Shown in pieces: positions 1 to 58,715 of a stretch of DNA of 58,715 nucleotides (its first letter is position 1; each line of letters opens with the position of its first letter). The stretch covers positions 69,110 to 127,824 of the forward strand of contig VXOS01000142.1 in NCBI GenBank assembly GCA_009839925.1. The letters run 5' to 3'. The notes under the pieces are model-generated. The model did not search any database. It saw nothing but the letters and a program-made list of their open reading frames with translations, and was not told the DNA's origin. Both the position numbers and the translations under genes were made by a program. The stretch comes from Chloroflexota bacterium (GTDB lineage: Bacteria; Chloroflexota; Dehalococcoidia; UBA2979).

Positions 1-223
1 GCGCACCGACGTGGCAACTGCGGGGAGGACCGCACGAAATCGCTGCTTCGGCGTCCGAACATGCGGGGAGTTCGCATGTCTGGGCGTGGGCGCGTGCAGG
101 GTACGGCACGTTTCCGTGGATCACCTTTGTGAGGGGATGTCGCCAATGGCCATCTCCGGGTCGGCCCCACGTAGCGCCGACGGGGCGGCCGCAGTGAGGG
201 ATGAGGCTACCGCAGGGGGACCG

Positions 224-1711
224 ATGCTCAATAGCCAGACCGCTGACGCAGGAGACGACTGGCGCCTGTTCCGGGCCGGCGCGTTTCTTGCGTCGGACCC
301 GCACGGGTCCGACGCACCTGACGAATGGGGTGACCTGGAGGAGCGTGAGGACGCCTTGGGCTTGGAGTTCGGACGCCCGTTTTTGCTCCGGCCGGATCTC
401 TCCGCTGACATCAATGTCCTGCTGTACTTCGCAAGTCCTCGCTTCCGGCTCCTGGCGCCAACCTCTCAACTCGGCTACGCCAACAACATCCGAGTGTTCC
501 TCAGCTACCTCACGTCGCAGGGCGTGGAGTGGCGCGAGGCTACCGAAGACCACCTCCTGAACTACCACTACCGGCGCCGACAGAAGCCGATCAAAGGCCA
601 GGCTGTGATCTCGGGTACAGCCTTCGCGCGAGAACTCGCGGCCCTGACTCACTTCTTCGTGTGGCAGCAGGAGAGTGGTGCCATCCAGGAGAGCCCGGTC
701 AAGCTGCGGTCGTACCGCCGGTACGATGGAACGACGGGGATGACTGCGCGGCTCCGCCCGAAGGATGTGCGCGCGTTGGACGTGAAGTGGCTGCTTCCCG
801 ACACGTACCGTGTTTGGAGGCAAGTGGGTCTGGGGGGCTACACCAGGGACGGCCTCCCGGACCGGTCCTGGCGTGGCCGGAACGATGGCCGGAACCTCGC
901 GTTTGCGGACGCGTTGTGGACGAGCGGCTTGCGACGCAAGGAAGCCGGCACGCTGCTGTTGTGCGAACTACCGGCCCCGCGAAGTGACGGCACCCTGTCT
1001 CGTGGTCGCGTCGCGGACGCCGTCGCCAAGGGTCGCGCCCGGAGCTTTTGGATCTCGCAGGCCGGTCTGCAGGCTATCGACGGGTACAGGGAGTCCACTC
1101 GGGCGCTGAGCGTTCTGAGAGCGCAGGCGGCTGGCCGCTACGACCAGATACGCGGACGGCGAATCGTCCGGCGGGTGACTGCGAGCGGGCAGCTCCGCTT
1201 GGAGGATGAAGACGGGAACATCACGACAGAGTCGCTGGATAGCCTTACCGCCGGCGACAGGCAACGGTTGTTCATCGAAGGCGCCCGCGGGTTTGAGCCC
1301 GCAATGCTCTGGCTCTCGGAGTCGGGAATGCCGCTGCGCTTCAACACCTGGAAGATGGTGTTCCACGACGCGAACCGGCGGTGCGAAGCGCTGGGCGTGG
1401 GCATACGATGCTACCCACACATGCTCCGGCACTCCTTCGCGCTGCGTTGATGGGCGATCAGCGCTGAGCAGCTCGGTGCCAGGGAGAACGACAGGCTCGA
1501 TGACTACGTGGGTCGCGCCGACCCCTGGGTGAGGGTTCAGACTCTCCTCGGGCATCGCAGCCCCCAGACGACCCGAGACACTTACCTCGAACCCGCACGC
1601 GAGGTCGACATCGAGCTCATGCTCGCGGGCGACGACGGCATCGGTTCGCGCGATGAAATCTTGGGACTTGTCGCAGATAGGTCACCAAGAGTGCAGGGGT
1701 GGCCGTCCTGA
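224..1711 (+). pseudogene. Tyrosine recombinase, Tn554 TnpA-like (first of trio), interrupted by in-frame TGA at 1448-1450
   Basis: Frame-2 ORF 11..1450 ends HMLRHSFALR*. The same frame continues WAISAEQL...VQTLLGHRSPQTTRDTYLEP to 1711. HxxR lies before the stop; LGH and the Tyr lie after it. Confidence 0.8.
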
Positions 1712-3567
1712 TGTCACCCGGCCGGAATCGCCGCATCTCCTTCCCCGAGCCCGACGATGAGCGTCCCCCAATCCTCAGCGCCGATGGTCTGGTCCTCGGT
1801 CCGCTGATCGAAGAAGACGGGACGGACATGGGCACGTACGACTTCAGGGTCTTGCTGCCGGACTGCCCGCGAGGCCTTGTGGTGCCGCTCGTGGCCGGGC
1901 TCGCCAGGGGTGCGGGTCCCGGGGGGCGATGGCGGAGGCGGGCTTCGGTTCGTCAGGTTGCCGGCGTCTTGCGCACGTTCGTGCGGGAAATCGCAAGGCT
2001 GTACCCCCAGTTGGATTCGATTGAGCGGCTCAGCCCCGAGATGTATCGGACTTGGTTCTGGGAAGTGCGGTCTCGTGTGACGTGGCCGGGCCTCATCGTC
2101 ATCGTGCGTGGGCTCCTCGAGGAGACCGACGGCGTGCCACGAGAGACGCTGCAGGCAGTACGAACGCTGCGGGCGAGCAAGCCGAACCATGGAGCGTCGA
2201 AGCGCTATACCCGGTCCGAGTTCCGGCGCATCCGGTCCGCCCTTCGTAGGAGCGCCTTCGCTGGCCACGCCCGCGTCGAATCGAACGCCGCACACCTGGC
2301 CCTCTATCTGGCCGGGGAGGAACCGGATGACGCGCCGCGATGGCAGCTCATGGACGAGGTCTTCAGTAAGGGCGAGTTCCTAGCTCACCTCGCGCGCACC
2401 GGCAGGCTACCCGACGCGTATTTGGGTGCCGAGCATGTGGAGCAAATACCTGTGCGTGAGTCGTTGGGATGCGTCGCCGGTGGGGTCGATGCGCGAGCGG
2501 CACTCTTCCCGACCGCGTCCGAGGCGTTCGCCCTGGCTGCTCTCATCGCCTGCGAACGCGGGTGGAATCACGCTTCCATCATGGCTCTCGACCTCGACGC
2601 TGTGGAACGTGTCGTCGGCGTGGCGGGTCGAGGCGCAACTTACCGCATCGAACTGGACAAGCCTCGGCGGGGTTCCGGTCGCCGGTTTGGAGCGCAGATC
2701 CTCACTAGGAGGCAGGCTCGGCTCTGGGAGCTGGCCGTCGCCTTCACGCAGCCCGCGCGGGATACGCTCGCCGAGCTCGGCCACCCAACGACTCAGCTGC
2801 TGGTTGCAATCAGCCAAGCCGCCGGCACGACCGGGCCGGGAGGCGTGTTCATCACCGACTGGCTGACCCAGTCTCCGGGCTCATTGGCTTGGCACCGGAA
2901 GGTCGAGCTGGCGGCCGACGACGGTACCCCCTTGAGAGTCACGTTCCTGCGTCTTCGCAAGACGTGGTTCGGGATGCATCGGCGGCCCAACCAGAACACC
3001 GGTGAAGTCCTTGAGCAGTCGTACCTCCGGAACGACCCGGAGGTCGTCGAGCTAGCACTGCAGGAAGCCGAGCACGGGCTGACCGACTGGGTGGAGGGCG
3101 CGAAGGAAGGCATGGTACAGCGGATCGGCACCGACGATCTCGCGGCTGCCCGCGATGGCGTGAGGGACGTACCCGGCATCAGCCAGGAACAGGCAGGGGA
3201 CATCTTGAGTGGGCGTCTCGAGACACCGGGTTGTGTTGCATGTCTCGACATCCATCACAGCCCCCACCCGGCAGACGATGGCGGCGACTGTACGGTCTCA
3301 CCGCTGATCTGCCTGGCGTGCCCTAACGCGGTGTCGACTCCCGCGCATCTCCCAAAACAGCTGGCCCTGGCTGAGGTTCTCAAGAACGCCGCCGCCGCCC
3401 TCTTCCGCACGCCGAGGGAAGGGCAGTATGACCTGCACCTCCTTCGACTCCGAAGTCTCATTGCGCGAGCAACGCCGGCCGAAATCGAGGAGGCGCGTTC
3501 CGCCATAACGGCCGAGGACATCGACAACGCCGAAAGGCTGCTGAGAAGGGAGTTCGACGTATGGTAG
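1699..3567 (+). CDS. Tyrosine recombinase/integrase-like protein, middle gene of trio (TnpB-like, C-terminal Cys cluster)
   Basis: 622 aa; LRLRKTWFGMHRRPNQNTGEVLEQSYLRNDP plus GCVACLDIHHSPH...CLACPNAVSTPAHLPK; overlaps both neighbouring ORFs. Confidence 0.75.
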   Translation: MAVLMSPGRNRRISFPEPDDERPPILSADGLVLGPLIEEDGTDMGTYDFRVLLPDCPRGLVVPLVAGLARGAGPGGRWRRRASVRQVAGVLRTFVREIARLYPQLDSIERLSPEMYRTWFWEVRSRVTWPGLIVIVRGLLEETDGVPRETLQAVRTLRASKPNHGASKRYTRSEFRRIRSALRRSAFAGHARVESNAAHLALYLAGEEPDDAPRWQLMDEVFSKGEFLAHLARTGRLPDAYLGAEHVEQIPVRESLGCVAGGVDARAALFPTASEAFALAALIACERGWNHASIMALDLDAVERVVGVAGRGATYRIELDKPRRGSGRRFGAQILTRRQARLWELAVAFTQPARDTLAELGHPTTQLLVAISQAAGTTGPGGVFITDWLTQSPGSLAWHRKVELAADDGTPLRVTFLRLRKTWFGMHRRPNQNTGEVLEQSYLRNDPEVVELALQEAEHGLTDWVEGAKEGMVQRIGTDDLAAARDGVRDVPGISQEQAGDILSGRLETPGCVACLDIHHSPHPADDGGDCTVSPLICLACPNAVSTPAHLPKQLALAEVLKNAAAALFRTPREGQYDLHLLRLRSLIARATPAEIEEARSAITAEDIDNAERLLRREFDVW

Positions 3568-5666
3568 CGCGCGAAGCTCACATGCACGGCGACGGGGAGT
3601 ACGACGCGCCCGTCGAGTTCGGCCCGGATCTGCCTGTACTGGACGGCGCCCGTGCCGCGACCTGGCCCTACGACGAACCGCCACCCCGGATGGGTGACAG
3701 TGAGTGGCCGCTTCCCGGGACCGACCCCGACGGGGCAGGCATGCAGCACACCATAGTGTGGAAGGGCGTGCCCGATGATTTCCTCGAGGGCCTGAAGCTG
3801 GTCGTCCGGTCGCTCCTGAATAACCGAACCCCGCTCGGCGTCTTGGAGCGCAGTAGCTGGGCGCGCTCCCGCCTCAGCGACGGTTCGGTAGCGGCCGCCG
3901 TCGCCGACCTGAAGTACTTCGCTCGCTGGGCCCACGAGCGCGGCATCAGCGACCTTCGAGACGTCGACGGACCTACGCTCTGGGCATACGTCACTCACCT
4001 GAAGAGCCTCGGTGTGTCGCGGAGGATGGGCTACAACCGCGGCTGGGCGTTGACGCGGCTCTGGCTCCACAGCAGGTACTTGCCAACTCGCCACCGGCTC
4101 CGCCAGCCACGGTGGGAGATTCCCGGGCAGCCGAGTCTCACGGAGTTCTTCGGGCCCCCGGAGAAGTACGTGGAGAACACAACCGAACCAATCGACCCGG
4201 ACACGTGGGATGTCATGTGGTCCTGGGCCGAGTGGTTCATCAGGGAGCCCGGGCCCGACATCGTGAGAGCCAAGGAAGCGCGTGACGCAATGAGAGCGGG
4301 TCTGCGCAAGAAGGTCGAGCCCGGCGATGAAGCGCGATTCAAGGAGTGGCTGGCCGCGCGCGAGCGGATTGGTGAGCCCTTGCCGGGGTGGCGCTACCAC
4401 GGCCGTTTGGGCGTCGGCCGCGAGTACATTGCCCTTCAGGCCAACGTTGGTCTCGGCGCGGTTCGCCGCTTTGAAGCCGTACCGGTGGAACGCAGCGCCC
4501 CCCTCGACTGCCGTATCGAAGGGCGTCTTCAGGGTCGGCCATGGACCAACTTTATCGACTACTACGAGATCGACGCCCTTGTGGAGCATCTCGCGACGGC
4601 AGGCACCATCATCATCGCCGCCTTGACCGGAATGCGGGGCCTGGAGCTGCGCTCGCTGGAGCGAGGCTGCTGCCGACGCGTGGATCGCGGTTCCGGAAGG
4701 CCGCCGGGCTACGAGGTGAGAGGCAAGACATTCAAGACAACGGACTCGGACGGAAACGCCGTCCGCGGTGGTCAAATGCGCGATGCCCCGTGGCCGGGGA
4801 TCCCCCCGGTACCGCAGGCCGTTCAGATCCTAGAGTGCATGCACGACGATGCTCTCCTGCTCCCGAGCTACATCTTCGGGAGCAAGCCTGGGCGGGCGGT
4901 GTCGGGACAGCAGTTGAACACATGCATCCAGAGGTTCATGGCGTGGTGCAGTACCACCGCGCGGCAGGCGGGCCTGAACGGGGCGGCCATCCCTGAAGAC
5001 CCGGCTGGGCGCATCACCGTGCGGCGGTTCCGGCGCACGATGGCTCGAGTGGTCCAACTCCGACCGCTCGGGCGAATCGCCAACGGTGTCATGCTGGGCC
5101 ACGCGTCGCTCCGCACCACGGACGGGTACGGCTCGCTCGTGTTCAGTGAGCAGCGTGACACGTATCGGCAAGAGGAGTCACTAGCCATCGCTGCGCGGCT
5201 GCTATCGCTTGCCGAGCGTCTCGACGCAGGGGAGGGCGTGAGCGGGCCCGCTGCGTCGGACCTGCTCTCAGTGGTGACCGAGTTCGCCGGCAAGCACCTT
5301 ACGCCCCGCCAAGACGAGGCGGTGCGCGAGAATCCTGACAGCGCTCTCTATGAGAACGACCATCTGTACCTCATGTGTGTATACCGGGCAGATCGGGCGC
5401 TCTGCCACCCAGATCGGGCCGGCTCACCGAATAGCAACCAAAGCCCGGACCTCACCAACTGCCAGGTGAGTTGCCCGAACGTGGCCTACACCGACCGCAA
5501 CATTGTCGATATGGAGGAAGCGGCGCGTCAGCTACGCGCGGTCGCGGCGTCTCCGGAGGCCCCACTGTTTCTCGTGGTCCGCTCGGCGCAGCGCGCCGAG
5601 CGCATGGAAGAGATCATCGCCAAGCACCGCGAGACGCGCATCGTCAACCCGAGGGATGTGACTTGA
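3561..5666 (+). CDS. Tyrosine recombinase/integrase, third gene of trio
   Basis: 701 aa; LTGMRGLELRSLERGC, VRRFRRTMARVV, VMLGHASLRTTDGYGS; Cys-rich tail CVYRADRALCH...CQVSCPNVAYTDRN. Confidence 0.8.
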   Translation: MVAREAHMHGDGEYDAPVEFGPDLPVLDGARAATWPYDEPPPRMGDSEWPLPGTDPDGAGMQHTIVWKGVPDDFLEGLKLVVRSLLNNRTPLGVLERSSWARSRLSDGSVAAAVADLKYFARWAHERGISDLRDVDGPTLWAYVTHLKSLGVSRRMGYNRGWALTRLWLHSRYLPTRHRLRQPRWEIPGQPSLTEFFGPPEKYVENTTEPIDPDTWDVMWSWAEWFIREPGPDIVRAKEARDAMRAGLRKKVEPGDEARFKEWLAARERIGEPLPGWRYHGRLGVGREYIALQANVGLGAVRRFEAVPVERSAPLDCRIEGRLQGRPWTNFIDYYEIDALVEHLATAGTIIIAALTGMRGLELRSLERGCCRRVDRGSGRPPGYEVRGKTFKTTDSDGNAVRGGQMRDAPWPGIPPVPQAVQILECMHDDALLLPSYIFGSKPGRAVSGQQLNTCIQRFMAWCSTTARQAGLNGAAIPEDPAGRITVRRFRRTMARVVQLRPLGRIANGVMLGHASLRTTDGYGSLVFSEQRDTYRQEESLAIAARLLSLAERLDAGEGVSGPAASDLLSVVTEFAGKHLTPRQDEAVRENPDSALYENDHLYLMCVYRADRALCHPDRAGSPNSNQSPDLTNCQVSCPNVAYTDRNIVDMEEAARQLRAVAASPEAPLFLVVRSAQRAERMEEIIAKHRETRIVNPRDVT

Positions 5667-5748
5667 TGCCCCTGACTATAGGACCGCAACGGTCACGGGC
5701 CGGGCGCTGCCGAGCGCCGAATGTGTTGGCGACAGGGATGGGTGCTCG

Positions 5749-6231
5749 ATGAGCAAGGCGAATCAGGTCGAAGCCGCGATCCGCGCCGCTATGGACAGAC
5801 TCCTGAAGGGCGAGCCGATTCGTTCGGATGGGAGCCTGACAGCAGTAGCTCTCGCTGCAGAGTCCGGCGTGTCACGATGGAAGCTCTACGACGAGTACCG
5901 GTATCTGCTCGATGAGTTCGGCACCAGGGCCGCGCTCCAGGACAACACGCCTCGGGCCCTCCGAGACTTGCAGGAGAAGCACGCGCAGCTCAAGGAGCGG
6001 CACATCAGGACCCGCAACAAGCTGGCTCAATCCGCCGCAGATGTGAAGCGCCTGAGCTGTGTCGTCAACGTGCTGGCGTTGGAGAACGCGAAGTGCAAGG
6101 AGAACCACGGCGACCGCCGCGACTCCGACAATCGCCCCGATCGAGGCGGCGGCCCCGATTGGGACGACGGCCCCGATTCCAATGTGACCCCAATCAGCCG
6201 CGCGAAGGGTTTCAGCCACGACACGAACTGA
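5749..6231 (+). CDS. Small TnpC/DUF6262-like accessory protein
   Basis: 160 aa with HTH-like N-terminus (LTAVALAAESGVSRWKLYDEY) and coiled-coil-like region, directly downstream of the recombinase trio. Confidence 0.6.
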   Translation: MSKANQVEAAIRAAMDRLLKGEPIRSDGSLTAVALAAESGVSRWKLYDEYRYLLDEFGTRAALQDNTPRALRDLQEKHAQLKERHIRTRNKLAQSAADVKRLSCVVNVLALENAKCKENHGDRRDSDNRPDRGGGPDWDDGPDSNVTPISRAKGFSHDTN

Positions 6232-6320
6232 ACAGGTTCCTGCGCGGGCGCCGGCAGGGTGTCGACGTCGTCCGGCAGGGCCCCGTATCGAGATGCGGCC
6301 TTAGGCGACAGCGCCCGAAC

Positions 6321-6342
6321 AGGAGGGCAACATCCCCCTCCT
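6321..6342 (+). terminator. Hairpin AGGAGGG-N8-CCCTCCT between the tnpC-like gene and the dcd fragment
   Basis: Perfect 7-bp inverted repeat (6321-6327 / 6336-6342); no clear U-tract. Confidence 0.4.
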
Positions 6343-6389
6343 GAAGCCCCTCAGTACGCCGACAAAACCCGCTTCGACACGCCGACCCT

Positions 6390-6668
6390 GAATACAACGC
6401 CGGCTTTTGCGACCCCGGCTTCGGCTACGGCGCGGACCTGCGCGGGACGCAGGCGGTCCTCGAGGTGCGTGCGCACGACGTGCCGTTCATGCTCGAGGAC
6501 GGCCAGCCGATCGCCCGGCTCGCCTTCGAGCGAATGGCGGAGCCGCCGGGCGTGCTCTACGGCAGCAGCGAGCTGGGCTCGCACTTCCAGCGCCAGGGCG
6601 TGAAGCTCAGCCGCCAGTTCAAGGCCCCCGAAGCGAGCATCCGCTTCCAGATGACCAGCGGCCGCTGA
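6390..6668 (+). pseudogene. dcd: 3' fragment of dCTP deaminase (long Dcd-type), 5'-truncated
   Basis: Frame reads YNAGFCDPGFGYGADLRGTQAVLEVRAHDVPFMLEDGQPIARLAFERMAEPPGVLYGSSELGSHFQRQGVKLSRQFK; no start codon or N-terminal part; stop upstream in frame at 6342-6344. Confidence 0.7.
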
Positions 6669-6859
6669 GGCGCCCGCGCGGCCGCAGCGGACACGACAGC
6701 CCTCGCAGCCCGTATCCTTGTCGGACGGCGGTCGGCCCTCGCCGAGGGCGGGCCGCGACCCCGGAGGAGGACCGGATCCCGAGGAAGCGCACTCGCAACG
6801 GTCGCAACGGCGGAGCCGACGGCACGGGCAGGAACGGACGCGGGCACGCGACCGCGCCG

Positions 6860-8041
6860 GTGCAGGAGCGCGCCTTCCTCGTCGGCCTCGACTACCAGCG
6901 CAAGCCGCTCATGCCGCCTCGCGAGTCGCTGCGCGAGCTGGCGCGGCTCGCCCGCACGGCGGGCGCGACCGTCGTCGGGCAGGCGCTGCAACGGCGGCCT
7001 CGCCCCGACCCCGCGACCTGGATCGGCGCCGGCAAGCTCGAGGAGATCCAGGCGGCACGGGAGACCACGGGCTACTCGCTCGTGATCTTCGACGAGCAGC
7101 TCTCGCCCGCGCAGCAACTCCGGCTGGAGTCGGCGCTCGGCGTCAAGGTGCTGGACCGCAGCGCGTTGATCCTCGACATCTTCGCCAGCCGCGCCCGCAC
7201 CCGCGAGGCGGCGCTGCAGGTGGAGCTGGCGCAGCACGAGTACCTGCTGCCGCGCCTGCGCGGGCAGTGGCGGCACCTCGAACGCACCGAGGGCGCGATC
7301 GGGGCGCGCGGACCGGGCGAGACGCAGCTGGAGACCGACCGCCGCCTGGTCGGCGCCCGGATCAGCCACCTCAAGCGCTCGATCAAGGGCGTGCGCAAGC
7401 AGCGGGCACTGCACCGCCGCCGCCGCGAGCGCGACGGCATCCCGGTGGTCGCGCTCGTCGGCTACACCAACGCCGGCAAGTCCTCGCTGCTGCAGGCGCT
7501 CGCGGGTAGCGAGGCGCTCACCGCCGACGCGCCTTTCGCGACGCTCGATCCGCTGACCCGCCGCGTCGGCGCGCCCGGCGGCCACGCCTTCCTGCTGACC
7601 GACACCGTCGGCTTCATCCAGAAGCTGCCGACGCAGCTGATCTCGGCCTTCCGCGCCACCCTCGAGGAGCTTGAGTCCGCCGACATGCTGCTGCACGTCG
7701 TCGACGCCAGCTCACCCGCCGCGGCGGCGCAGGGCGAGACGGTGCTGGAGACGCTCGCCGACCTCGACCTGACGGGACGGCCGGTGTTCACAGTGCTCAA
7801 CAAGGCCGACGAGCTGGAGCTGCCGGACGGGTCGCTGCCGGCCGCGGAGTCCGACCTCGCACGTCTCGACGGCGAGAATCCGGCGCACGAGTCCGCGCTG
7901 GCGCACCCGGACCTCCCGCACATCGGGACGCTCGTCGTCTCCGCGCTGCACGGCTGGGGCATCGATGCGCTGCGCGAGCGGCTCGCGCTCGATCTCTTCG
8001 GCGAGCGTCCGCCCGCGCCGGCGCTCGCGGCGTCGCGCTGA
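6860..8041 (+). CDS. hflX: GTPase HflX
   Basis: ERAFLVGLDY..., WIGAGKLEEI, P-loop GYTNAGKSSLLQAL, DTVGFIQKLP, NKADELEL. GTG start at 6860 chosen; N-terminus uncertain. Confidence 0.92.
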   Translation: MQERAFLVGLDYQRKPLMPPRESLRELARLARTAGATVVGQALQRRPRPDPATWIGAGKLEEIQAARETTGYSLVIFDEQLSPAQQLRLESALGVKVLDRSALILDIFASRARTREAALQVELAQHEYLLPRLRGQWRHLERTEGAIGARGPGETQLETDRRLVGARISHLKRSIKGVRKQRALHRRRRERDGIPVVALVGYTNAGKSSLLQALAGSEALTADAPFATLDPLTRRVGAPGGHAFLLTDTVGFIQKLPTQLISAFRATLEELESADMLLHVVDASSPAAAAQGETVLETLADLDLTGRPVFTVLNKADELELPDGSLPAAESDLARLDGENPAHESALAHPDLPHIGTLVVSALHGWGIDALRERLALDLFGERPPAPALAASR

Positions 8042-8132
8042 TCGAGGGATTCAGGAACCCCAGCCGCCCTGACCGCGTTATCCTCACAGGGGCCGTTCGC
8101 GCAGCGAGCGGCTCTTGGGCGACAGGAGCACG

Positions 8133-8657
8133 ATGGGCGACACAGCCACACCGCCGGAGGCGCGCGATCCCCGGCGGCACGACGGTCGCGAGACCTTCGG
8201 ACGCTACCTCGACGACTTCGTGGCGGGCGACGAGTTCGTCCACTGGCCGGGCCGCACCATCACCGAGTACGACGACACGCTCTTCGCCGCGCTGACGATG
8301 AACCAGCACCCGGTCCATAGCGACGCGGCGTATGCCGAGGGCACGCAGCACGGGCAGCGCCTCGTCGTCGGGACGCTCGTCTTCAGCCTCGTCGTCGGCA
8401 TGACGGTGCGCGACATCTCGGGTCGCGCGATCGCCAACCTGCAGTACGACGCGGTCCGCCATCTCGCCCCGGCGTTCCACGGCGACACGATCTACGCACG
8501 GTCGACCGTGCTGGGCGTGCGGCGCAGCGAGCGCCGCCCCGACCGCGGCGTCCTCGAGGTGGAGACGATCGCCGAGAACCAGCGTGGCGAGCCGGTGCTG
8601 TCGTTCCGGCGCTCGGTGCTGCTGCCGTGCCGTCCTGCGGACGGGGGCGCGGCGTGA
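8133..8657 (+). CDS. MaoC-like dehydratase (mesaconyl-CoA hydratase-like)
   Basis: FGRYLDDFVAGDEFVHWPGRTITEYDDTLFAALTMNQHPVHSD...VVGTLVFSLVVGMTVRDISG. Confidence 0.8.
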   Translation: MGDTATPPEARDPRRHDGRETFGRYLDDFVAGDEFVHWPGRTITEYDDTLFAALTMNQHPVHSDAAYAEGTQHGQRLVVGTLVFSLVVGMTVRDISGRAIANLQYDAVRHLAPAFHGDTIYARSTVLGVRRSERRPDRGVLEVETIAENQRGEPVLSFRRSVLLPCRPADGGAA

Positions 8658-9889
8658 GCGCGGAGGGGACGCGGGTGCGGCCGCTCGAGGGGTTGCGCGT
8701 GATCGCGGTCGACCAGTACGGGGCCGGCCCGTTCGCGACGCTGCACCTCGCCGACCTCGGCGCGGACGTGATCAAGATCGAGGATCCGGCGGCCGGCGGC
8801 GACATGGGCCGCTACGTTCCGCCCTACGCCGAGGAGCAGGACAGCCTCTTCTTCCAGGCGCTCAACCGCGGCAAGCGCAGCCTCGCGCTCGACCTGCGCT
8901 CACCCGAGGGCGCCGCCGTCCTCGGCGACCTCGTCGAGGTCTCGGACGCGCTGTTCTGCAACCTGCGGGGCGACGGCCCGGCGCGGCTCGGGCTGACCTA
9001 CGAGCAGCTGCGGCATCGCAACCCGCGCATCGTCTGCTGCTGGCTGAGCGGCTACGGGGCAAGCGGGTCGCGCGCCAGCGAGCCGGCGTTCGACTACCTG
9101 ATCCAGGCGGAGCTCGGCTACATGGCGATCACCGGCGAGCCCGGCGGCCCGCCGACCCGCTCCGGCGTATCCGTCGTCGACTGGTCGGCGGGCTACGCGG
9201 CCGCCTTCGCGCTGCTGGCCGGCGTACAGCAGGCGCAGCGCAGCGGCCGAGGATCGGACATCGACCTCTCGCTTTATGAGATCGGGCTTGGGATGCTCAA
9301 CTACGTGGCCTCGTGGCATCTCACGCGCGGCTACCAGCCGGAGCGGCTGCCGGGCTCGGCGCATCCCAGCCTGGTGCCCTCGCAAGTCTTCGCGACTGCG
9401 GACGGGCACATCTTCGTGATGTGCAACAAGGAGTCCTTCTACGGCGCGCTCTGCGAGGCGATCGCACGCCCGGACCTCGCTGCGGACCCACGCTTCGCGA
9501 ATGCCGCGGCCCGCCTCGAGCATCGCGAGACGCTCGTCGCGCTCCTCGCCGAGGTGTTCGCGCAGCGACCGACGGCGGACTGGATGGAGGCGCTGCTCGG
9601 GATCGTACCGGTCGCCGTGCCTCGGGGAGTCCCGGAGGCGCTCGCCGACGAGTTCCTGCGCGAGCGCGGCGACATCGTCGAGGTCGAGCACGAGCGCTTC
9701 GGTCCCTTGCAGCAGATCGCGACCCCGTTCCGCTTCGTTGGCGACGAGCCGGACTACCGGGCCGCCTCGGCGCTGGGCGAGGACAGCGAGGACGTGCTGT
9801 CCTCCGTACTCGGCTACGACGCGGAGCGGATCGCCGCGCTGCGCGAGGCAGGCGCCGTCGCGGGTCCCGAACGGACGCCCGCCCGATGA
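8654..9889 (+). CDS. CaiB/BaiF family (class III) CoA-transferase
   Basis: LEGLRVIAVDQYGAGPFATLHLADLGADVIKIEDPAAGGDMGRY; GTGA overlap with upstream stop. Confidence 0.9.
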   Translation: MSAEGTRVRPLEGLRVIAVDQYGAGPFATLHLADLGADVIKIEDPAAGGDMGRYVPPYAEEQDSLFFQALNRGKRSLALDLRSPEGAAVLGDLVEVSDALFCNLRGDGPARLGLTYEQLRHRNPRIVCCWLSGYGASGSRASEPAFDYLIQAELGYMAITGEPGGPPTRSGVSVVDWSAGYAAAFALLAGVQQAQRSGRGSDIDLSLYEIGLGMLNYVASWHLTRGYQPERLPGSAHPSLVPSQVFATADGHIFVMCNKESFYGALCEAIARPDLAADPRFANAAARLEHRETLVALLAEVFAQRPTADWMEALLGIVPVAVPRGVPEALADEFLRERGDIVEVEHERFGPLQQIATPFRFVGDEPDYRAASALGEDSEDVLSSVLGYDAERIAALREAGAVAGPERTPAR

Positions 9890-11052
9890 GCGCGCTGCCC
9901 GCGAGCGACGAGGCGCGCGAGCTGCTGGTCGCGAACCTGCGGGACTGGGTGCGGCGCCGCGTGCTGCCCGTCGCGCGAGAGTACGAGCTGCGCGACGAGT
10001 ACCCGGCCGAGCTGGTGCAGGACATGCGCGATCTCGGCCTGTTCGGCGCGGTCATCGATCCCGCCAACGGCGGCGCGGGCCTGAGCTACGAGGCCTACGT
10101 GGCCGCCGTCGAGGAGGTCTCGCGCGGCTGGATGACGCTGGCCGGGGTCTTCAACTCGCACTTGATCCTCTCGCACATCGTCGAGCGCTTCGGCAGCGAC
10201 GAGCAGCGGGCGCGCTTCCTGCCCGGCCTCACCTCGGGCGAGGCGCAGGGCGCCCTCGCGCTGACCGAGCCGGGCGCGGGCAGCGACGTGCAGGCGATCG
10301 CCACGACGGCGCGACGCGACGGCGATGTCTACGTGCTGAACGGCCAGAAGCAGTTCATCACCAACGGCCGGCGCGCCCGCTACGTCGCCGTCCTCGCCAG
10401 GACGGATCCGGCCGCGCAACCGCCGCATCGCGGGATGGCGGTCCTCATCGTCGAACGCGGCACGCCGGGCTTCAGCGTCGGGCGCGACTTCGAGAAGCTC
10501 GGCTACCGGGGCATCGAGACATCCGAGCTGTTTTTCGACGACTGCGCCGTGCCCGCCGACAACCTCGTGGGCGGCGAGGGGCGCGGCTTCCAGCAGGTGA
10601 TGGCGGGACTGGAGCTGGGCCGCCTCAACGTCGCGGCGCGCGGGGTCGGCCTGGCGCGCGCGGCCTACGAGGACGCCCTCGCCTACGCGCAGGAGCGCCA
10701 CACCTTCGGCGTGCCGATCGCCGAGCACCAGGCGATCCAGATGAAGCTTGCCGACATGTCCGTCGCGATCGAGGCGGCCCGCTTGCTCACGCAGCGCGCG
10801 GCGCGCCTGAAGGACGCCGGGCAGCGCGTCGACCTCGAGGCCGGTCAGGCCAAGCTTTTCGCGACCGAGGCGGCGCAGCTGTGCGCCCTCGAGGGGCTGC
10901 GTATCCACGGCGGCGCCGGCTACATGCAGGATCTGCCGGTGGAGCGCTACCTCCGCGACGCGCCCCTGCTGATCGTCGGCGAGGGCACGAACGAGGTGCA
11001 GCGCCTGGTGATCGCGCGCCGCCTGCGCGAGCCGGCGCGAGGCGAAGGCTAG
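9886..11052 (+). CDS. Acyl-CoA dehydrogenase family protein
   Basis: ALTEPGAGSDVQAIATTARRDGDVYVLNGQKQFITNG; ATGA overlap with the preceding CaiB gene. Confidence 0.92.
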   Translation: MSALPASDEARELLVANLRDWVRRRVLPVAREYELRDEYPAELVQDMRDLGLFGAVIDPANGGAGLSYEAYVAAVEEVSRGWMTLAGVFNSHLILSHIVERFGSDEQRARFLPGLTSGEAQGALALTEPGAGSDVQAIATTARRDGDVYVLNGQKQFITNGRRARYVAVLARTDPAAQPPHRGMAVLIVERGTPGFSVGRDFEKLGYRGIETSELFFDDCAVPADNLVGGEGRGFQQVMAGLELGRLNVAARGVGLARAAYEDALAYAQERHTFGVPIAEHQAIQMKLADMSVAIEAARLLTQRAARLKDAGQRVDLEAGQAKLFATEAAQLCALEGLRIHGGAGYMQDLPVERYLRDAPLLIVGEGTNEVQRLVIARRLREPARGEG

Positions 11053-11079
11053 CGTGATGGTGACGGACGGGAGCCGCGC

Positions 11080-12615
11080 GTGAGCCCGGCCAGCAACTAC
11101 GCACGGCTCAGCTACGGGCTGAAGCGCTACACCGACTCGCTGCGGCGCTACATCGACCGCCGGGTGCGCGAGGACTGGTGGGACGAGTACGTCCTCACGA
11201 GCCTCCCCGCCGAGCAGATCGCCGCCCTCGACCGGGAACGCAGGCTGCACGCCGACGACGTCGACGAGGCGCGCGAGGGTGTGTTGCCCAAGGCCGGAAC
11301 CGAGTTCCTCGATGCGCGCCACTTCGCGGCGATCTACCGGGAGCGCTTCCGCGCCAACGAGCGCACGACGGATCTGATGCGCCACGTGCAGGAGATCCAC
11401 GACCAGTGGTCCGATCCTCTCGAGGGCGACTACGCCACCGAGGACGTCGACCAGGCGCTCAGCGCCATGCACGAGGCGCTGGCGTACTACCAGCTGCCGG
11501 CCGCCGCGGAGCTGCTCGCGCTGCGTGAGGGCGGCGATCCCCCGCGCAGCGCCTACGTGGAGCTGAGCGAGGAGATCAAGAGCCACAGCGATGGGCTGCG
11601 CCGCGTCTTCCTCGACTGGGCCGAGCGCGAGTCGCCCGGCGATTGGTGGGAGCGACGCATCAGCGAGCAGCGACGGGCGTCGGTGGCACGACACCTCGAG
11701 GACGCGGCGCAGCTGACGGCCGAGGAGCTTGTGGACCTGCTCGGCCCCGCCGACTTCACGGCGATCGCGCTCGACAACTGCGATCTTAGCGGCCCGGAGC
11801 GCTCGCTGCTGCGCACGGTGCTCCGGGTGCGTCGCAGCTGGTCGCACCCGTCGAGCGGCGAGTACCCGGATGGCTACGTCGCCGAGGCCGCGGAGTGGCT
11901 CCGCGAGGCCCTCGATACAGTCGCGGACGCCGTCGACGAGTTGCTGGAGCCGATCCCGGCCGACGAGGAGGAGCCTGAAGAGTCGGAGGCGGCGGAGCCG
12001 GAAGCGGAAGCAGAGGAAGCCCGCCGCGTCACCATCGCCGACTACTTCACGTGCGGGATCGTCGTCGCGTTCCTCGGAGCGTTCGCCGTAGGCGTGATCC
12101 TCGTCGGGCTTGCGCTGCTTGGGACGCGGACCTGGCCAGTCGATCGCGCGCTCGACGCATCGAGCGCGGCCGCCAACGCGGTCGGCGAATTCGTGGACAG
12201 CGTGACCGGCACGACGCCACCGGACGCGACCGCCACCCCGATTCCGACGGCGACGGCCACGCCGACGGCGACGCCCTCGCCCAGGCCGTCGGCCACTGCT
12301 ACGCCGACGGCCACGTCCACGGCAACGCCCACACCGACGGCGACCCCGACGCCGATCGCGACGCCGACCGCGACGCCGCCACCCTCACTCGCGCTTGAAC
12401 GGGCGATCGGGAACACGGACGGTGACGGCGTCTCGCTCCGCGACGACTGCGCCGACGACGCCCGCTTCTCCGCCCCCGGCGAGGGCTGGCCGGAGGGCCA
12501 GGCCATCGAGGTGATCGAGGTGGGCAGCGATCGCTGCGAGGGCTGGCTGCTGGCGCAGGCGGACGGCGTCGCCTCGTGGGTTCGTGAGGAGTATGTCGTC
12601 GATCGCGAGCAGTAG
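11080..12615 (+). CDS. Predicted membrane protein: two Swt1-like HEPN-type helical repeats, TM segment, Thr/Pro-rich linker, SH3-like C-terminus
   Basis: Repeat 1 LKRYTDSLRRYIDRRVREDWWDEYV, repeat 2 LRRVFLDWAERESPGDWWERRI...RVRRSWSHP; TM CGIVVAFLGAFAVGVILVGLALLG; TATPT linker; VSLRDDC...GWLLAQADGVASWVREEYV. Confidence 0.6.
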   Translation: MSPASNYARLSYGLKRYTDSLRRYIDRRVREDWWDEYVLTSLPAEQIAALDRERRLHADDVDEAREGVLPKAGTEFLDARHFAAIYRERFRANERTTDLMRHVQEIHDQWSDPLEGDYATEDVDQALSAMHEALAYYQLPAAAELLALREGGDPPRSAYVELSEEIKSHSDGLRRVFLDWAERESPGDWWERRISEQRRASVARHLEDAAQLTAEELVDLLGPADFTAIALDNCDLSGPERSLLRTVLRVRRSWSHPSSGEYPDGYVAEAAEWLREALDTVADAVDELLEPIPADEEEPEESEAAEPEAEAEEARRVTIADYFTCGIVVAFLGAFAVGVILVGLALLGTRTWPVDRALDASSAAANAVGEFVDSVTGTTPPDATATPIPTATATPTATPSPRPSATATPTATSTATPTPTATPTPIATPTATPPPSLALERAIGNTDGDGVSLRDDCADDARFSAPGEGWPEGQAIEVIEVGSDRCEGWLLAQADGVASWVREEYVVDREQ

Positions 12616-12624
12616 CGCGGGCCG

Positions 12625-13419
12625 CTACTGGCGCGGCGGTGGTCGCAGGGCGTAGCTCTCCGGCTCGCGCAGCCATTCCCGGTCCGCGAAGTGGGAGCGC
12701 AGCGCCAGCGCGACCTCGGCGAGCACGGCCTCACTCGTGGCCGGGGAGCGGGTGTCCAGCCAGGGCGCGATCCGGCGTCCCAGCCCGGTCTGGCGCGCGG
12801 CGGCGTCCAGCCAGTCCGTCGTCGGGTGCGCGCCCTCCTCCAGGATGCAGGCCAGCCGTGTGAGCGCGCTTGCCGCCTCGCCGCCGGCGATCGCCTCGCT
12901 CGCCTCGATCGAGGCCGCGTGCGCGCGCTCCAGCGCCTCCAGTGCGCGTACCGCCTGCAGGTAGAGCGGCCGCACCAGGCGCTCCAGCGCGCCGCCGGGG
13001 AGGCGCCGCGCGGCGGCCGCGAGGCGCTCCGCGCGCCCGCTGGGATCGTGCAGCGCGGCGGCGTGACAGAACTCCCAGCGGACCTCCAGCGAGCGGCGCG
13101 AGACGCCATCGAGCAGCGCCTCGACCCCGTCCGTGGTGGCCACGGTGGTCTCGATCGCCTCGTCGCCCACGCGTCGCAGCCGATGGCGCAGCAGCGGCTC
13201 TCGCCAGTCCGCGTCCAGGTCGCGCACGTCGGCGGCGTCGACGACCAGCCAGAGCCGGTGCGGTCCCCCCGGAGCGCCTTCCGGCGGCTCCACGGCGAGC
13301 AGGGTCAGCACATAGGGGCGATCGTTCCAGGGCGGCGCCTCAAGCAGCCCACGGGCCCGCGCGGCCAGCGGCACGACGGCTTCTCCTCCGTCGCGCGGTT
13401 CGCCGTCGTGCGCGCTCAC
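12625..13419 (-). CDS. Hypothetical protein, possibly nucleotidyltransferase-like (weak)
   Basis: 264-aa ORF in the coding frame of the region; VRWEFCHAAALHDPSGRAERL resembles helical parts of NTase-fold proteins, but no GSxxxxD motif was found. Confidence 0.45.
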   Translation of the reverse strand: MSAHDGEPRDGGEAVVPLAARARGLLEAPPWNDRPYVLTLLAVEPPEGAPGGPHRLWLVVDAADVRDLDADWREPLLRHRLRRVGDEAIETTVATTDGVEALLDGVSRRSLEVRWEFCHAAALHDPSGRAERLAAAARRLPGGALERLVRPLYLQAVRALEALERAHAASIEASEAIAGGEAASALTRLACILEEGAHPTTDWLDAAARQTGLGRRIAPWLDTRSPATSEAVLAEVALALRSHFADREWLREPESYALRPPPRQ

Positions 13420-13925
13420 GAGGCGCCCTCGAGGCGAACGGCCAGGCGGGCGACGCGCCGGCCGAGGGCGCGCGCCTGCTCGCGGTCGTCGTCCGTGACC
13501 GCGCCGGCTGCCGTCGCGCCGTAGTAGGAACCGGATCGCCGCATCCGCTCACTCCAGGGCAGGCCGACGAAGATCATGCCGTGCCCGACCAGCAGGTGCA
13601 TGAGCTGCTGCAAGGTCGCCTCCAGCCCGCCGTGCGGCGACCAGCCGGCGGCGAACGCGCCGCCGGGCTTGCCCGCCAGCTCGCCGGACTCCCAGAGATC
13701 GCCCGACTGGTCGAGCCAGACCTTCAACTCTCCCGTCATCCCGGTCCAGTTCGGAGATCCGAGGATCAGCGCGTCGCAGCGCAACAGCTCGGCCGGGTCG
13801 GCTTCGCCGATGCGCAGGGTTCGCAGCGCCGCGCCCTCGATGCTGCGCACGCCCTCGCCGACGGCGTCGGCGAGCTGCTGCACGAGGCCGGCGCGGCTGT
13901 CGTAGACCAGCAGGATTCGGGTCAT
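13416..13925 (-). CDS. Flavodoxin/NADPH-dependent FMN reductase family protein
   Basis: MTRILLVYDSRAGLVQQLADAVGEGV...LILGSPNWTGMTGELKVWLDQ...GGAFAAGWSPHGGLEATL. Confidence 0.85.
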   Translation of the reverse strand: MTRILLVYDSRAGLVQQLADAVGEGVRSIEGAALRTLRIGEADPAELLRCDALILGSPNWTGMTGELKVWLDQSGDLWESGELAGKPGGAFAAGWSPHGGLEATLQQLMHLLVGHGMIFVGLPWSERMRRSGSYYGATAAGAVTDDDREQARALGRRVARLAVRLEGAS

Positions 13926-13947
13926 CGCCAGCGCCCGGCCGCCGCGC

Positions 13948-14220
13948 TCAATCCTCGGTCGATTGCTCGGTGACGACGCGGCGGATGCGGGTGACGCGCT
14001 CATCGACGAGCGCGTCGGGGCCCTCCTCGCCGTCCGGATCGAGGGCGTCGCGAAGCCAGGTGATCAGCACGGCGGCGCCGCCGTAGGCGATGAACCACTC
14101 GCAGCCCTGGAGCAGCGCGAGCGCGCCTGCGTGGCCGTTGCGGCGATGGCGGAACGAGCCCCAGGCCACGCCCGCGACGAACGCGGCGGCGGCAAGGCCG
14201 AACTGCTGCTTCTCGTTCAT
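13948..14220 (-). CDS. Small predicted membrane protein, unknown function
   Basis: MNEKQQFGLAAAAFVAGVAWGSFRHRRNGHAGALALLQGCEWFIAYGGAAVLITWL. Confidence 0.55.
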   Translation of the reverse strand: MNEKQQFGLAAAAFVAGVAWGSFRHRRNGHAGALALLQGCEWFIAYGGAAVLITWLRDALDPDGEEGPDALVDERVTRIRRVVTEQSTED

Positions 14221-14395
14221 CCGTCCCCCGGCATCGTCTGTTCGGGAATCATCGTACGGCGCGTGCCGAGGCCGGTACAGCGCGCACCCGAGCCTCGCGG
14301 CGGGCGGGCCGAGCCGTACTGCGCAGTTCCGCGATCCTGCGGTATGCTGCGCGGCGGCGTGCGCTCGCTCGCCAACGGCAGGGAGGGATACGCAT

Positions 14396-15289
14396 TTGCA
14401 GGCGTTGAAGGTGGTCCGGCCTACCACCATCGCGGAGGCCATCGAACAACTGAACGAAGGAGGCGACGGGGCCCGTCCGCTCGCGGGTGGGACCGACGTG
14501 ATCGTGATCGCCCGGGCGCGAGTCCGGGACATCGACGTACTCGTGGACGTGAAGCAGATTCCGGAGCTGACCGCCATCGAGTGGGATCCCGACTCCGGGC
14601 TCACGATCGGGGCGGCGACGCCGTGCTACGAGCTTTACGGCAACGCGGACGTCGTCCAGAACTACCCGGCGATCATTGACTCCGCGACGCTGATCGGCGG
14701 CACGGGGATCCAGGGGCGCGCCAGCTTCGGCGGGAACCTCTGCAACTCCTCGCCGTCCGGTGACACGATCCCGACGCAGATCGTGCTCGAGGGCGTCGCG
14801 AACATCGCTGGCCCGAATGGCGAGCGCTCCGTGCCGGTCGAGGACTTCTGCACGGGTCCGGGCCGCAACGTGCTCGGGCAGGGCGAGTTCGTGGTCTCGA
14901 TCTCGTTCCCCGCGCCCGACGCCAGCGGGGGCGCGCGTTTCCTGCGCTTCATCCCCCGCAACGAGATGGACATCGCGGTCTGCAACGCCGCCTCGGCGGT
15001 GAAGCTGGACGGCGACACCGTGCGCTGGGCGCGCGTCTCGATCGGAGCGGTGGCGCCGACGCCGCTGCTCGTGCAGGGCGCGGCCGACGCGCTCGTCGGG
15101 AAGCCGCTCACGGACGAGACGATCGAGGCCGCTGCGGAAGCCTCCAAGGACGCCGCGACGCCGATCGACGATATGCGGGGTTCGATCAAGCAGCGCAAGC
15201 ACCTCTCCGCGGTGCTGACCAGGCGCACGCTGCAGCAGGCGGCGAGGCGGGCGCGCGGCGAAGATATCCCGTCGGTGGGAGGACACTAA
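14396..15289 (+). CDS. FAD-binding (medium) subunit of molybdenum hydroxylase (CoxM/CutM-like)
   Basis: VVRPTTIAEAIEQL...RPLAGGTDVIVIARAR...IGGTGIQGRASFGGNLCNSSPSGD; TTG start with GGGAGGGA upstream. Confidence 0.9.
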   Translation: MQALKVVRPTTIAEAIEQLNEGGDGARPLAGGTDVIVIARARVRDIDVLVDVKQIPELTAIEWDPDSGLTIGAATPCYELYGNADVVQNYPAIIDSATLIGGTGIQGRASFGGNLCNSSPSGDTIPTQIVLEGVANIAGPNGERSVPVEDFCTGPGRNVLGQGEFVVSISFPAPDASGGARFLRFIPRNEMDIAVCNAASAVKLDGDTVRWARVSIGAVAPTPLLVQGAADALVGKPLTDETIEAAAEASKDAATPIDDMRGSIKQRKHLSAVLTRRTLQQAARRARGEDIPSVGGH

Positions 15290-15290
15290 C

Positions 15291-15758
15291 GTGACGGATC
15301 GCATGATCGTTTCGGCCACCATCAACGGCGAGCCGCTTGAGTTCCTCGCCGACCAGCGCGACAGCCTCCTCGAGGCGCTGCGCGAGCGCATCGGCCTGAC
15401 GGGCACGAAGGAGGGCTGCAACGACGGCAACTGCGGCGCCTGCTCCGTGCTCATGGACGGCCGCCTCGTCAACTCCTGCCTCGTCATGGCAGCCGAAGTC
15501 GAGGGCGCCGACGTCACCACCGTCGAGGGCCTGGCGACCGAAGACGGACTGATCCCCTTGCAGCAGGCCTTCCTGGAGGAGGCGGCGCTGCAGTGCGGCA
15601 TCTGCACCCCCGGCTTCCTTGTCGCCTCGAAGGCGCTGCTCGACGCCAACCCGAACCCGACCGAGTACGAGGCCCGCTACTGGCTGGCCGGCAACCTCTG
15701 CCGCTGCACGGGTTACGACAAGATCATCCGCGCGGTCCTGAAGGCCGCCGAGGCATAG
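15291..15758 (+). CDS. 2Fe-2S (small) subunit of molybdenum hydroxylase (CoxS-like)
   Basis: GTKEGCNDGNCGACSVLMDGRLVNSC...LQCGICTPGFLVASKALL...NLCRCTGYDKI. Confidence 0.95.
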   Translation: MTDRMIVSATINGEPLEFLADQRDSLLEALRERIGLTGTKEGCNDGNCGACSVLMDGRLVNSCLVMAAEVEGADVTTVEGLATEDGLIPLQQAFLEEAALQCGICTPGFLVASKALLDANPNPTEYEARYWLAGNLCRCTGYDKIIRAVLKAAEA

Positions 15759-15803
15759 CGCCTCCGAGGAGAGCCATTCCGAGACCAGGCAGGAGGACCA
15801 CTC

Positions 15804-18107
15804 ATGGTCGCCACTGAGAAGCCCGGCAACTACCAGGTTGTCGGCACCCGCCCGATCCGCCACGACGGGACGGACAAGGTCACCGGGCGCGCGGGCTACG
15901 GCGCCGACTACCAGGCCGCAGGGATGTTGTTCGGCCGCGTGCTGCGCAGCCCCCACGCCCACGCGCGCATCAAGAGCATCGACACCTCGAAGGCGGAAGC
16001 CCTCGAGGGCGTGCGCGGCGTCATCACCAACGCCGACTTCCCCCAGCCGGACGACTCGCAGGTCGAGATCGGCGAGGGCGCGACGACCAGCGCCCGCTGG
16101 ATGCTCGACAACGTGCTCGCCGGCGAGAAGGTGCTCTACACCGGACACGCCGTCGCCGCCGTCGCCGCCACCGACCCGCACATCGCCGAGGACGCGCTCG
16201 ACCTGATCGAGGTCGAGTACGAGGTCCTCGAGCCGGTGATGGACGTGCGCGAGGCGATGGACGAGAACGCGCCGGTGCTGCACGACTTCCTGCGCACCGA
16301 GCAGATCGCCAGCGCCTTCGGGCCCGGCGACATGGTCGGCCAGAAGCCGACCAACGTCGCCAAGTACCTCGAGTTCAAGGCGGGCGACGCCGACGCCGGC
16401 TTCGAGGAGGCCGACGTGGTCGTCGAGCGCGAGTTCACGACCACGATGGCGCACCAGGGCTACATCGAGCCGCACAACGGCAGCGCCTTCTACAACAGGG
16501 ACGGGCACATCACGATCTGGAGCTCGACGCAGGGCGCCTTCGGCGTGCGTGACATGACGGCCGGCCTGCTCCAGGTTCCGGTTTCGCAGGTGACGTGCGA
16601 GCCGGTGGAGATCGGCGGCGGCTTCGGCGGCAAGATCGGCATCTACCTGGAGCCGCTGGCGGCCCTGCTCTCCAAGCAGACCGGCAAGCCCGTGAAGTTC
16701 ACGATGACCCGCCAGGCGGTGCTGGAAGCGACCGGCCCGACCTCCGGGACGTACATGCGTGTGAAGGTCGGCGCGAAGAACGACGGCACGCTCACCGCCG
16801 CCCACGTCTACCTCGTGTTCGAGGCCGGAGCCTACCCGGGCTCGCCGATGGGGGCGGGCGCGATGTGCGCGCTGGCGCCGTACCAGGTGCCCAACGCCCA
16901 CGTCGAGGGCTACGACGTCGTGCTCAACAAGCCGAAGGTCGCGGCCTACCGCGCGCCTGGGGCACCGGCCTCGGAGTACGCCGTCGAGAGCGTGATGGAC
17001 GAGGTCGCGCAGCAGCTTGAGCTGGATCCGATGGACTTCCGCCTCAAGAACGCCGCGGTCGAGGGCTCGCGCCGCCCCGATGGCGCGGTCTACGGCGTGA
17101 TCGGCAACGAGGAGGTGATGGAGGTCGTCAAGAGCAGCGACCACTACCGCTCCGAGCTGCAAGGCGAGAACCGAGGCCGTGGCGTGGCCATGGGCTTCTG
17201 GTTCAACGTCGGCATGGAGTCCAGCGCCTACGCCAGCGTGCAGGCCGACGGCACGGTCAGCCTCTCGCTCGGCTCGGCGGACATCGGCGGCACGCGCGCC
17301 TCGATCGCGATGCAGCTCGCCGAGACGCTCGGTATCTCCGCCGAGGACGTGAAGCCGCAGGTGGTGGACACCGACTCGGTCGGTTACACGATGGTCACCG
17401 GCGGCAGCCGCACGACCTTCGCCGGCGGCTGGGCCGCCTACGAGTCGGCGATGGACATCCGCCGCCAGATGGAGGAGCGAGCCGCCGCGATCTGGGACGT
17501 CGACCGCGACCAGGTCAGCTACAGCGACGGCGGTGTCAATGGCCCCGCCGACGATGACGGCAATGCGCGCTCGATGACGTTCAAGGAGCTGGCGGGCCAG
17601 CTCGCCGGGAGCGGCGGGATGATCCAGGGTCGCGCCGATGTGAACAGCATGGAGGCCGGGCCGGCCTTCGCCGGGCACATCGTCGATGTCGAGGTGGACC
17701 CGGAGACCGGCAAGGTCGACATCCTGCGCTACACGGCGGTCCAGGACGCCGGCACGGCGATCCATCCCTCGTACGTCGAGGGTCAGATCCAGGGCGGTGT
17801 CGCCCAGGGCGTCGGCATGGCGCTGACCGAAGAGTACTTCTACGCCCCCGATGGACGGCTGCTGAACTCGAGCCTGCTCGACTACCGCATGCCGACGGCG
17901 CTGGACCTGCCGATGATCGAGACGCACATCGTCGAGGTGCCCAACCCCGGGCACCCCTACGGCGTGCGCGGCGTCGGCGAGGTGCCGATCGTCCCGCCCG
18001 CGCCGGCCATTGCGAACGCCATCGCGGACGCGATCGGTCTGCGCATGCGCGACCTGCCGATGTCCCCGCGGGCGATGCTCGAGGAGCTGCTCCCCGACGA
18101 GGGCTAG
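15804..18107 (+). CDS. Molybdopterin-binding (large) subunit of molybdenum hydroxylase, copy 1
   Basis: GTRPIRHDGTDKVTGRAGYGADYQAAGMLFGRVLRSPHAHARI; EIGGGFGGKIG; VAAYRAPGAPASEYAVES; RGVGEVPIVPP. Confidence 0.93.
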   Translation: MVATEKPGNYQVVGTRPIRHDGTDKVTGRAGYGADYQAAGMLFGRVLRSPHAHARIKSIDTSKAEALEGVRGVITNADFPQPDDSQVEIGEGATTSARWMLDNVLAGEKVLYTGHAVAAVAATDPHIAEDALDLIEVEYEVLEPVMDVREAMDENAPVLHDFLRTEQIASAFGPGDMVGQKPTNVAKYLEFKAGDADAGFEEADVVVEREFTTTMAHQGYIEPHNGSAFYNRDGHITIWSSTQGAFGVRDMTAGLLQVPVSQVTCEPVEIGGGFGGKIGIYLEPLAALLSKQTGKPVKFTMTRQAVLEATGPTSGTYMRVKVGAKNDGTLTAAHVYLVFEAGAYPGSPMGAGAMCALAPYQVPNAHVEGYDVVLNKPKVAAYRAPGAPASEYAVESVMDEVAQQLELDPMDFRLKNAAVEGSRRPDGAVYGVIGNEEVMEVVKSSDHYRSELQGENRGRGVAMGFWFNVGMESSAYASVQADGTVSLSLGSADIGGTRASIAMQLAETLGISAEDVKPQVVDTDSVGYTMVTGGSRTTFAGGWAAYESAMDIRRQMEERAAAIWDVDRDQVSYSDGGVNGPADDDGNARSMTFKELAGQLAGSGGMIQGRADVNSMEAGPAFAGHIVDVEVDPETGKVDILRYTAVQDAGTAIHPSYVEGQIQGGVAQGVGMALTEEYFYAPDGRLLNSSLLDYRMPTALDLPMIETHIVEVPNPGHPYGVRGVGEVPIVPPAPAIANAIADAIGLRMRDLPMSPRAMLEELLPDEG

Positions 18108-18145
18108 ACCGCCGCCCGTGAGGGCGACGGAGGCAAGCGACTACC

Positions 18146-18169
18146 GGCGGCGCCCGCAGGGGCGCCGCC
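18146..18169. terminator. Perfect 10-bp stem hairpin between the two large-subunit genes
   Basis: GGCGGCGCCC (18146-18155) GCAG GGGCGCCGCC (18160-18169). Confidence 0.5.
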
Positions 18170-18268
18170 GCTGCGTTCGGCGCGCGGCAACATCCTCGAT
18201 CGCCGCGGCAGGGCTCGCGGTCGCGTATACAATCCCGGTACGAGGCCACGGTGTGCGAGGAGGATGCG

Positions 18269-20557
18269 ATGGTTGCGACGGACAAGCCCGCCTACCGCGT
18301 GATCGGCAGCCGGCCGGTCCGCCCGGACGGCGCGGACAAGGTCACGGGGCGCGCCCGCTACGGCGCCGACGTACTGCTGCCCGGGATGCTCTACGGCCGT
18401 GTGCTGCGCAGCCCGCACGCGCACGCCCGGATCGTGCGCATCGATACCTCGAAGGCCGAGGCGCTCGACGGTGTCCGCGCCGTGGCCAGCTGGGACGACC
18501 TGCCGCCGAAGAACTGGGACGAGCTCCCGAACCTCGGCGAGGGCGCGGCCGAGACGCGCTGGATGGCGCGCAATGTCTTCGCGAGCGACAAGGCGCTCTA
18601 CAAGGGCCATGCGATCGCCGCCGTCTGCGCCACCGACCCCCACATCGCCGAGGACGCCCTCGGCCTGATCGAGGTCGAGTACGAGGTGCTGCCTCCGCTG
18701 CTCGACGTGCGCGAGGCGATGGACCCGAACGCGCCGTTGCTGCATGACGACCTCTACACCACCGACCTCAGCGGCGGCGGCACGAGCGACGAGCCGACGA
18801 ACATCGGCAAACACCTCGAGTTCCGCAGCGGTGATATCGAGGCTGGCTTCGAGGAGGCCGACATCGTCGTCGACCGCGAGTTCGAGACCTCGATGGCGCA
18901 CCAGGGCTACCTCGAGCCGCACAACGGCACGGCGATGTGGAGCGAGGACGGGGAACTGACGGTCTGGAACAGCTCGCAGGGCCCCTTCGTGGTGCGCGAG
19001 CAGCTGCACATGCTGCTCGACCTGCCGCTCTCCAAGGTGAAGGTCGTGCCGATGGAGATTGGCGGTGGCTTCGGCGGCAAGATTCCGGTCTACATGGAGC
19101 CGATGGCCGCCATCCTCTCGAAGAAGACCGGGCGACCCGTGAAGATGATCATGACCCGCCAGGAGGTGCTCGAGGCCACCGGCCCCACCTCCGGCACCTG
19201 GGTGCGCGCGAAGATCGGCGCCACGAACGACGGCCGCATCGTCGCCGCGGAGATCGAGCTGGCCTTCGAGGCGGGCGCCTTTCCCGGATCGCCGTTCTCG
19301 GCGGGCGCGCTCTGCGCGCTGGGCCCGTACGACATCGAGAACCAGCGCGTCGAGGGCTGGGACGTCTGCGTCAACAAGCCGAAGGTCGCCGCCTATCGCG
19401 CTCCCGGCGCGCCCGCCACCGCGTTCGCCGTCGAGTCCGTCCTCGATGAACTCGCGGAGCTGCTGGAGCGCGACCCGATCGACCTGCGGCTGCAGAACGC
19501 AGCCCGCGAGGGCACCCGGCTCTCGGACGGGACGCCGCTCCCCGTGGTCGGCAACATCGAGGTGATGGAGCGCGTCCAGGGCAGCGAGCACTACCGCTCC
19601 GAGTTGCAGGGCGAGAACCGCGGCCGCGGTGTGGCGATGGGCTACTGGCGCAACGGCGGGATGGAGACGAGCGCCCACGCCGCGATCAACCAGGACGGCA
19701 CCATCAACCTCGTCGTCGGCACGGTCGACATCGGTGGCCTGCGCGCGACGCACTCGATGCAGCTCGCCGAGGCGCTCGGCCTCGAGTACGACGACATCCG
19801 GCCGCAGGTCGTCGATACCAGCGCGGTGGGGCGCAGCTCGGTGACCGGCGGCAGCCGCAGCACCTTCGCCGCCGGTTGGGCCATGCACGAGCTTGCGCAG
19901 GATCTGCGAACACAGCTCGAGGCCCGGGCCGCGCAGATCTGGGGAGTCGAGCGCGACGAGGTCTCGTACGGAGACGACGCGGTCGTGCGCGGCCCGGAGG
20001 CCGAGGACGGTTCCGAGCGTTCGGTGAGCTTCAAGGAGCTGGCGGGCCAGCTCTACGGCAGCGGCGGGATGATCCAGGCGCGCGCGGACGTCAGTCCCAC
20101 CACCGTCGGCCCCGCCTATGCCGGACACGTCGTTGACGTGGAGGTGGACCCGGAGACCGGCAAGGTCGACATCCTGCGCTACACCGCGGTGCAGGACGTG
20201 GGGAAGGCAATCCACCCGTCCTACGTCGAGGGTCAGTTGCAGGGCGGGGCGCTGCAGGGCATCGGCATGGCGCTCACCGAGGAGTACTTCTACGACGACG
20301 ACGGCGTGATGCGGAACTCGAGCCTGCTCGACTACCGCATGCCGACCGCACTCGACACGCCGATGATTGACGCGGTCCTCGTCGAGGTGGCGAATCCGGG
20401 GCACCCCTACGGAGTGCGCGGCGTGGGCGAGGTGCCGATCGTGCCGCCGCTGGCGGCGATCACGAACGCGATCCACGCCGCGACCGGCGTGCGCATGCAG
20501 AAGCTGCCGGCCTCGCCGCGCGCGGTCCTCAACGAGCTGCTCTCCGAGGAGACATAA
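18269..20557 (+). CDS. Molybdopterin-binding (large) subunit of molybdenum hydroxylase, copy 2
   Basis: VIGSRPVRPDGADKVTGRARYGADVLLPGMLYGRVLRSPHAHARI; EIGGGFGGKIPVYMEP; VAAYRAPGAPATAFAVES; paralogous to copy 1. Confidence 0.93.
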   Translation: MVATDKPAYRVIGSRPVRPDGADKVTGRARYGADVLLPGMLYGRVLRSPHAHARIVRIDTSKAEALDGVRAVASWDDLPPKNWDELPNLGEGAAETRWMARNVFASDKALYKGHAIAAVCATDPHIAEDALGLIEVEYEVLPPLLDVREAMDPNAPLLHDDLYTTDLSGGGTSDEPTNIGKHLEFRSGDIEAGFEEADIVVDREFETSMAHQGYLEPHNGTAMWSEDGELTVWNSSQGPFVVREQLHMLLDLPLSKVKVVPMEIGGGFGGKIPVYMEPMAAILSKKTGRPVKMIMTRQEVLEATGPTSGTWVRAKIGATNDGRIVAAEIELAFEAGAFPGSPFSAGALCALGPYDIENQRVEGWDVCVNKPKVAAYRAPGAPATAFAVESVLDELAELLERDPIDLRLQNAAREGTRLSDGTPLPVVGNIEVMERVQGSEHYRSELQGENRGRGVAMGYWRNGGMETSAHAAINQDGTINLVVGTVDIGGLRATHSMQLAEALGLEYDDIRPQVVDTSAVGRSSVTGGSRSTFAAGWAMHELAQDLRTQLEARAAQIWGVERDEVSYGDDAVVRGPEAEDGSERSVSFKELAGQLYGSGGMIQARADVSPTTVGPAYAGHVVDVEVDPETGKVDILRYTAVQDVGKAIHPSYVEGQLQGGALQGIGMALTEEYFYDDDGVMRNSSLLDYRMPTALDTPMIDAVLVEVANPGHPYGVRGVGEVPIVPPLAAITNAIHAATGVRMQKLPASPRAVLNELLSEET

Positions 20558-20826
20558 TGGCGACGGTCTTTATTCCCTCGCTGATGCGCAAGCTGACGGA
20601 CGACCGCGAGACGGTCGAAGTGCCGGGCGCCACGCTGCGGCAGGTGGTCGACAACTTGGATGCGGAGTATCCGGGCATCAAGGAGCTGATCGTCGAGGAC
20701 GGGCGGGTGCGGCCGGGGCTACAGCTGGCCGTGGACGGGGTGCTCTCCGCGACGGGGCTGATGGGCAAGGTGCCCGAGGGCTCGGAGGTCCACATCCTGC
20801 CGGCCCTCGGGGGCGGGCAGCGCTAG
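20557..20826 (+). CDS. MoaD/ThiS family (ubiquitin-like) sulfur-carrier protein
   Basis: MATVFIPSLMRKLTDDRETVEVPGATLRQVVDNLDAEYPGIKELI...VHILPALGGGQR; starts on the stop of the preceding gene. Confidence 0.85.
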   Translation: MATVFIPSLMRKLTDDRETVEVPGATLRQVVDNLDAEYPGIKELIVEDGRVRPGLQLAVDGVLSATGLMGKVPEGSEVHILPALGGGQR

Positions 20827-20902
20827 CCGCGCACTCTCGGCGGGTCGACACTGCTCGCGTAGTGCTGCGCCCTCGCAACGCGAACCATCGTGTGCCGTAA
20901 GC

Positions 20903-20959
20903 TTGCATGACGGCAAGGGTGTGCTATACTTATACCAGTCACACCGGGGGGTACCGGTG
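20903..20959 (+). promoter_or_regulatory. Sigma70-like promoter plus palindromic operator candidate
   Basis: TTGCAT (20903-20908) N16 TATACT (20925-20930), then CACCGG-GGGGTA-CCGGTG (20942-20959), 15 bp before the ATG at 20974. Confidence 0.55.
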
Positions 20960-20973
20960 GTAGTAGGTGGTCC

Positions 20974-21459
20974 ATGGAGCAGTTCGAAGTCTACTACACA
21001 ACCGGGGAGGTCAAGGACGGGGAGCCCGCCAACGCCGGGCTGTCCGCCGCAGACCTGCCGCGCCTGGAACGGCAAGTCCGGGAGACGGGCGTGGCCTACC
21101 GGGTGGTGGAAGGACTCAGCCAGCAGGAGCGCGAGGAGGCCTACGTCAGCCGGGCGGTCCGGCCCTCGGTCAGCAAGCGCTACCGGGTGCGGCGCGTCTT
21201 CGGCACGAACAAGTACTCCGGGCAGTACTTCGGAGGGGCGGTTCCGGCGCTGGTGGTGCTGGAGAACGGACGCCCGGTCGACGTCTACCCGCACGAGGAA
21301 CAGGACGGGACGATCGTGACCATTCGTGACTACCTGGATCGCATCGGCGCCGGCAGCGACGGCGCGGACCTGGCCAGGCGTATGGACGCCTTGCGCGCTC
21401 GCATCGGGGATGTGGACATCAGCGTCCGCGAATTGATCGAGGACGGACGCCGCTTCTGA
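20974..21459 (+). CDS. Hypothetical protein, candidate antitoxin partner of the downstream PIN protein
   Basis: 161 aa; C-terminal tail RRMDALRARIGDVDISVRELIEDGRRF resembles VapB-type toxin-binding tails; 49 bp upstream of the PIN gene. Confidence 0.45.
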   Translation: MEQFEVYYTTGEVKDGEPANAGLSAADLPRLERQVRETGVAYRVVEGLSQQEREEAYVSRAVRPSVSKRYRVRRVFGTNKYSGQYFGGAVPALVVLENGRPVDVYPHEEQDGTIVTIRDYLDRIGAGSDGADLARRMDALRARIGDVDISVRELIEDGRRF

Positions 21460-21508
21460 TGGCGCCGGGCTTCGACAGAGGCCGGGGCGCGCGCAGGCGG
21501 TTACCGGC

Positions 21509-21961
21509 GTGACCTATGACGTCGGGCCGCGGCGCTGCGTCGTCGATGCGTCCGTGGTGCTGAAGTGGCAGTTCGGCGACGAGGACGACGTGGCGCAAGC
21601 GCTCGCGCTACGCGACGCCTTTCTTGTGGATCATGCCGTGGAGCTGCACGCGCCGGTGCTGCTGGCGTACGAGCTGACCAGCGCGATGCGGACCGCGGAG
21701 CGCCGTGCGCGCGTGCCCGCCGAGATGGCCAGTGAGGCGCTCGACAACATGATCGGGGCGGGGATCGCGCTGCACGAGCCCGCGCCCTCCGAGACGCTCC
21801 GCCTCGCTCGTCGACTCGGGGTCAGCGGCTACGATGCCGCCTACGTCGCGCTCGCGGCCGAGCTGGGCGTCGAGTGCTGGTCGGCCGACGAGCGGCTGGT
21901 GCGGGCCGCCTCGCCGCACGTATCGTTCGTGCGCGCGATCAGCGAGTACGCCTCACGTTAG
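21509..21961 (+). CDS. PIN domain protein, VapC-like
   Basis: CVVDASVVLKWQFGDEDD...LHAPVLLAYELTSAMR...GVSGYDAAYVALAAELGVECWSADERLVRAA. Confidence 0.85.
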   Translation: MTYDVGPRRCVVDASVVLKWQFGDEDDVAQALALRDAFLVDHAVELHAPVLLAYELTSAMRTAERRARVPAEMASEALDNMIGAGIALHEPAPSETLRLARRLGVSGYDAAYVALAAELGVECWSADERLVRAASPHVSFVRAISEYASR

Positions 21962-22041
21962 GCCCGCCCTCGGCGGGACGGCGTCGTGCACGGCCACGCG
22001 CAACGCCGCGCTCCAGACCCGGGGTGGATCCTCCGGCCTGG

Positions 22042-22869
22042 CTATTGCTGCTGCTGCTCTTGGTGTTGTTCCCCGGACTCCGAGCGCACCCGAACCATCG
22101 TGCTCCAGTGTTCGGCGGCCGAGCCGGTGAACGCGCCGCGGACCGGCGGCACGTCGTCGTAGTCGCGGCCGATGGCCGTGACCACGTAGCGCCCGTCCTG
22201 CTGCGTGTCGTTAGCGGGGTCGAGGCCATGCCAGCCGGCGGGCCCCAGGAGCTGCACCCAGGCGTGGCTGGCCGGGGTCGCCGCCTCGCCGACGTGGGGA
22301 GCGAGGTAGCCGCTGACGTAGCGGGCCGGAATGCCGCGCATACGCAAGGCGGCGAGCATCAGGTGCGCGAAGTCCTGGCAGACACCGTGTCCGGCCTCCA
22401 GCAGATCGAGCGCGGTGGAGCCGACGTCCGTGGTCCCGACCTCGAACCCGAAGCGCTCGTGAAGCAGCGAGGCGATCGCCTCGCCCGTGGCGATCGGATC
22501 GAGGTTCTGCGGGACGCCCTCGCATAGCTCCGTCACCGCCCGGTCGAACGGCGAGCGCAGGGTCGGGGCGAGGAAGAGATGGCGCATCAGCGGGGTGGGC
22601 TCGCTGTGCTCGCTGGGCTGCTCCGTCTCGACTTCCGCGTCGAGCGCGAGGTGGATCTCGTCGATCTCCTGGATGAAGTCGACGTGGTGATACGCGTTGC
22701 CGAAGCCGTCCCTGAGCTGATGCAGCGGTGCTTCCGGGCTCAGCGTGAGCGTGGCGTTGATCCGGCGCTGACCGAATCCGTCCGCAGGAATCACGCGCAG
22801 CTCCGTGTGCAGCAGCCGTACGCCTTGCGAGTAGCGATACGAGGATTCCCAGCGGACCGCGATACGCAT
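22042..22869 (-). CDS. Transglutaminase-like family protein
   Basis: MRIAVRWESSYRYSQGVRLLHTELRVIPADGFGQRRINATLTLSPEAPLHQ...GVCQDFAHLMLAALRMRGIPARYVSGYL...HAWVQLLGPAGWHGLDPAND. Confidence 0.92.
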   Translation of the reverse strand: MRIAVRWESSYRYSQGVRLLHTELRVIPADGFGQRRINATLTLSPEAPLHQLRDGFGNAYHHVDFIQEIDEIHLALDAEVETEQPSEHSEPTPLMRHLFLAPTLRSPFDRAVTELCEGVPQNLDPIATGEAIASLLHERFGFEVGTTDVGSTALDLLEAGHGVCQDFAHLMLAALRMRGIPARYVSGYLAPHVGEAATPASHAWVQLLGPAGWHGLDPANDTQQDGRYVVTAIGRDYDDVPPVRGAFTGSAAEHWSTMVRVRSESGEQHQEQQQQ

Positions 22870-22878
22870 CCGATAGTC

Positions 22879-23841
22879 CTAACCGACCGACGACGGGATG
22901 AGCCGGAAGATCTGCTCGTGCAGATGCTCGTCGATCCCGATCAGTCGCGCCTGAAAGGTATCGAGGAAGTCGTGCAGGCGCTCGTCGGTGAGACGGCTCT
23001 CGTCCAGCGAGGAGAGGTCCAAATCGAGCAGCGCGAGCTCGCGCGAGACGTGCACGGAGACGGCGGGCGGCGTGAGCGCGGTCGCTCCCTCGTAGTGGCG
23101 GCGGAACGCGCGGATGCAGAAGCGCAGGCTGCGCGGGAAGCGCTCGCTCAGCACGAGCATGCTCGCGACCGCGGGGCCGCTCGGCGGCGCCCGGTGGGTC
23201 ATCCGGAAGGCCTGCCTGGCGCCGGCCGAGCGCAGCACGGAGGTCCAGTGCACGCGGTCGACCGGGCCGCCGACGGCCTGGCCGGCGGGAAGCGAGACGT
23301 AGGACTTGGCGTCGATGATGCGGCTGGTCATGTCGGCGCGCTCCATGAAGATGCCGCAGCGGAACCAGTCCCGCCCTTCGTCGAGCTGCACGGTGTTGTC
23401 GAAGAGCCCGAAGATCGCGGCGATGCTGCGGCGCACCGAGTCGTAGAACTCGGCCATCCCGGAGCCGTCGGCGGGATCCGCGCGCCGCACTTCCAGGTAG
23501 AGCCTGTTGGTCTCCTCCCAGACGTCTCGGGAGAGGTGCTCGCGCAGCTGGCGGGCGAGGCTGCGGGCGTAGTTGAGGGTGGAGCGGAGCGAGTGCGGGT
23601 TCTCGGTGGAGAGCAGCAGGAACTCGCTGGGGCTGATGTTGGAGTCTGCCTCGCGCGCCGCGTCGAAGCGGCCGTGGCCGCCGGTGGCGGTGATCACGGC
23701 GTCCCAGATCTGCGGGTCCGCGTCGAGGCCCCCCGCCTCCACCGAGGCGAAGTACGAGACCTCGGCCATGCGCGAGATGTTCTCGACGCGCTCGAGATTG
23801 CGGCCGAACCAGTAGAGGTTCTCTGCGACCCGGCTCAGCAT
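22879..23841 (-). CDS. Alpha-E domain-containing protein
   Basis: MLSRVAENLYWFGRNLERVENISRMAEVSYFASVEAG. Confidence 0.9.
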   Translation of the reverse strand: MLSRVAENLYWFGRNLERVENISRMAEVSYFASVEAGGLDADPQIWDAVITATGGHGRFDAAREADSNISPSEFLLLSTENPHSLRSTLNYARSLARQLREHLSRDVWEETNRLYLEVRRADPADGSGMAEFYDSVRRSIAAIFGLFDNTVQLDEGRDWFRCGIFMERADMTSRIIDAKSYVSLPAGQAVGGPVDRVHWTSVLRSAGARQAFRMTHRAPPSGPAVASMLVLSERFPRSLRFCIRAFRRHYEGATALTPPAVSVHVSRELALLDLDLSSLDESRLTDERLHDFLDTFQARLIGIDEHLHEQIFRLIPSSVG

Positions 23842-23844
23842 GGC

Positions 23845-25320
23845 CTAGCCGTCCCGTTCCAGCGGGGTGCGCAGCACCCAGGTGTCCTTGCTGCCGCCTC
23901 CCTGCGAGGAGTTGACGATGTATGAGCCGTCCCTGAGCGCCACGCGCGTGAGCCCGCCGGGCAGCACCCAGCTGTGCTCGCCCGTGAGGATGAACGGCCG
24001 CAGATCGGAGCGGCGTGCATGCAGCTTGCCGTCGAGCAGCGTGGGGATGGTGCTGAACTCCTGGAGCGGCTGCGCGATCCAGTTGCGCGGATCGGCGCGC
24101 ACGCGCTCCTCGAGCGCTCGCAACTCGTCAGCCGAGGCCTGCGGTCCGATCACGATCCCGTACCCCCCCGACTCGCCCGCAGGCTTCGTCACCAGCTGGT
24201 CGAGGTTCGCGCACATCTGCTCCAGGTCCGAGGGCAGGACGGCGGCGTAGGTCTCGATGTTGGGGAGGATCGGCTCTTCGCCCAGGTAGTAGCGGATGAA
24301 GTCCGGCACGAAGCGATACACCACCTTGTCGTCGGCGACGCCGACGCCGGGAGCGTTGGCCAGCGTGACCCGGCCCGCCCGGTAGGCGTCGGCGAGACCG
24401 GCGACGCCGAGCGCGGAGTCCGGGCGGAAGGCGAGTGGGTCGATGAAGTCGTCGTCGATCCGGCGGTAGACCACGTGGACGGGCTCCAGGCCGGTGGTGG
24501 CGCGCAGGTAGACGGTGTGGTCATGGACGAGCAAGTCGTGGCCCTCGACCAGCTCGACGCCCATCTCCCGGGCGAGGAAGGCGTGCTCGAAGTAGGCGGA
24601 GTTGTAGCCGCCCGGTGTGAGGATGACGACCCGCGTCTCGTCGTGGCTGACGTGTGGCGGGCGGACGGCGATCAGCGTCTCCAGGAGGCGCTCCGCATAG
24701 TCGTCGACGGACTGGACGGCGCCCTCGGGGAAGAGGTCGGGCACGGCGTTCAGCATGACGCGGCGGTTCTCGATCACGTAGGAGACGCCGGAGGGCGTCC
24801 GGGCGTTGTCCTCGATGACGCGGAACTGGCCGTCCTGGTCGCGGATCAGGTCGGTCCCGACGATGTGCGCGTAGACGCCGAGCGGCGGCTCGAAGTCGAC
24901 CATGCGGAGGTTCAGGCCGGCCCCCCCGAAGAGCACCTCTACGGGGATCACGCCGTCGGTGATGCAACGCTGCGTGGAGTAGACGTCGGCGAGGAAGGCG
25001 TTGAGGGCACGCACGCGCTGGATCAGGCCGGACTCGATCATCCGCCACTCCGCGGCCGCGACCACTCTCGGGAGGATCGAGAAGGGGAAGATGCGCTCGG
25101 CCCCGGCGTCGTCCTCGTAGACGGTGAAGGTGATGCCGCCGGTCAGCATCTCGAGTTCCGCGCGCTGCTGGCGCACGTCGATGTCGTCGATCGTCCAGGA
25201 CGCCAGGCGGGAAGCAAACTCGGCGTAGGCAGGGCGCGGCAGGCCCTCCCGGTCAAGCATCTCGTCCGGGCCGGCCAGCTGCTCGTAGGCCGAAAGCATC
25301 TCGGTCACGGTTGATGTCAC
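23845..25320 (-). CDS. Circularly permuted type 2 ATP-grasp protein
   Basis: LDREGLPRPAYAEFASRLASW...IVGTDLIRDQDGQFRVIEDNARTPSGVSYVIENRRVM...VTKPAGESGGYGIVIG; GTG start at 25320 assumed. Confidence 0.92.
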   Translation of the reverse strand: MTSTVTEMLSAYEQLAGPDEMLDREGLPRPAYAEFASRLASWTIDDIDVRQQRAELEMLTGGITFTVYEDDAGAERIFPFSILPRVVAAAEWRMIESGLIQRVRALNAFLADVYSTQRCITDGVIPVEVLFGGAGLNLRMVDFEPPLGVYAHIVGTDLIRDQDGQFRVIEDNARTPSGVSYVIENRRVMLNAVPDLFPEGAVQSVDDYAERLLETLIAVRPPHVSHDETRVVILTPGGYNSAYFEHAFLAREMGVELVEGHDLLVHDHTVYLRATTGLEPVHVVYRRIDDDFIDPLAFRPDSALGVAGLADAYRAGRVTLANAPGVGVADDKVVYRFVPDFIRYYLGEEPILPNIETYAAVLPSDLEQMCANLDQLVTKPAGESGGYGIVIGPQASADELRALEERVRADPRNWIAQPLQEFSTIPTLLDGKLHARRSDLRPFILTGEHSWVLPGGLTRVALRDGSYIVNSSQGGGSKDTWVLRTPLERDG

Positions 25321-25769
25321 GCCGACAGGATACGGCGCGGGAGGTGATCGCTGGGCGATCGAGCGCGGTGAGGGCGGACGAAAGGGTCCGGAATCGGTCG
25401 TGTTGGCGGAGAACGCCGCTCTGCCTAGCGCGCCTGGGGGGTGCGCAGGCTGGCTCGGGCGGGAACCGGCGCGCAGCTGGTCGCTGACCACGCGCAGCCG
25501 GTGCTGCGGGGCCGGCTGCCGGTTGCGGGTTCCGCGCGCTGACAGCATCCGCCTGTTCCCTCCGGGCGCAACCCAGAAGTCGGCGCTCCGCGTGACGGGC
25601 GTGTTCCCGCAATGTTGCGTTCGCGCAAAGTCCGTGGCGCGCTCGCTGCCGCCACGCCTCCTCCGTGCGGGAACCTTCCGGCCCACGGCAGCGTCCAGAT
25701 GACATCAGGCCTCCCGAGTTCGGCGAGTCGCGCCGCGCGCGCAGCGAGCGAGGGGGACGAGAGGGCCGG

Positions 25770-28145
25770 ATGCACGGGCGAACGCTCGAAGCGATCTCCA
25801 CTTGCCTGCTGAGGCGCGACCGAAGCGGCGCGCTCCTGCGTCTCGCCATCGGAGCAGTCGCGGCCATCCTCGGGCTCTGCATGGCGCTGGTTGGCTATGC
25901 CCACCTGGCTCCGCTGACGCCGCTCCACGAGCAGGCGCCGCCGGCCGGAACGGTGATTGTCGACCGCCACGGGTCTCCGCTGCTCCGAGACGCATCCGAG
26001 GGCGTGCACATCCCGGTCAGCCTCGACGAGATCGCCCCGATCGCCGTCAGCGCCAGCGTCGCCGCCGAGGACCGGCGTTTCTGGCGGCACCCCGGCGTCG
26101 ACCCGCTGGCGGTGGCGCACGCGCTGACGCAGGTGGCGACTGAGCGATCAGAGCCGCGTGGCGCCTCGACGATCACGCAGCAGCTCGCGCGGCGGCTCTA
26201 CCTGTCCGGCACGGACTCGCCCGGGCTGCTGCGCAAGGCACGCGAGGCGCTGATCGCGCTTCAACTCGAGGCCCGCTACGCGAAGCGCGATCTGATCGAG
26301 GCGTACCTCAACCACGTCTACTACGGCCGCGGCGCATACGGCATCGAGGCGGCGGCGCGGCGCTACTTCGGAGTGAGCGCGCGACACCTCGATCTCGCGC
26401 AGGCGAGCTACCTGGCCGGCCTCCCGCAGCTGCCGAGCGTGTACGGCGACGAGTCCCCTGCGGCGCGCGCACGGCAGCGCTACGTCCTTGACCGCATGGT
26501 CGCGATCGGGGCAATCACGGCCCACCAGGCCGCGCAGGCCACGAGCGCTCCGCTGGCATTCGCCGAGGCGGGCGAGCCGGCGCTGGCGCCGCACTTCACG
26601 GCGATGGTGGGCGAGGAGCTCGCGAGGGTCCGCCCGGATCTCGCCGAACGGGCGGGTCTGATCATCGAGACGACGCTCGATAGCGCGCTGCAGCGCGAGG
26701 CGACGCGATCCGTGCGCGCGCACCTGGAGCGCGTCGCCGAGCGCAACGCCGGCAACGGCGCGGTCGTGGCGCTGGACCCGTGGAGCGGCGCCTTGCTCGC
26801 TCTGGTCGGCAGTGCGGACTTCTCCGAAGAGCAGACCGGGCAGGTGAACATGGCGCTCGCGCCGCGCCAGCCCGGGTCCGCGCTGAAGCCGTTCCTCTAC
26901 GCTGCCGCGTTCGAGCAGGGCTACACGGCGGCGTCCGTGCTGCTCGATGTGCCTTCGAGCTTCCCAACGTCGATGGGCAGCTATCAGCCGGTGAACTACG
27001 ACCTGCGCTACCACGGCCCCACGCCCTTGCGAATCGCCCTCGCCTCGTCGCTGAACGTGCCGGCGGTGCGAACGCTCGACGAGATCGGCGTCGAGGCGCT
27101 TATCGAGATGGCGCAACGCGTCGGACTGGACGAACTGGCGGCAGCCGAGGATCACGGGCTCGCGCTCACGCTCGGGTCCGGCGAGGTGCCGCTGCTCGAT
27201 CTGACGGCGGCCTACGGCGCGCTGGCGGCAGGCGGACTCCTCCTCGATCCGTACGCGATCGAGCGCGTGCGCGACGCGGCCAGCGGTGAGCTGCTGTACG
27301 AGCGCACGCCACAGTCGCCCTCGCGGGTGGTGTCGGCCGCGCACGCGTTCCTGCTGGCGGACATCCTCAGCGATCCGTTCGCGCGCGCGCCGGCCTTCGG
27401 CTTCGACTCGGTGTTGGAGACGCCGTTTCCGGCGGCTGTGAAGACGGGAACGACCTCGCAGTTCCGCGACAGCTGGGCCGTGGGTTTCACGCCCGATCGA
27501 GTGGTCGGCGTGTGGGTCGGCAATGCCGCCGCTGAGCCGATGATCGATCTGCCCGGCCTCGAGGGGGCCGCGCCGATCTGGCGCGACGTGATCGAGGCGG
27601 CGATGGCGGATCGACCGGCTCGCGAGTTCACGCGGCCGCCGACGCTGGTCTCCGTCACGGTCTGCATGCCGACGGGGCTGCTGCCCGGTCCGCACTGCCC
27701 GTCGCCCGTGCAGGAGTGGTTCATCGCCGGCACGCAGCCTTTGGAGGCGGAGACCTACTACCTGGCTCGACCCGATGGCGCGCTCGCTATCGATCCGCCC
27801 GTGGAGGCGCGCGCCTGGGCCGCGCAGGCGGGTACCCGGCTGGCCGATCACACCGACGGCGCAACGCAGGCCGGGATCAGCATCGTCCAGCCCGCCCGGG
27901 GAGCGGTGCTGTATCTCGCACCCGAACTCCCGCGCCAGGAGGCGCTCCTGCGCGTGGCCGCACCGCCGGACGCGGAGCGTGTCGACTTCCTCGTGGACGG
28001 CGTGAGCGTTGGCAGCGCACCGGGGCCGGACGCTCGCGTCGTGTGGACGCTGAGCGTCGGCGTGCACCGCCTCCGCGTGGTGGCAACGCTCGCCGGCGGC
28101 GGCACGGCCGAGGCGTCCTCGCGGTTCGAGGTGCGGGGCCGATGA
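25770..28145 (+). CDS. Penicillin-binding protein 1C-like (transglycosylase/transpeptidase)
   Basis: AAEDRRFWRHPGVDPLAVAHAL; GASTITQQLARRLY; RQPGSALKPFLYAAAFEQGY; KTGTTSQFRDSWAVGFTPD. Confidence 0.93.
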   Translation: MHGRTLEAISTCLLRRDRSGALLRLAIGAVAAILGLCMALVGYAHLAPLTPLHEQAPPAGTVIVDRHGSPLLRDASEGVHIPVSLDEIAPIAVSASVAAEDRRFWRHPGVDPLAVAHALTQVATERSEPRGASTITQQLARRLYLSGTDSPGLLRKAREALIALQLEARYAKRDLIEAYLNHVYYGRGAYGIEAAARRYFGVSARHLDLAQASYLAGLPQLPSVYGDESPAARARQRYVLDRMVAIGAITAHQAAQATSAPLAFAEAGEPALAPHFTAMVGEELARVRPDLAERAGLIIETTLDSALQREATRSVRAHLERVAERNAGNGAVVALDPWSGALLALVGSADFSEEQTGQVNMALAPRQPGSALKPFLYAAAFEQGYTAASVLLDVPSSFPTSMGSYQPVNYDLRYHGPTPLRIALASSLNVPAVRTLDEIGVEALIEMAQRVGLDELAAAEDHGLALTLGSGEVPLLDLTAAYGALAAGGLLLDPYAIERVRDAASGELLYERTPQSPSRVVSAAHAFLLADILSDPFARAPAFGFDSVLETPFPAAVKTGTTSQFRDSWAVGFTPDRVVGVWVGNAAAEPMIDLPGLEGAAPIWRDVIEAAMADRPAREFTRPPTLVSVTVCMPTGLLPGPHCPSPVQEWFIAGTQPLEAETYYLARPDGALAIDPPVEARAWAAQAGTRLADHTDGATQAGISIVQPARGAVLYLAPELPRQEALLRVAAPPDAERVDFLVDGVSVGSAPGPDARVVWTLSVGVHRLRVVATLAGGGTAEASSRFEVRGR

Positions 28146-31100
28146 GCGCGGCGAGCCGGCTGCCGGGGCGCGAGCGCGCATGGCTGTGGATGGTCGGCCT
28201 TGCGGGCCTGGCGGCCGTCGTTGCGGCAATCGCGCTGATCGTCGCCCCGGACGGGCAGCACGACGACCCCGATCGGCTGGCCGCGACAGCGACACCCGCG
28301 GTCGCACCGTCGCCCCCGGTCGCCACGCCCTCGCCGACGGCCACCGCCGCCCCGTCGCCGGCAGCGGTCGCAACCCCGACCGCCAGGACGACGCCTTCTC
28401 CCACGCCGCCCGCGACCGTGACTCCCGAGGCCGCGCCGCTCGTGTCCGTTTCGCCCGGAGGAGACGCGGTGCCGCGGCTGGCCACACTGAAGATCGCCTT
28501 CCGCGACCCGCCGAGCGAGGAGGACGGGGCCGACCTCGTACGGATCAATCCGCCGACCGAGGGCTCGTTCGCCTGGGCCGACTCCCGCACGCTGCTCTTC
28601 CAGCCTGAGTTCCCCGGCTGGCAGCGCGGCCAGCGCTACGAGCTGCTCGTGGACGCCTCGGCCGCCGGCATCGAGGACGACCACCCGCACGCGTTCACCG
28701 TCGAGGGACAGCTGGAAGTGGCCTACGTCATCCCCGGAGCAGGGGATAGCGAGGTGCCGACGAACGCCCAGATCCTCGTCCAGTTCAACCGCTCGGTCGC
28801 GGCGCTGACCGTGCTTCAGGAAGGCCCCGCCCCGCAGGTGCTGGAGTTCGACCCGCCGCTCGCGGGGAAGGGGGAGTGGCTCAACACCTCGCTCTACCGC
28901 TTCATCCCGAGCGATCTGCGCCCGAGCACGGAGTACCGGGTGCGCATCCCCGCCGGGCTGACCTCGGCGGCCGACGGCGTGCTGCTGTCCGACTACGCCT
29001 GGACCTTCGCGACATTCCAGCCGTCCGTGACCCGCGTCTACCCGGGCGACGGCACGTACCACGTGGAGCCGGACGGGGCGCTCGTCGTCTCCTTCAACCA
29101 GCCGATGGACCGCGCCTCGATCGAGGCCGGCATCGCGCTCCGCAGGGCGGGTGATGGCGACACCGGGTCCTGGGTTCCGTGGAGCGGCGAGTACGAACCC
29201 GCCCCCTCGCTCTCGTTCGAGTGGAACGAGGACGACAGCACGGCCACGGTCACGCCGGACCAACCGCTCGCCTTGAACACCGCCTACGAGCTGATCGTGC
29301 CGGCCGGCCTGCGTGGCGCGTACGGCGGCGAGTCGAGATCCGAACGCGTCTCTCGCTTCACGACGATCTCGCCGCCGAAGCTCGTGCGCACCTCACCGCG
29401 CGACGGCGCCACGGGCGCGGGCACCTACCGGATCAGGCTCGACTACAACAACCCGATGGATTCCGGGTCCTTCGTCGACCGGATCTCGATCAGCGGCATT
29501 GACTCCGAAAAGATCGATGTCGACGTGTACTACGACCGCGCCTACATCTACGCGCCGCTCGAGTACCTGACTCACTACACGGTGAAGATCGAGGCAGGCG
29601 TGCGCGATCGCGGCCGCCGCCCGCTCCCGGCTCACGAGTTCTCGTTCACGACACGGGCCCGGCCGGCCCCCCGGCCGTGGATGTACCTCCAGACACCGGG
29701 TCAGTTCGTGACCTGGTCGGCGACGCACCAGCAGGAGCTGTACTACTTCGCCGCCCACGTCGACAAGGTCCACTTCCAGCTGCACCCGCTGACCGACACG
29801 GAAGCGGAACTGCTGCTGCGCCGCAACTACATCGACACCTGGGTCAACCGGAAGTGGACCCCCTTCGTGCCCTCGAACGATCCGTTGCGTATCTGGACCG
29901 AGGAGATCGCCGAGGAGCTGCGCGGCTCACGCCGCCCCCACTCCACGACGCTCGGTGACGGCCGGCCGCTCGCGACGGGCGACTACCTCCTGGTGGCGAC
30001 GAGCGCGGGCGGGACCAGCAAGGTGATGCTCAGCGTCGTCGATACAACGATCGTCACGAAGGTCTCGTCCGACGAACTCCTCGTGTGGGTGCTCGACTAC
30101 GAGACCGGCGAACCGCTCGCCGGGGCCGAGGTCGAGACCACGACGACTGCGACGACGGACGCCGACGGGCTCGCGTGGTTCCCGTCGGTGGGCGGGAGCG
30201 GGCGTCACATCGTGAGGGTCGACTCGGCCGGACACCACGGCACGGCGTCGACACACTGGCAACAGGGAAGCGCCCCCTGGCAGCTCGAGGTGCCGTTTTC
30301 GATGTCTCGTCCGAGGCTGCTCGGGCATCTCTACACGGACCGGCCAATCTACCGGCCCGGCGAGACCGTCTCCTTCAAGGGTGTCGTACGCCACGAGGAT
30401 GACGCGGCCTACTCGCTTCCCGAAACAGGCACGGCCTTCCGCGTGAGCATCCGCGATCGCAGCGGCAGGGAGATCCTGAACACGAGCATCGAGAGCAACG
30501 AGCTGGGGACGATCACCGGCGAGGGGATCCTGCCGGACGAGGCGAAGACCGGGCGCTACTACGTGCGGCTCATGCGCGACAGCGGGGCCTACATCACCTC
30601 CACGAGCTTCTCGGTCGCGGAGTTCCGCGTACCCGAGTTCAAGGTCGAGGTCGAAGCGCCGCGGGCGCACTACATCGACGGCGAGCAGATCGACGCCGAG
30701 GTGCGCGCGCGCTTCTTCTTCGGCGGGCCCGTCAACGACCAGGCCGTCGACTGGGCGGTGCTCTCGTCACCTGCACGGATCCGTGTCGAGGGGTACGAGC
30801 GCTACTCGTTCTCCGCCTATGACCGCTACTGGTGGGCAGAGGTCGACCGGCCGCTGCGCGCCCAGGGCAGCGCGAACACGGACGCCTCGGGCGACGCGCG
30901 AATCCAGGTTCCGGCGGCGCTCGATCCCGGCGAGGGCGCTCAGGAGTTCACGATCAGCGCCACGGTCACGGACGCGAACGCGCAGGTCGTGGCCAACAGC
31001 ACCACCGTCACGGTCCATCCCGCCGCGTGGTACGTGGGAGTCCGCCCCGAGTCCTACATCGCCACGGCCGGCAAGGCGGCGCGTGTGCACCTGGTGACGG

Positions 31101-34100
31101 TCGATGTCGAGGGTGAGATCGCTCCCCGCCGCCCGATCAGCGTGCGCTTCTTCCAGCGTGAGTGGGTCACGACGAAAGTCCAGACGCCCGGGGGCGGCCG
31201 CAGCTACCACAGTGAACCCCTCGACACGGAGATCGAGGTGCGGACGCTCACGACGAACGCGGACGGAGAGGCCTCGATCTTCTTCACGCCGCCCAGTTCC
31301 GGCTCGTACCGGATCGTGGCGGAGTCCATCGACGAGCAGGGCCGCGTGGCGCGCTCGGCCCGCTTCCTCTGGGTCAGCGGGCAACAGCGCGCGTACTGGC
31401 GCGTGCGCAACGACGACATCATCGAGCTGGTTGCCGACCGCGAGAGCTACGAGGTCGGCGATGTCGCCGAGGTGCTTGTGCCCACGCCGTTCGAGGGGGC
31501 GACCGGCCTCGTCACGATCGAGCGCGGGCGCGTGCTCAGCAGCGAGGTGCGCGTCTTCGAGACGAACAGCGAGGTGCTGCGGATCCCGATCGAGGACAGG
31601 CACCTGCCCAACGTCTACGTCAGCGTCGTGCTCTACCGCGCGCCGACGGCGGACGACCCCTTGCCTCGCTATCACATCGGGACGGTCGAGCTTCCGGTCT
31701 CCACGGCCCCGCGCAGGCTCGACGTGCGGATCACGCCCGATCGCGAACGGGCCGCGCCCGGCGAGACCGTCCGCTACGAGGTGCAGGTCACGGATTGGCA
31801 GGGCCGGGGCGCGGCCTCGGAGGTCTCGGTCGCCATCGTCGACCAGGCGGTGCTCTCGCTGGCGGACGAGGTGGGGCCGGACGGGCTGCGCGCGTTCTGG
31901 TTCCAGCGTCCGCTCGGCGTCTCGACCGGATCGTCGCTCGCCGTCTCGGTCGACCGCAGGAACGACGTGCTCAAGGAGCCGGAGCCCGAGGATCTGGGTG
32001 GCAAGGGCGCGGGTGGCGACGCGACCCTTCGCTCGAACTTCAAGAACACGGCGCTCTGGATCGGACAGCTCACCACGGACGAGAACGGCCGGGCCAGCTT
32101 CGAGCTCACGCTGCCGGACAACGCCACCACCTGGCGGGCGCAGGCGCGAGCCGTGAGCGGCACGACCCAGGTCGGCGAGGGCACCAGCGAGCTGCTGGTC
32201 ACACGGCCGCTGCTCGTGCGTCCGGCGCTGCCCCGCTTCTTGCGCGTCGGCGACGAGGTTACGCTGCGCACCCTGGTGCGCAACGGCACGGCCAGTGCAC
32301 GGGATGTTGCCGTCACTATCGAGGTCGAGGGTGTGACCCTCGAGGGCGGAGCGCTGCGGGTGGCCCGCGTCGCCTCGGACCGCTCGGCGGTGTTCGAGTG
32401 GTCCGCCCGCGCGCTCGCGGCGGGCACGGCGACGATCCGCTTCCGCGCCGCCGCTGCCGGTGGGTACGGTGACGCCGTCGAGATCAGCTTGCCCGTGCAC
32501 CTCGACGTGACGCCGGAGACGACCGCGACGGGCGGAGTGGTCAAGGACTCGCTGGCCGTCGAGGCGGTCTACCTGCCGGACTACGTGATCACGGGCAGCG
32601 GCTCGCTGGAGATCTCGGTCCAGGGCTCGATCGTCGGCGCGCTCGACGAGGAATTGGCCCACTTCCGACCAGCTCCGGACCGCTACGAGTCGAACATCAC
32701 GATCGCCAGCCGCGTGATCGCGAGCGTCGCGGTGCAGCGCGGCACGGCGCGAGGCCTCAGCACCACGCAGCGGGGGCAGTTGCTCGCCGACCTGACGGAG
32801 CTGATCAGCCGGCAGCGCTACGACAGCGGCTGGGGCTGGTGCCGAACGTGCTCGAGCGACCCGATGTGCACCGGCTGGGTGCTGATCGCCCTCGGCGAGG
32901 CGCGCGATGCCGGCTACAACGTCCCGTACGACGTGCTCGGGCAGGCCTGGCGGCTGATCACGAATCACGTGCACCGCCGGACCGATGTCCAGTGGCCCGC
33001 GGACCCGAACCAGCACGCCTTCCTGCTCTACGCGCTCACCGACGCCGCGAATCGCGGCGACGTGACGAGCCAGATCGCCAGGCAGCAGGCGGGCACGATG
33101 CGCGCCATCGTCGAGCAGCACCGTGCGCAGCTGACCAGCTGGGGACGTGCCTACCTGCTGCTCGGCCTGCTCGCCACGGGTCACGAGCCGGACCACGAGG
33201 CCGTACGCACGCTGCTCAACGACCTCACGGCCGCCACCGTCGCGAGCGCCAACGGCAACCACTGGCGGGACGGGCGGATCGCCGGCTCGATGCATAACGG
33301 CAGCGTGCGCACCACGGCGCTCGTACTGCGCGCCCTCACCGCGGCCGATCCTCAGCACACCCTGATCGAGGAGACCGCACGCTGGCTGTCGATCACCCGC
33401 ACGGCGCAGCGCTGGAAGACCACTGTCGAGCGCTCGCAGGGGATGGCCGCGCTCGGCGCCTACGCCCAGCTGACCGGCGAACACCTCGGGCAGTACGACT
33501 ACGAGGTCTGGGTCAACGCGGACAGCGTGCTGGACGGCCACTTCGACGTGCCCGCGGGCGACTACCGCGACGCTACGAGCGTCGCGCTCGCCGACCTGCC
33601 GCTGGGCGAGGTCAGCCGCGTGCAGTTCGAGCGCGATGCGAGCGGTCCCGGGCGCATGTACTACGGCCTCAACCTGCGCTACGTCACGCCCGCGCAAGAC
33701 ATCGAGGCGCTGAACCGCGGCTTCGCCGTCTCGCACCGCTACACGCTGCTGGACAACCCCGACGAGCCGATCACGAGCGCGTCGCTCGGTGACGTGGTGC
33801 GGATCGAGGTGACGGTGATCGCTCCGACGGATCGCGTGTTTGCGAAGGTCGAGGACTTCCTCCCCGCGGGCCTCGAGCCGATCGACCCGCGGCTGAAGAT
33901 CGTGCCGATCGAGTTGCGCCGGCAGCTGGAAGACGACCGCACCCGGGCCTGGACGAAGGGGGGACCCGGCTACTACGCCCCCTGGTACGGCTGGTACTAC
34001 AGCCCGTGGGACCAGACCGATATCCGCGACGACCGGGTCGTGCTGCTTGCCGACCGGTTGCCGAAGGGGATGCATGTCTACGTCTACTACGCGAGGGCGA

Positions 34101-34210
34101 CGACACCCGGGGACTTCTTCCTTGCCCCCGCGCACGCTGAGGAAACGTTCTTCCCCGAGGTCTTCGGGCGCAGCGACAGCGGCCGCTTCACCGTCCACGC
34201 CGCCGAGTAG
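28142..34210 (+). CDS. Alpha-2-macroglobulin family protein (bacterial), no CxEQ thioester motif seen
   Basis: ~2022 aa; MG domains, TDRPIYRPGETVSFKGVVR bait-region context, TED-like helical repeats; ATGA overlap with the PBP1C gene; N-terminal TM and Ala/Pro/Thr linker. Confidence 0.9.
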   Translation: MSAASRLPGRERAWLWMVGLAGLAAVVAAIALIVAPDGQHDDPDRLAATATPAVAPSPPVATPSPTATAAPSPAAVATPTARTTPSPTPPATVTPEAAPLVSVSPGGDAVPRLATLKIAFRDPPSEEDGADLVRINPPTEGSFAWADSRTLLFQPEFPGWQRGQRYELLVDASAAGIEDDHPHAFTVEGQLEVAYVIPGAGDSEVPTNAQILVQFNRSVAALTVLQEGPAPQVLEFDPPLAGKGEWLNTSLYRFIPSDLRPSTEYRVRIPAGLTSAADGVLLSDYAWTFATFQPSVTRVYPGDGTYHVEPDGALVVSFNQPMDRASIEAGIALRRAGDGDTGSWVPWSGEYEPAPSLSFEWNEDDSTATVTPDQPLALNTAYELIVPAGLRGAYGGESRSERVSRFTTISPPKLVRTSPRDGATGAGTYRIRLDYNNPMDSGSFVDRISISGIDSEKIDVDVYYDRAYIYAPLEYLTHYTVKIEAGVRDRGRRPLPAHEFSFTTRARPAPRPWMYLQTPGQFVTWSATHQQELYYFAAHVDKVHFQLHPLTDTEAELLLRRNYIDTWVNRKWTPFVPSNDPLRIWTEEIAEELRGSRRPHSTTLGDGRPLATGDYLLVATSAGGTSKVMLSVVDTTIVTKVSSDELLVWVLDYETGEPLAGAEVETTTTATTDADGLAWFPSVGGSGRHIVRVDSAGHHGTASTHWQQGSAPWQLEVPFSMSRPRLLGHLYTDRPIYRPGETVSFKGVVRHEDDAAYSLPETGTAFRVSIRDRSGREILNTSIESNELGTITGEGILPDEAKTGRYYVRLMRDSGAYITSTSFSVAEFRVPEFKVEVEAPRAHYIDGEQIDAEVRARFFFGGPVNDQAVDWAVLSSPARIRVEGYERYSFSAYDRYWWAEVDRPLRAQGSANTDASGDARIQVPAALDPGEGAQEFTISATVTDANAQVVANSTTVTVHPAAWYVGVRPESYIATAGKAARVHLVTVDVEGEIAPRRPISVRFFQREWVTTKVQTPGGGRSYHSEPLDTEIEVRTLTTNADGEASIFFTPPSSGSYRIVAESIDEQGRVARSARFLWVSGQQRAYWRVRNDDIIELVADRESYEVGDVAEVLVPTPFEGATGLVTIERGRVLSSEVRVFETNSEVLRIPIEDRHLPNVYVSVVLYRAPTADDPLPRYHIGTVELPVSTAPRRLDVRITPDRERAAPGETVRYEVQVTDWQGRGAASEVSVAIVDQAVLSLADEVGPDGLRAFWFQRPLGVSTGSSLAVSVDRRNDVLKEPEPEDLGGKGAGGDATLRSNFKNTALWIGQLTTDENGRASFELTLPDNATTWRAQARAVSGTTQVGEGTSELLVTRPLLVRPALPRFLRVGDEVTLRTLVRNGTASARDVAVTIEVEGVTLEGGALRVARVASDRSAVFEWSARALAAGTATIRFRAAAAGGYGDAVEISLPVHLDVTPETTATGGVVKDSLAVEAVYLPDYVITGSGSLEISVQGSIVGALDEELAHFRPAPDRYESNITIASRVIASVAVQRGTARGLSTTQRGQLLADLTELISRQRYDSGWGWCRTCSSDPMCTGWVLIALGEARDAGYNVPYDVLGQAWRLITNHVHRRTDVQWPADPNQHAFLLYALTDAANRGDVTSQIARQQAGTMRAIVEQHRAQLTSWGRAYLLLGLLATGHEPDHEAVRTLLNDLTAATVASANGNHWRDGRIAGSMHNGSVRTTALVLRALTAADPQHTLIEETARWLSITRTAQRWKTTVERSQGMAALGAYAQLTGEHLGQYDYEVWVNADSVLDGHFDVPAGDYRDATSVALADLPLGEVSRVQFERDASGPGRMYYGLNLRYVTPAQDIEALNRGFAVSHRYTLLDNPDEPITSASLGDVVRIEVTVIAPTDRVFAKVEDFLPAGLEPIDPRLKIVPIELRRQLEDDRTRAWTKGGPGYYAPWYGWYYSPWDQTDIRDDRVVLLADRLPKGMHVYVYYARATTPGDFFLAPAHAEETFFPEVFGRSDSGRFTVHAAE

Positions 34211-34240
34211 CGGCGGCCCGAACCGCTACACAACAGGAGG

Positions 34241-35242
34241 TCAGGACTGCACCTGCGGCAGAACCTGCGAGGCGATCAGTTCGAGCGAGTCGAAGTCCGC
34301 GAGCGCGTGGTGCTGCAGCATCATGCCCGCGATCCCCGCCTCTTCGCAGCGCCCGATCTGCTCGACGATCGCGTCCGGCGTGCCGATCAGCCAGCCCCGC
34401 GTCGCGAGGACCGAGAGCGTCTCCTCGATTGACTGGGCAGCCTGCGGTTGGCGAGCGTCAATCGCGCGCCCGCCTGCCCGCACCAGCGCGGGCGCCTGCG
34501 CGGCGATGCGCTCGAAGTGCGCGCGCTGCTCCGCCTCGTCGCGCCCGATCACGAACCCCGCCATCTGCGAGTGACGGATCTCCGAGGCGTCGCGACCGAC
34601 GTCCTCGCAGTGCGCGGCGAGCACGCCTGCGAGCCGCTCGTACTCGTCGAGGTCGACACCGGCGAAGTTCCACTCCTGCGCGTAGCGGGCCGTGATCCGC
34701 AGCGTGCGGCGCTCGCCGCGGCCACCCACCAGCAGCGGGAGCGGCCGCTGCGCGGGCTTGGGATGGGAGATCGCCTCGTAGAGGCGGTAGTGGCGGCCCT
34801 CGAAGCTCGCGGGCCCGTCGCCGAGCAGCGCCAGCACGACCTGCACGCCCTCCTCGAGGCGGTCCATGCGCTCGCGCAGGCTGGGGAAGGGAAGGCCGAA
34901 AGCCTCGTGCTCCCCGACGTTCCAGCCGGCGCCGACGCCGAGCACGAAGCGCCCGCCGCTGAGCTGGTCGAGCTGCGCCGCCATCCGCGCGAGCAGCGAG
35001 GGGTGGCGGAACGTCATCGAGGCGACCAGCGGCCCGAAGCGGACGCGCTCGGTCTCCTCGGCGGCCACGACGAAGGAGATGAAGGTCTCGAGTGCGTCGC
35101 GGTCGCGTGGGCCCATCAGGGAGTGGAAGTGATCGGAGCGCCAGAGCGACTCGAAGCCGGCGTCGTCGGTGAAGCGGGCGATGCGCCGCCACAGCTCCCA
35201 GCCGAGCCCCTCCTGTCCCTCGATCATCACGCCCAGGTCCAT
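34241..35242 (-). CDS. LLM class (F420/FMN-dependent luciferase-like) oxidoreductase
   Basis: MDLGVMIEGQEGLGWELWRRIARFTDDAGFESLWRSDHFHS...RFVLGVGAGWNVGEHEAFGLPFPS. Confidence 0.92.
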   Translation of the reverse strand: MDLGVMIEGQEGLGWELWRRIARFTDDAGFESLWRSDHFHSLMGPRDRDALETFISFVVAAEETERVRFGPLVASMTFRHPSLLARMAAQLDQLSGGRFVLGVGAGWNVGEHEAFGLPFPSLRERMDRLEEGVQVVLALLGDGPASFEGRHYRLYEAISHPKPAQRPLPLLVGGRGERRTLRITARYAQEWNFAGVDLDEYERLAGVLAAHCEDVGRDASEIRHSQMAGFVIGRDEAEQRAHFERIAAQAPALVRAGGRAIDARQPQAAQSIEETLSVLATRGWLIGTPDAIVEQIGRCEEAGIAGMMLQHHALADFDSLELIASQVLPQVQS

Positions 35243-35278
35243 TGAGGTCCTCCGTCCAGGCGCGAGTGAACGCCGCCG

Positions 35279-36430
35279 CTACAGGTTGCCGAGGATCAGG
35301 GTCGAGGTGCCGGAGAACATGCCGGCCGGGGCGTGCGTCATGCTCAGCTCGAGGTTGGGGAGCTGGCGCTCGCCGGCCTCGCCGCGCAGTTGCGTCACCG
35401 ACTCCATGATCGCGAACATCCCGTACATGCCGGTATGCGTGTAGGAGAGCCCGCCGCCGTTGGTGTTGACCGGCAGCTCGCCGCCGGGCGCGGTATGCAT
35501 CTCCGCGAAGTAGGGGGCGCCCTCGCCCGGCTCCACGAAGCCGAGCGCCTCGAGGGCGTAGACCGGCACGTGCGTGAAGGCGTCGTAGAGCATCAGGTGG
35601 CGGATGTCGGCGTGGTCGAGCCCGGCCATCGCGAAGGCGCTCGCGCCGGTCTGCTTCGCGGGCGTCCACTCCGTCATGTCGTCCATGAAGGTGATCGAGC
35701 GATGGGCGGTCGCCTCGCCGCGGCCGAGCAGCCAGACGGGCGGCTTCGGGAAGTCGTGCGCGCGTTCCTCGCTGACCAGCACCAGCGCGCCGCCGCCGTC
35801 GGTGACGAGGCAGCAGTTGAACAGGCGCAGCGGCCAGGCGATCAGCCGCGAGTTCAGCACGTCCTCGACGCTGATCGGGTCGCGCATCATCGCCCGGGGA
35901 TTGAGCGTCGCCCAGCGTCGCGTCGCAACGGCGACGGCGGCGAACTGCTCCTCGGTGCTGCCGAAGTGGTGCATATGCCGCACCTGCGGGATCGAGAACA
36001 TGCTGGGCGGGCCCCAGCCTCCGAACGGGTGCTCGAACTGCCCCTGGATGCTCGACGGCCCCGCGTCACCCGGCGGCATGCCGACACGCGAGCGGCCGGA
36101 CTCGCCGTGCGTGACCAGTGCCGTGTCGCAGTAGCCGGCCTCGATCGCCGCGGCCGCGTGGCCGACGTGCATGAGGAACGAACCACCGCCGACGGCGGTC
36201 CCGTCCACCCAGCGCGGCGAGATGTGCAGGTACTCCGAGATGTCCGCCGGCGTCGTGCCCGCGGTGGCGATGCCGTCGACGTCGTCCTCGGTCAGCCCCG
36301 CGTCGGCGAGGGCGAGCCGCGCGGCTTCGGCGTGCAGCTGGATCATCGAGCGGTCCGGGAGGACGCCGAGCTCCGTCTCCGCGGCGCCGACAATCGCGAC
36401 CTTGCGCCTGAGGCGGCTCGCTGAGGGCAT
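35279..36430 (-). CDS. Thiolase family / acetyl-CoA acetyltransferase-like (SCP-x type)
   Basis: VAIVGAAETELGVLPDRSMIQLHAEAARLALADAGLTEDDVDGIAT...GGGALVLVSEERAHD...TNGGGLSYTHTG. Confidence 0.9.
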   Translation of the reverse strand: MPSASRLRRKVAIVGAAETELGVLPDRSMIQLHAEAARLALADAGLTEDDVDGIATAGTTPADISEYLHISPRWVDGTAVGGGSFLMHVGHAAAAIEAGYCDTALVTHGESGRSRVGMPPGDAGPSSIQGQFEHPFGGWGPPSMFSIPQVRHMHHFGSTEEQFAAVAVATRRWATLNPRAMMRDPISVEDVLNSRLIAWPLRLFNCCLVTDGGGALVLVSEERAHDFPKPPVWLLGRGEATAHRSITFMDDMTEWTPAKQTGASAFAMAGLDHADIRHLMLYDAFTHVPVYALEALGFVEPGEGAPYFAEMHTAPGGELPVNTNGGGLSYTHTGMYGMFAIMESVTQLRGEAGERQLPNLELSMTHAPAGMFSGTSTLILGNL

Positions 36431-36443
36431 GACCGGCTCCTCG

Positions 36444-36863
36444 CTAGCCTCGCGCCGGCCGGAACTTGGCCAGCGTCACCTCGTCGGTGACGTCGTCGTA
36501 GACGATCTCGAGCGGCATATCGACAGGCAGCGCCTCCGGCGTCGGCTCCACCTCGACGAGGTTGGTCATCATGCGCGGCCCCTCGTCCAGCTCGACGACG
36601 GCGATCACGTAGGGAGCGTCGTCGGCGAAGCCCCCGAAGCCGCGATGCGAGATCACGTAGGTGTGGAGCTTCGCGCGGCCGGAGACGGTCTCCCACTGCA
36701 CGTTGCCGGAGCGGCAGCCCGCGTGCGGGCAGAACGGGCGGGGGAAGAAGTAGAAGCGATCGCAGTCGAGGCAGCGCTGGATGCGCAGCTCATGCCGCTT
36801 CAGGCCGTCCCAGAACTCCTGGGTCTCCGGCGTCGGCTCCGGAAGGGGCTTGTCGTACGCCAT
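36444..36863 (-). CDS. Zn-ribbon OB-fold protein (DUF35 family)
   Basis: FWDGLKRHELRIQRCLDCDRFYFFPRPFCPHAGCRSGNVQWETVSGRAKLHTYVI; adjacent to thiolase. Confidence 0.92.
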   Translation of the reverse strand: MAYDKPLPEPTPETQEFWDGLKRHELRIQRCLDCDRFYFFPRPFCPHAGCRSGNVQWETVSGRAKLHTYVISHRGFGGFADDAPYVIAVVELDEGPRMMTNLVEVEPTPEALPVDMPLEIVYDDVTDEVTLAKFRPARG

Positions 36864-36881
36864 CGTCTCCGCCGCGCCGGC

Positions 36882-37427
36882 TCAGTCGCCGAGGACGGTG
36901 TCGTAGCCGAGGGAGCGGATCTCCTCCACATACTCGGCGCGCCAGCCGGCGGCCGGGATGCGGCGCTTCAGCTCGCGGAACTCGCGGTGGTAGCGCAGGT
37001 ACTCCTCCTCGAGCCGCCGCCGCCACTCCGCCTCCTCGCGGTAGGCATCCGGGTCGACCTCTTCGAGGCGGCGGTCGAAGCTCTCCTCGTCGAGGTCGAA
37101 CTCGTCGCGCCAGTACTCGGCGAGGTAGTCGAGCGTGTCCTCGAGGTCGCGGCGGCAGTCGAGCATGTAGGTCTCGAGCAGCTGGCCGGCGTCGGCGGTT
37201 GAGCCGCGCAGCCGCTCGGAGCGCGCGCAGTCCTGGCACAGCGTGACGAGCTTGCGCGCCTCGCAGCTGTCGCCGCGCGGGCAGTTGCGGTGGCGCGGCG
37301 CGTAGGGCGAGAGCTCGGGCTTGCGGGAGTAGCCGACGACGAGCGCCTCGAAGTCGGTCTGGCAGCGCGGGCAGGTGAGCCGGCTCGCGAAGATCTGGTT
37401 GATCGCCTCTTCCCAGTTGATGCGCAC
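36882..37427 (-). CDS. Hypothetical Cys-rich (Zn-ribbon-like) protein with acidic helical C-terminus
   Basis: RLTCPRCQTDFEALVVG...HRNCPRGDSCEARKLVTLCQDCARSE then Glu/Arg-rich helix. Confidence 0.6.
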   Translation of the reverse strand: MRINWEEAINQIFASRLTCPRCQTDFEALVVGYSRKPELSPYAPRHRNCPRGDSCEARKLVTLCQDCARSERLRGSTADAGQLLETYMLDCRRDLEDTLDYLAEYWRDEFDLDEESFDRRLEEVDPDAYREEAEWRRRLEEEYLRYHREFRELKRRIPAAGWRAEYVEEIRSLGYDTVLGD

Positions 37428-37514
37428 TGCTTACCTCTCCGCACGGCCGGGCTGGTTCGATGGTACGCGCGGCCCGGCCACTGTCAACGCGACGGCGTCA
37501 CAGGATTGGTGACG

Positions 37515-38021
37515 TTACCCGGCAGCCAGCGCGCGTTCGTAGCTGCCGGACTGGCCGGGCATCTCCTCGACCTCGACGGCGATGCGCGTGAGGTTGTCGG
37601 CGCCTTCGGCGGCGAGTGCGGCGACGACGGTCTCGCAGAGCCACTGCGCCAGCAGCTCGGCGGTGCTGTTCTCGATTGGCAGCGCGGCGACGTCGGAGGC
37701 AGGGAAGCGGTACTCGTGATCGCCGAAGCGAACGACCCAGGCGTCCGGCTGCTCCTCGATCCCGAGTAGCTGCGAGTCGCGCTGGAGCAGGAAGCGGTGG
37801 TCGAGGCGCTCGCAGGCCTCGCGCACGAGGCGCTTGAGCACGCTGAAGTCGATCACCCAGTGGTCGGCCGTGAGCGCGCCCTCGACGTGGCAGCGCACGA
37901 TGTAGTTGTGGCCGTGCAGCGGCTCCAGCTCGTCGCCGAGCGTGGCCATGTGCGCCGCGGCGAAACGCAGCCGCACGCCCTCGACGGTCACCGCTCGGCG
38001 CTCCGCGCTTGCTTCGCTCAT
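37515..38021 (-). CDS. 6-pyruvoyl-tetrahydropterin/6-carboxytetrahydropterin synthase family (QueD-like)
   Basis: LRFAAAHMATLGDELEPLHGHNYIVRCHVEGALTADHWVIDFSVLKRLVREACERLDHRFLL; N-terminal FxAAH and HGHNY metal ligands. Confidence 0.88.
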   Translation of the reverse strand: MSEASAERRAVTVEGVRLRFAAAHMATLGDELEPLHGHNYIVRCHVEGALTADHWVIDFSVLKRLVREACERLDHRFLLQRDSQLLGIEEQPDAWVVRFGDHEYRFPASDVAALPIENSTAELLAQWLCETVVAALAAEGADNLTRIAVEVEEMPGQSGSYERALAAG

Positions 38022-38111
38022 CGCGCCATCCCGGCCGTTGGGGCGGTCCGCCCAACGAACGAGGGCAGCCGCGCGGCTGCCCTCGTCATACTCATCGCCC
38101 GCCGCGTCTGC

Positions 38112-38984
38112 TCAGACGGCGACCATGTCGAGCAACTGGTCGACGCTGCGCGTCTTGACGCGCAGCCGCTCCTTCGCCTCGACCAGCCGCTCGTGCATCG
38201 GAACGCTCTCGTTGGCGCGGTGCAGCAGGCCGATCGGGATGCCGGCCTCGCGCACGAGGTCGAGCGCGGCGGAGAGGTTGCCCGGGTCGTGGCTGTCCGG
38301 GATCTCCCAGGCGCCGGGGTCGATGCCCTTGGCCGGGTTGCCCTTCAGCGCCTCGTAGGTGTCGTTGTACGTCGTGCAGGGCGACTGCACGTGGACGATC
38401 GAGAAGCCCGGGTAGTCCATCGCCTCGCCGATCTGCTGGGCCAGCACGCGCGGCCGCGTCGAGATCGCGGAGACGATGAACGGCACGCCGTACGAGAGGT
38501 ACAGCAGCAGCGGGTTCACCGGGTCGTCGAGCTTGCCGTAGGGCGTGGTCGGCGTGATCTGGCCGAACTCGGTCGTCGGCGAGGCCTGGCCCTTGGTGAG
38601 CCCGTAGACGCCGTTGTCCATGATGATGCAGGTGACATCGAGGTTGCGCTTCGCAGCAGGGGCGATGTGCTCCCCGCCGATGCTGAGGAAGTCACCGTCG
38701 CCGGCGACGACCACGACGTTGAGGTCCGGCCGCGCCGACTTGACGCCGAGCGCGATCGGCAGGGTGCGGCCGTGGATGCCGTGGATGCCAAACGGCTGCG
38801 GACCCTCCTGCAGGTGCACGAGGTTCCCGGAACAGCCGATCCCGGCGACCATCACGGTCTCCTCGATCGGGCGGTTCGAGGTGTTCACCCACTCGGCGAG
38901 GGAGAGTTCGACGGCGCGCACCACCGCGAAGTCCCCGCAGCCGGGGCACCACTTGAAGTCGTAGTCGGGATTGCGCTTGGTCAT
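38112..38984 (-). CDS. 2-oxoacid:ferredoxin oxidoreductase beta subunit
   Basis: FKWCPGCGDFAVVRAVELSLAEW...GIGCSGNLVHL...HGRTLPIALGVKSARPDLNVVVVAGDGDFLSIGGEHIAPAAKRN. Confidence 0.93.
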   Translation of the reverse strand: MTKRNPDYDFKWCPGCGDFAVVRAVELSLAEWVNTSNRPIEETVMVAGIGCSGNLVHLQEGPQPFGIHGIHGRTLPIALGVKSARPDLNVVVVAGDGDFLSIGGEHIAPAAKRNLDVTCIIMDNGVYGLTKGQASPTTEFGQITPTTPYGKLDDPVNPLLLYLSYGVPFIVSAISTRPRVLAQQIGEAMDYPGFSIVHVQSPCTTYNDTYEALKGNPAKGIDPGAWEIPDSHDPGNLSAALDLVREAGIPIGLLHRANESVPMHERLVEAKERLRVKTRSVDQLLDMVAV

Positions 38985-40687
38985 ACCTGAGCCAGCCTTC
39001 CGGCGCCGCAACGCTCCTGGACTCGTCCCACAAGATCCCTCACCTTGAACGGCAACCCGGTGAACTGCGTGAGCGACTCCGCAGGCACGCCGAGCTGACG
39101 CAAGATACTCGAGAACTGACCGAGGTAGTTGAGCTCCGGCACCAGCACCAGCTCCTTGCTGCGCAGGTGCTCGAGCAGCGGCGGGGGTAGCGGGTTGAGG
39201 TACATCGTGTAGCTCCACCCGATGTCCACGCCGGCCGCGCGCAGCTCCTCGTAGGCTGCGCGCGCCGCGCCCTTCGAGCCGCCCCACGGCATCAGCGCCA
39301 CGGGCGAGTCCGCGTTGTCCAGCTCGTAGTCGCCGTCCTCGAGGATCTTGAGCTTGTTGAAGCGCCGCGCCGTCATCGTCGGGTGCGTATCCGGTTGGTG
39401 GACGGTGTCGCCCTGCTCGTCGTGCTCGGAGGCGTTGGCGACGTAGGCGCCGGCCCCGCCCGGCACGGGGAAGGGCGTCACCCCGTCTCCGGCGTAGCGG
39501 CGGTTGCCCACCTCGCCCTGGGAGACGACGCGATGCTCGACGTGCGCGGTCGCGGGGTCGGGGCGCGGGATGTCCTGTGCGCGCTCGGCGAGCTGCATCT
39601 CGCTGAGCACGATCACCGGACCCTGGTACCGCTCGGCCCAGTTGAGGCCCATGATTCCGGCCGTCCAGCACTCCTCGACGGTGCCGGGCGCGATGACCGG
39701 CAGCCGCAGGTCGCCGTGGCCGGGGTTGAGGCAGGCGAGCAAGTCTGACTGCTCCGTCTTCGTCGGCAGGCCCGTGGCCGGGCCGCCGCGCTGGACGTCG
39801 ACGACCACGCAGGGGATCTCCGCCATCCAGGCGAAGCCGAGGCCCTCGCCCATCAGGCTGAGGCCCGGACCGGCCGTCGAGGTCATCGCCTTCCTGCCGG
39901 CGTAGCCCGCGCCGATGATCGTCGAGATCGACTCGATCTCGGAGCTCGCCTGGACGACCGACTTGCCCTCGCCGGTGAGGTGGTCCTCCATGAAGACGAG
40001 GATCGTCGTCGCCGGCGAGATCGGGTAGCCGACGAAGATGTCGAGGCCCGAGGTGATCGCGCCGAGCGAGAGCAGGTCGTTGCCCTTGATCACGACGCGC
40101 GGGCCGTTCTCGGACGGCGGCTCGTCGAGGTCGGAGACCTTGAAGCCCGCGCGCTCGATCTCCTGCACGCCGAGCTTCAGCGCCTCGATGTTGGCGTCGA
40201 TGATCTGCTGGTCGTTGTCGCGCCCTCGGGTGAAGCGCTCACGGATGAAGTCCTCGAAGTACTCGGGCGGCATCCCGCCGAGCGCGGCGACCGCGCCGAT
40301 CACGACCATGTTGGCCGCGCGCGGGTTGCCGGTGGAGCGCGCCAGCTCGTCGACGGCGATGCCGACGGCGTTGCCGTTGGACTCCAGCTCGAAGTCTTCC
40401 GCGTTGTAGACCAGCACACCGCCGTCGCGCAGTTCGGCGACGTGGCTCTCGTAAGCCTCGCGGTTGAGTACGACGAGGATGTCCAGTGCGTCGCCGTCGT
40501 GCTGGATCGGGTTCGTGGAGATGCGGGTCTGCGCCCAGGTGGGGCCGCCCTTGATCTGCGAGGGGTAGGTGGAATAGGTCTGCACGTGGTAGCCGACGCG
40601 GCCGGCTGCTTGCGCAAGTCCCTCGGCGGCGGTCACCTGCCCCTGGCCACCTTCACCTGCGAACCGGACGATCAGGTCTGTACTCAT
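38981..40687 (-). CDS. 2-oxoacid:ferredoxin oxidoreductase fused gamma-alpha subunit
   Basis: VRFAGEGGQGQVTAAEGLAQAAGRVGYHVQTYSTYPSQIKGGPTWAQTRIS then DLLSLGAITSGLDIFVGYPISPATTILVFME. Confidence 0.93.
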   Translation of the reverse strand: MSTDLIVRFAGEGGQGQVTAAEGLAQAAGRVGYHVQTYSTYPSQIKGGPTWAQTRISTNPIQHDGDALDILVVLNREAYESHVAELRDGGVLVYNAEDFELESNGNAVGIAVDELARSTGNPRAANMVVIGAVAALGGMPPEYFEDFIRERFTRGRDNDQQIIDANIEALKLGVQEIERAGFKVSDLDEPPSENGPRVVIKGNDLLSLGAITSGLDIFVGYPISPATTILVFMEDHLTGEGKSVVQASSEIESISTIIGAGYAGRKAMTSTAGPGLSLMGEGLGFAWMAEIPCVVVDVQRGGPATGLPTKTEQSDLLACLNPGHGDLRLPVIAPGTVEECWTAGIMGLNWAERYQGPVIVLSEMQLAERAQDIPRPDPATAHVEHRVVSQGEVGNRRYAGDGVTPFPVPGGAGAYVANASEHDEQGDTVHQPDTHPTMTARRFNKLKILEDGDYELDNADSPVALMPWGGSKGAARAAYEELRAAGVDIGWSYTMYLNPLPPPLLEHLRSKELVLVPELNYLGQFSSILRQLGVPAESLTQFTGLPFKVRDLVGRVQERCGAGRLAQV

Positions 40688-40772
40688 CTGTCCTTACCCC
40701 GGAGTCGCGCCTGGGAGGTCGCCGATCGATCCGAGCGGGGAGCCAGGGCCGCCAATCGCGCGCGAGCATACA

Positions 40773-40793
40773 CGGATCGGCAACGCCGATCCG
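40773..40793. other. Perfect 9-bp hairpin upstream of the OFOR operon
   Basis: CGGATCGGC-AAC-GCCGATCCG. Confidence 0.55.
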
Positions 40794-40885
40794 GCGACCA
40801 CCTCGCGTGGGACTCTGCGGCGTGTGATCGGGAGTGCCGTCATCGGAGCGCCCGGCCTCGCGACTGTCCTGGGGAGGTTCCCGCT

Positions 40886-40903
40886 GCATCGCGAATGCGA
40901 TGC
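40886..40903. other. Perfect 7-bp hairpin in non-coding region
   Basis: GCATCGC-GAAT-GCGATGC, followed by TGCTT-CTTGC-AAGCA at 40901-40915. Confidence 0.5.
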
Positions 40904-41068
40904 TTCTTGCAAGCAGTATCGGGCGCGGATACGGCTACGTTCAACTATCAACACTCACGTTTGCGCGCGCGACTCGCGGGCCACATTCCAGCAACAGGCG
41001 TTATGGCGATCCATAGCCCTCCGGAGACCGTCGCGAGACCCTCCCCTCAGGGCAGCGAGCGCACCCTG

Positions 41069-41108
41069 TCCGGTCCCCTCGCCCCGAGGGAGAGGGCCAG
41101 GGTGAGGG
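41069..41108. repeat. Intergenic direct repeat copy 1
   Basis: TCCGGTCCCCTCGCCCCGAGGGAGAGGGCCAGGGTGAGGG. Confidence 0.75.
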
Positions 41109-41221
41109 CGCTTCGCCGGAGGGTCGTCGCGCCGCCGGGGCTCTTGGGGTCGCACGGGTGGTCCGGTGCGCCTGGATTCCGGCTCCACCGGAATGACGGG
41201 AGAGGGGGGCGGTCGCCCCTT

Positions 41222-41260
41222 TCCGGTCCCCTCGACCAGAGGGAGAGGGTTAGGTGAGGG
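41222..41260. repeat. Intergenic direct repeat copy 2
   Basis: TCCGGTCCCCTCGACCAGAGGGAGAGGGTTAGGTGAGGG. Confidence 0.75.
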
Positions 41261-41290
41261 AGGGCCGCCCCCGTGAGGGCCCCCGCGGCT

Positions 41291-42520
41291 TCAGGATCGC
41301 GGCAGGCCGAGGCCTCGCGTGGCGATGATGTTGCGCTGGATCTCGGAGGTCCCGCCGCCGATCGTGGCGGCGACGCACCCGACATAACCGCGTGACCAGC
41401 GAGCGCGCAGCGGCGTCCGGGGATCGTCCGTGTCCCAGAGCTGCCCGTAGAGCCCGAGTGTCTTCATGGCCGTGCGCGCGATGTGCTGCACGAGCACGTC
41501 CGTGAACAGCTTCTGCATCGACGCCTCGTAGTTGGGGATGCCGCCTCGCAGCTGCAGCGAGATCACCCGGTAGGAGAAGAGCCGCGCGAGGTGCCCCTCG
41601 ATGTAGCAGTCGGCGATCTCACCTCGCAGGGTAGGGGCGCGGTCCGCCCGTGCACGCGCCGCCATGCCGGCCGGCGCCTCGCCCTCGATCTGCCGCCGCA
41701 GGTCGTCCAGCGTGAGCAGGATGTGCACGCCGGAGCCGATCGAGGAGCGCTCGAAGTCGAGGTGCGTGGCGCCCACGTACCAGCCGCGGTTGACCTCGCC
41801 CACGACGTTCTGTGCGGGCACGCGGGCGTCCTCGAAGAAGACCTCGTTGAACTCCCGGTTGCCGTTGATCTGCTCCATCGTGCGGACGCTGATGCCGGGC
41901 GTGTCCATCGGCAGCAGCAGATAGGTGATGCCGCGGTGCTTGGGCGCGTCCGGGTCCGTGCGGAAGAGCCCGAACAGCCACTTCGCCTGGTCCGCGAACG
42001 AGGTCCAGATCTTCTGCCCGTTGAGCACGAAGTCGTCGCCGTCCCGGTCCGCCCGCGTCTGCAGCGAGGCGAGGTCCGAGCCGGCGCCGGGCTCCGAGTA
42101 GCCCTGCGCCCAGCGATCCTCGCCGCGCATCAGGCCGGGCAGGAAGCGCTGCTTCATCTCCTCCGATCCGTGCACGAGGATCGTGGCGCCCACCAGGTCC
42201 GGGACGCCGCCGCCGCCGGGGGCGCGGAAGTCGGCCAGCACCTCGTTGAGGATGAACTGCTCCTCTACGGAGAGGTCGGCGCCCCCGTACTCCTTCGGCC
42301 AGCCGGGAGCGGTCCAGCCGCGCTCGATCAGCGCCCGGCGGAACTGCTTGACCAGCGCCTGGTGCTCCTCGTCGTCCGGCCACACCGAGGCCGAGCCGGG
42401 GCCGCCGAGGCCGCTGTACCGCGCGTCGTCGCGCAGCTTCGCCGGCAGGTGCGCGTCGATGTATTCGGAGACCTCGCGTCGCCAGGCCGCCTGCTCGGGG
42501 CTGTCCGCGAAGTCGACCAT
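41291..42520 (-). CDS. Acyl-CoA dehydrogenase family protein
   Basis: MVDFADSPEQAAWRREVSEYIDAHLP...GYSEPGAGSDLASLQTRADRDGDDFVLNGQKIWTSFADQAKW. Confidence 0.92.
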   Translation of the reverse strand: MVDFADSPEQAAWRREVSEYIDAHLPAKLRDDARYSGLGGPGSASVWPDDEEHQALVKQFRRALIERGWTAPGWPKEYGGADLSVEEQFILNEVLADFRAPGGGGVPDLVGATILVHGSEEMKQRFLPGLMRGEDRWAQGYSEPGAGSDLASLQTRADRDGDDFVLNGQKIWTSFADQAKWLFGLFRTDPDAPKHRGITYLLLPMDTPGISVRTMEQINGNREFNEVFFEDARVPAQNVVGEVNRGWYVGATHLDFERSSIGSGVHILLTLDDLRRQIEGEAPAGMAARARADRAPTLRGEIADCYIEGHLARLFSYRVISLQLRGGIPNYEASMQKLFTDVLVQHIARTAMKTLGLYGQLWDTDDPRTPLRARWSRGYVGCVAATIGGGTSEIQRNIIATRGLGLPRS

Positions 42521-42711
42521 CGCGCCCTCCTCGGGTTCGGACCGCCGTCCGCGCAAGCATAGTGCGCGGCGCGGTGCGGGGGGCTGGGTCCGCGACGCGC
42601 GCGAGCGCCGAGACCCGGATAGCGACATAACTTATGGTGCGCTGCCCGTATCGGGGCGCCTTCGCATGATGACGTTGCGGGACCGCCGCGGACGCGCCGA
42701 GAGGGGACAGC

Positions 42712-42963
42712 GTGGTCAAGGCGTACGTGCTGATTGTCACGGACCCCGGGAGCACGCGGCACGTCACGGCCACGCTCGCGGCGCTGCCGCGCATCCACTC
42801 CGTCAGCGAGGTGATGGGGCCGTACGACATCGTCGCGGAGATCGTCGCGGAGAACCTGACCGAGATCCCCCCGATCCTTTCCGGCGAGATCCGCACCATC
42901 GAGGGCATCCAGTCCACGACCTCGCTGGTCGCGTTCCCCAGCGACAACCCGCAGTCCGGCTAG
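42712..42963 (+). CDS. Stand-alone Lrp/AsnC ligand-binding (RAM) domain protein
   Basis: 83 aa; VKAYVLIVTDPGSTRHVTATLAALPRIHSVSEVMGPYDIVAEIVAENLTEI; no HTH. Confidence 0.85.
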   Translation: MVKAYVLIVTDPGSTRHVTATLAALPRIHSVSEVMGPYDIVAEIVAENLTEIPPILSGEIRTIEGIQSTTSLVAFPSDNPQSG

Positions 42964-42991
42964 CGGCCGGGCGCTCTGGAGGAAGCAGCCG

Positions 42992-43474
42992 ATGGCGATC
43001 ACCCTCGAGGCCGGCGACCGCGCGCCGGCGTTCACGCTGGCGGACCAGGACGGCGAGACGCATCGCCTGAGCGACTACCGCGGGCAGACCGTCGTGTTGT
43101 ACTTCTACCCGCGGGACTTCACGCCGGGTTGCACGACGCAGGCCTGCTCCCTCCGCGACACGAACGCCGAGATCGCCGCCGAGGGCGCCGTGATCCTCGG
43201 CGTCTCCACCGACGACGCGGAGACACACCGGCGCTTCCGCGAGGAGCACGGCCTGCGCTTCCCGCTGCTCTCCGACGAGGGCGCGAAGGTCTCGACGCGC
43301 TACGGCTCGTGGGGAGAGAAGACGCTCTACGGCCGCAAGAGCATCGGCATGACGCGATCGACGTTCATCGTGGGGCCGGACGGCAAGCTGCTACGCGTCT
43401 GGAGGCGCGCCCGCGCCGCCGAGCACGGCGAGACGGTGCTCAAGGCGCTACGCGACCTCGCCGCCCGCGCGTAA
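42992..43474 (+). CDS. bcp: Peroxiredoxin (Bcp-like)
   Basis: LEAGDRAPAFTLADQDGETHRLSDYRGQTVVLYFYPRDFTPGCTTQACSLRD. Confidence 0.93.
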   Translation: MAITLEAGDRAPAFTLADQDGETHRLSDYRGQTVVLYFYPRDFTPGCTTQACSLRDTNAEIAAEGAVILGVSTDDAETHRRFREEHGLRFPLLSDEGAKVSTRYGSWGEKTLYGRKSIGMTRSTFIVGPDGKLLRVWRRARAAEHGETVLKALRDLAARA

Positions 43475-43892
43475 CGCGCGGGGATTGCACATACGTTACA
43501 TAAGGCTATCGATGGGTGTGTACCCCTTGACCGGTGCGGGATAGGGCCGCCGCGCGGGCAGTGTTCCGGCACGCGCCGGCTCCACATCTCGGGCGCCGTC
43601 GCTCCCCGGACTTCCACCGGCCGGTTGCAAGGATCCCTGCGCTACCACGGCCGCGCCGGGATCCGCCGGGGCTTCGGATAGCCTCCGCGCGTGCGCGCGG
43701 CAGATCGAGCGCACGCGTCCTCGATCCGGCGTTCCTCACGAGAGGGCTCGGGACGGCCATTCCCCTCGAATCGCGGAATCGCTACCGATCACGCTGGTTT
43801 GCTTCGCCCTATCTTTCTTATGTTTGAGTCGGCAAATGCGATGATAGACTCGATCGCGGCAGTCGCGACCGGAGAAGCGCGAGGGGCCCGGC

Positions 43893-45167
43893 ATGAGGCC
43901 GAACGCGGCTCGAAACGCTCTCGCCTCGGCGTTCCTGGCGCTGATCGGCGTCCTGCTCGTCGCCGCCGGTTTCCTCGCTGCCATCATCGTCGTCGACGGC
44001 AACGAGGTGGATACGGCGCCCACCGCCGTCGCGGATGTCCCCGCTATGCCGCCGCCAACTGTAGCCGCGAGCGGGCGCGGTGCGGTGTATTCCGCGCTCA
44101 TCGACGAGATCATCGCCATTCTCGAGGACGACTTCGTCGAGCCGGTCGACGGTGCAGCCCTGCTCGAGGCGGCGATCAACGGCATGGTCACCTCGCTCGG
44201 CGACCCGCACGTGGCCTACATCGACCCCCCAACGTTCGCGGTCTCGCGAGGCGACTTCCGCGGCGCCTTCCAGGGCATCGGCGCGACGATCGCGCAGCAG
44301 GACAATTATGTCGTGATCGTGCAACCGCTGCCCGGCACGCCTGCGGAGCGCGCCGGGCTTCGATCCGGCGGCATCATTCTCGAGGTCGATGGCGAGTCGA
44401 CCGCAGGCTGGAGCGTGAACGAGGCCGTGCTGCGGCTCCGCGGCGAGATCGGCAGCACCGTCGAGCTGCTGATCCGGCACGCCGACGGAAGCGAGGAGCG
44501 GGTCGCGATCACCCGTGATGAAATCCTCGTGGCCTCGGTGGACACCGAACCGCCTGGCGGGGTGCTCATGGACGGCGGCGCCAGCAAAGTCGCCGACCTC
44601 GCCTACATCCGCATCCACACCTTCACCGCCCGTACCCCGACCGAGTTGCGGCGCGCCGTCGAGGATGTCGGCGACGTGAGCGGGCTGATCCTCGACCTGC
44701 GCAGCAATCGGGGCGGTCTGCTGGTGGAGACGATGGAGACGGCAGACCTGTTCCTCGACGGCCAAACCATCGTCGTCCAAGTCGATCGCGACGGGCACGA
44801 GCAGGTCTTCAGAGCAGAGCCGGGCGTGCTGACGGACCTGCCGCTCGTGATCCTGCAGGACGAGTTCTCGGCCTCCGGCTCCGAGCTGCTCGCAGCGGCA
44901 CTGCAGGAGAACGACCGGGCAGTCGTGGTGGGCACACCCTCTTTCGGCAAGGGGACCGTCAGCCTTCCCCGCGAACTCAGCAACGGGGGCGCCCTCTACG
45001 TCTCGATCGCCCGCTGGCTGACGCCCGATCGCAACCTGATCGAAGGTCGCGGCGTCATTCCGGACATCGCGGTGGAACTCACCGCCGAGGACGTCGAGGA
45101 GCAGCGCGACGTCGCGCTGCATCGGGCGATCGACGTGCTCCGCGCGCGGGTTCCAACCTCCCTCTAA
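43893..45167 (+). CDS. S41 family C-terminal processing peptidase, copy 1
   Basis: N-terminal TM; PDZ (LPGTPAERAGLRSGGIILEVDGEST); LQDEFSASGSELLAAALQ...SFGKGTVSLPREL. Confidence 0.92.
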   Translation: MRPNAARNALASAFLALIGVLLVAAGFLAAIIVVDGNEVDTAPTAVADVPAMPPPTVAASGRGAVYSALIDEIIAILEDDFVEPVDGAALLEAAINGMVTSLGDPHVAYIDPPTFAVSRGDFRGAFQGIGATIAQQDNYVVIVQPLPGTPAERAGLRSGGIILEVDGESTAGWSVNEAVLRLRGEIGSTVELLIRHADGSEERVAITRDEILVASVDTEPPGGVLMDGGASKVADLAYIRIHTFTARTPTELRRAVEDVGDVSGLILDLRSNRGGLLVETMETADLFLDGQTIVVQVDRDGHEQVFRAEPGVLTDLPLVILQDEFSASGSELLAAALQENDRAVVVGTPSFGKGTVSLPRELSNGGALYVSIARWLTPDRNLIEGRGVIPDIAVELTAEDVEEQRDVALHRAIDVLRARVPTSL

Positions 45168-45339
45168 CGCCGGAGCACGGGCACGCCTGCCGATTCCGGT
45201 CGACGCCGATGCGCCGGCTCTTCCCGGCTTCCGCTCACGCCCGGTCCGGGCGTGGAGGGCCGCGGTTTAAGTCGGCGATACACAGCGCGGTGGTAGACTT
45301 GATGCGTGCCGAGGCTGACACCAGTACGGGGAGCGCAGC

Positions 45340-46653
45340 ATGAACTCGAACGCGGCGCGTAACGCCCTCGTCGCCGTGCTCTCGGCGCTGATCGGCGTGC
45401 TGCTCCTCGCGGCCGGGTTCCTCGCCGCCGTGATCGTCTTCGACGAAGGTGACGAGGTCGCGGCCCCCGCCGCCGTCGCCGAGGTGACCGCCACTCCGGT
45501 GGCGGACCCCACCGAGACGCCTGAGTCCGCCTCCATCGAGGACGGCGGCACGATCCACTCGGGGATCTTCGAGGAGATCATCGACATCCTCGAAGAGGAC
45601 TTCGTCGACCCGGATCGCATCGACCGCCAGTACCTGTTCGAGGGCGCGATCGGCGGTATCTTCACCGCCCTCAACGACCCCCACTCGACCTATATCGACC
45701 CGCGAACGTTCCAGGTCTCGCGGGGCGACTTCCGGGGTGCCTTCCAGGGCATCGGCGCGACGATCGCGCAGCAGGACAATTATGTCGTGATCGTCCGCCC
45801 GCTGCCCGGCACGCCCGCCGAGCGCGCCGGCATCCAGCCGGGCGACGTCATCCTCGAGGTGGACGGCGAGTCCGCCGAGGGCTGGAGCGTCGAGAAGGCC
45901 GTGCTGCGCATCCGCGGGCGCACCGGCACGACCGTCGAACTGCTGGTCCGGCACAGCGACGGCAGCGAGGAACTGATCCCGATCACGCGCGACGAGATCC
46001 TCGTGGCCTCGGTCGGCACCGCGCCGCCGGGCGGCGTGCTCAAGGACAGCGACGACAACGAGGTCACGGACCTCGCGTACATCCGCATCAGCACCTTCAC
46101 CGCGCGCACGCCCACCGAGTTGCGGCAGGCGATCGAGGCGGCCGGCGACGTCAAGGGGCTGGTCCTCGACGTGCGCAGCAACCCCGGCGGCCTGCTGGTG
46201 GAGACCGCGCAGGTGGCCGACATGTTCCTCGACGGCGGCACGATCCTCGTGCAGGTCGATCGCGACGGGAACGAGCAGGTCTACGACGCGCAGCCGGGCG
46301 CGTTCACGGATCTGCCGATCGCGATCCTGCAGGACGAGTTCTCCGCTTCCGGCTCCGAGCTGCTGGCGGCTGCGCTCCAGGAGAACGGCCGCGCGATCGT
46401 GGTCGGCGCGAACTCCTTCGGCAAGGGCACCGTCAGCCACGCCCGCGACCTCAGCAACGGCGGCGCCGTCTACGTCTCGATCGCGCGCTGGCTGACGCCC
46501 GATCGCAACCTCATCGAGGGTCGCGGCGTTATTCCCGACATCGAGGTGGAGTTGACCGTGGAGGACATCGAGGAGCGGCGCGACGTGGCCCTGTTCCGGG
46601 CAATCGACGCGCTGCGGGCGCAGGTCGAGTCGCAGAGCTCGGCCAGCTCGTAG
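45340..46653 (+). CDS. S41 family C-terminal processing peptidase, copy 2
   Basis: Same architecture as the previous gene: LPGTPAERAGIQPGDVILEVDGESA; LQDEFSASGSELLAAALQENGRAIVVGANSFGKGTVS. Confidence 0.92.
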   Translation: MNSNAARNALVAVLSALIGVLLLAAGFLAAVIVFDEGDEVAAPAAVAEVTATPVADPTETPESASIEDGGTIHSGIFEEIIDILEEDFVDPDRIDRQYLFEGAIGGIFTALNDPHSTYIDPRTFQVSRGDFRGAFQGIGATIAQQDNYVVIVRPLPGTPAERAGIQPGDVILEVDGESAEGWSVEKAVLRIRGRTGTTVELLVRHSDGSEELIPITRDEILVASVGTAPPGGVLKDSDDNEVTDLAYIRISTFTARTPTELRQAIEAAGDVKGLVLDVRSNPGGLLVETAQVADMFLDGGTILVQVDRDGNEQVYDAQPGAFTDLPIAILQDEFSASGSELLAAALQENGRAIVVGANSFGKGTVSHARDLSNGGAVYVSIARWLTPDRNLIEGRGVIPDIEVELTVEDIEERRDVALFRAIDALRAQVESQSSASS

Positions 46654-46729
46654 TTATGTAGCCTCTGTAGTTACTTCCCTCCCCGCCCACGCGCACCGTC
46701 GCGGGCGGCGTCGCCGGGAGAGCAGCGCC

Positions 46730-47218
46730 ATGGCAAAGCGATCACGCGGGCAACGCAAGGCACGCGACGGAGGCGCCGTCGCGACGAATCGCCGCGCCCG
46801 CTACGACTACGAGATCACACAGCGCCTCGAGGCCGGTCTGGTGCTCACCGGCTCCGAGATCAAGTCGATCCGCGCCGGCCAGGCGAACATCGCCGAGGGC
46901 TTCGGGCGCTTCCAGGACGGCGAGCTGTGGCTCTACAATGTACATATCGCTCCGTACGCGGCGGCCCGAGAGAACCACGAGCCAACGCGTCCGCGAAAGC
47001 TGCTGCTGCATCGCGGCGAGCTGAACCGGCTGGAGCGAGCGCTGCGCGAGCAGCCCGGCATGACCCTGGTCCCGCTGCGGCTCTACCTGACCCGCGGGCT
47101 GGCCAAGGTCGAGGTCGGGCTCGGTCGCGGCCGTCGCCGCTACGACAAGCGGCAGGCGATCGCGACGCGCGAGGCCGAGCGGACGATGCAGCGGGCGCTG
47201 CGCAGGGAGATGCGCTGA
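46730..47218 (+). CDS. smpB: SsrA-binding protein
   Basis: NRRARYDYEITQRLEAGLVLTGSEIKSIRAGQANIAEGFGRFQDGELWLYNVHIAPYA. Confidence 0.95.
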   Translation: MAKRSRGQRKARDGGAVATNRRARYDYEITQRLEAGLVLTGSEIKSIRAGQANIAEGFGRFQDGELWLYNVHIAPYAAARENHEPTRPRKLLLHRGELNRLERALREQPGMTLVPLRLYLTRGLAKVEVGLGRGRRRYDKRQAIATREAERTMQRALRREMR

Positions 47219-47269
47219 GCCCTCCGCAGCGGAGGCAAGGCCGGACGCCGGGCGGCGCGACAGCAACGT

Positions 47270-47624
47270 GGGGACGATAGGAGTCGACAGGAGTCTACGG
47301 ACACGGATTGCGGGCCGAGGCGCCACCACCCTCGTTAAACAGGTGGCAAAACGTAACTGGCGAACGAGAACTCGCCCTCGCCGCCTAATCAGGCGGTGAC
47401 GTCGCCCCCGGGCTCAGCCCGGCAGACCGGGAGGCGGCGACGTAACGCCGGGCTGCACCCGCGAAGGCGCGCCACAGGTCTCGCGGCCAAGATTACTGGG
47501 GCTGGCCGGCCCACCCCTCGTCGGTGAAGGCAGGCCGGTGAGATCTTCTCACCGACTACGCCCGTAGCAGATCCGTGACGGACGCTCGCTGGACGGGGAG
47601 TTCGATTCTCCCCCGTCTCCACCA
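47270..47624 (+). ncRNA. ssrA: tmRNA (ssrA); predicted tag GERELALAA
   Basis: 5' GGGGACGATAGGAGTCGACAGG; tag ORF GGC GAA CGA GAA CTC GCC CTC GCC GCC TAA (47359-47388); 3' GGGGAGTTCGATTCTCCCCCGTCTCCACCA; acceptor ends pair. Confidence 0.93.
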
Positions 47625-47667
47625 CAATCAATCCGCCCGAGGCCTGTTGGTTTCTCGAGGCTCACCC

Positions 47668-47693
47668 GAGACCGCCGGGGGCCCGGCGGTCTC
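47668..47693 (+). terminator. Strong hairpin downstream of ssrA
   Basis: GAGACCGCCGGG-GG-CCCGGCGGTCTC, perfect 12-bp inverted repeat followed by TGCTTGT. Confidence 0.6.
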
Positions 47694-47746
47694 TGCTTGT
47701 ACCCGGACTCGCTCACTGGATGCGGGCGAGAGCAGGCGGCGCGGCC

Positions 47747-50230
47747 CTACCCCCGCGGCCGGGCGGCGGCGAGCTTCTCGCGCTGGCGCTCTTCGGCGGC
47801 CAGCGCGGCCGCGTCCTCGCCGCCCTCGTCAGGCCAGCCGACGATGCCGGCCTCCTTGAAGCCGTCGATCTCCGCGGGCGCGTAGCCGAGTTCCTCGAGG
47901 ATCGGGCGGGTGTGCTCGCCGGGCTCGCAGGCGGGACCGATGGTCGCCGGGGCGCTGTCGAGGGTGACGATCGGGCCGTGCCGCCAGTACTCCCCGAACG
48001 TCGGGTGACTGACGTCGACGGTGAAGCCCAGCTCGCGGTTGGCCTCGTTCCCGGCGAACTCGGCCACGTTGGCCGCGTCGGCGCGGACGCAGGCGACGTC
48101 GCGGGCGGCGAGGTCGCGCTCCCACTCGTCGGCGCCGCGCCCGAGGAACGCCTCGGCGAGCGCTGCCGCGAGCGCCTCGCCGTGCTGTTCGCGCGCATCG
48201 GCGCTGGCGAACCGCGGGTCGGCGAGCCACTCCTCGCGCCCCAGCTCCGCGCAGAGCGCGCGCCACTCGGGCTCGAACGGGGCGGCGAGGAAGACCCAGG
48301 CGTCATCGGCGGTGCGGTACAGCCGGTAGAGCGGCCCCTGCCCCAGCAGGTCGGCGTCGGGCTGCTGGCGTCGCGGCACGTCCGGACCACGGACGGCGCC
48401 GTCGGCGTTGGCGTAGAGGTTCGAGGCGATCATCGTCGTGAGCTGGTACTGGCCGACGCCCAGCTCCTCGGCGACGCGCAGGCCCAGCAGCAAACTGCTC
48501 CCGAGGCCGAGCGCCGCGTTGACGTCGGGGTTGCCCTCGTTCGCGTTCATCAGGCGCCAGGCCTTGCGCTTGAGCTCGTCCATCGGCAGCTCGGCGTCGT
48601 CGGCGTGGAGCTCGCTCGGCGGCATCTGCTGGATCGCGCCGCCGCCGAGGGCGCCCGCGATCGGATGCATCGCCGGCTTGTACGAGTAGGGGCCGGAGTC
48701 CCCGTAGGAGGCGCCGTAGTGGTAGACGACGCGAGGGTTGAGGTCGCGCGCCTGCTCGTAGCCGATGCCTAACCGCTCGGCGACGCCGGGGCGGAAGTTG
48801 TGCATGACAACGTCCGCGCGCGCCAGCAGCCGATGGATGATCTGCTGGCCCTCCGCCGTCTTGAGGTTGACCCCGATGCTCTCCTTGCCCCCGGTGGTCT
48901 TGTAGAACAGCATCCGCCCCGCCGTGTAGCGGCTGACCTCGCCCTCGGGCGGCTCGACCTTGATCACGCGCGCCCCGAGGTCGGCGAGCAACGCGCTCCC
49001 GAACGGCGTCGCGTAGAAGGTCGAGAAGTCGACGACCAACGTCCCCTCGAGAGGCGCGGCGGGTGCGGGGCCGGGCTCGCCCGGCTGCACGGCCGTCCAG
49101 CTCCCGGCGTCGATGCCGTTGGCCGAGCCGAGCGAGGGCGCTCCCCGGTCGGGCGCCGCCGGGGTCTCGGTCTGGCGCACGATCGGGCCGACCTGCTCGA
49201 CGCCGTCGATCTCGATGATGTGCTCGTTGTGCCGGACCTGGGGATGGTCGAACGCGTCGGGCGCTTCGAAGAGCGGCTCGATGGCGATGTCGCGCTCGGC
49301 GTCGAAGATCGGCTTCCATTCGGCCCAGGTCCGCTGACGGACGCGCTCGAGCACGGCCTCCCACACGTCCTCGCTGTCCCTCGCGTCCTTGAGCGCGGGG
49401 AGGTCGGCGAAGCGCGGCTCGGAGTAGAGGTCGGTGAGTCCGAGGGCGTTCATCTGCGCCATGAACAGGTGCGGCAGGGTGTTCGCGAACTGTAGCCAGA
49501 CGCCGTCCCTCGTGACCGCTGTGAGGTAGTTGGGACGCGGGATCTGGTGCTGGATCGCGCCCCAGGACCCGAGCCTGTCGGCAGCGAGCGGGTCGGCCCC
49601 GGCGGCCTGCAGGGCGAACCAGCGCAGCATGTCGTAGGCGGTGGTGCCCTGGAGCAGGCTCGTCTCGACGTGCGTGCCTCGATTGGTCTGTCGCCGCACG
49701 TGCAAGGCGGCGAGGATCCCCTGCAGCGCCGCGTGGAGCGCGCCGTAGCTTGCCGACGGCACGGCGGCGAAGACCGGGCCGCCTCGCTCGGGCAGCAGGC
49801 TCGAGAACTCGAGCATGCGCCCGGTCAGCGCCGAGACGATGCCCTCGTAACCCTTGAGGTGCGCCCAGGGGCCGCGCGCGCCGAAGCCTGTGATCGAGCC
49901 GTAGACGAGCGCCGGGTTGAGTTCCCGGGCGTCCTCGTAGCCGAGGCCGAGCCGCGTCATCACGCCAGGCCGGAAGTTCTCGATCAGCACGTCGGCCGTT
50001 GCGACCAGTTCGCGCGCGGTAGCTCGTCCGGCCTCGGACTTGAGGTCGAGGACGCGGCTGCCCTTGCCACGGTTCCAGAAGCCCCACGCGGGGCGCCCGC
50101 GGTACGGATCGCCCGATGGCGGCTCGATCTTGACGACCTCCGCTCCGTAGTCGGCGAGGATCGTGCTGACGAGGTTGCCGTGCATGCCCCGCGTGAAGTC
50201 GAGGACGCGCAGTCCGCTACAGGCCAGCAT
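47747..50230 (-). CDS. Double-domain CaiB/BaiF (class III) CoA-transferase (two fused halves)
   Basis: Half 1 GLRVLDFTRGMHGNLVSTILADYGAEVVKIEPPSGDPYRG; half 2 LVVDFSTFYATPFGSALLADLGARVIKVEPPEGEVSRY...ADVVMHNFRPGVAERLGIGYEQARDLNPRVVYH. Confidence 0.9.
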   Translation of the reverse strand: MLACSGLRVLDFTRGMHGNLVSTILADYGAEVVKIEPPSGDPYRGRPAWGFWNRGKGSRVLDLKSEAGRATARELVATADVLIENFRPGVMTRLGLGYEDARELNPALVYGSITGFGARGPWAHLKGYEGIVSALTGRMLEFSSLLPERGGPVFAAVPSASYGALHAALQGILAALHVRRQTNRGTHVETSLLQGTTAYDMLRWFALQAAGADPLAADRLGSWGAIQHQIPRPNYLTAVTRDGVWLQFANTLPHLFMAQMNALGLTDLYSEPRFADLPALKDARDSEDVWEAVLERVRQRTWAEWKPIFDAERDIAIEPLFEAPDAFDHPQVRHNEHIIEIDGVEQVGPIVRQTETPAAPDRGAPSLGSANGIDAGSWTAVQPGEPGPAPAAPLEGTLVVDFSTFYATPFGSALLADLGARVIKVEPPEGEVSRYTAGRMLFYKTTGGKESIGVNLKTAEGQQIIHRLLARADVVMHNFRPGVAERLGIGYEQARDLNPRVVYHYGASYGDSGPYSYKPAMHPIAGALGGGAIQQMPPSELHADDAELPMDELKRKAWRLMNANEGNPDVNAALGLGSSLLLGLRVAEELGVGQYQLTTMIASNLYANADGAVRGPDVPRRQQPDADLLGQGPLYRLYRTADDAWVFLAAPFEPEWRALCAELGREEWLADPRFASADAREQHGEALAAALAEAFLGRGADEWERDLAARDVACVRADAANVAEFAGNEANRELGFTVDVSHPTFGEYWRHGPIVTLDSAPATIGPACEPGEHTRPILEELGYAPAEIDGFKEAGIVGWPDEGGEDAAALAAEERQREKLAAARPRG

Positions 50231-50259
50231 CACGGTCGTCACCCTTCGCGCGCGTCTGC

Positions 50260-52593
50260 TCAGCGGCAGATTACCTCGAAGGCGTAGCCGCGACCCGTCA
50301 GGCCCTCGATCACGGTCTCGAGGGCGGCGACGGTCTGCGAGCGCTCGCCGCCTCCGTCGTGCATCAGGATGATCGCGCCCGGCCGCACGTTGGCGAGGAT
50401 GTGCGAGGCGATCTGCTCCGCCCCCGGCCGCCGCCAGTCCTGCGGGTCGACCGACCAGAGGACGATCGACTTGCCGAGCTCGGCGGCGGTGCGGACGGCG
50501 CGCTCGTTCGTAGCGGCGTACGGCGGCCGCAGACACTCGATCGGGTCGACACTCGTCCCCGCGACGGCGTGGAGGGCGTCATCCGTGCTCGTCACCTGCG
50601 CGACGATGTCCTCGCGGTCCGCCTTGCTCAGCCAGATGTGGTCGAAGGTGTGGTTCTCGGCCTCGTGTCCGCCCTCGACCATGCGCTCGATGATCGTCGG
50701 GTACCTGGCGACGTTCTGGCCGAGCACGAAGAAGGTCGCCGTCACCCGGTAGCGCTCGAGCACGTCGAGCACCGCGGGTGTCCACGTGGGGTGCGGTCCG
50801 TCGTCGAAGGTCAGGTAGGCCAGCGGCGCGCCTGCCCGGTTGTGCGCCGGAGGGTGCGCCGGGTCCGCCCGATCCGGCGGCTCCTCGACGGGTTCGGGCT
50901 GCTGCCAGGCGGCCTCGACGGCGTCCCAGGTCGCGCGGTCGACGACGCCTGTCGGCTCGAGGTCGGCGCGGAGCTGGATGCGGATCACCGCCTCGCGGGT
51001 CGCCGTGTTGTAGACGTCGTAGTAGCGGCCGGGGTTGAGGAACCCGAGCCCCGGAACGCGCGCGAGTCGCTGCTGCAGCGCGCGCACGGCGCGCCCGCGA
51101 TCGCCCGCGCCGATCGTGTTGCCGCCGGCGAGGCGCTCCGGCGACGGCGCGGGCAGCAGCTCGTCAGCCGACGGCGCCTCCGGATGCACGCCGGGCGCGC
51201 GCTCGGCGGATTCGAGGAACGCCGCCAGTTCGTGCAGGTAGTCGTCATCGGGGGAGAGTTCGATCGCCCTCGAGGCCGCTTCGCGCGCCCGGTCCAGCTG
51301 GTCCGGCGAAGCGAGCGCGAAGGCCAGCGCGCGAACCGCGTGGATCGCCGCGTCGTCGGGCCGCTGCTCAAGCGCGCGCTCGCTGTAGTCGAGGAGCGTG
51401 ACGGCCATCGTCGTGAGGTCGTGCTCGGCGGCCGTGTCGATGATGAGCGGTCCGTTGAGAGCGAACGCCTGGGCAGGTGGGTGTCCGCGTTTCAGATCGA
51501 GCGCTGCCGCGTACTCCCCGGCGAGCACGTGGGTGAGCAGCGGTTGCCCGGGCGATCCCGCGTGCCCGAGGCGCGCCGCCGCCACCTGGTTCACGAGGAT
51601 CGAGAGCCAGCGCAGCCCGTCGTGACCGGGAACCTCGCCGGCCGCATGCACGGCGCGCGCCGCAGCCTCGCGCCAGAGATGGGCCTCCGCGAGCGCCACG
51701 ACGAACGCCGCGTCCGTCGTGGCATCCGGTGAAAGGCCGGACGGAACCGCGAGCTGCACGGGGCTCATGTCGCTGCCGTCCCAGCGGTAGATCTGGAGCG
51801 CGTGCTCCTCGACGGCGCAGGCGTAGCAGAACACGTAGGGGTTCGAGTCGTTGAGCACGAATTCGGGCAGGCCGTCTCCGTCGAGGTCCGTGATCTCGCC
51901 GGCGTTCGGCCGCGAGCTGATGTGCGAGAGCGCCGTGGAGAGGCGGGCGCCGTCGAAGCGGATCACATCGAACGTCCCGGCGTGCGCCCCTGTCGGTCCG
52001 CGGATTACGATCCAGGCGCTGCCGGGCACGGCGTCGATCGTGACGAGCTCGACCTGCTCCGTGCGCTGTGGCGCCGTGTCGATCTCGATGCGGCCGATCT
52101 CCTCGGACCAGGTTCCGTCGTCGCCGAGCCGGTGGACTGCGACGATGTGGAAGAAGTTGATCGGGTCGCCGTCGTCGTTCACGTAGAACGGCTGCGGTCC
52201 GTTCGTGACCACGGCCCAGTACGCCCCGTCCGCGTCTTCCACGCCAAGGTCCAGTGCGCTCGCCGTCAGCTCGTTCTCGCCGAACTCCTCGGTGATGGCG
52301 TCGAGCACGATCGAGGCGACTTCGTCGGCAAGCTCCTCGGCGCTCGGTGTCGGCTCCGGCGTCGGAGTGGGAGCGGGCGTCGCGGTCGGCGTGGGTGTCG
52401 GCGCAGGTGTCGGGCTTGGCGCGGCCGTCGGCGAGGGGCTCGCTGCGGCGGTTGCGGTCGGGCTCGGCGCGCTCGTCGGCGAACGCGCCTCCGTGGCAAC
52501 GGTGATCGGCGCGGGTTCGTCGCCCCCCTCGCAGCCGGCGAGGACGGTACCTGTCAGCAGCAGCGCGGCAGCGAGGGCAGTCCGGGCGTTCAT
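50260..52593 (-). CDS. Lipoprotein-like multidomain polysaccharide deacetylase (linker, repeat-like middle, peptidoglycan-binding-like, NodB domain)
   Basis: Lipobox LTGTVLAGCEGG; TPTPTATPAPTP linker; LTFDDGPHPTWTPAVLDVLERY, NHTFDH, RPPYAATNERAV; ALQQRLARVPGLGFLNPGRYYDVYNTATREAVIRIQLRADLEPTGVVDRATW. Confidence 0.88.
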   Translation of the reverse strand: MNARTALAAALLLTGTVLAGCEGGDEPAPITVATEARSPTSAPSPTATAAASPSPTAAPSPTPAPTPTPTATPAPTPTPEPTPSAEELADEVASIVLDAITEEFGENELTASALDLGVEDADGAYWAVVTNGPQPFYVNDDGDPINFFHIVAVHRLGDDGTWSEEIGRIEIDTAPQRTEQVELVTIDAVPGSAWIVIRGPTGAHAGTFDVIRFDGARLSTALSHISSRPNAGEITDLDGDGLPEFVLNDSNPYVFCYACAVEEHALQIYRWDGSDMSPVQLAVPSGLSPDATTDAAFVVALAEAHLWREAAARAVHAAGEVPGHDGLRWLSILVNQVAAARLGHAGSPGQPLLTHVLAGEYAAALDLKRGHPPAQAFALNGPLIIDTAAEHDLTTMAVTLLDYSERALEQRPDDAAIHAVRALAFALASPDQLDRAREAASRAIELSPDDDYLHELAAFLESAERAPGVHPEAPSADELLPAPSPERLAGGNTIGAGDRGRAVRALQQRLARVPGLGFLNPGRYYDVYNTATREAVIRIQLRADLEPTGVVDRATWDAVEAAWQQPEPVEEPPDRADPAHPPAHNRAGAPLAYLTFDDGPHPTWTPAVLDVLERYRVTATFFVLGQNVARYPTIIERMVEGGHEAENHTFDHIWLSKADREDIVAQVTSTDDALHAVAGTSVDPIECLRPPYAATNERAVRTAAELGKSIVLWSVDPQDWRRPGAEQIASHILANVRPGAIILMHDGGGERSQTVAALETVIEGLTGRGYAFEVICR

Positions 52594-52630
52594 CGGGTCG
52601 AACCTAGCACGCGAACGCTACTATCGGTGC

Positions 52631-53497
52631 ATGACGCCGCCCGCACGGATAAAGGTCGAGGAGACGCCTGCACGCAGGCTGCTGACGCCCACCGGCGGCT
52701 ACCTCTCTGCCTTCTCGCACACGCTCAACCCCTACGCGGGCTGCGCCTTCGGCGATCGCGGCTGCGGGGTCTACTGCTACGTCGCCGAGTCGCCGATCGG
52801 GCGCTTCGCCGAGCGGCCGTGGGGCCGCTGGCTGCGCGTCAAAACGAACGCCGCCGAGGCCCTGCGCCGCGAGCTGGAGCGCCGGCCGCGCCTCGAGGAC
52901 GTGCGCATCTTCATGAGCTCCGCGACCGACCCCTACCAGCCCGCGGAGTCCCGCTACCGCGTCACTCGCTCGATCCTCGAGGTCTTTCGCGAGTTCCCGG
53001 TCGGCCTGCTGCTGCTGCAGACGCGCTCCCCGCTCGTCGAGCGCGATCTCGACCTGCTGGCCGGGCTGCCGTTCGTCTGGCTCTCGATGACCGTCGAGAC
53101 GGACGACGACGAGGTGCGGCGCGCCCTCACGCCGACCTGCCCGAGCATCGAGCGGCGCCTCGCGGCGATGCGCCGGGCGCGTTCGCACGGCATCGCCGTG
53201 CAGGCGGCGATCAGCCCAGTGCTGCCGCACGACCGCGAGCGCTTCGCCGAGCTGATCGACGGGGCCGCCGACCGGGTGGTCGTCGACACCTTCGTCGGAG
53301 ACGGCGCGAGCGGACGGCGCACGGCGGCGCGGCCCCTCCCCGCCTGCTTCGCCGACCTCGGCTACGGCGACTGGCGCGACGAGCGGTCCGCCCGGGCGCT
53401 GTACGAGGAGCTGCGAACGCGACTGGGCCCCGAGCACGTCGGCTGGTCCGTCGAGGGCTTCAACGAGCTTGCGAGGCCCGTTGTGGCGGGCGTGTAG
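52631..53497 (+). CDS. SPL-like radical SAM protein
   Basis: LNPYAGCAFGDRGCGVYCYVAES; FMSSATDPYQPAESRYRVTRSILEVF; LQTRSPLVERDLDLL. Confidence 0.88.
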   Translation: MTPPARIKVEETPARRLLTPTGGYLSAFSHTLNPYAGCAFGDRGCGVYCYVAESPIGRFAERPWGRWLRVKTNAAEALRRELERRPRLEDVRIFMSSATDPYQPAESRYRVTRSILEVFREFPVGLLLLQTRSPLVERDLDLLAGLPFVWLSMTVETDDDEVRRALTPTCPSIERRLAAMRRARSHGIAVQAAISPVLPHDRERFAELIDGAADRVVVDTFVGDGASGRRTAARPLPACFADLGYGDWRDERSARALYEELRTRLGPEHVGWSVEGFNELARPVVAGV

Positions 53498-53512
53498 TTA
53501 TGTCACTTATGT
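53498..53512 (+). promoter_or_regulatory. Recurrent motif TTATGTCACTTATGT (tandem hexamer, 9-nt period)
   Basis: Related copies: 43489-43503 (-) TTATGTAACGTATGT; 46654-46668 (+) TTATGTAGCCTCTGT; 42616-42630 (-) TTATGTCGCTATCCG. Confidence 0.4.
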
Positions 53513-53521
53513 GGAGAAAAC

Positions 53522-53919
53522 GGCCAGGGGGCCTGTAAGCCGAATTCTGTACCGCCCTCGCAACGAGGACGGCGACGGCCATCCATCTAGGACGGCGGTT
53601 GCCCGCCGCCTCCAGCGGCCTACCCGGGAGCGGAGCCGGACGCCCCTGCCGTGCAGAGCACGGCGCGCTCCCCTATTTGGCCTTGCTCCGGGCGGGGTTT
53701 GCCCGGCCGCCCCGTCTCCGGGACGCCGGTGCGCTCTTACCGCACCATTTCACCCTTACCCCCGCGCCCCGAGGAGCGCGGTGGCGGTATGTTTCTGTGG
53801 CACTTTCCGTCGGCTCGCGCCGCCCGGCCGTTAGCCGGCGCCCTGTCCGGAGGAGTTCGGACTTTCCTCCCGCGGCCCGCCCGAAGGCGTTCCGCCGGCG
53901 GCCGTCCGGCCCCCTGGCC
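53522..53919 (-). ncRNA. rnpB: RNase P RNA (bacterial)
   Basis: Reverse-complement signatures CCTGTAAGCCGAATTCTGT, CCTTGCTCCGGGCGGGGTTTGCC, CCGCACCATTTCACCCTTACC, TTCGGACTTTCCTC; P1 arms GGCCAGGGGGCC (53522-53533) / GGCCCCCTGGCC (53908-53919). Confidence 0.93.
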
Positions 53920-53929
53920 ACCTTCGATC

Positions 53930-55009
53930 CTACTCCCCGGCGCCCGCCGCCCGCGACATCACGTGCAGATCGTCCGCCGGCAACTCCACCACCCAGCGCT
54001 CCCGGCCCGCCACGCCGAGGATCTCGTAGGGCCTCGAGGCGACCTCGACGGCGATCGGCGGGCCGGCGCCCTCGGGGGCGAGGTGCAGCGTGTGCGTGTT
54101 GCCGAACGCCAGCTCGTCGACGACGCGCGCGACGAAGCAGTTCTCCGGCAGCGAGCCTTCCGGATCGAGCCGGCGCAGCACGACCCGCTCCGCGCGGATG
54201 GCGACATCAACCGCCTCCGCCTGGGCCGTGTCGGGCGGCAGCGCGGCGCGCAGCGGCAGGCCGGAGACGACCACGCCGTCGCCGCGACGCTCCCCCTCGA
54301 AGATGTTGGAGAACCCGGTCAACTCCGCGACCAGCCGCGAGGCGGGGCGCCGGAACACCTCGTCGCGAGGGCCGAACTGCAGCACCCTCCCCTCGTCGAG
54401 GACGGCGATGCGGTCGCCGAGCAGGTGCGCCTCGCGCAGGTCGTGCGTGACGAAGACGATCGAGAGCCGCATCTCGCGGCGCAGGCGCAGCAGCTCCGCC
54501 CGCAGATCGGCGCGCAGCGCCTCGTCCAGCGCCGAGAACGGCTCGTCGAGCAGCAGCACGTCGGCATGACGCACGAGCGCCCGCGCGAGGGCGGCCCGCT
54601 GCTGCTGTCCGCCCGAGAGCTGGTGCGGCCGCCGTCCGTCGAGCCCCTCGATCGAGAGCAGCCGCAGCAGCTCCTCGTAACGCCCGGGCGCGTCGATGTC
54701 GCGCTCGAGGCCGATCAGCACGTTGCGCCGCAGGTCGAGGTGCGGGAACAGCGTCGGCTCCTGCACGACGTAGCCGCTGCGCCGCTCCTGCGGCGGCAGA
54801 TCGACACCCGCCTCGGCGTCGAAGACGGTGCGCCCGCCGATCTCGATGCGGCCGCCGCGAGGACGCAGCAGGCCCGCGATCGCGCGCAGCGTCAGGCTCT
54901 TGCCGGAACCGGAACGCCCGTAGAGCACCACCAGCTCGTCGTCGGCCTCGAGGGCTACCGCGAGGTCGAAGTCGCCGACGCGCGCCTCGAAGCGCGCGCG
55001 CAGCGTCAT
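53930..55009 (-). CDS. modC: Molybdate ABC transporter ATP-binding protein
   Basis: LYGRSGSGKSLTLRAIAGLLRPRGGRIEIGGRTVFD...HQLSGGQQQRAALARALVRHADVLLLDEPFSALD; C-terminal MOP-like region. Confidence 0.9.
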   Translation of the reverse strand: MTLRARFEARVGDFDLAVALEADDELVVLYGRSGSGKSLTLRAIAGLLRPRGGRIEIGGRTVFDAEAGVDLPPQERRSGYVVQEPTLFPHLDLRRNVLIGLERDIDAPGRYEELLRLLSIEGLDGRRPHQLSGGQQQRAALARALVRHADVLLLDEPFSALDEALRADLRAELLRLRREMRLSIVFVTHDLREAHLLGDRIAVLDEGRVLQFGPRDEVFRRPASRLVAELTGFSNIFEGERRGDGVVVSGLPLRAALPPDTAQAEAVDVAIRAERVVLRRLDPEGSLPENCFVARVVDELAFGNTHTLHLAPEGAGPPIAVEVASRPYEILGVAGRERWVVELPADDLHVMSRAAGAGE

Positions 55010-55803
55010 CGGTACGCCCCCGCCGTCGCCGTCACGCGGTGCAGTGCGAGCAGCAGCAAGGCGGCAAAGCCGAGCAGCACGACCGAGAGCGAGACGGCGC
55101 CGGCGATCCCGGACTCGGACTCGAACGCCGCGAGGATGGCGAGCGGCATCGTCTGCGTCTTGCCAGGCAGCGAGCCCGCGAAGAGCAGCGTCGCGCCCAG
55201 CTCGCCGAGCGCGCGCGCCCAGCAGAGCACCGCGCCGCCCGCCAGCGAGGGCCAGACCAGCGGCAGCGTGACGCTGCGGAAGGTGCGCCAGCGCGAGAGC
55301 CCGAGGGTGTAGGCGACGCCCTCGAAGCGCGGGTCGGCGCCGCTGAAGCCGGCGTAGGCGGAGCGCACGTAGAACGGCGCGGAGACGAAGAGCTGGGCCA
55401 GCACCACCGCCGCGGTGGTGAAGGAGAGCGAGAGGCCGATCCCGCCGAGCGTCTCGCCGAGGTAGCCGCTGCGCCCGAACGCGGAGAGCAGCGCGATGCC
55501 CGCAACCGTGGGCGGCAGCACCAGCGGCAGGTCGAGCAGCGAGGCCGCGAGGCGGGCCGCCCTCGCGCGGCTGCGGGCGAGCAGCCAGGCGAGCGGCGTG
55601 CCGAGCAGCACGGCGATGACGAGGCTGATCGTGGCGGTGACCACCGAGAGGCGCAGCGCGTCCCAGGTGGCGCCGGAGCCAAGCTCGGCGGCGACATCAC
55701 CGTCGCTCAGGGCGCGCCAGACGAGGCCGCCGAGCGGCAGGAGCAACAGCAGCGCGAGCAGGGCCGCCGCCACGGCCAGCGCGATCGCCACGCCGCGGCT
55801 CAT
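55006..55803 (-). CDS. modB: Molybdate ABC transporter permease
   Basis: VIAVLLGTPLAWLLARSRARAARLAASLLDLPLVLPPTVAGIALLSAFGRSGYLG...WARALGELGATLLFAGSLPGKTQTMPLAI. Confidence 0.93.
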   Translation of the reverse strand: MSRGVAIALAVAAALLALLLLLPLGGLVWRALSDGDVAAELGSGATWDALRLSVVTATISLVIAVLLGTPLAWLLARSRARAARLAASLLDLPLVLPPTVAGIALLSAFGRSGYLGETLGGIGLSLSFTTAAVVLAQLFVSAPFYVRSAYAGFSGADPRFEGVAYTLGLSRWRTFRSVTLPLVWPSLAGGAVLCWARALGELGATLLFAGSLPGKTQTMPLAILAAFESESGIAGAVSLSVVLLGFAALLLLALHRVTATAGAYR

Positions 55804-56615
55804 CGCGCCTGCACCCCGGCGACGCTGGGCAGGAACCCGTAGAGGCCGAAGATCGCCTGCGCGTTCGGCGACAGCAGCCAGGCGAGCAGCTCCCCGGCCG
55901 CCGGCTCGGCGCCTTCGATCAGCACCGCCACGTACTCGTTCGGAGGCGTCTGGGGCGGCAGCAGGATGGCGCGCAGCCCGTCGCTCACCGCGACATCCGA
56001 GGCGTAGACGAAGGCCGCGTCGGCCTCCCCGAGTTCGAGTCGCGAGAGCACGATCCGCACGCTCGGATCCTCCGTCGCGATCTTGTCGCGCAACGCTTCA
56101 GCGGTTTCCGGCTGCTGCTGTTCGACCCACGCAAGGGCGATCCGCGAGAGCAGGCCCACCGGTACCGAGGGCGCGCCGACCGCGATCCGCACGTCCGCCA
56201 GCGCCAGATCGCGGAGGCTGCGCCGTGGCGCAGCCTCGGGCACGGCGACGACGAGGACGTTCGCCGTCACCACCGTGGGCCGGGCGGCAAGTCCGGCGTC
56301 GAGCAGCCGCGCGGCCTGCAGCGGATTGGCGGAGATGAAGAGATCGTCGTCCGCCCCTTCCGCGATCTGGGAGGCAAGCACCTGCGAGCCGGCGAAGCGC
56401 AACTCGACCTCGACACCGGGGTAGGCGCGCTCGAAGCCCGCGACGATGTCGGGCAGCACGTGCCGCAGCGAGGACGCCGCCGCGATGGTGACGGTCGGCT
56501 CCCGGTCGCCGTCGCCGCAGCCGCCGAGCAGCAGCGCGAGGACACCGAGGACCGCGAGCGCCGGGAGTGGAGCACGGAGGCGCCGCGATGGCGAGAGTCG
56601 GCAGGCTGCGCGCAT
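55800..56615 (-). CDS. modA: Molybdate ABC transporter substrate-binding protein (lipoprotein)
   Basis: LLLGGCGDGDREPTVTIAAASSLRHVLPDIVAGFERAYPGVEVELRFAGSQVLASQIAEGADDDLFISAN. Confidence 0.9.
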   Translation of the reverse strand: MRAACRLSPSRRLRAPLPALAVLGVLALLLGGCGDGDREPTVTIAAASSLRHVLPDIVAGFERAYPGVEVELRFAGSQVLASQIAEGADDDLFISANPLQAARLLDAGLAARPTVVTANVLVVAVPEAAPRRSLRDLALADVRIAVGAPSVPVGLLSRIALAWVEQQQPETAEALRDKIATEDPSVRIVLSRLELGEADAAFVYASDVAVSDGLRAILLPPQTPPNEYVAVLIEGAEPAAGELLAWLLSPNAQAIFGLYGFLPSVAGVQAR

Positions 56616-56782
56616 TCCGCCCAGGGCTTCCCCGCAGTCCGCGCCGGCCTGGACAGTCCCGGAACGCCGCCGCGCCTCCGAGTATATTCGGCAGCGCCCT
56701 CGGTGCTACGATCGTTCCCTGCCCGCGGCGCGGGCAGCCGAGGCTCGCGGCAGCCGATCGCGGGCCACACCGGAGACCCGCC

Positions 56783-57337
56783 GTGCACTTCAATGTCGCC
56801 ACGCTGCTGCAGGAGGGGGTGGGGAGCCGCCGCGACGGCCGCCTCGAGGGCGAGGCGATGCACGTTGCCGCGGTGGGCTGGAGCGCCCTCGCCAGCGGCG
56901 AGGTGCGGCTGCTGCGCTCGACCCGCGGAGTGCTGGTGCACGCGCGGCTCGAGACGGCCCCGCTCGTCGAGTGCGCGCGCTGCCTGGAGCCGTTCCGGCA
57001 GGTGCTCTCGCTGACCATCGACGAGGAGTTCGTCGCGCCGTACGACCTGCTCACCGGCGAGGCGGTGGAGCCGATCGACGAGGACGACTTCCGGATCGAC
57101 GAGCAGCACCATCTCGACCTCAGCGAGGCGGTCCGGCAGTATGAACAGACGGCAATCCCGATCCAGCCGGTCTGCCGTCCCGCCTGCGCCGGGCTGTGCG
57201 CGGAGTGCGGGAGCAATCGCAACCTCGCTCCTTGCGGGTGCGCGGAGGCAGTCACGGCGGGGCCGTGGGAGGCGCTGACCGCGCTGAGCGAGCGGCTGCA
57301 CGCCACGGAGGAGAGCGATGGCGCTACCGAAACGTAG
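56783..57337 (+). CDS. DUF177 (YceD-like) protein
   Basis: LETAPLVECARCLEPFRQVLSLTIDEEF...CRPACAGLCAECGSNRN; immediately upstream of rpmF; GTG start at 56783. Confidence 0.88.
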   Translation: MHFNVATLLQEGVGSRRDGRLEGEAMHVAAVGWSALASGEVRLLRSTRGVLVHARLETAPLVECARCLEPFRQVLSLTIDEEFVAPYDLLTGEAVEPIDEDDFRIDEQHHLDLSEAVRQYEQTAIPIQPVCRPACAGLCAECGSNRNLAPCGCAEAVTAGPWEALTALSERLHATEESDGATET

Positions 57338-57527
57338 GACCCCGAAGGCGAAGCAGCGGCAGCGCCGCAGCCACCATCGGATCATCACGCCGCACCTCGT
57401 GCGCTGCACGACCTGCAACGCCTGGCACATCAGCCATCACGTGTGCGAGGTTTGCGAGGATGACTACAATGACGCCGCCGAGGCGGCCCCGGTCACCGAG
57501 GCCGAAGACGCCGACGACGAGGAGTAG
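57318..57527 (+). CDS. rpmF: 50S ribosomal protein L32
   Basis: MALPKRRTPKAKQRQRRSHHRIITPHLVRCTTCNAWHISHHVCEVC. Confidence 0.95.
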   Translation: MALPKRRTPKAKQRQRRSHHRIITPHLVRCTTCNAWHISHHVCEVCEDDYNDAAEAAPVTEAEDADDEE

Positions 57528-57587
57528 CCTCCAGCCGGACTCCGCGCGGTTCGGCCCGAGGCACACCGAACAACCCGCGGAGCACCG

Positions 57588-58550
57588 ATGACCCCCATCA
57601 CCATCCCCGACCTGCCCCCCGCCGACGGTATCGCCGCCGCCTGGCTCTTCCCGGGACAGGGCGCCCAGCACGTCGGCATGGGCCAGGACCTCGCCGAGGA
57701 GGTTCCCGCCGCCCGCGCCGTCTTCGACGCGGCCGACGAGGCCCTCGGCTTCTCGCTCTCCACGCTCTGCTTCGAGGGCCCCGAGGACGAGCTGCTGCGC
57801 ACCGTCAATACGCAGCCGGCGCTCGTCGCGCACGGCATCGCGGCGCTCGCCGCGGCGATCGACCAGGGCAGCATCAGCGAGGCGCCCGCCCTCCTCGCCG
57901 GCCACTCGCTCGGCGAGTACGCCGCGCTGATCGCGGCGGGCGCGATCAGCTTCGAGGACGGCATCCGGCTGGTGCGCGAGCGCGGGCGGCTGATGCAGGA
58001 GGCCTGCGACGCGCAGGCCGGCACGATGGCCGCGATCCTCGGTCTCGATCGCGACACGCTGGAGCCGATCTGCGCCGACCATGGCGCAGCCGTCTGCAAC
58101 GAGAACGCCGCCGGCAACATCAGCATCGGCGGGACCGCTCAGGCTGTCGAGGCGGCCAGCGCCGCCGCGACCGAGGCGGGCGCCTCGCGGGTGGTGCCGC
58201 TCAAGGTGGCCGGCGCCTTCCACACACCGCTGATGGCGAGCGCCGCCGAGGGCATGGCCGCCGTCCTCGATGCCGCGCCCTTCACGGACCCCGCGACGCC
58301 GGTCGTCTCCAACGTGACGGCGCAGCCGCTGACCGCGGGGGACGCCCTCGCCGCCGAGCTGCGCGATCAGATTACGAGCCCGGTGCTGTGGCTGGACTCG
58401 CTGCGCACGATGCTCGATGCGGGCGTGAGCTCGTTCGTCGAGTTCGGGCCGGGCCGGGTGCTGACCGGGACGGTCGGCCGGACCGATCGTTCGGCCGCCG
58501 TGCGCAACGTCGCGACCGCGTCCGACGCGCGCGGCGGGGACGAGGAGTAG
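57588..58550 (+). CDS. fabD: Malonyl-CoA:ACP transacylase
   Basis: AWLFPGQGAQHVGMGQDLAEE; LAGHSLGEYAALIAAGAISFEDGIRLVRERGRLMQEA; VPLKVAGAFHTPLM. Confidence 0.95.
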   Translation: MTPITIPDLPPADGIAAAWLFPGQGAQHVGMGQDLAEEVPAARAVFDAADEALGFSLSTLCFEGPEDELLRTVNTQPALVAHGIAALAAAIDQGSISEAPALLAGHSLGEYAALIAAGAISFEDGIRLVRERGRLMQEACDAQAGTMAAILGLDRDTLEPICADHGAAVCNENAAGNISIGGTAQAVEAASAAATEAGASRVVPLKVAGAFHTPLMASAAEGMAAVLDAAPFTDPATPVVSNVTAQPLTAGDALAAELRDQITSPVLWLDSLRTMLDAGVSSFVEFGPGRVLTGTVGRTDRSAAVRNVATASDARGGDEE

Positions 58551-58554
58551 CGAG

Positions 58555-58715
58555 ATGGTCGCCCAGGCGAACGCGAGGCCACTGCTGGGACGCAACGCCG
58601 CCATCACGGGCGGCGCGGGGGGGGCGCGGCCCCCGGCCGGCGGGGGGGCGCGCGGCGGCGCCGCCCGCCCCGTAATCCGGCGCGAGACCCTCGCGGCGGG
58701 CTCCGTGGTTGGGGG
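58555..58715 (+). CDS. Partial SDR / 3-oxoacyl-ACP reductase (FabG-like), truncated by window end; sequence suspect
   Basis: MVAQANARPLLGRNAAITGGAGGARPP...: start of a TGGxxGxG Rossmann motif, then G/C-homopolymer-rich sequence. Confidence 0.4.
   Translation, partial: MVAQANARPLLGRNAAITGGAGGARPPAGGGARGGAARPVIRRETLAAGSVVG

Follow-up and report, generated by a model that had tools for sequence, protein, structure and literature searches.

How did a dCTP deaminase gene (dcd) come to be cut off from its own beginning in this Chloroflexota genome, and what may serve the host in its place? The window, that is, the whole stretch of 58,715 nucleotides analysed, corresponds to C20:69110-127824 of the focal genome G000 (2.86 Mb in 214 contigs, 95% complete), so that a scaffold C20 coordinate is the window position plus 69109. 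Three recombinase-type genes followed by a small gene of the GinD/TnpC-like kind occupy positions 11-6231, and to their right, at 6398-6668, lie the last 90 or so codons of a two-domain dCTP deaminase (Table 1). The first-pass annotation had taken this arrangement for a mobile element inserted into dcd at a recombinase target site, because the frame ending at 6668 has no N-terminal half and follows an in-frame stop at 6342-6344. The stop is indeed present, and the fragment is C-terminal in both models that it matches: in Pfam DCD_C it covers positions 119-192 of 192 (E 2.7e-28), and in NF005734/PRK07559 it spans 292-367 of 368. Elsewhere the window contains a tmRNA gene (47270-47624) with the tag peptide GERELALAA.

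Table 1. Coordinates of the features discussed (window positions, except where C20 is given)
Feature	Position	Strand	Remarks
173-bp tandem repeat, right portion	1..199	+	left portion and 10-N gap lie just beyond the window
ginA-like tyrosine recombinase	11..1450	+	homology from about 220; in-frame TGA at 1448-1450
ginA catalytic C-terminus (LLGHRSPQTTRDTYL)	1508..1711	+	same frame, past the stop
ginB-like recombinase, 622 aa	1699..3567	+	
ginC-like recombinase, 701 aa	3561..5666	+	41% identical to the G003 homologue
ginD/TnpC-like small protein, 160 aa	5749..6231	+	
Right inverted arm of the island (TTGTATTCAGGGT on minus strand)	6385..6397	-	from arm comparison
Core ACGCCGG, element/host junction	6397..6403	+	common to the left junction, C20:34162-34168
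3' remnant of host two-domain dcd (AGFCDPGFGYG...MTSGR)	6398..6668	+	profile matches and alignment to G001
hflX-like GTPase gene	6779..8041	+	conserved right neighbour of dcd in G001
Carried single-domain dcd, intact, 188 aa	C20:39873-40439 (L006:11874-12440)	-	

The 5' half of dcd, for which an upstream search had been suggested, lies at the left end of the element, 41.3 kb away on the same scaffold and beyond the window (C20:33225-34168; L006:5226-6169). It spans positions 6-293 of NF005734 (307.8 bits against a cut-off of 283), contains a complete DCD_N domain (Pfam positions 2-163 of 164) and, jointly with the 3' remnant, matches the full length of the model. The interrupted gene is thus of the PRK07559 two-domain type (e.g. 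PDB 2r9q), from which the G000 copy differs in being broken after THYAG of the second domain. The 5' half reads ...AYDPTNGELRTHYAG, then CR and a stop, giving a truncated product of 317 aa. Both halves end at the identical core ACGCCGG, and about 41.3 kb separate the two cores as scaffolded; the split falls within the conserved THYAG/FFDPG motif and detaches the VLEV segment and the remainder of the second Dcd domain.

The state of the locus before insertion can be seen in G001, a genome of the same genus (only 87% complete), where an uninterrupted two-domain dcd is flanked, as in G000, by an aminotransferase-side gene and hflX. Its gene is long (403 aa), which disposes of the idea that relatives have the same short form as the fragment in the window. 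By blastn, the left and right sides of the G000 locus are 88.8% and 90.3% identical to the G001 locus and overlap by 5 nt in this empty site, whose sequence is CACTATGCCGGGTTCTTCGACCCC. The left junction reads CACTACGCCGG / TTGTCGTTAGGGT and the right junction ACCCTGAATACAA / CGCCGGCTTTTGCGACCCC, the slash marking the boundary, and alignment to the G001 gene, which has ATGCCGG where the core stands, places the junction at the 7-bp core. The first-pass annotation was therefore right to situate the junction near a conserved segment, but its bracket of 6345-6395 lies slightly too far left, as similarity to the intact relative begins at the core. With the junction codons excluded, 16 synonymous and 0 non-synonymous changes separate the 3' remnant from G001, and the insertion is therefore recent; dN/dS is about 0.15 for the 5' part. 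From the substitution pattern of both parts it follows that selection acted on the gene until a short time ago. The two-domain enzyme of G000 is presumably now dead.

Both junctions have the appearance of a tyrosine recombinase site, the 7-bp core being accompanied at each by an imperfect inverted arm, in agreement with the site-specific target first proposed. The arms, TTGTCGTTAGGGT and TTGTATTCAGGGT, form the inner ends of the island and are identical at 10 of 13 positions (p ~3e-4 for random pairs), and the right end is identical at 16 of 20 positions to the ginA-side end of the homologous island in G003, another genome of the same genus (public Chloroflexi MAG, VXMU01000115, SB0661_bin_44). 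The GC content of the element is 0.65 compared with 0.70-0.73 in the flanks, and falls to 0.49 in its AT-rich leftmost 150 nt. A tRNA gene as the integration target was considered and discarded, none being found near the element in L006-L008.

The recombinase genes resemble those of GInts in gene order, and this order together with the small protein matches loci in Actinobacteria and alphaproteobacteria; a weak homology chain also links the recombinases to a plasmid of Pseudomonas aeruginosa that shows this four-gene arrangement. Searches with ginC across the family (44 genomes) and the phylum (400 genomes) returned few relatives, and further gin relatives were drawn from genome contigs and plasmids. 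Two properties set the G000 operon apart. First, ginA is interrupted by a TGA and a short deletion ahead of its catalytic C-terminus, although this stop could be an assembly error. Second, the operon is inverted with respect to canonical GInts, so that some 165 bp separate ginD from the right junction and ginA faces the cargo, whereas in the relatives L082, L083, L095 and L156 ginA lies beside the attachment site. In view of the ginA stop and of the inversion, this copy of the island, judged from its sequence, may no longer move. These recombinases presumably made the dcd insertion.

The same two properties are what an account in terms of a composite element would build on, in which the 41 kb arose by nested or tandem insertions, or by inversion of the gin operon after a first insertion, so that the recombinases now present were not the original agents. 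A 173-bp tandem repeat upstream of ginA (C20:68769-69308) adds to it, as this repeat and the scaffold gap of 10 N that it encloses (C20:69100-69109, directly left of the window) lie between the cargo and the gin operon. We nevertheless regard such an origin as unlikely, because the end arms occur solely at the two outer ends, these agree with one another, and the right one also agrees with that on the ginA side of the homologous island. Tandem islands in particular were rejected, since no copy of an end arm inside the island is better than 2 mismatches. A composite origin would alter the history of the element and not the exchange of dcd. The repeat has no copy elsewhere in the G000 genome, which makes the scaffold join plausible; the exact length of the island is uncertain, its contiguity hanging on this single gap.

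Beyond what the first-pass annotation contained, the analysis brought out the GInt-like nature of the island, a second dcd aboard it, and the same pattern on other genes in other phyla. The carried gene is intact, of the single-domain TIGR02274 type (221.7 bits, above the curated cut-off of 92.8; e.g. PDB 2qxx, which is also its closest PDB relative), and 90-91% identical to the chromosomal dcd of the congeners G002 and G003. In the first 13.8 kb of the island it is the only gene that strongly matches congeners, suggesting that it was not captured together with chromosomal neighbours. Scans for sigma-70 promoters and terminators around it found nothing; the gene is presumably expressed and functional. 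It need not be the sole source of the activity, since G000 has a third, divergent Dcd-like gene on C15 (33% identical). The remaining cargo includes a CoiA_N protein, a TPR-PIN protein, an HKD+Snf2 protein, a type IIG restriction-modification enzyme, a HicB-like protein and a GAP1 / DO-GTPase1 / DO-GTPase2 / GASH set. The genes of this last set (GAP1-N1, DO-GTPase1, DO-GTPase2, GASH) are consecutive (L007:7606-12693; C20:55605-60692); the row has no PADLOC match and is predicted to be a GTPase-based conflict system.

The distribution of the two dcd types suggests how the exchange came about. G002 and G003 have no two-domain DCD_C match, and their native single-domain dcd lies between a regulator gene, accompanied by a membrane-protein gene, and another conserved gene. 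When the corresponding loci of G000 (L197, on C7) and G001 (L198, on C59) are compared with that of G002 (L199, on C56), the outer neighbours are adjacent in the first two, and dcd and the membrane-protein gene are missing. G005, another member of the family, has its aminotransferase and hflX matches side by side, with no dcd match in between. The simplest history is that the single-domain dcd is ancestral, that the lineage of G000 and G001 gained the two-domain gene and lost the old one, and that the island broke the new gene and restored a single-domain one. As a separate observation on these genomes, a repeat of about 55-75 nt (matches to L049:2915-2989) is present in dozens of copies in G002 and G003 and in a short diverged form in G000 and G001.

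Related islands split other genes and, in several cases, carry a homologue of the gene that they split. In G003, a D12 methylase gene that is intact in G001 and G002 is cut after NKTCFNGL, and an intact D12 methylase gene is placed after ginD. (A 23-nt sequence, GGTGTGTCAAGTGTGCAATCCCC, is found near two contig ends of G003, at L092:33-55 and near base 54 of L082; the L092 copy adjoins the 3' part of the split D12 gene, and this is probably a repeat that broke the G003 assembly.) In alphaproteobacteria (Sphingobium, Brevundimonas, Paracoccus and others), ardC is cut after EEL(V/I)A, with both halves visible in several loci, and many loci have an intact ardC after the recombinases; in L159 the carried ardC is itself frameshifted. 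In Blastococcus (L147-L149; G459:C40:86952-107514), the islands are bounded by inverted terminal repeats some 40 bp long and cut the gene of a Y-family polymerase (dinB) at its SIDEAF motif. From the D12, ardC and focal cases we predicted that an intact dinB would be found aboard, and it was then located in all three genomes, between the two halves and near the far end; the one carried polymerase gene that was read through is intact and has the SIDEA motif. At the target position the carried and split copies differ, with ACAGCCGG against TACGCCGG for dcd, AATGGTTTG against AACGGCCTG for D12 and ACCGCC against GTGGCC for ardC, which suggests that the carried copies would be poor targets.

Actinobacterial islands interrupt DNA methyltransferase genes of several families, including HsdM, type ISP and Eco57I-like enzymes, immediately behind the NPPF/DPPF codons (motif IV), just upstream of ginA (L095, L098, L101, L097, L103, L104, L083, L084, L096 and L126), with CGTAAAATGTCGGTGTGTTGTGGCAG or close variants at the island end. 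Their cargo includes defence systems that bear methyltransferases; since defence cargo often has such genes, they were excluded as proof of substitution, and these islands are suggestive only. Several Streptomyces and Nocardia gin loci show no clear interrupted gene upstream of ginA.

The carried dcd might have nothing to do with the target and be aboard by coincidence among about 35 passenger genes, retained perhaps for a role in nucleotide metabolism or in conflict with phages. It is far from the gin operon (about 30 kb) and 5.7 kb from the left junction, unlike the substitutes of the D12 and ardC islands, which adjoin the operon, and it travels on an island rich in conflict genes. In addition, a minimal island of about 6 kb in Paracoccus (L172, G462:C98:21420-27519) splits ardC with no ardC aboard, from which it follows that a substitute is not obligatory. 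We consider coincidence improbable all the same. Among 83 other gin loci (1.48 Mb) there is neither a dcd nor a D12 gene, and ardC occurs in the alphaproteobacterial ones only; a homologue of the split gene is aboard in the D12, the ardC and the dinB islands alike, one of these cases having been predicted beforehand; and parallels have been published for RME (PMC4405046) and Tn552-II (PMC12486829). A replacement might also not have been required, if the truncated 317-aa product were still an active deaminase by virtue of its complete DCD_N domain. This is quite improbable, given what the split removes from the second domain and the intact dcd on the same island. Finally, that mis-scaffolding joined the dcd halves to unrelated sequence is hardly credible despite the 10-N gap and the 214 contigs, as the gap is inside a repeat unique in G000, each junction lies in continuous sequence away from it, and the halves are complementary to within the core, match the empty site and are bordered by matching arms.

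These considerations lead us to propose, with good confidence, that a GInt-like island entered the two-domain dcd site-specifically and brought its own single-domain dcd, so that the host exchanged one for the other, as part of a recurrent strategy of the family. The three-recombinase island would integrate at the codons for THYAG/FFDPG, in a core of about 6-7 bp (ACGCCGG) between inverted arms, and the insertion has severed the second Dcd domain ahead of its C-terminal segment, which would destroy the resident gene. The recombinases would thus recognise a short core in a conserved coding motif found in many hosts, and the island's own dcd, altered at the site, would take over. A conserved segment would provide a widely available target, while the substitute would offset the cost of breakage; it is probable that islands of this recombinase family repeatedly follow the strategy of bringing a replacement for the gene they hit. 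More tentatively, gin-type islands as a class might be gene-exchange elements. They would aim at coding sequence for conserved or catalytic motifs in enzymes of wide occurrence (Dcd, DNA methyltransferases, Y-family polymerase, ArdC), destroy the resident gene and put in its place a diverged version to which their own recombinases are blind, thereby driving non-orthologous replacement and the exchange of defence modules across phyla.

Self-substitution is already known in single elements (recA in RME, tgl in Tn552-II). In a limited search of open-licence papers, dcd did not appear as a target, nor did the NPPF, SIDEAF and ArdC sites, and substitution was nowhere described as a recurrent trait of gin islands. 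The present observations turn isolated precedents (recA, yolD-like) into a testable rule, namely that where a gin island splits a gene a replacement should be sought inside it. Its record so far is one correct prediction (dinB, in 3/3 genomes) and one counter-example (L172). If general, it would account for islands landing in conserved, useful genes, for non-orthologous replacement of housekeeping genes and for defence genes nested in defence genes. The motifs further provide predictions of where multi-recombinase integration systems have their natural targets.

Compared with known systems, the island is closest in organization to GInts, with which it shares the gene order of three tyrosine recombinases and a small protein, site-specific insertion with short imperfect direct repeats and an exchange region of about 6-7 nt (here ACGCCGG at both junctions), tens of kilobases of cargo with restriction and defence genes, and a short AT-rich far end (PMC5385486). 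It departs from them in having ginD at the junction, where ginA should stand with the cargo after ginD, a broken ginA where four intact gin genes, all required for integration and excision, are expected, a target cut in mid-motif and a homologue of the target aboard. For GInts, insertion is reported to fall chiefly at gene ends and probably not to inactivate the target completely (PMC5385486). We call the G000 island GInt-like, and not a canonical GInt, because ginD and not ginA faces the junction. It differs from Tn554, which has only the TnpA and TnpB recombinases and TnpC, in the three recombinase genes that precede the small gene. The RME island of Vibrio cholerae S24, whose mobility and function have been demonstrated experimentally, splits recA and carries an intact divergent recA opposite the integrase end (PMC4405046). 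The G000 island likewise has inverted end repeats and combines a split housekeeping gene, the two-domain dcd, with an intact divergent homologue; RME differs in its recA target and in using a phage-type integrase and XerS rather than a gin operon. Tn552-II, a Tn554-like transposon of 9 kb, has a yolD-like target and three genes in total (tnpABC) where the G000 island has ginABCD, and its target-gene-like gene tgl has been proposed to act as a rescue (PMC12486829); the two elements have in common recombinase genes of the tnpABC type, a 7-bp att core and a carried homologue of the gene that they interrupt.
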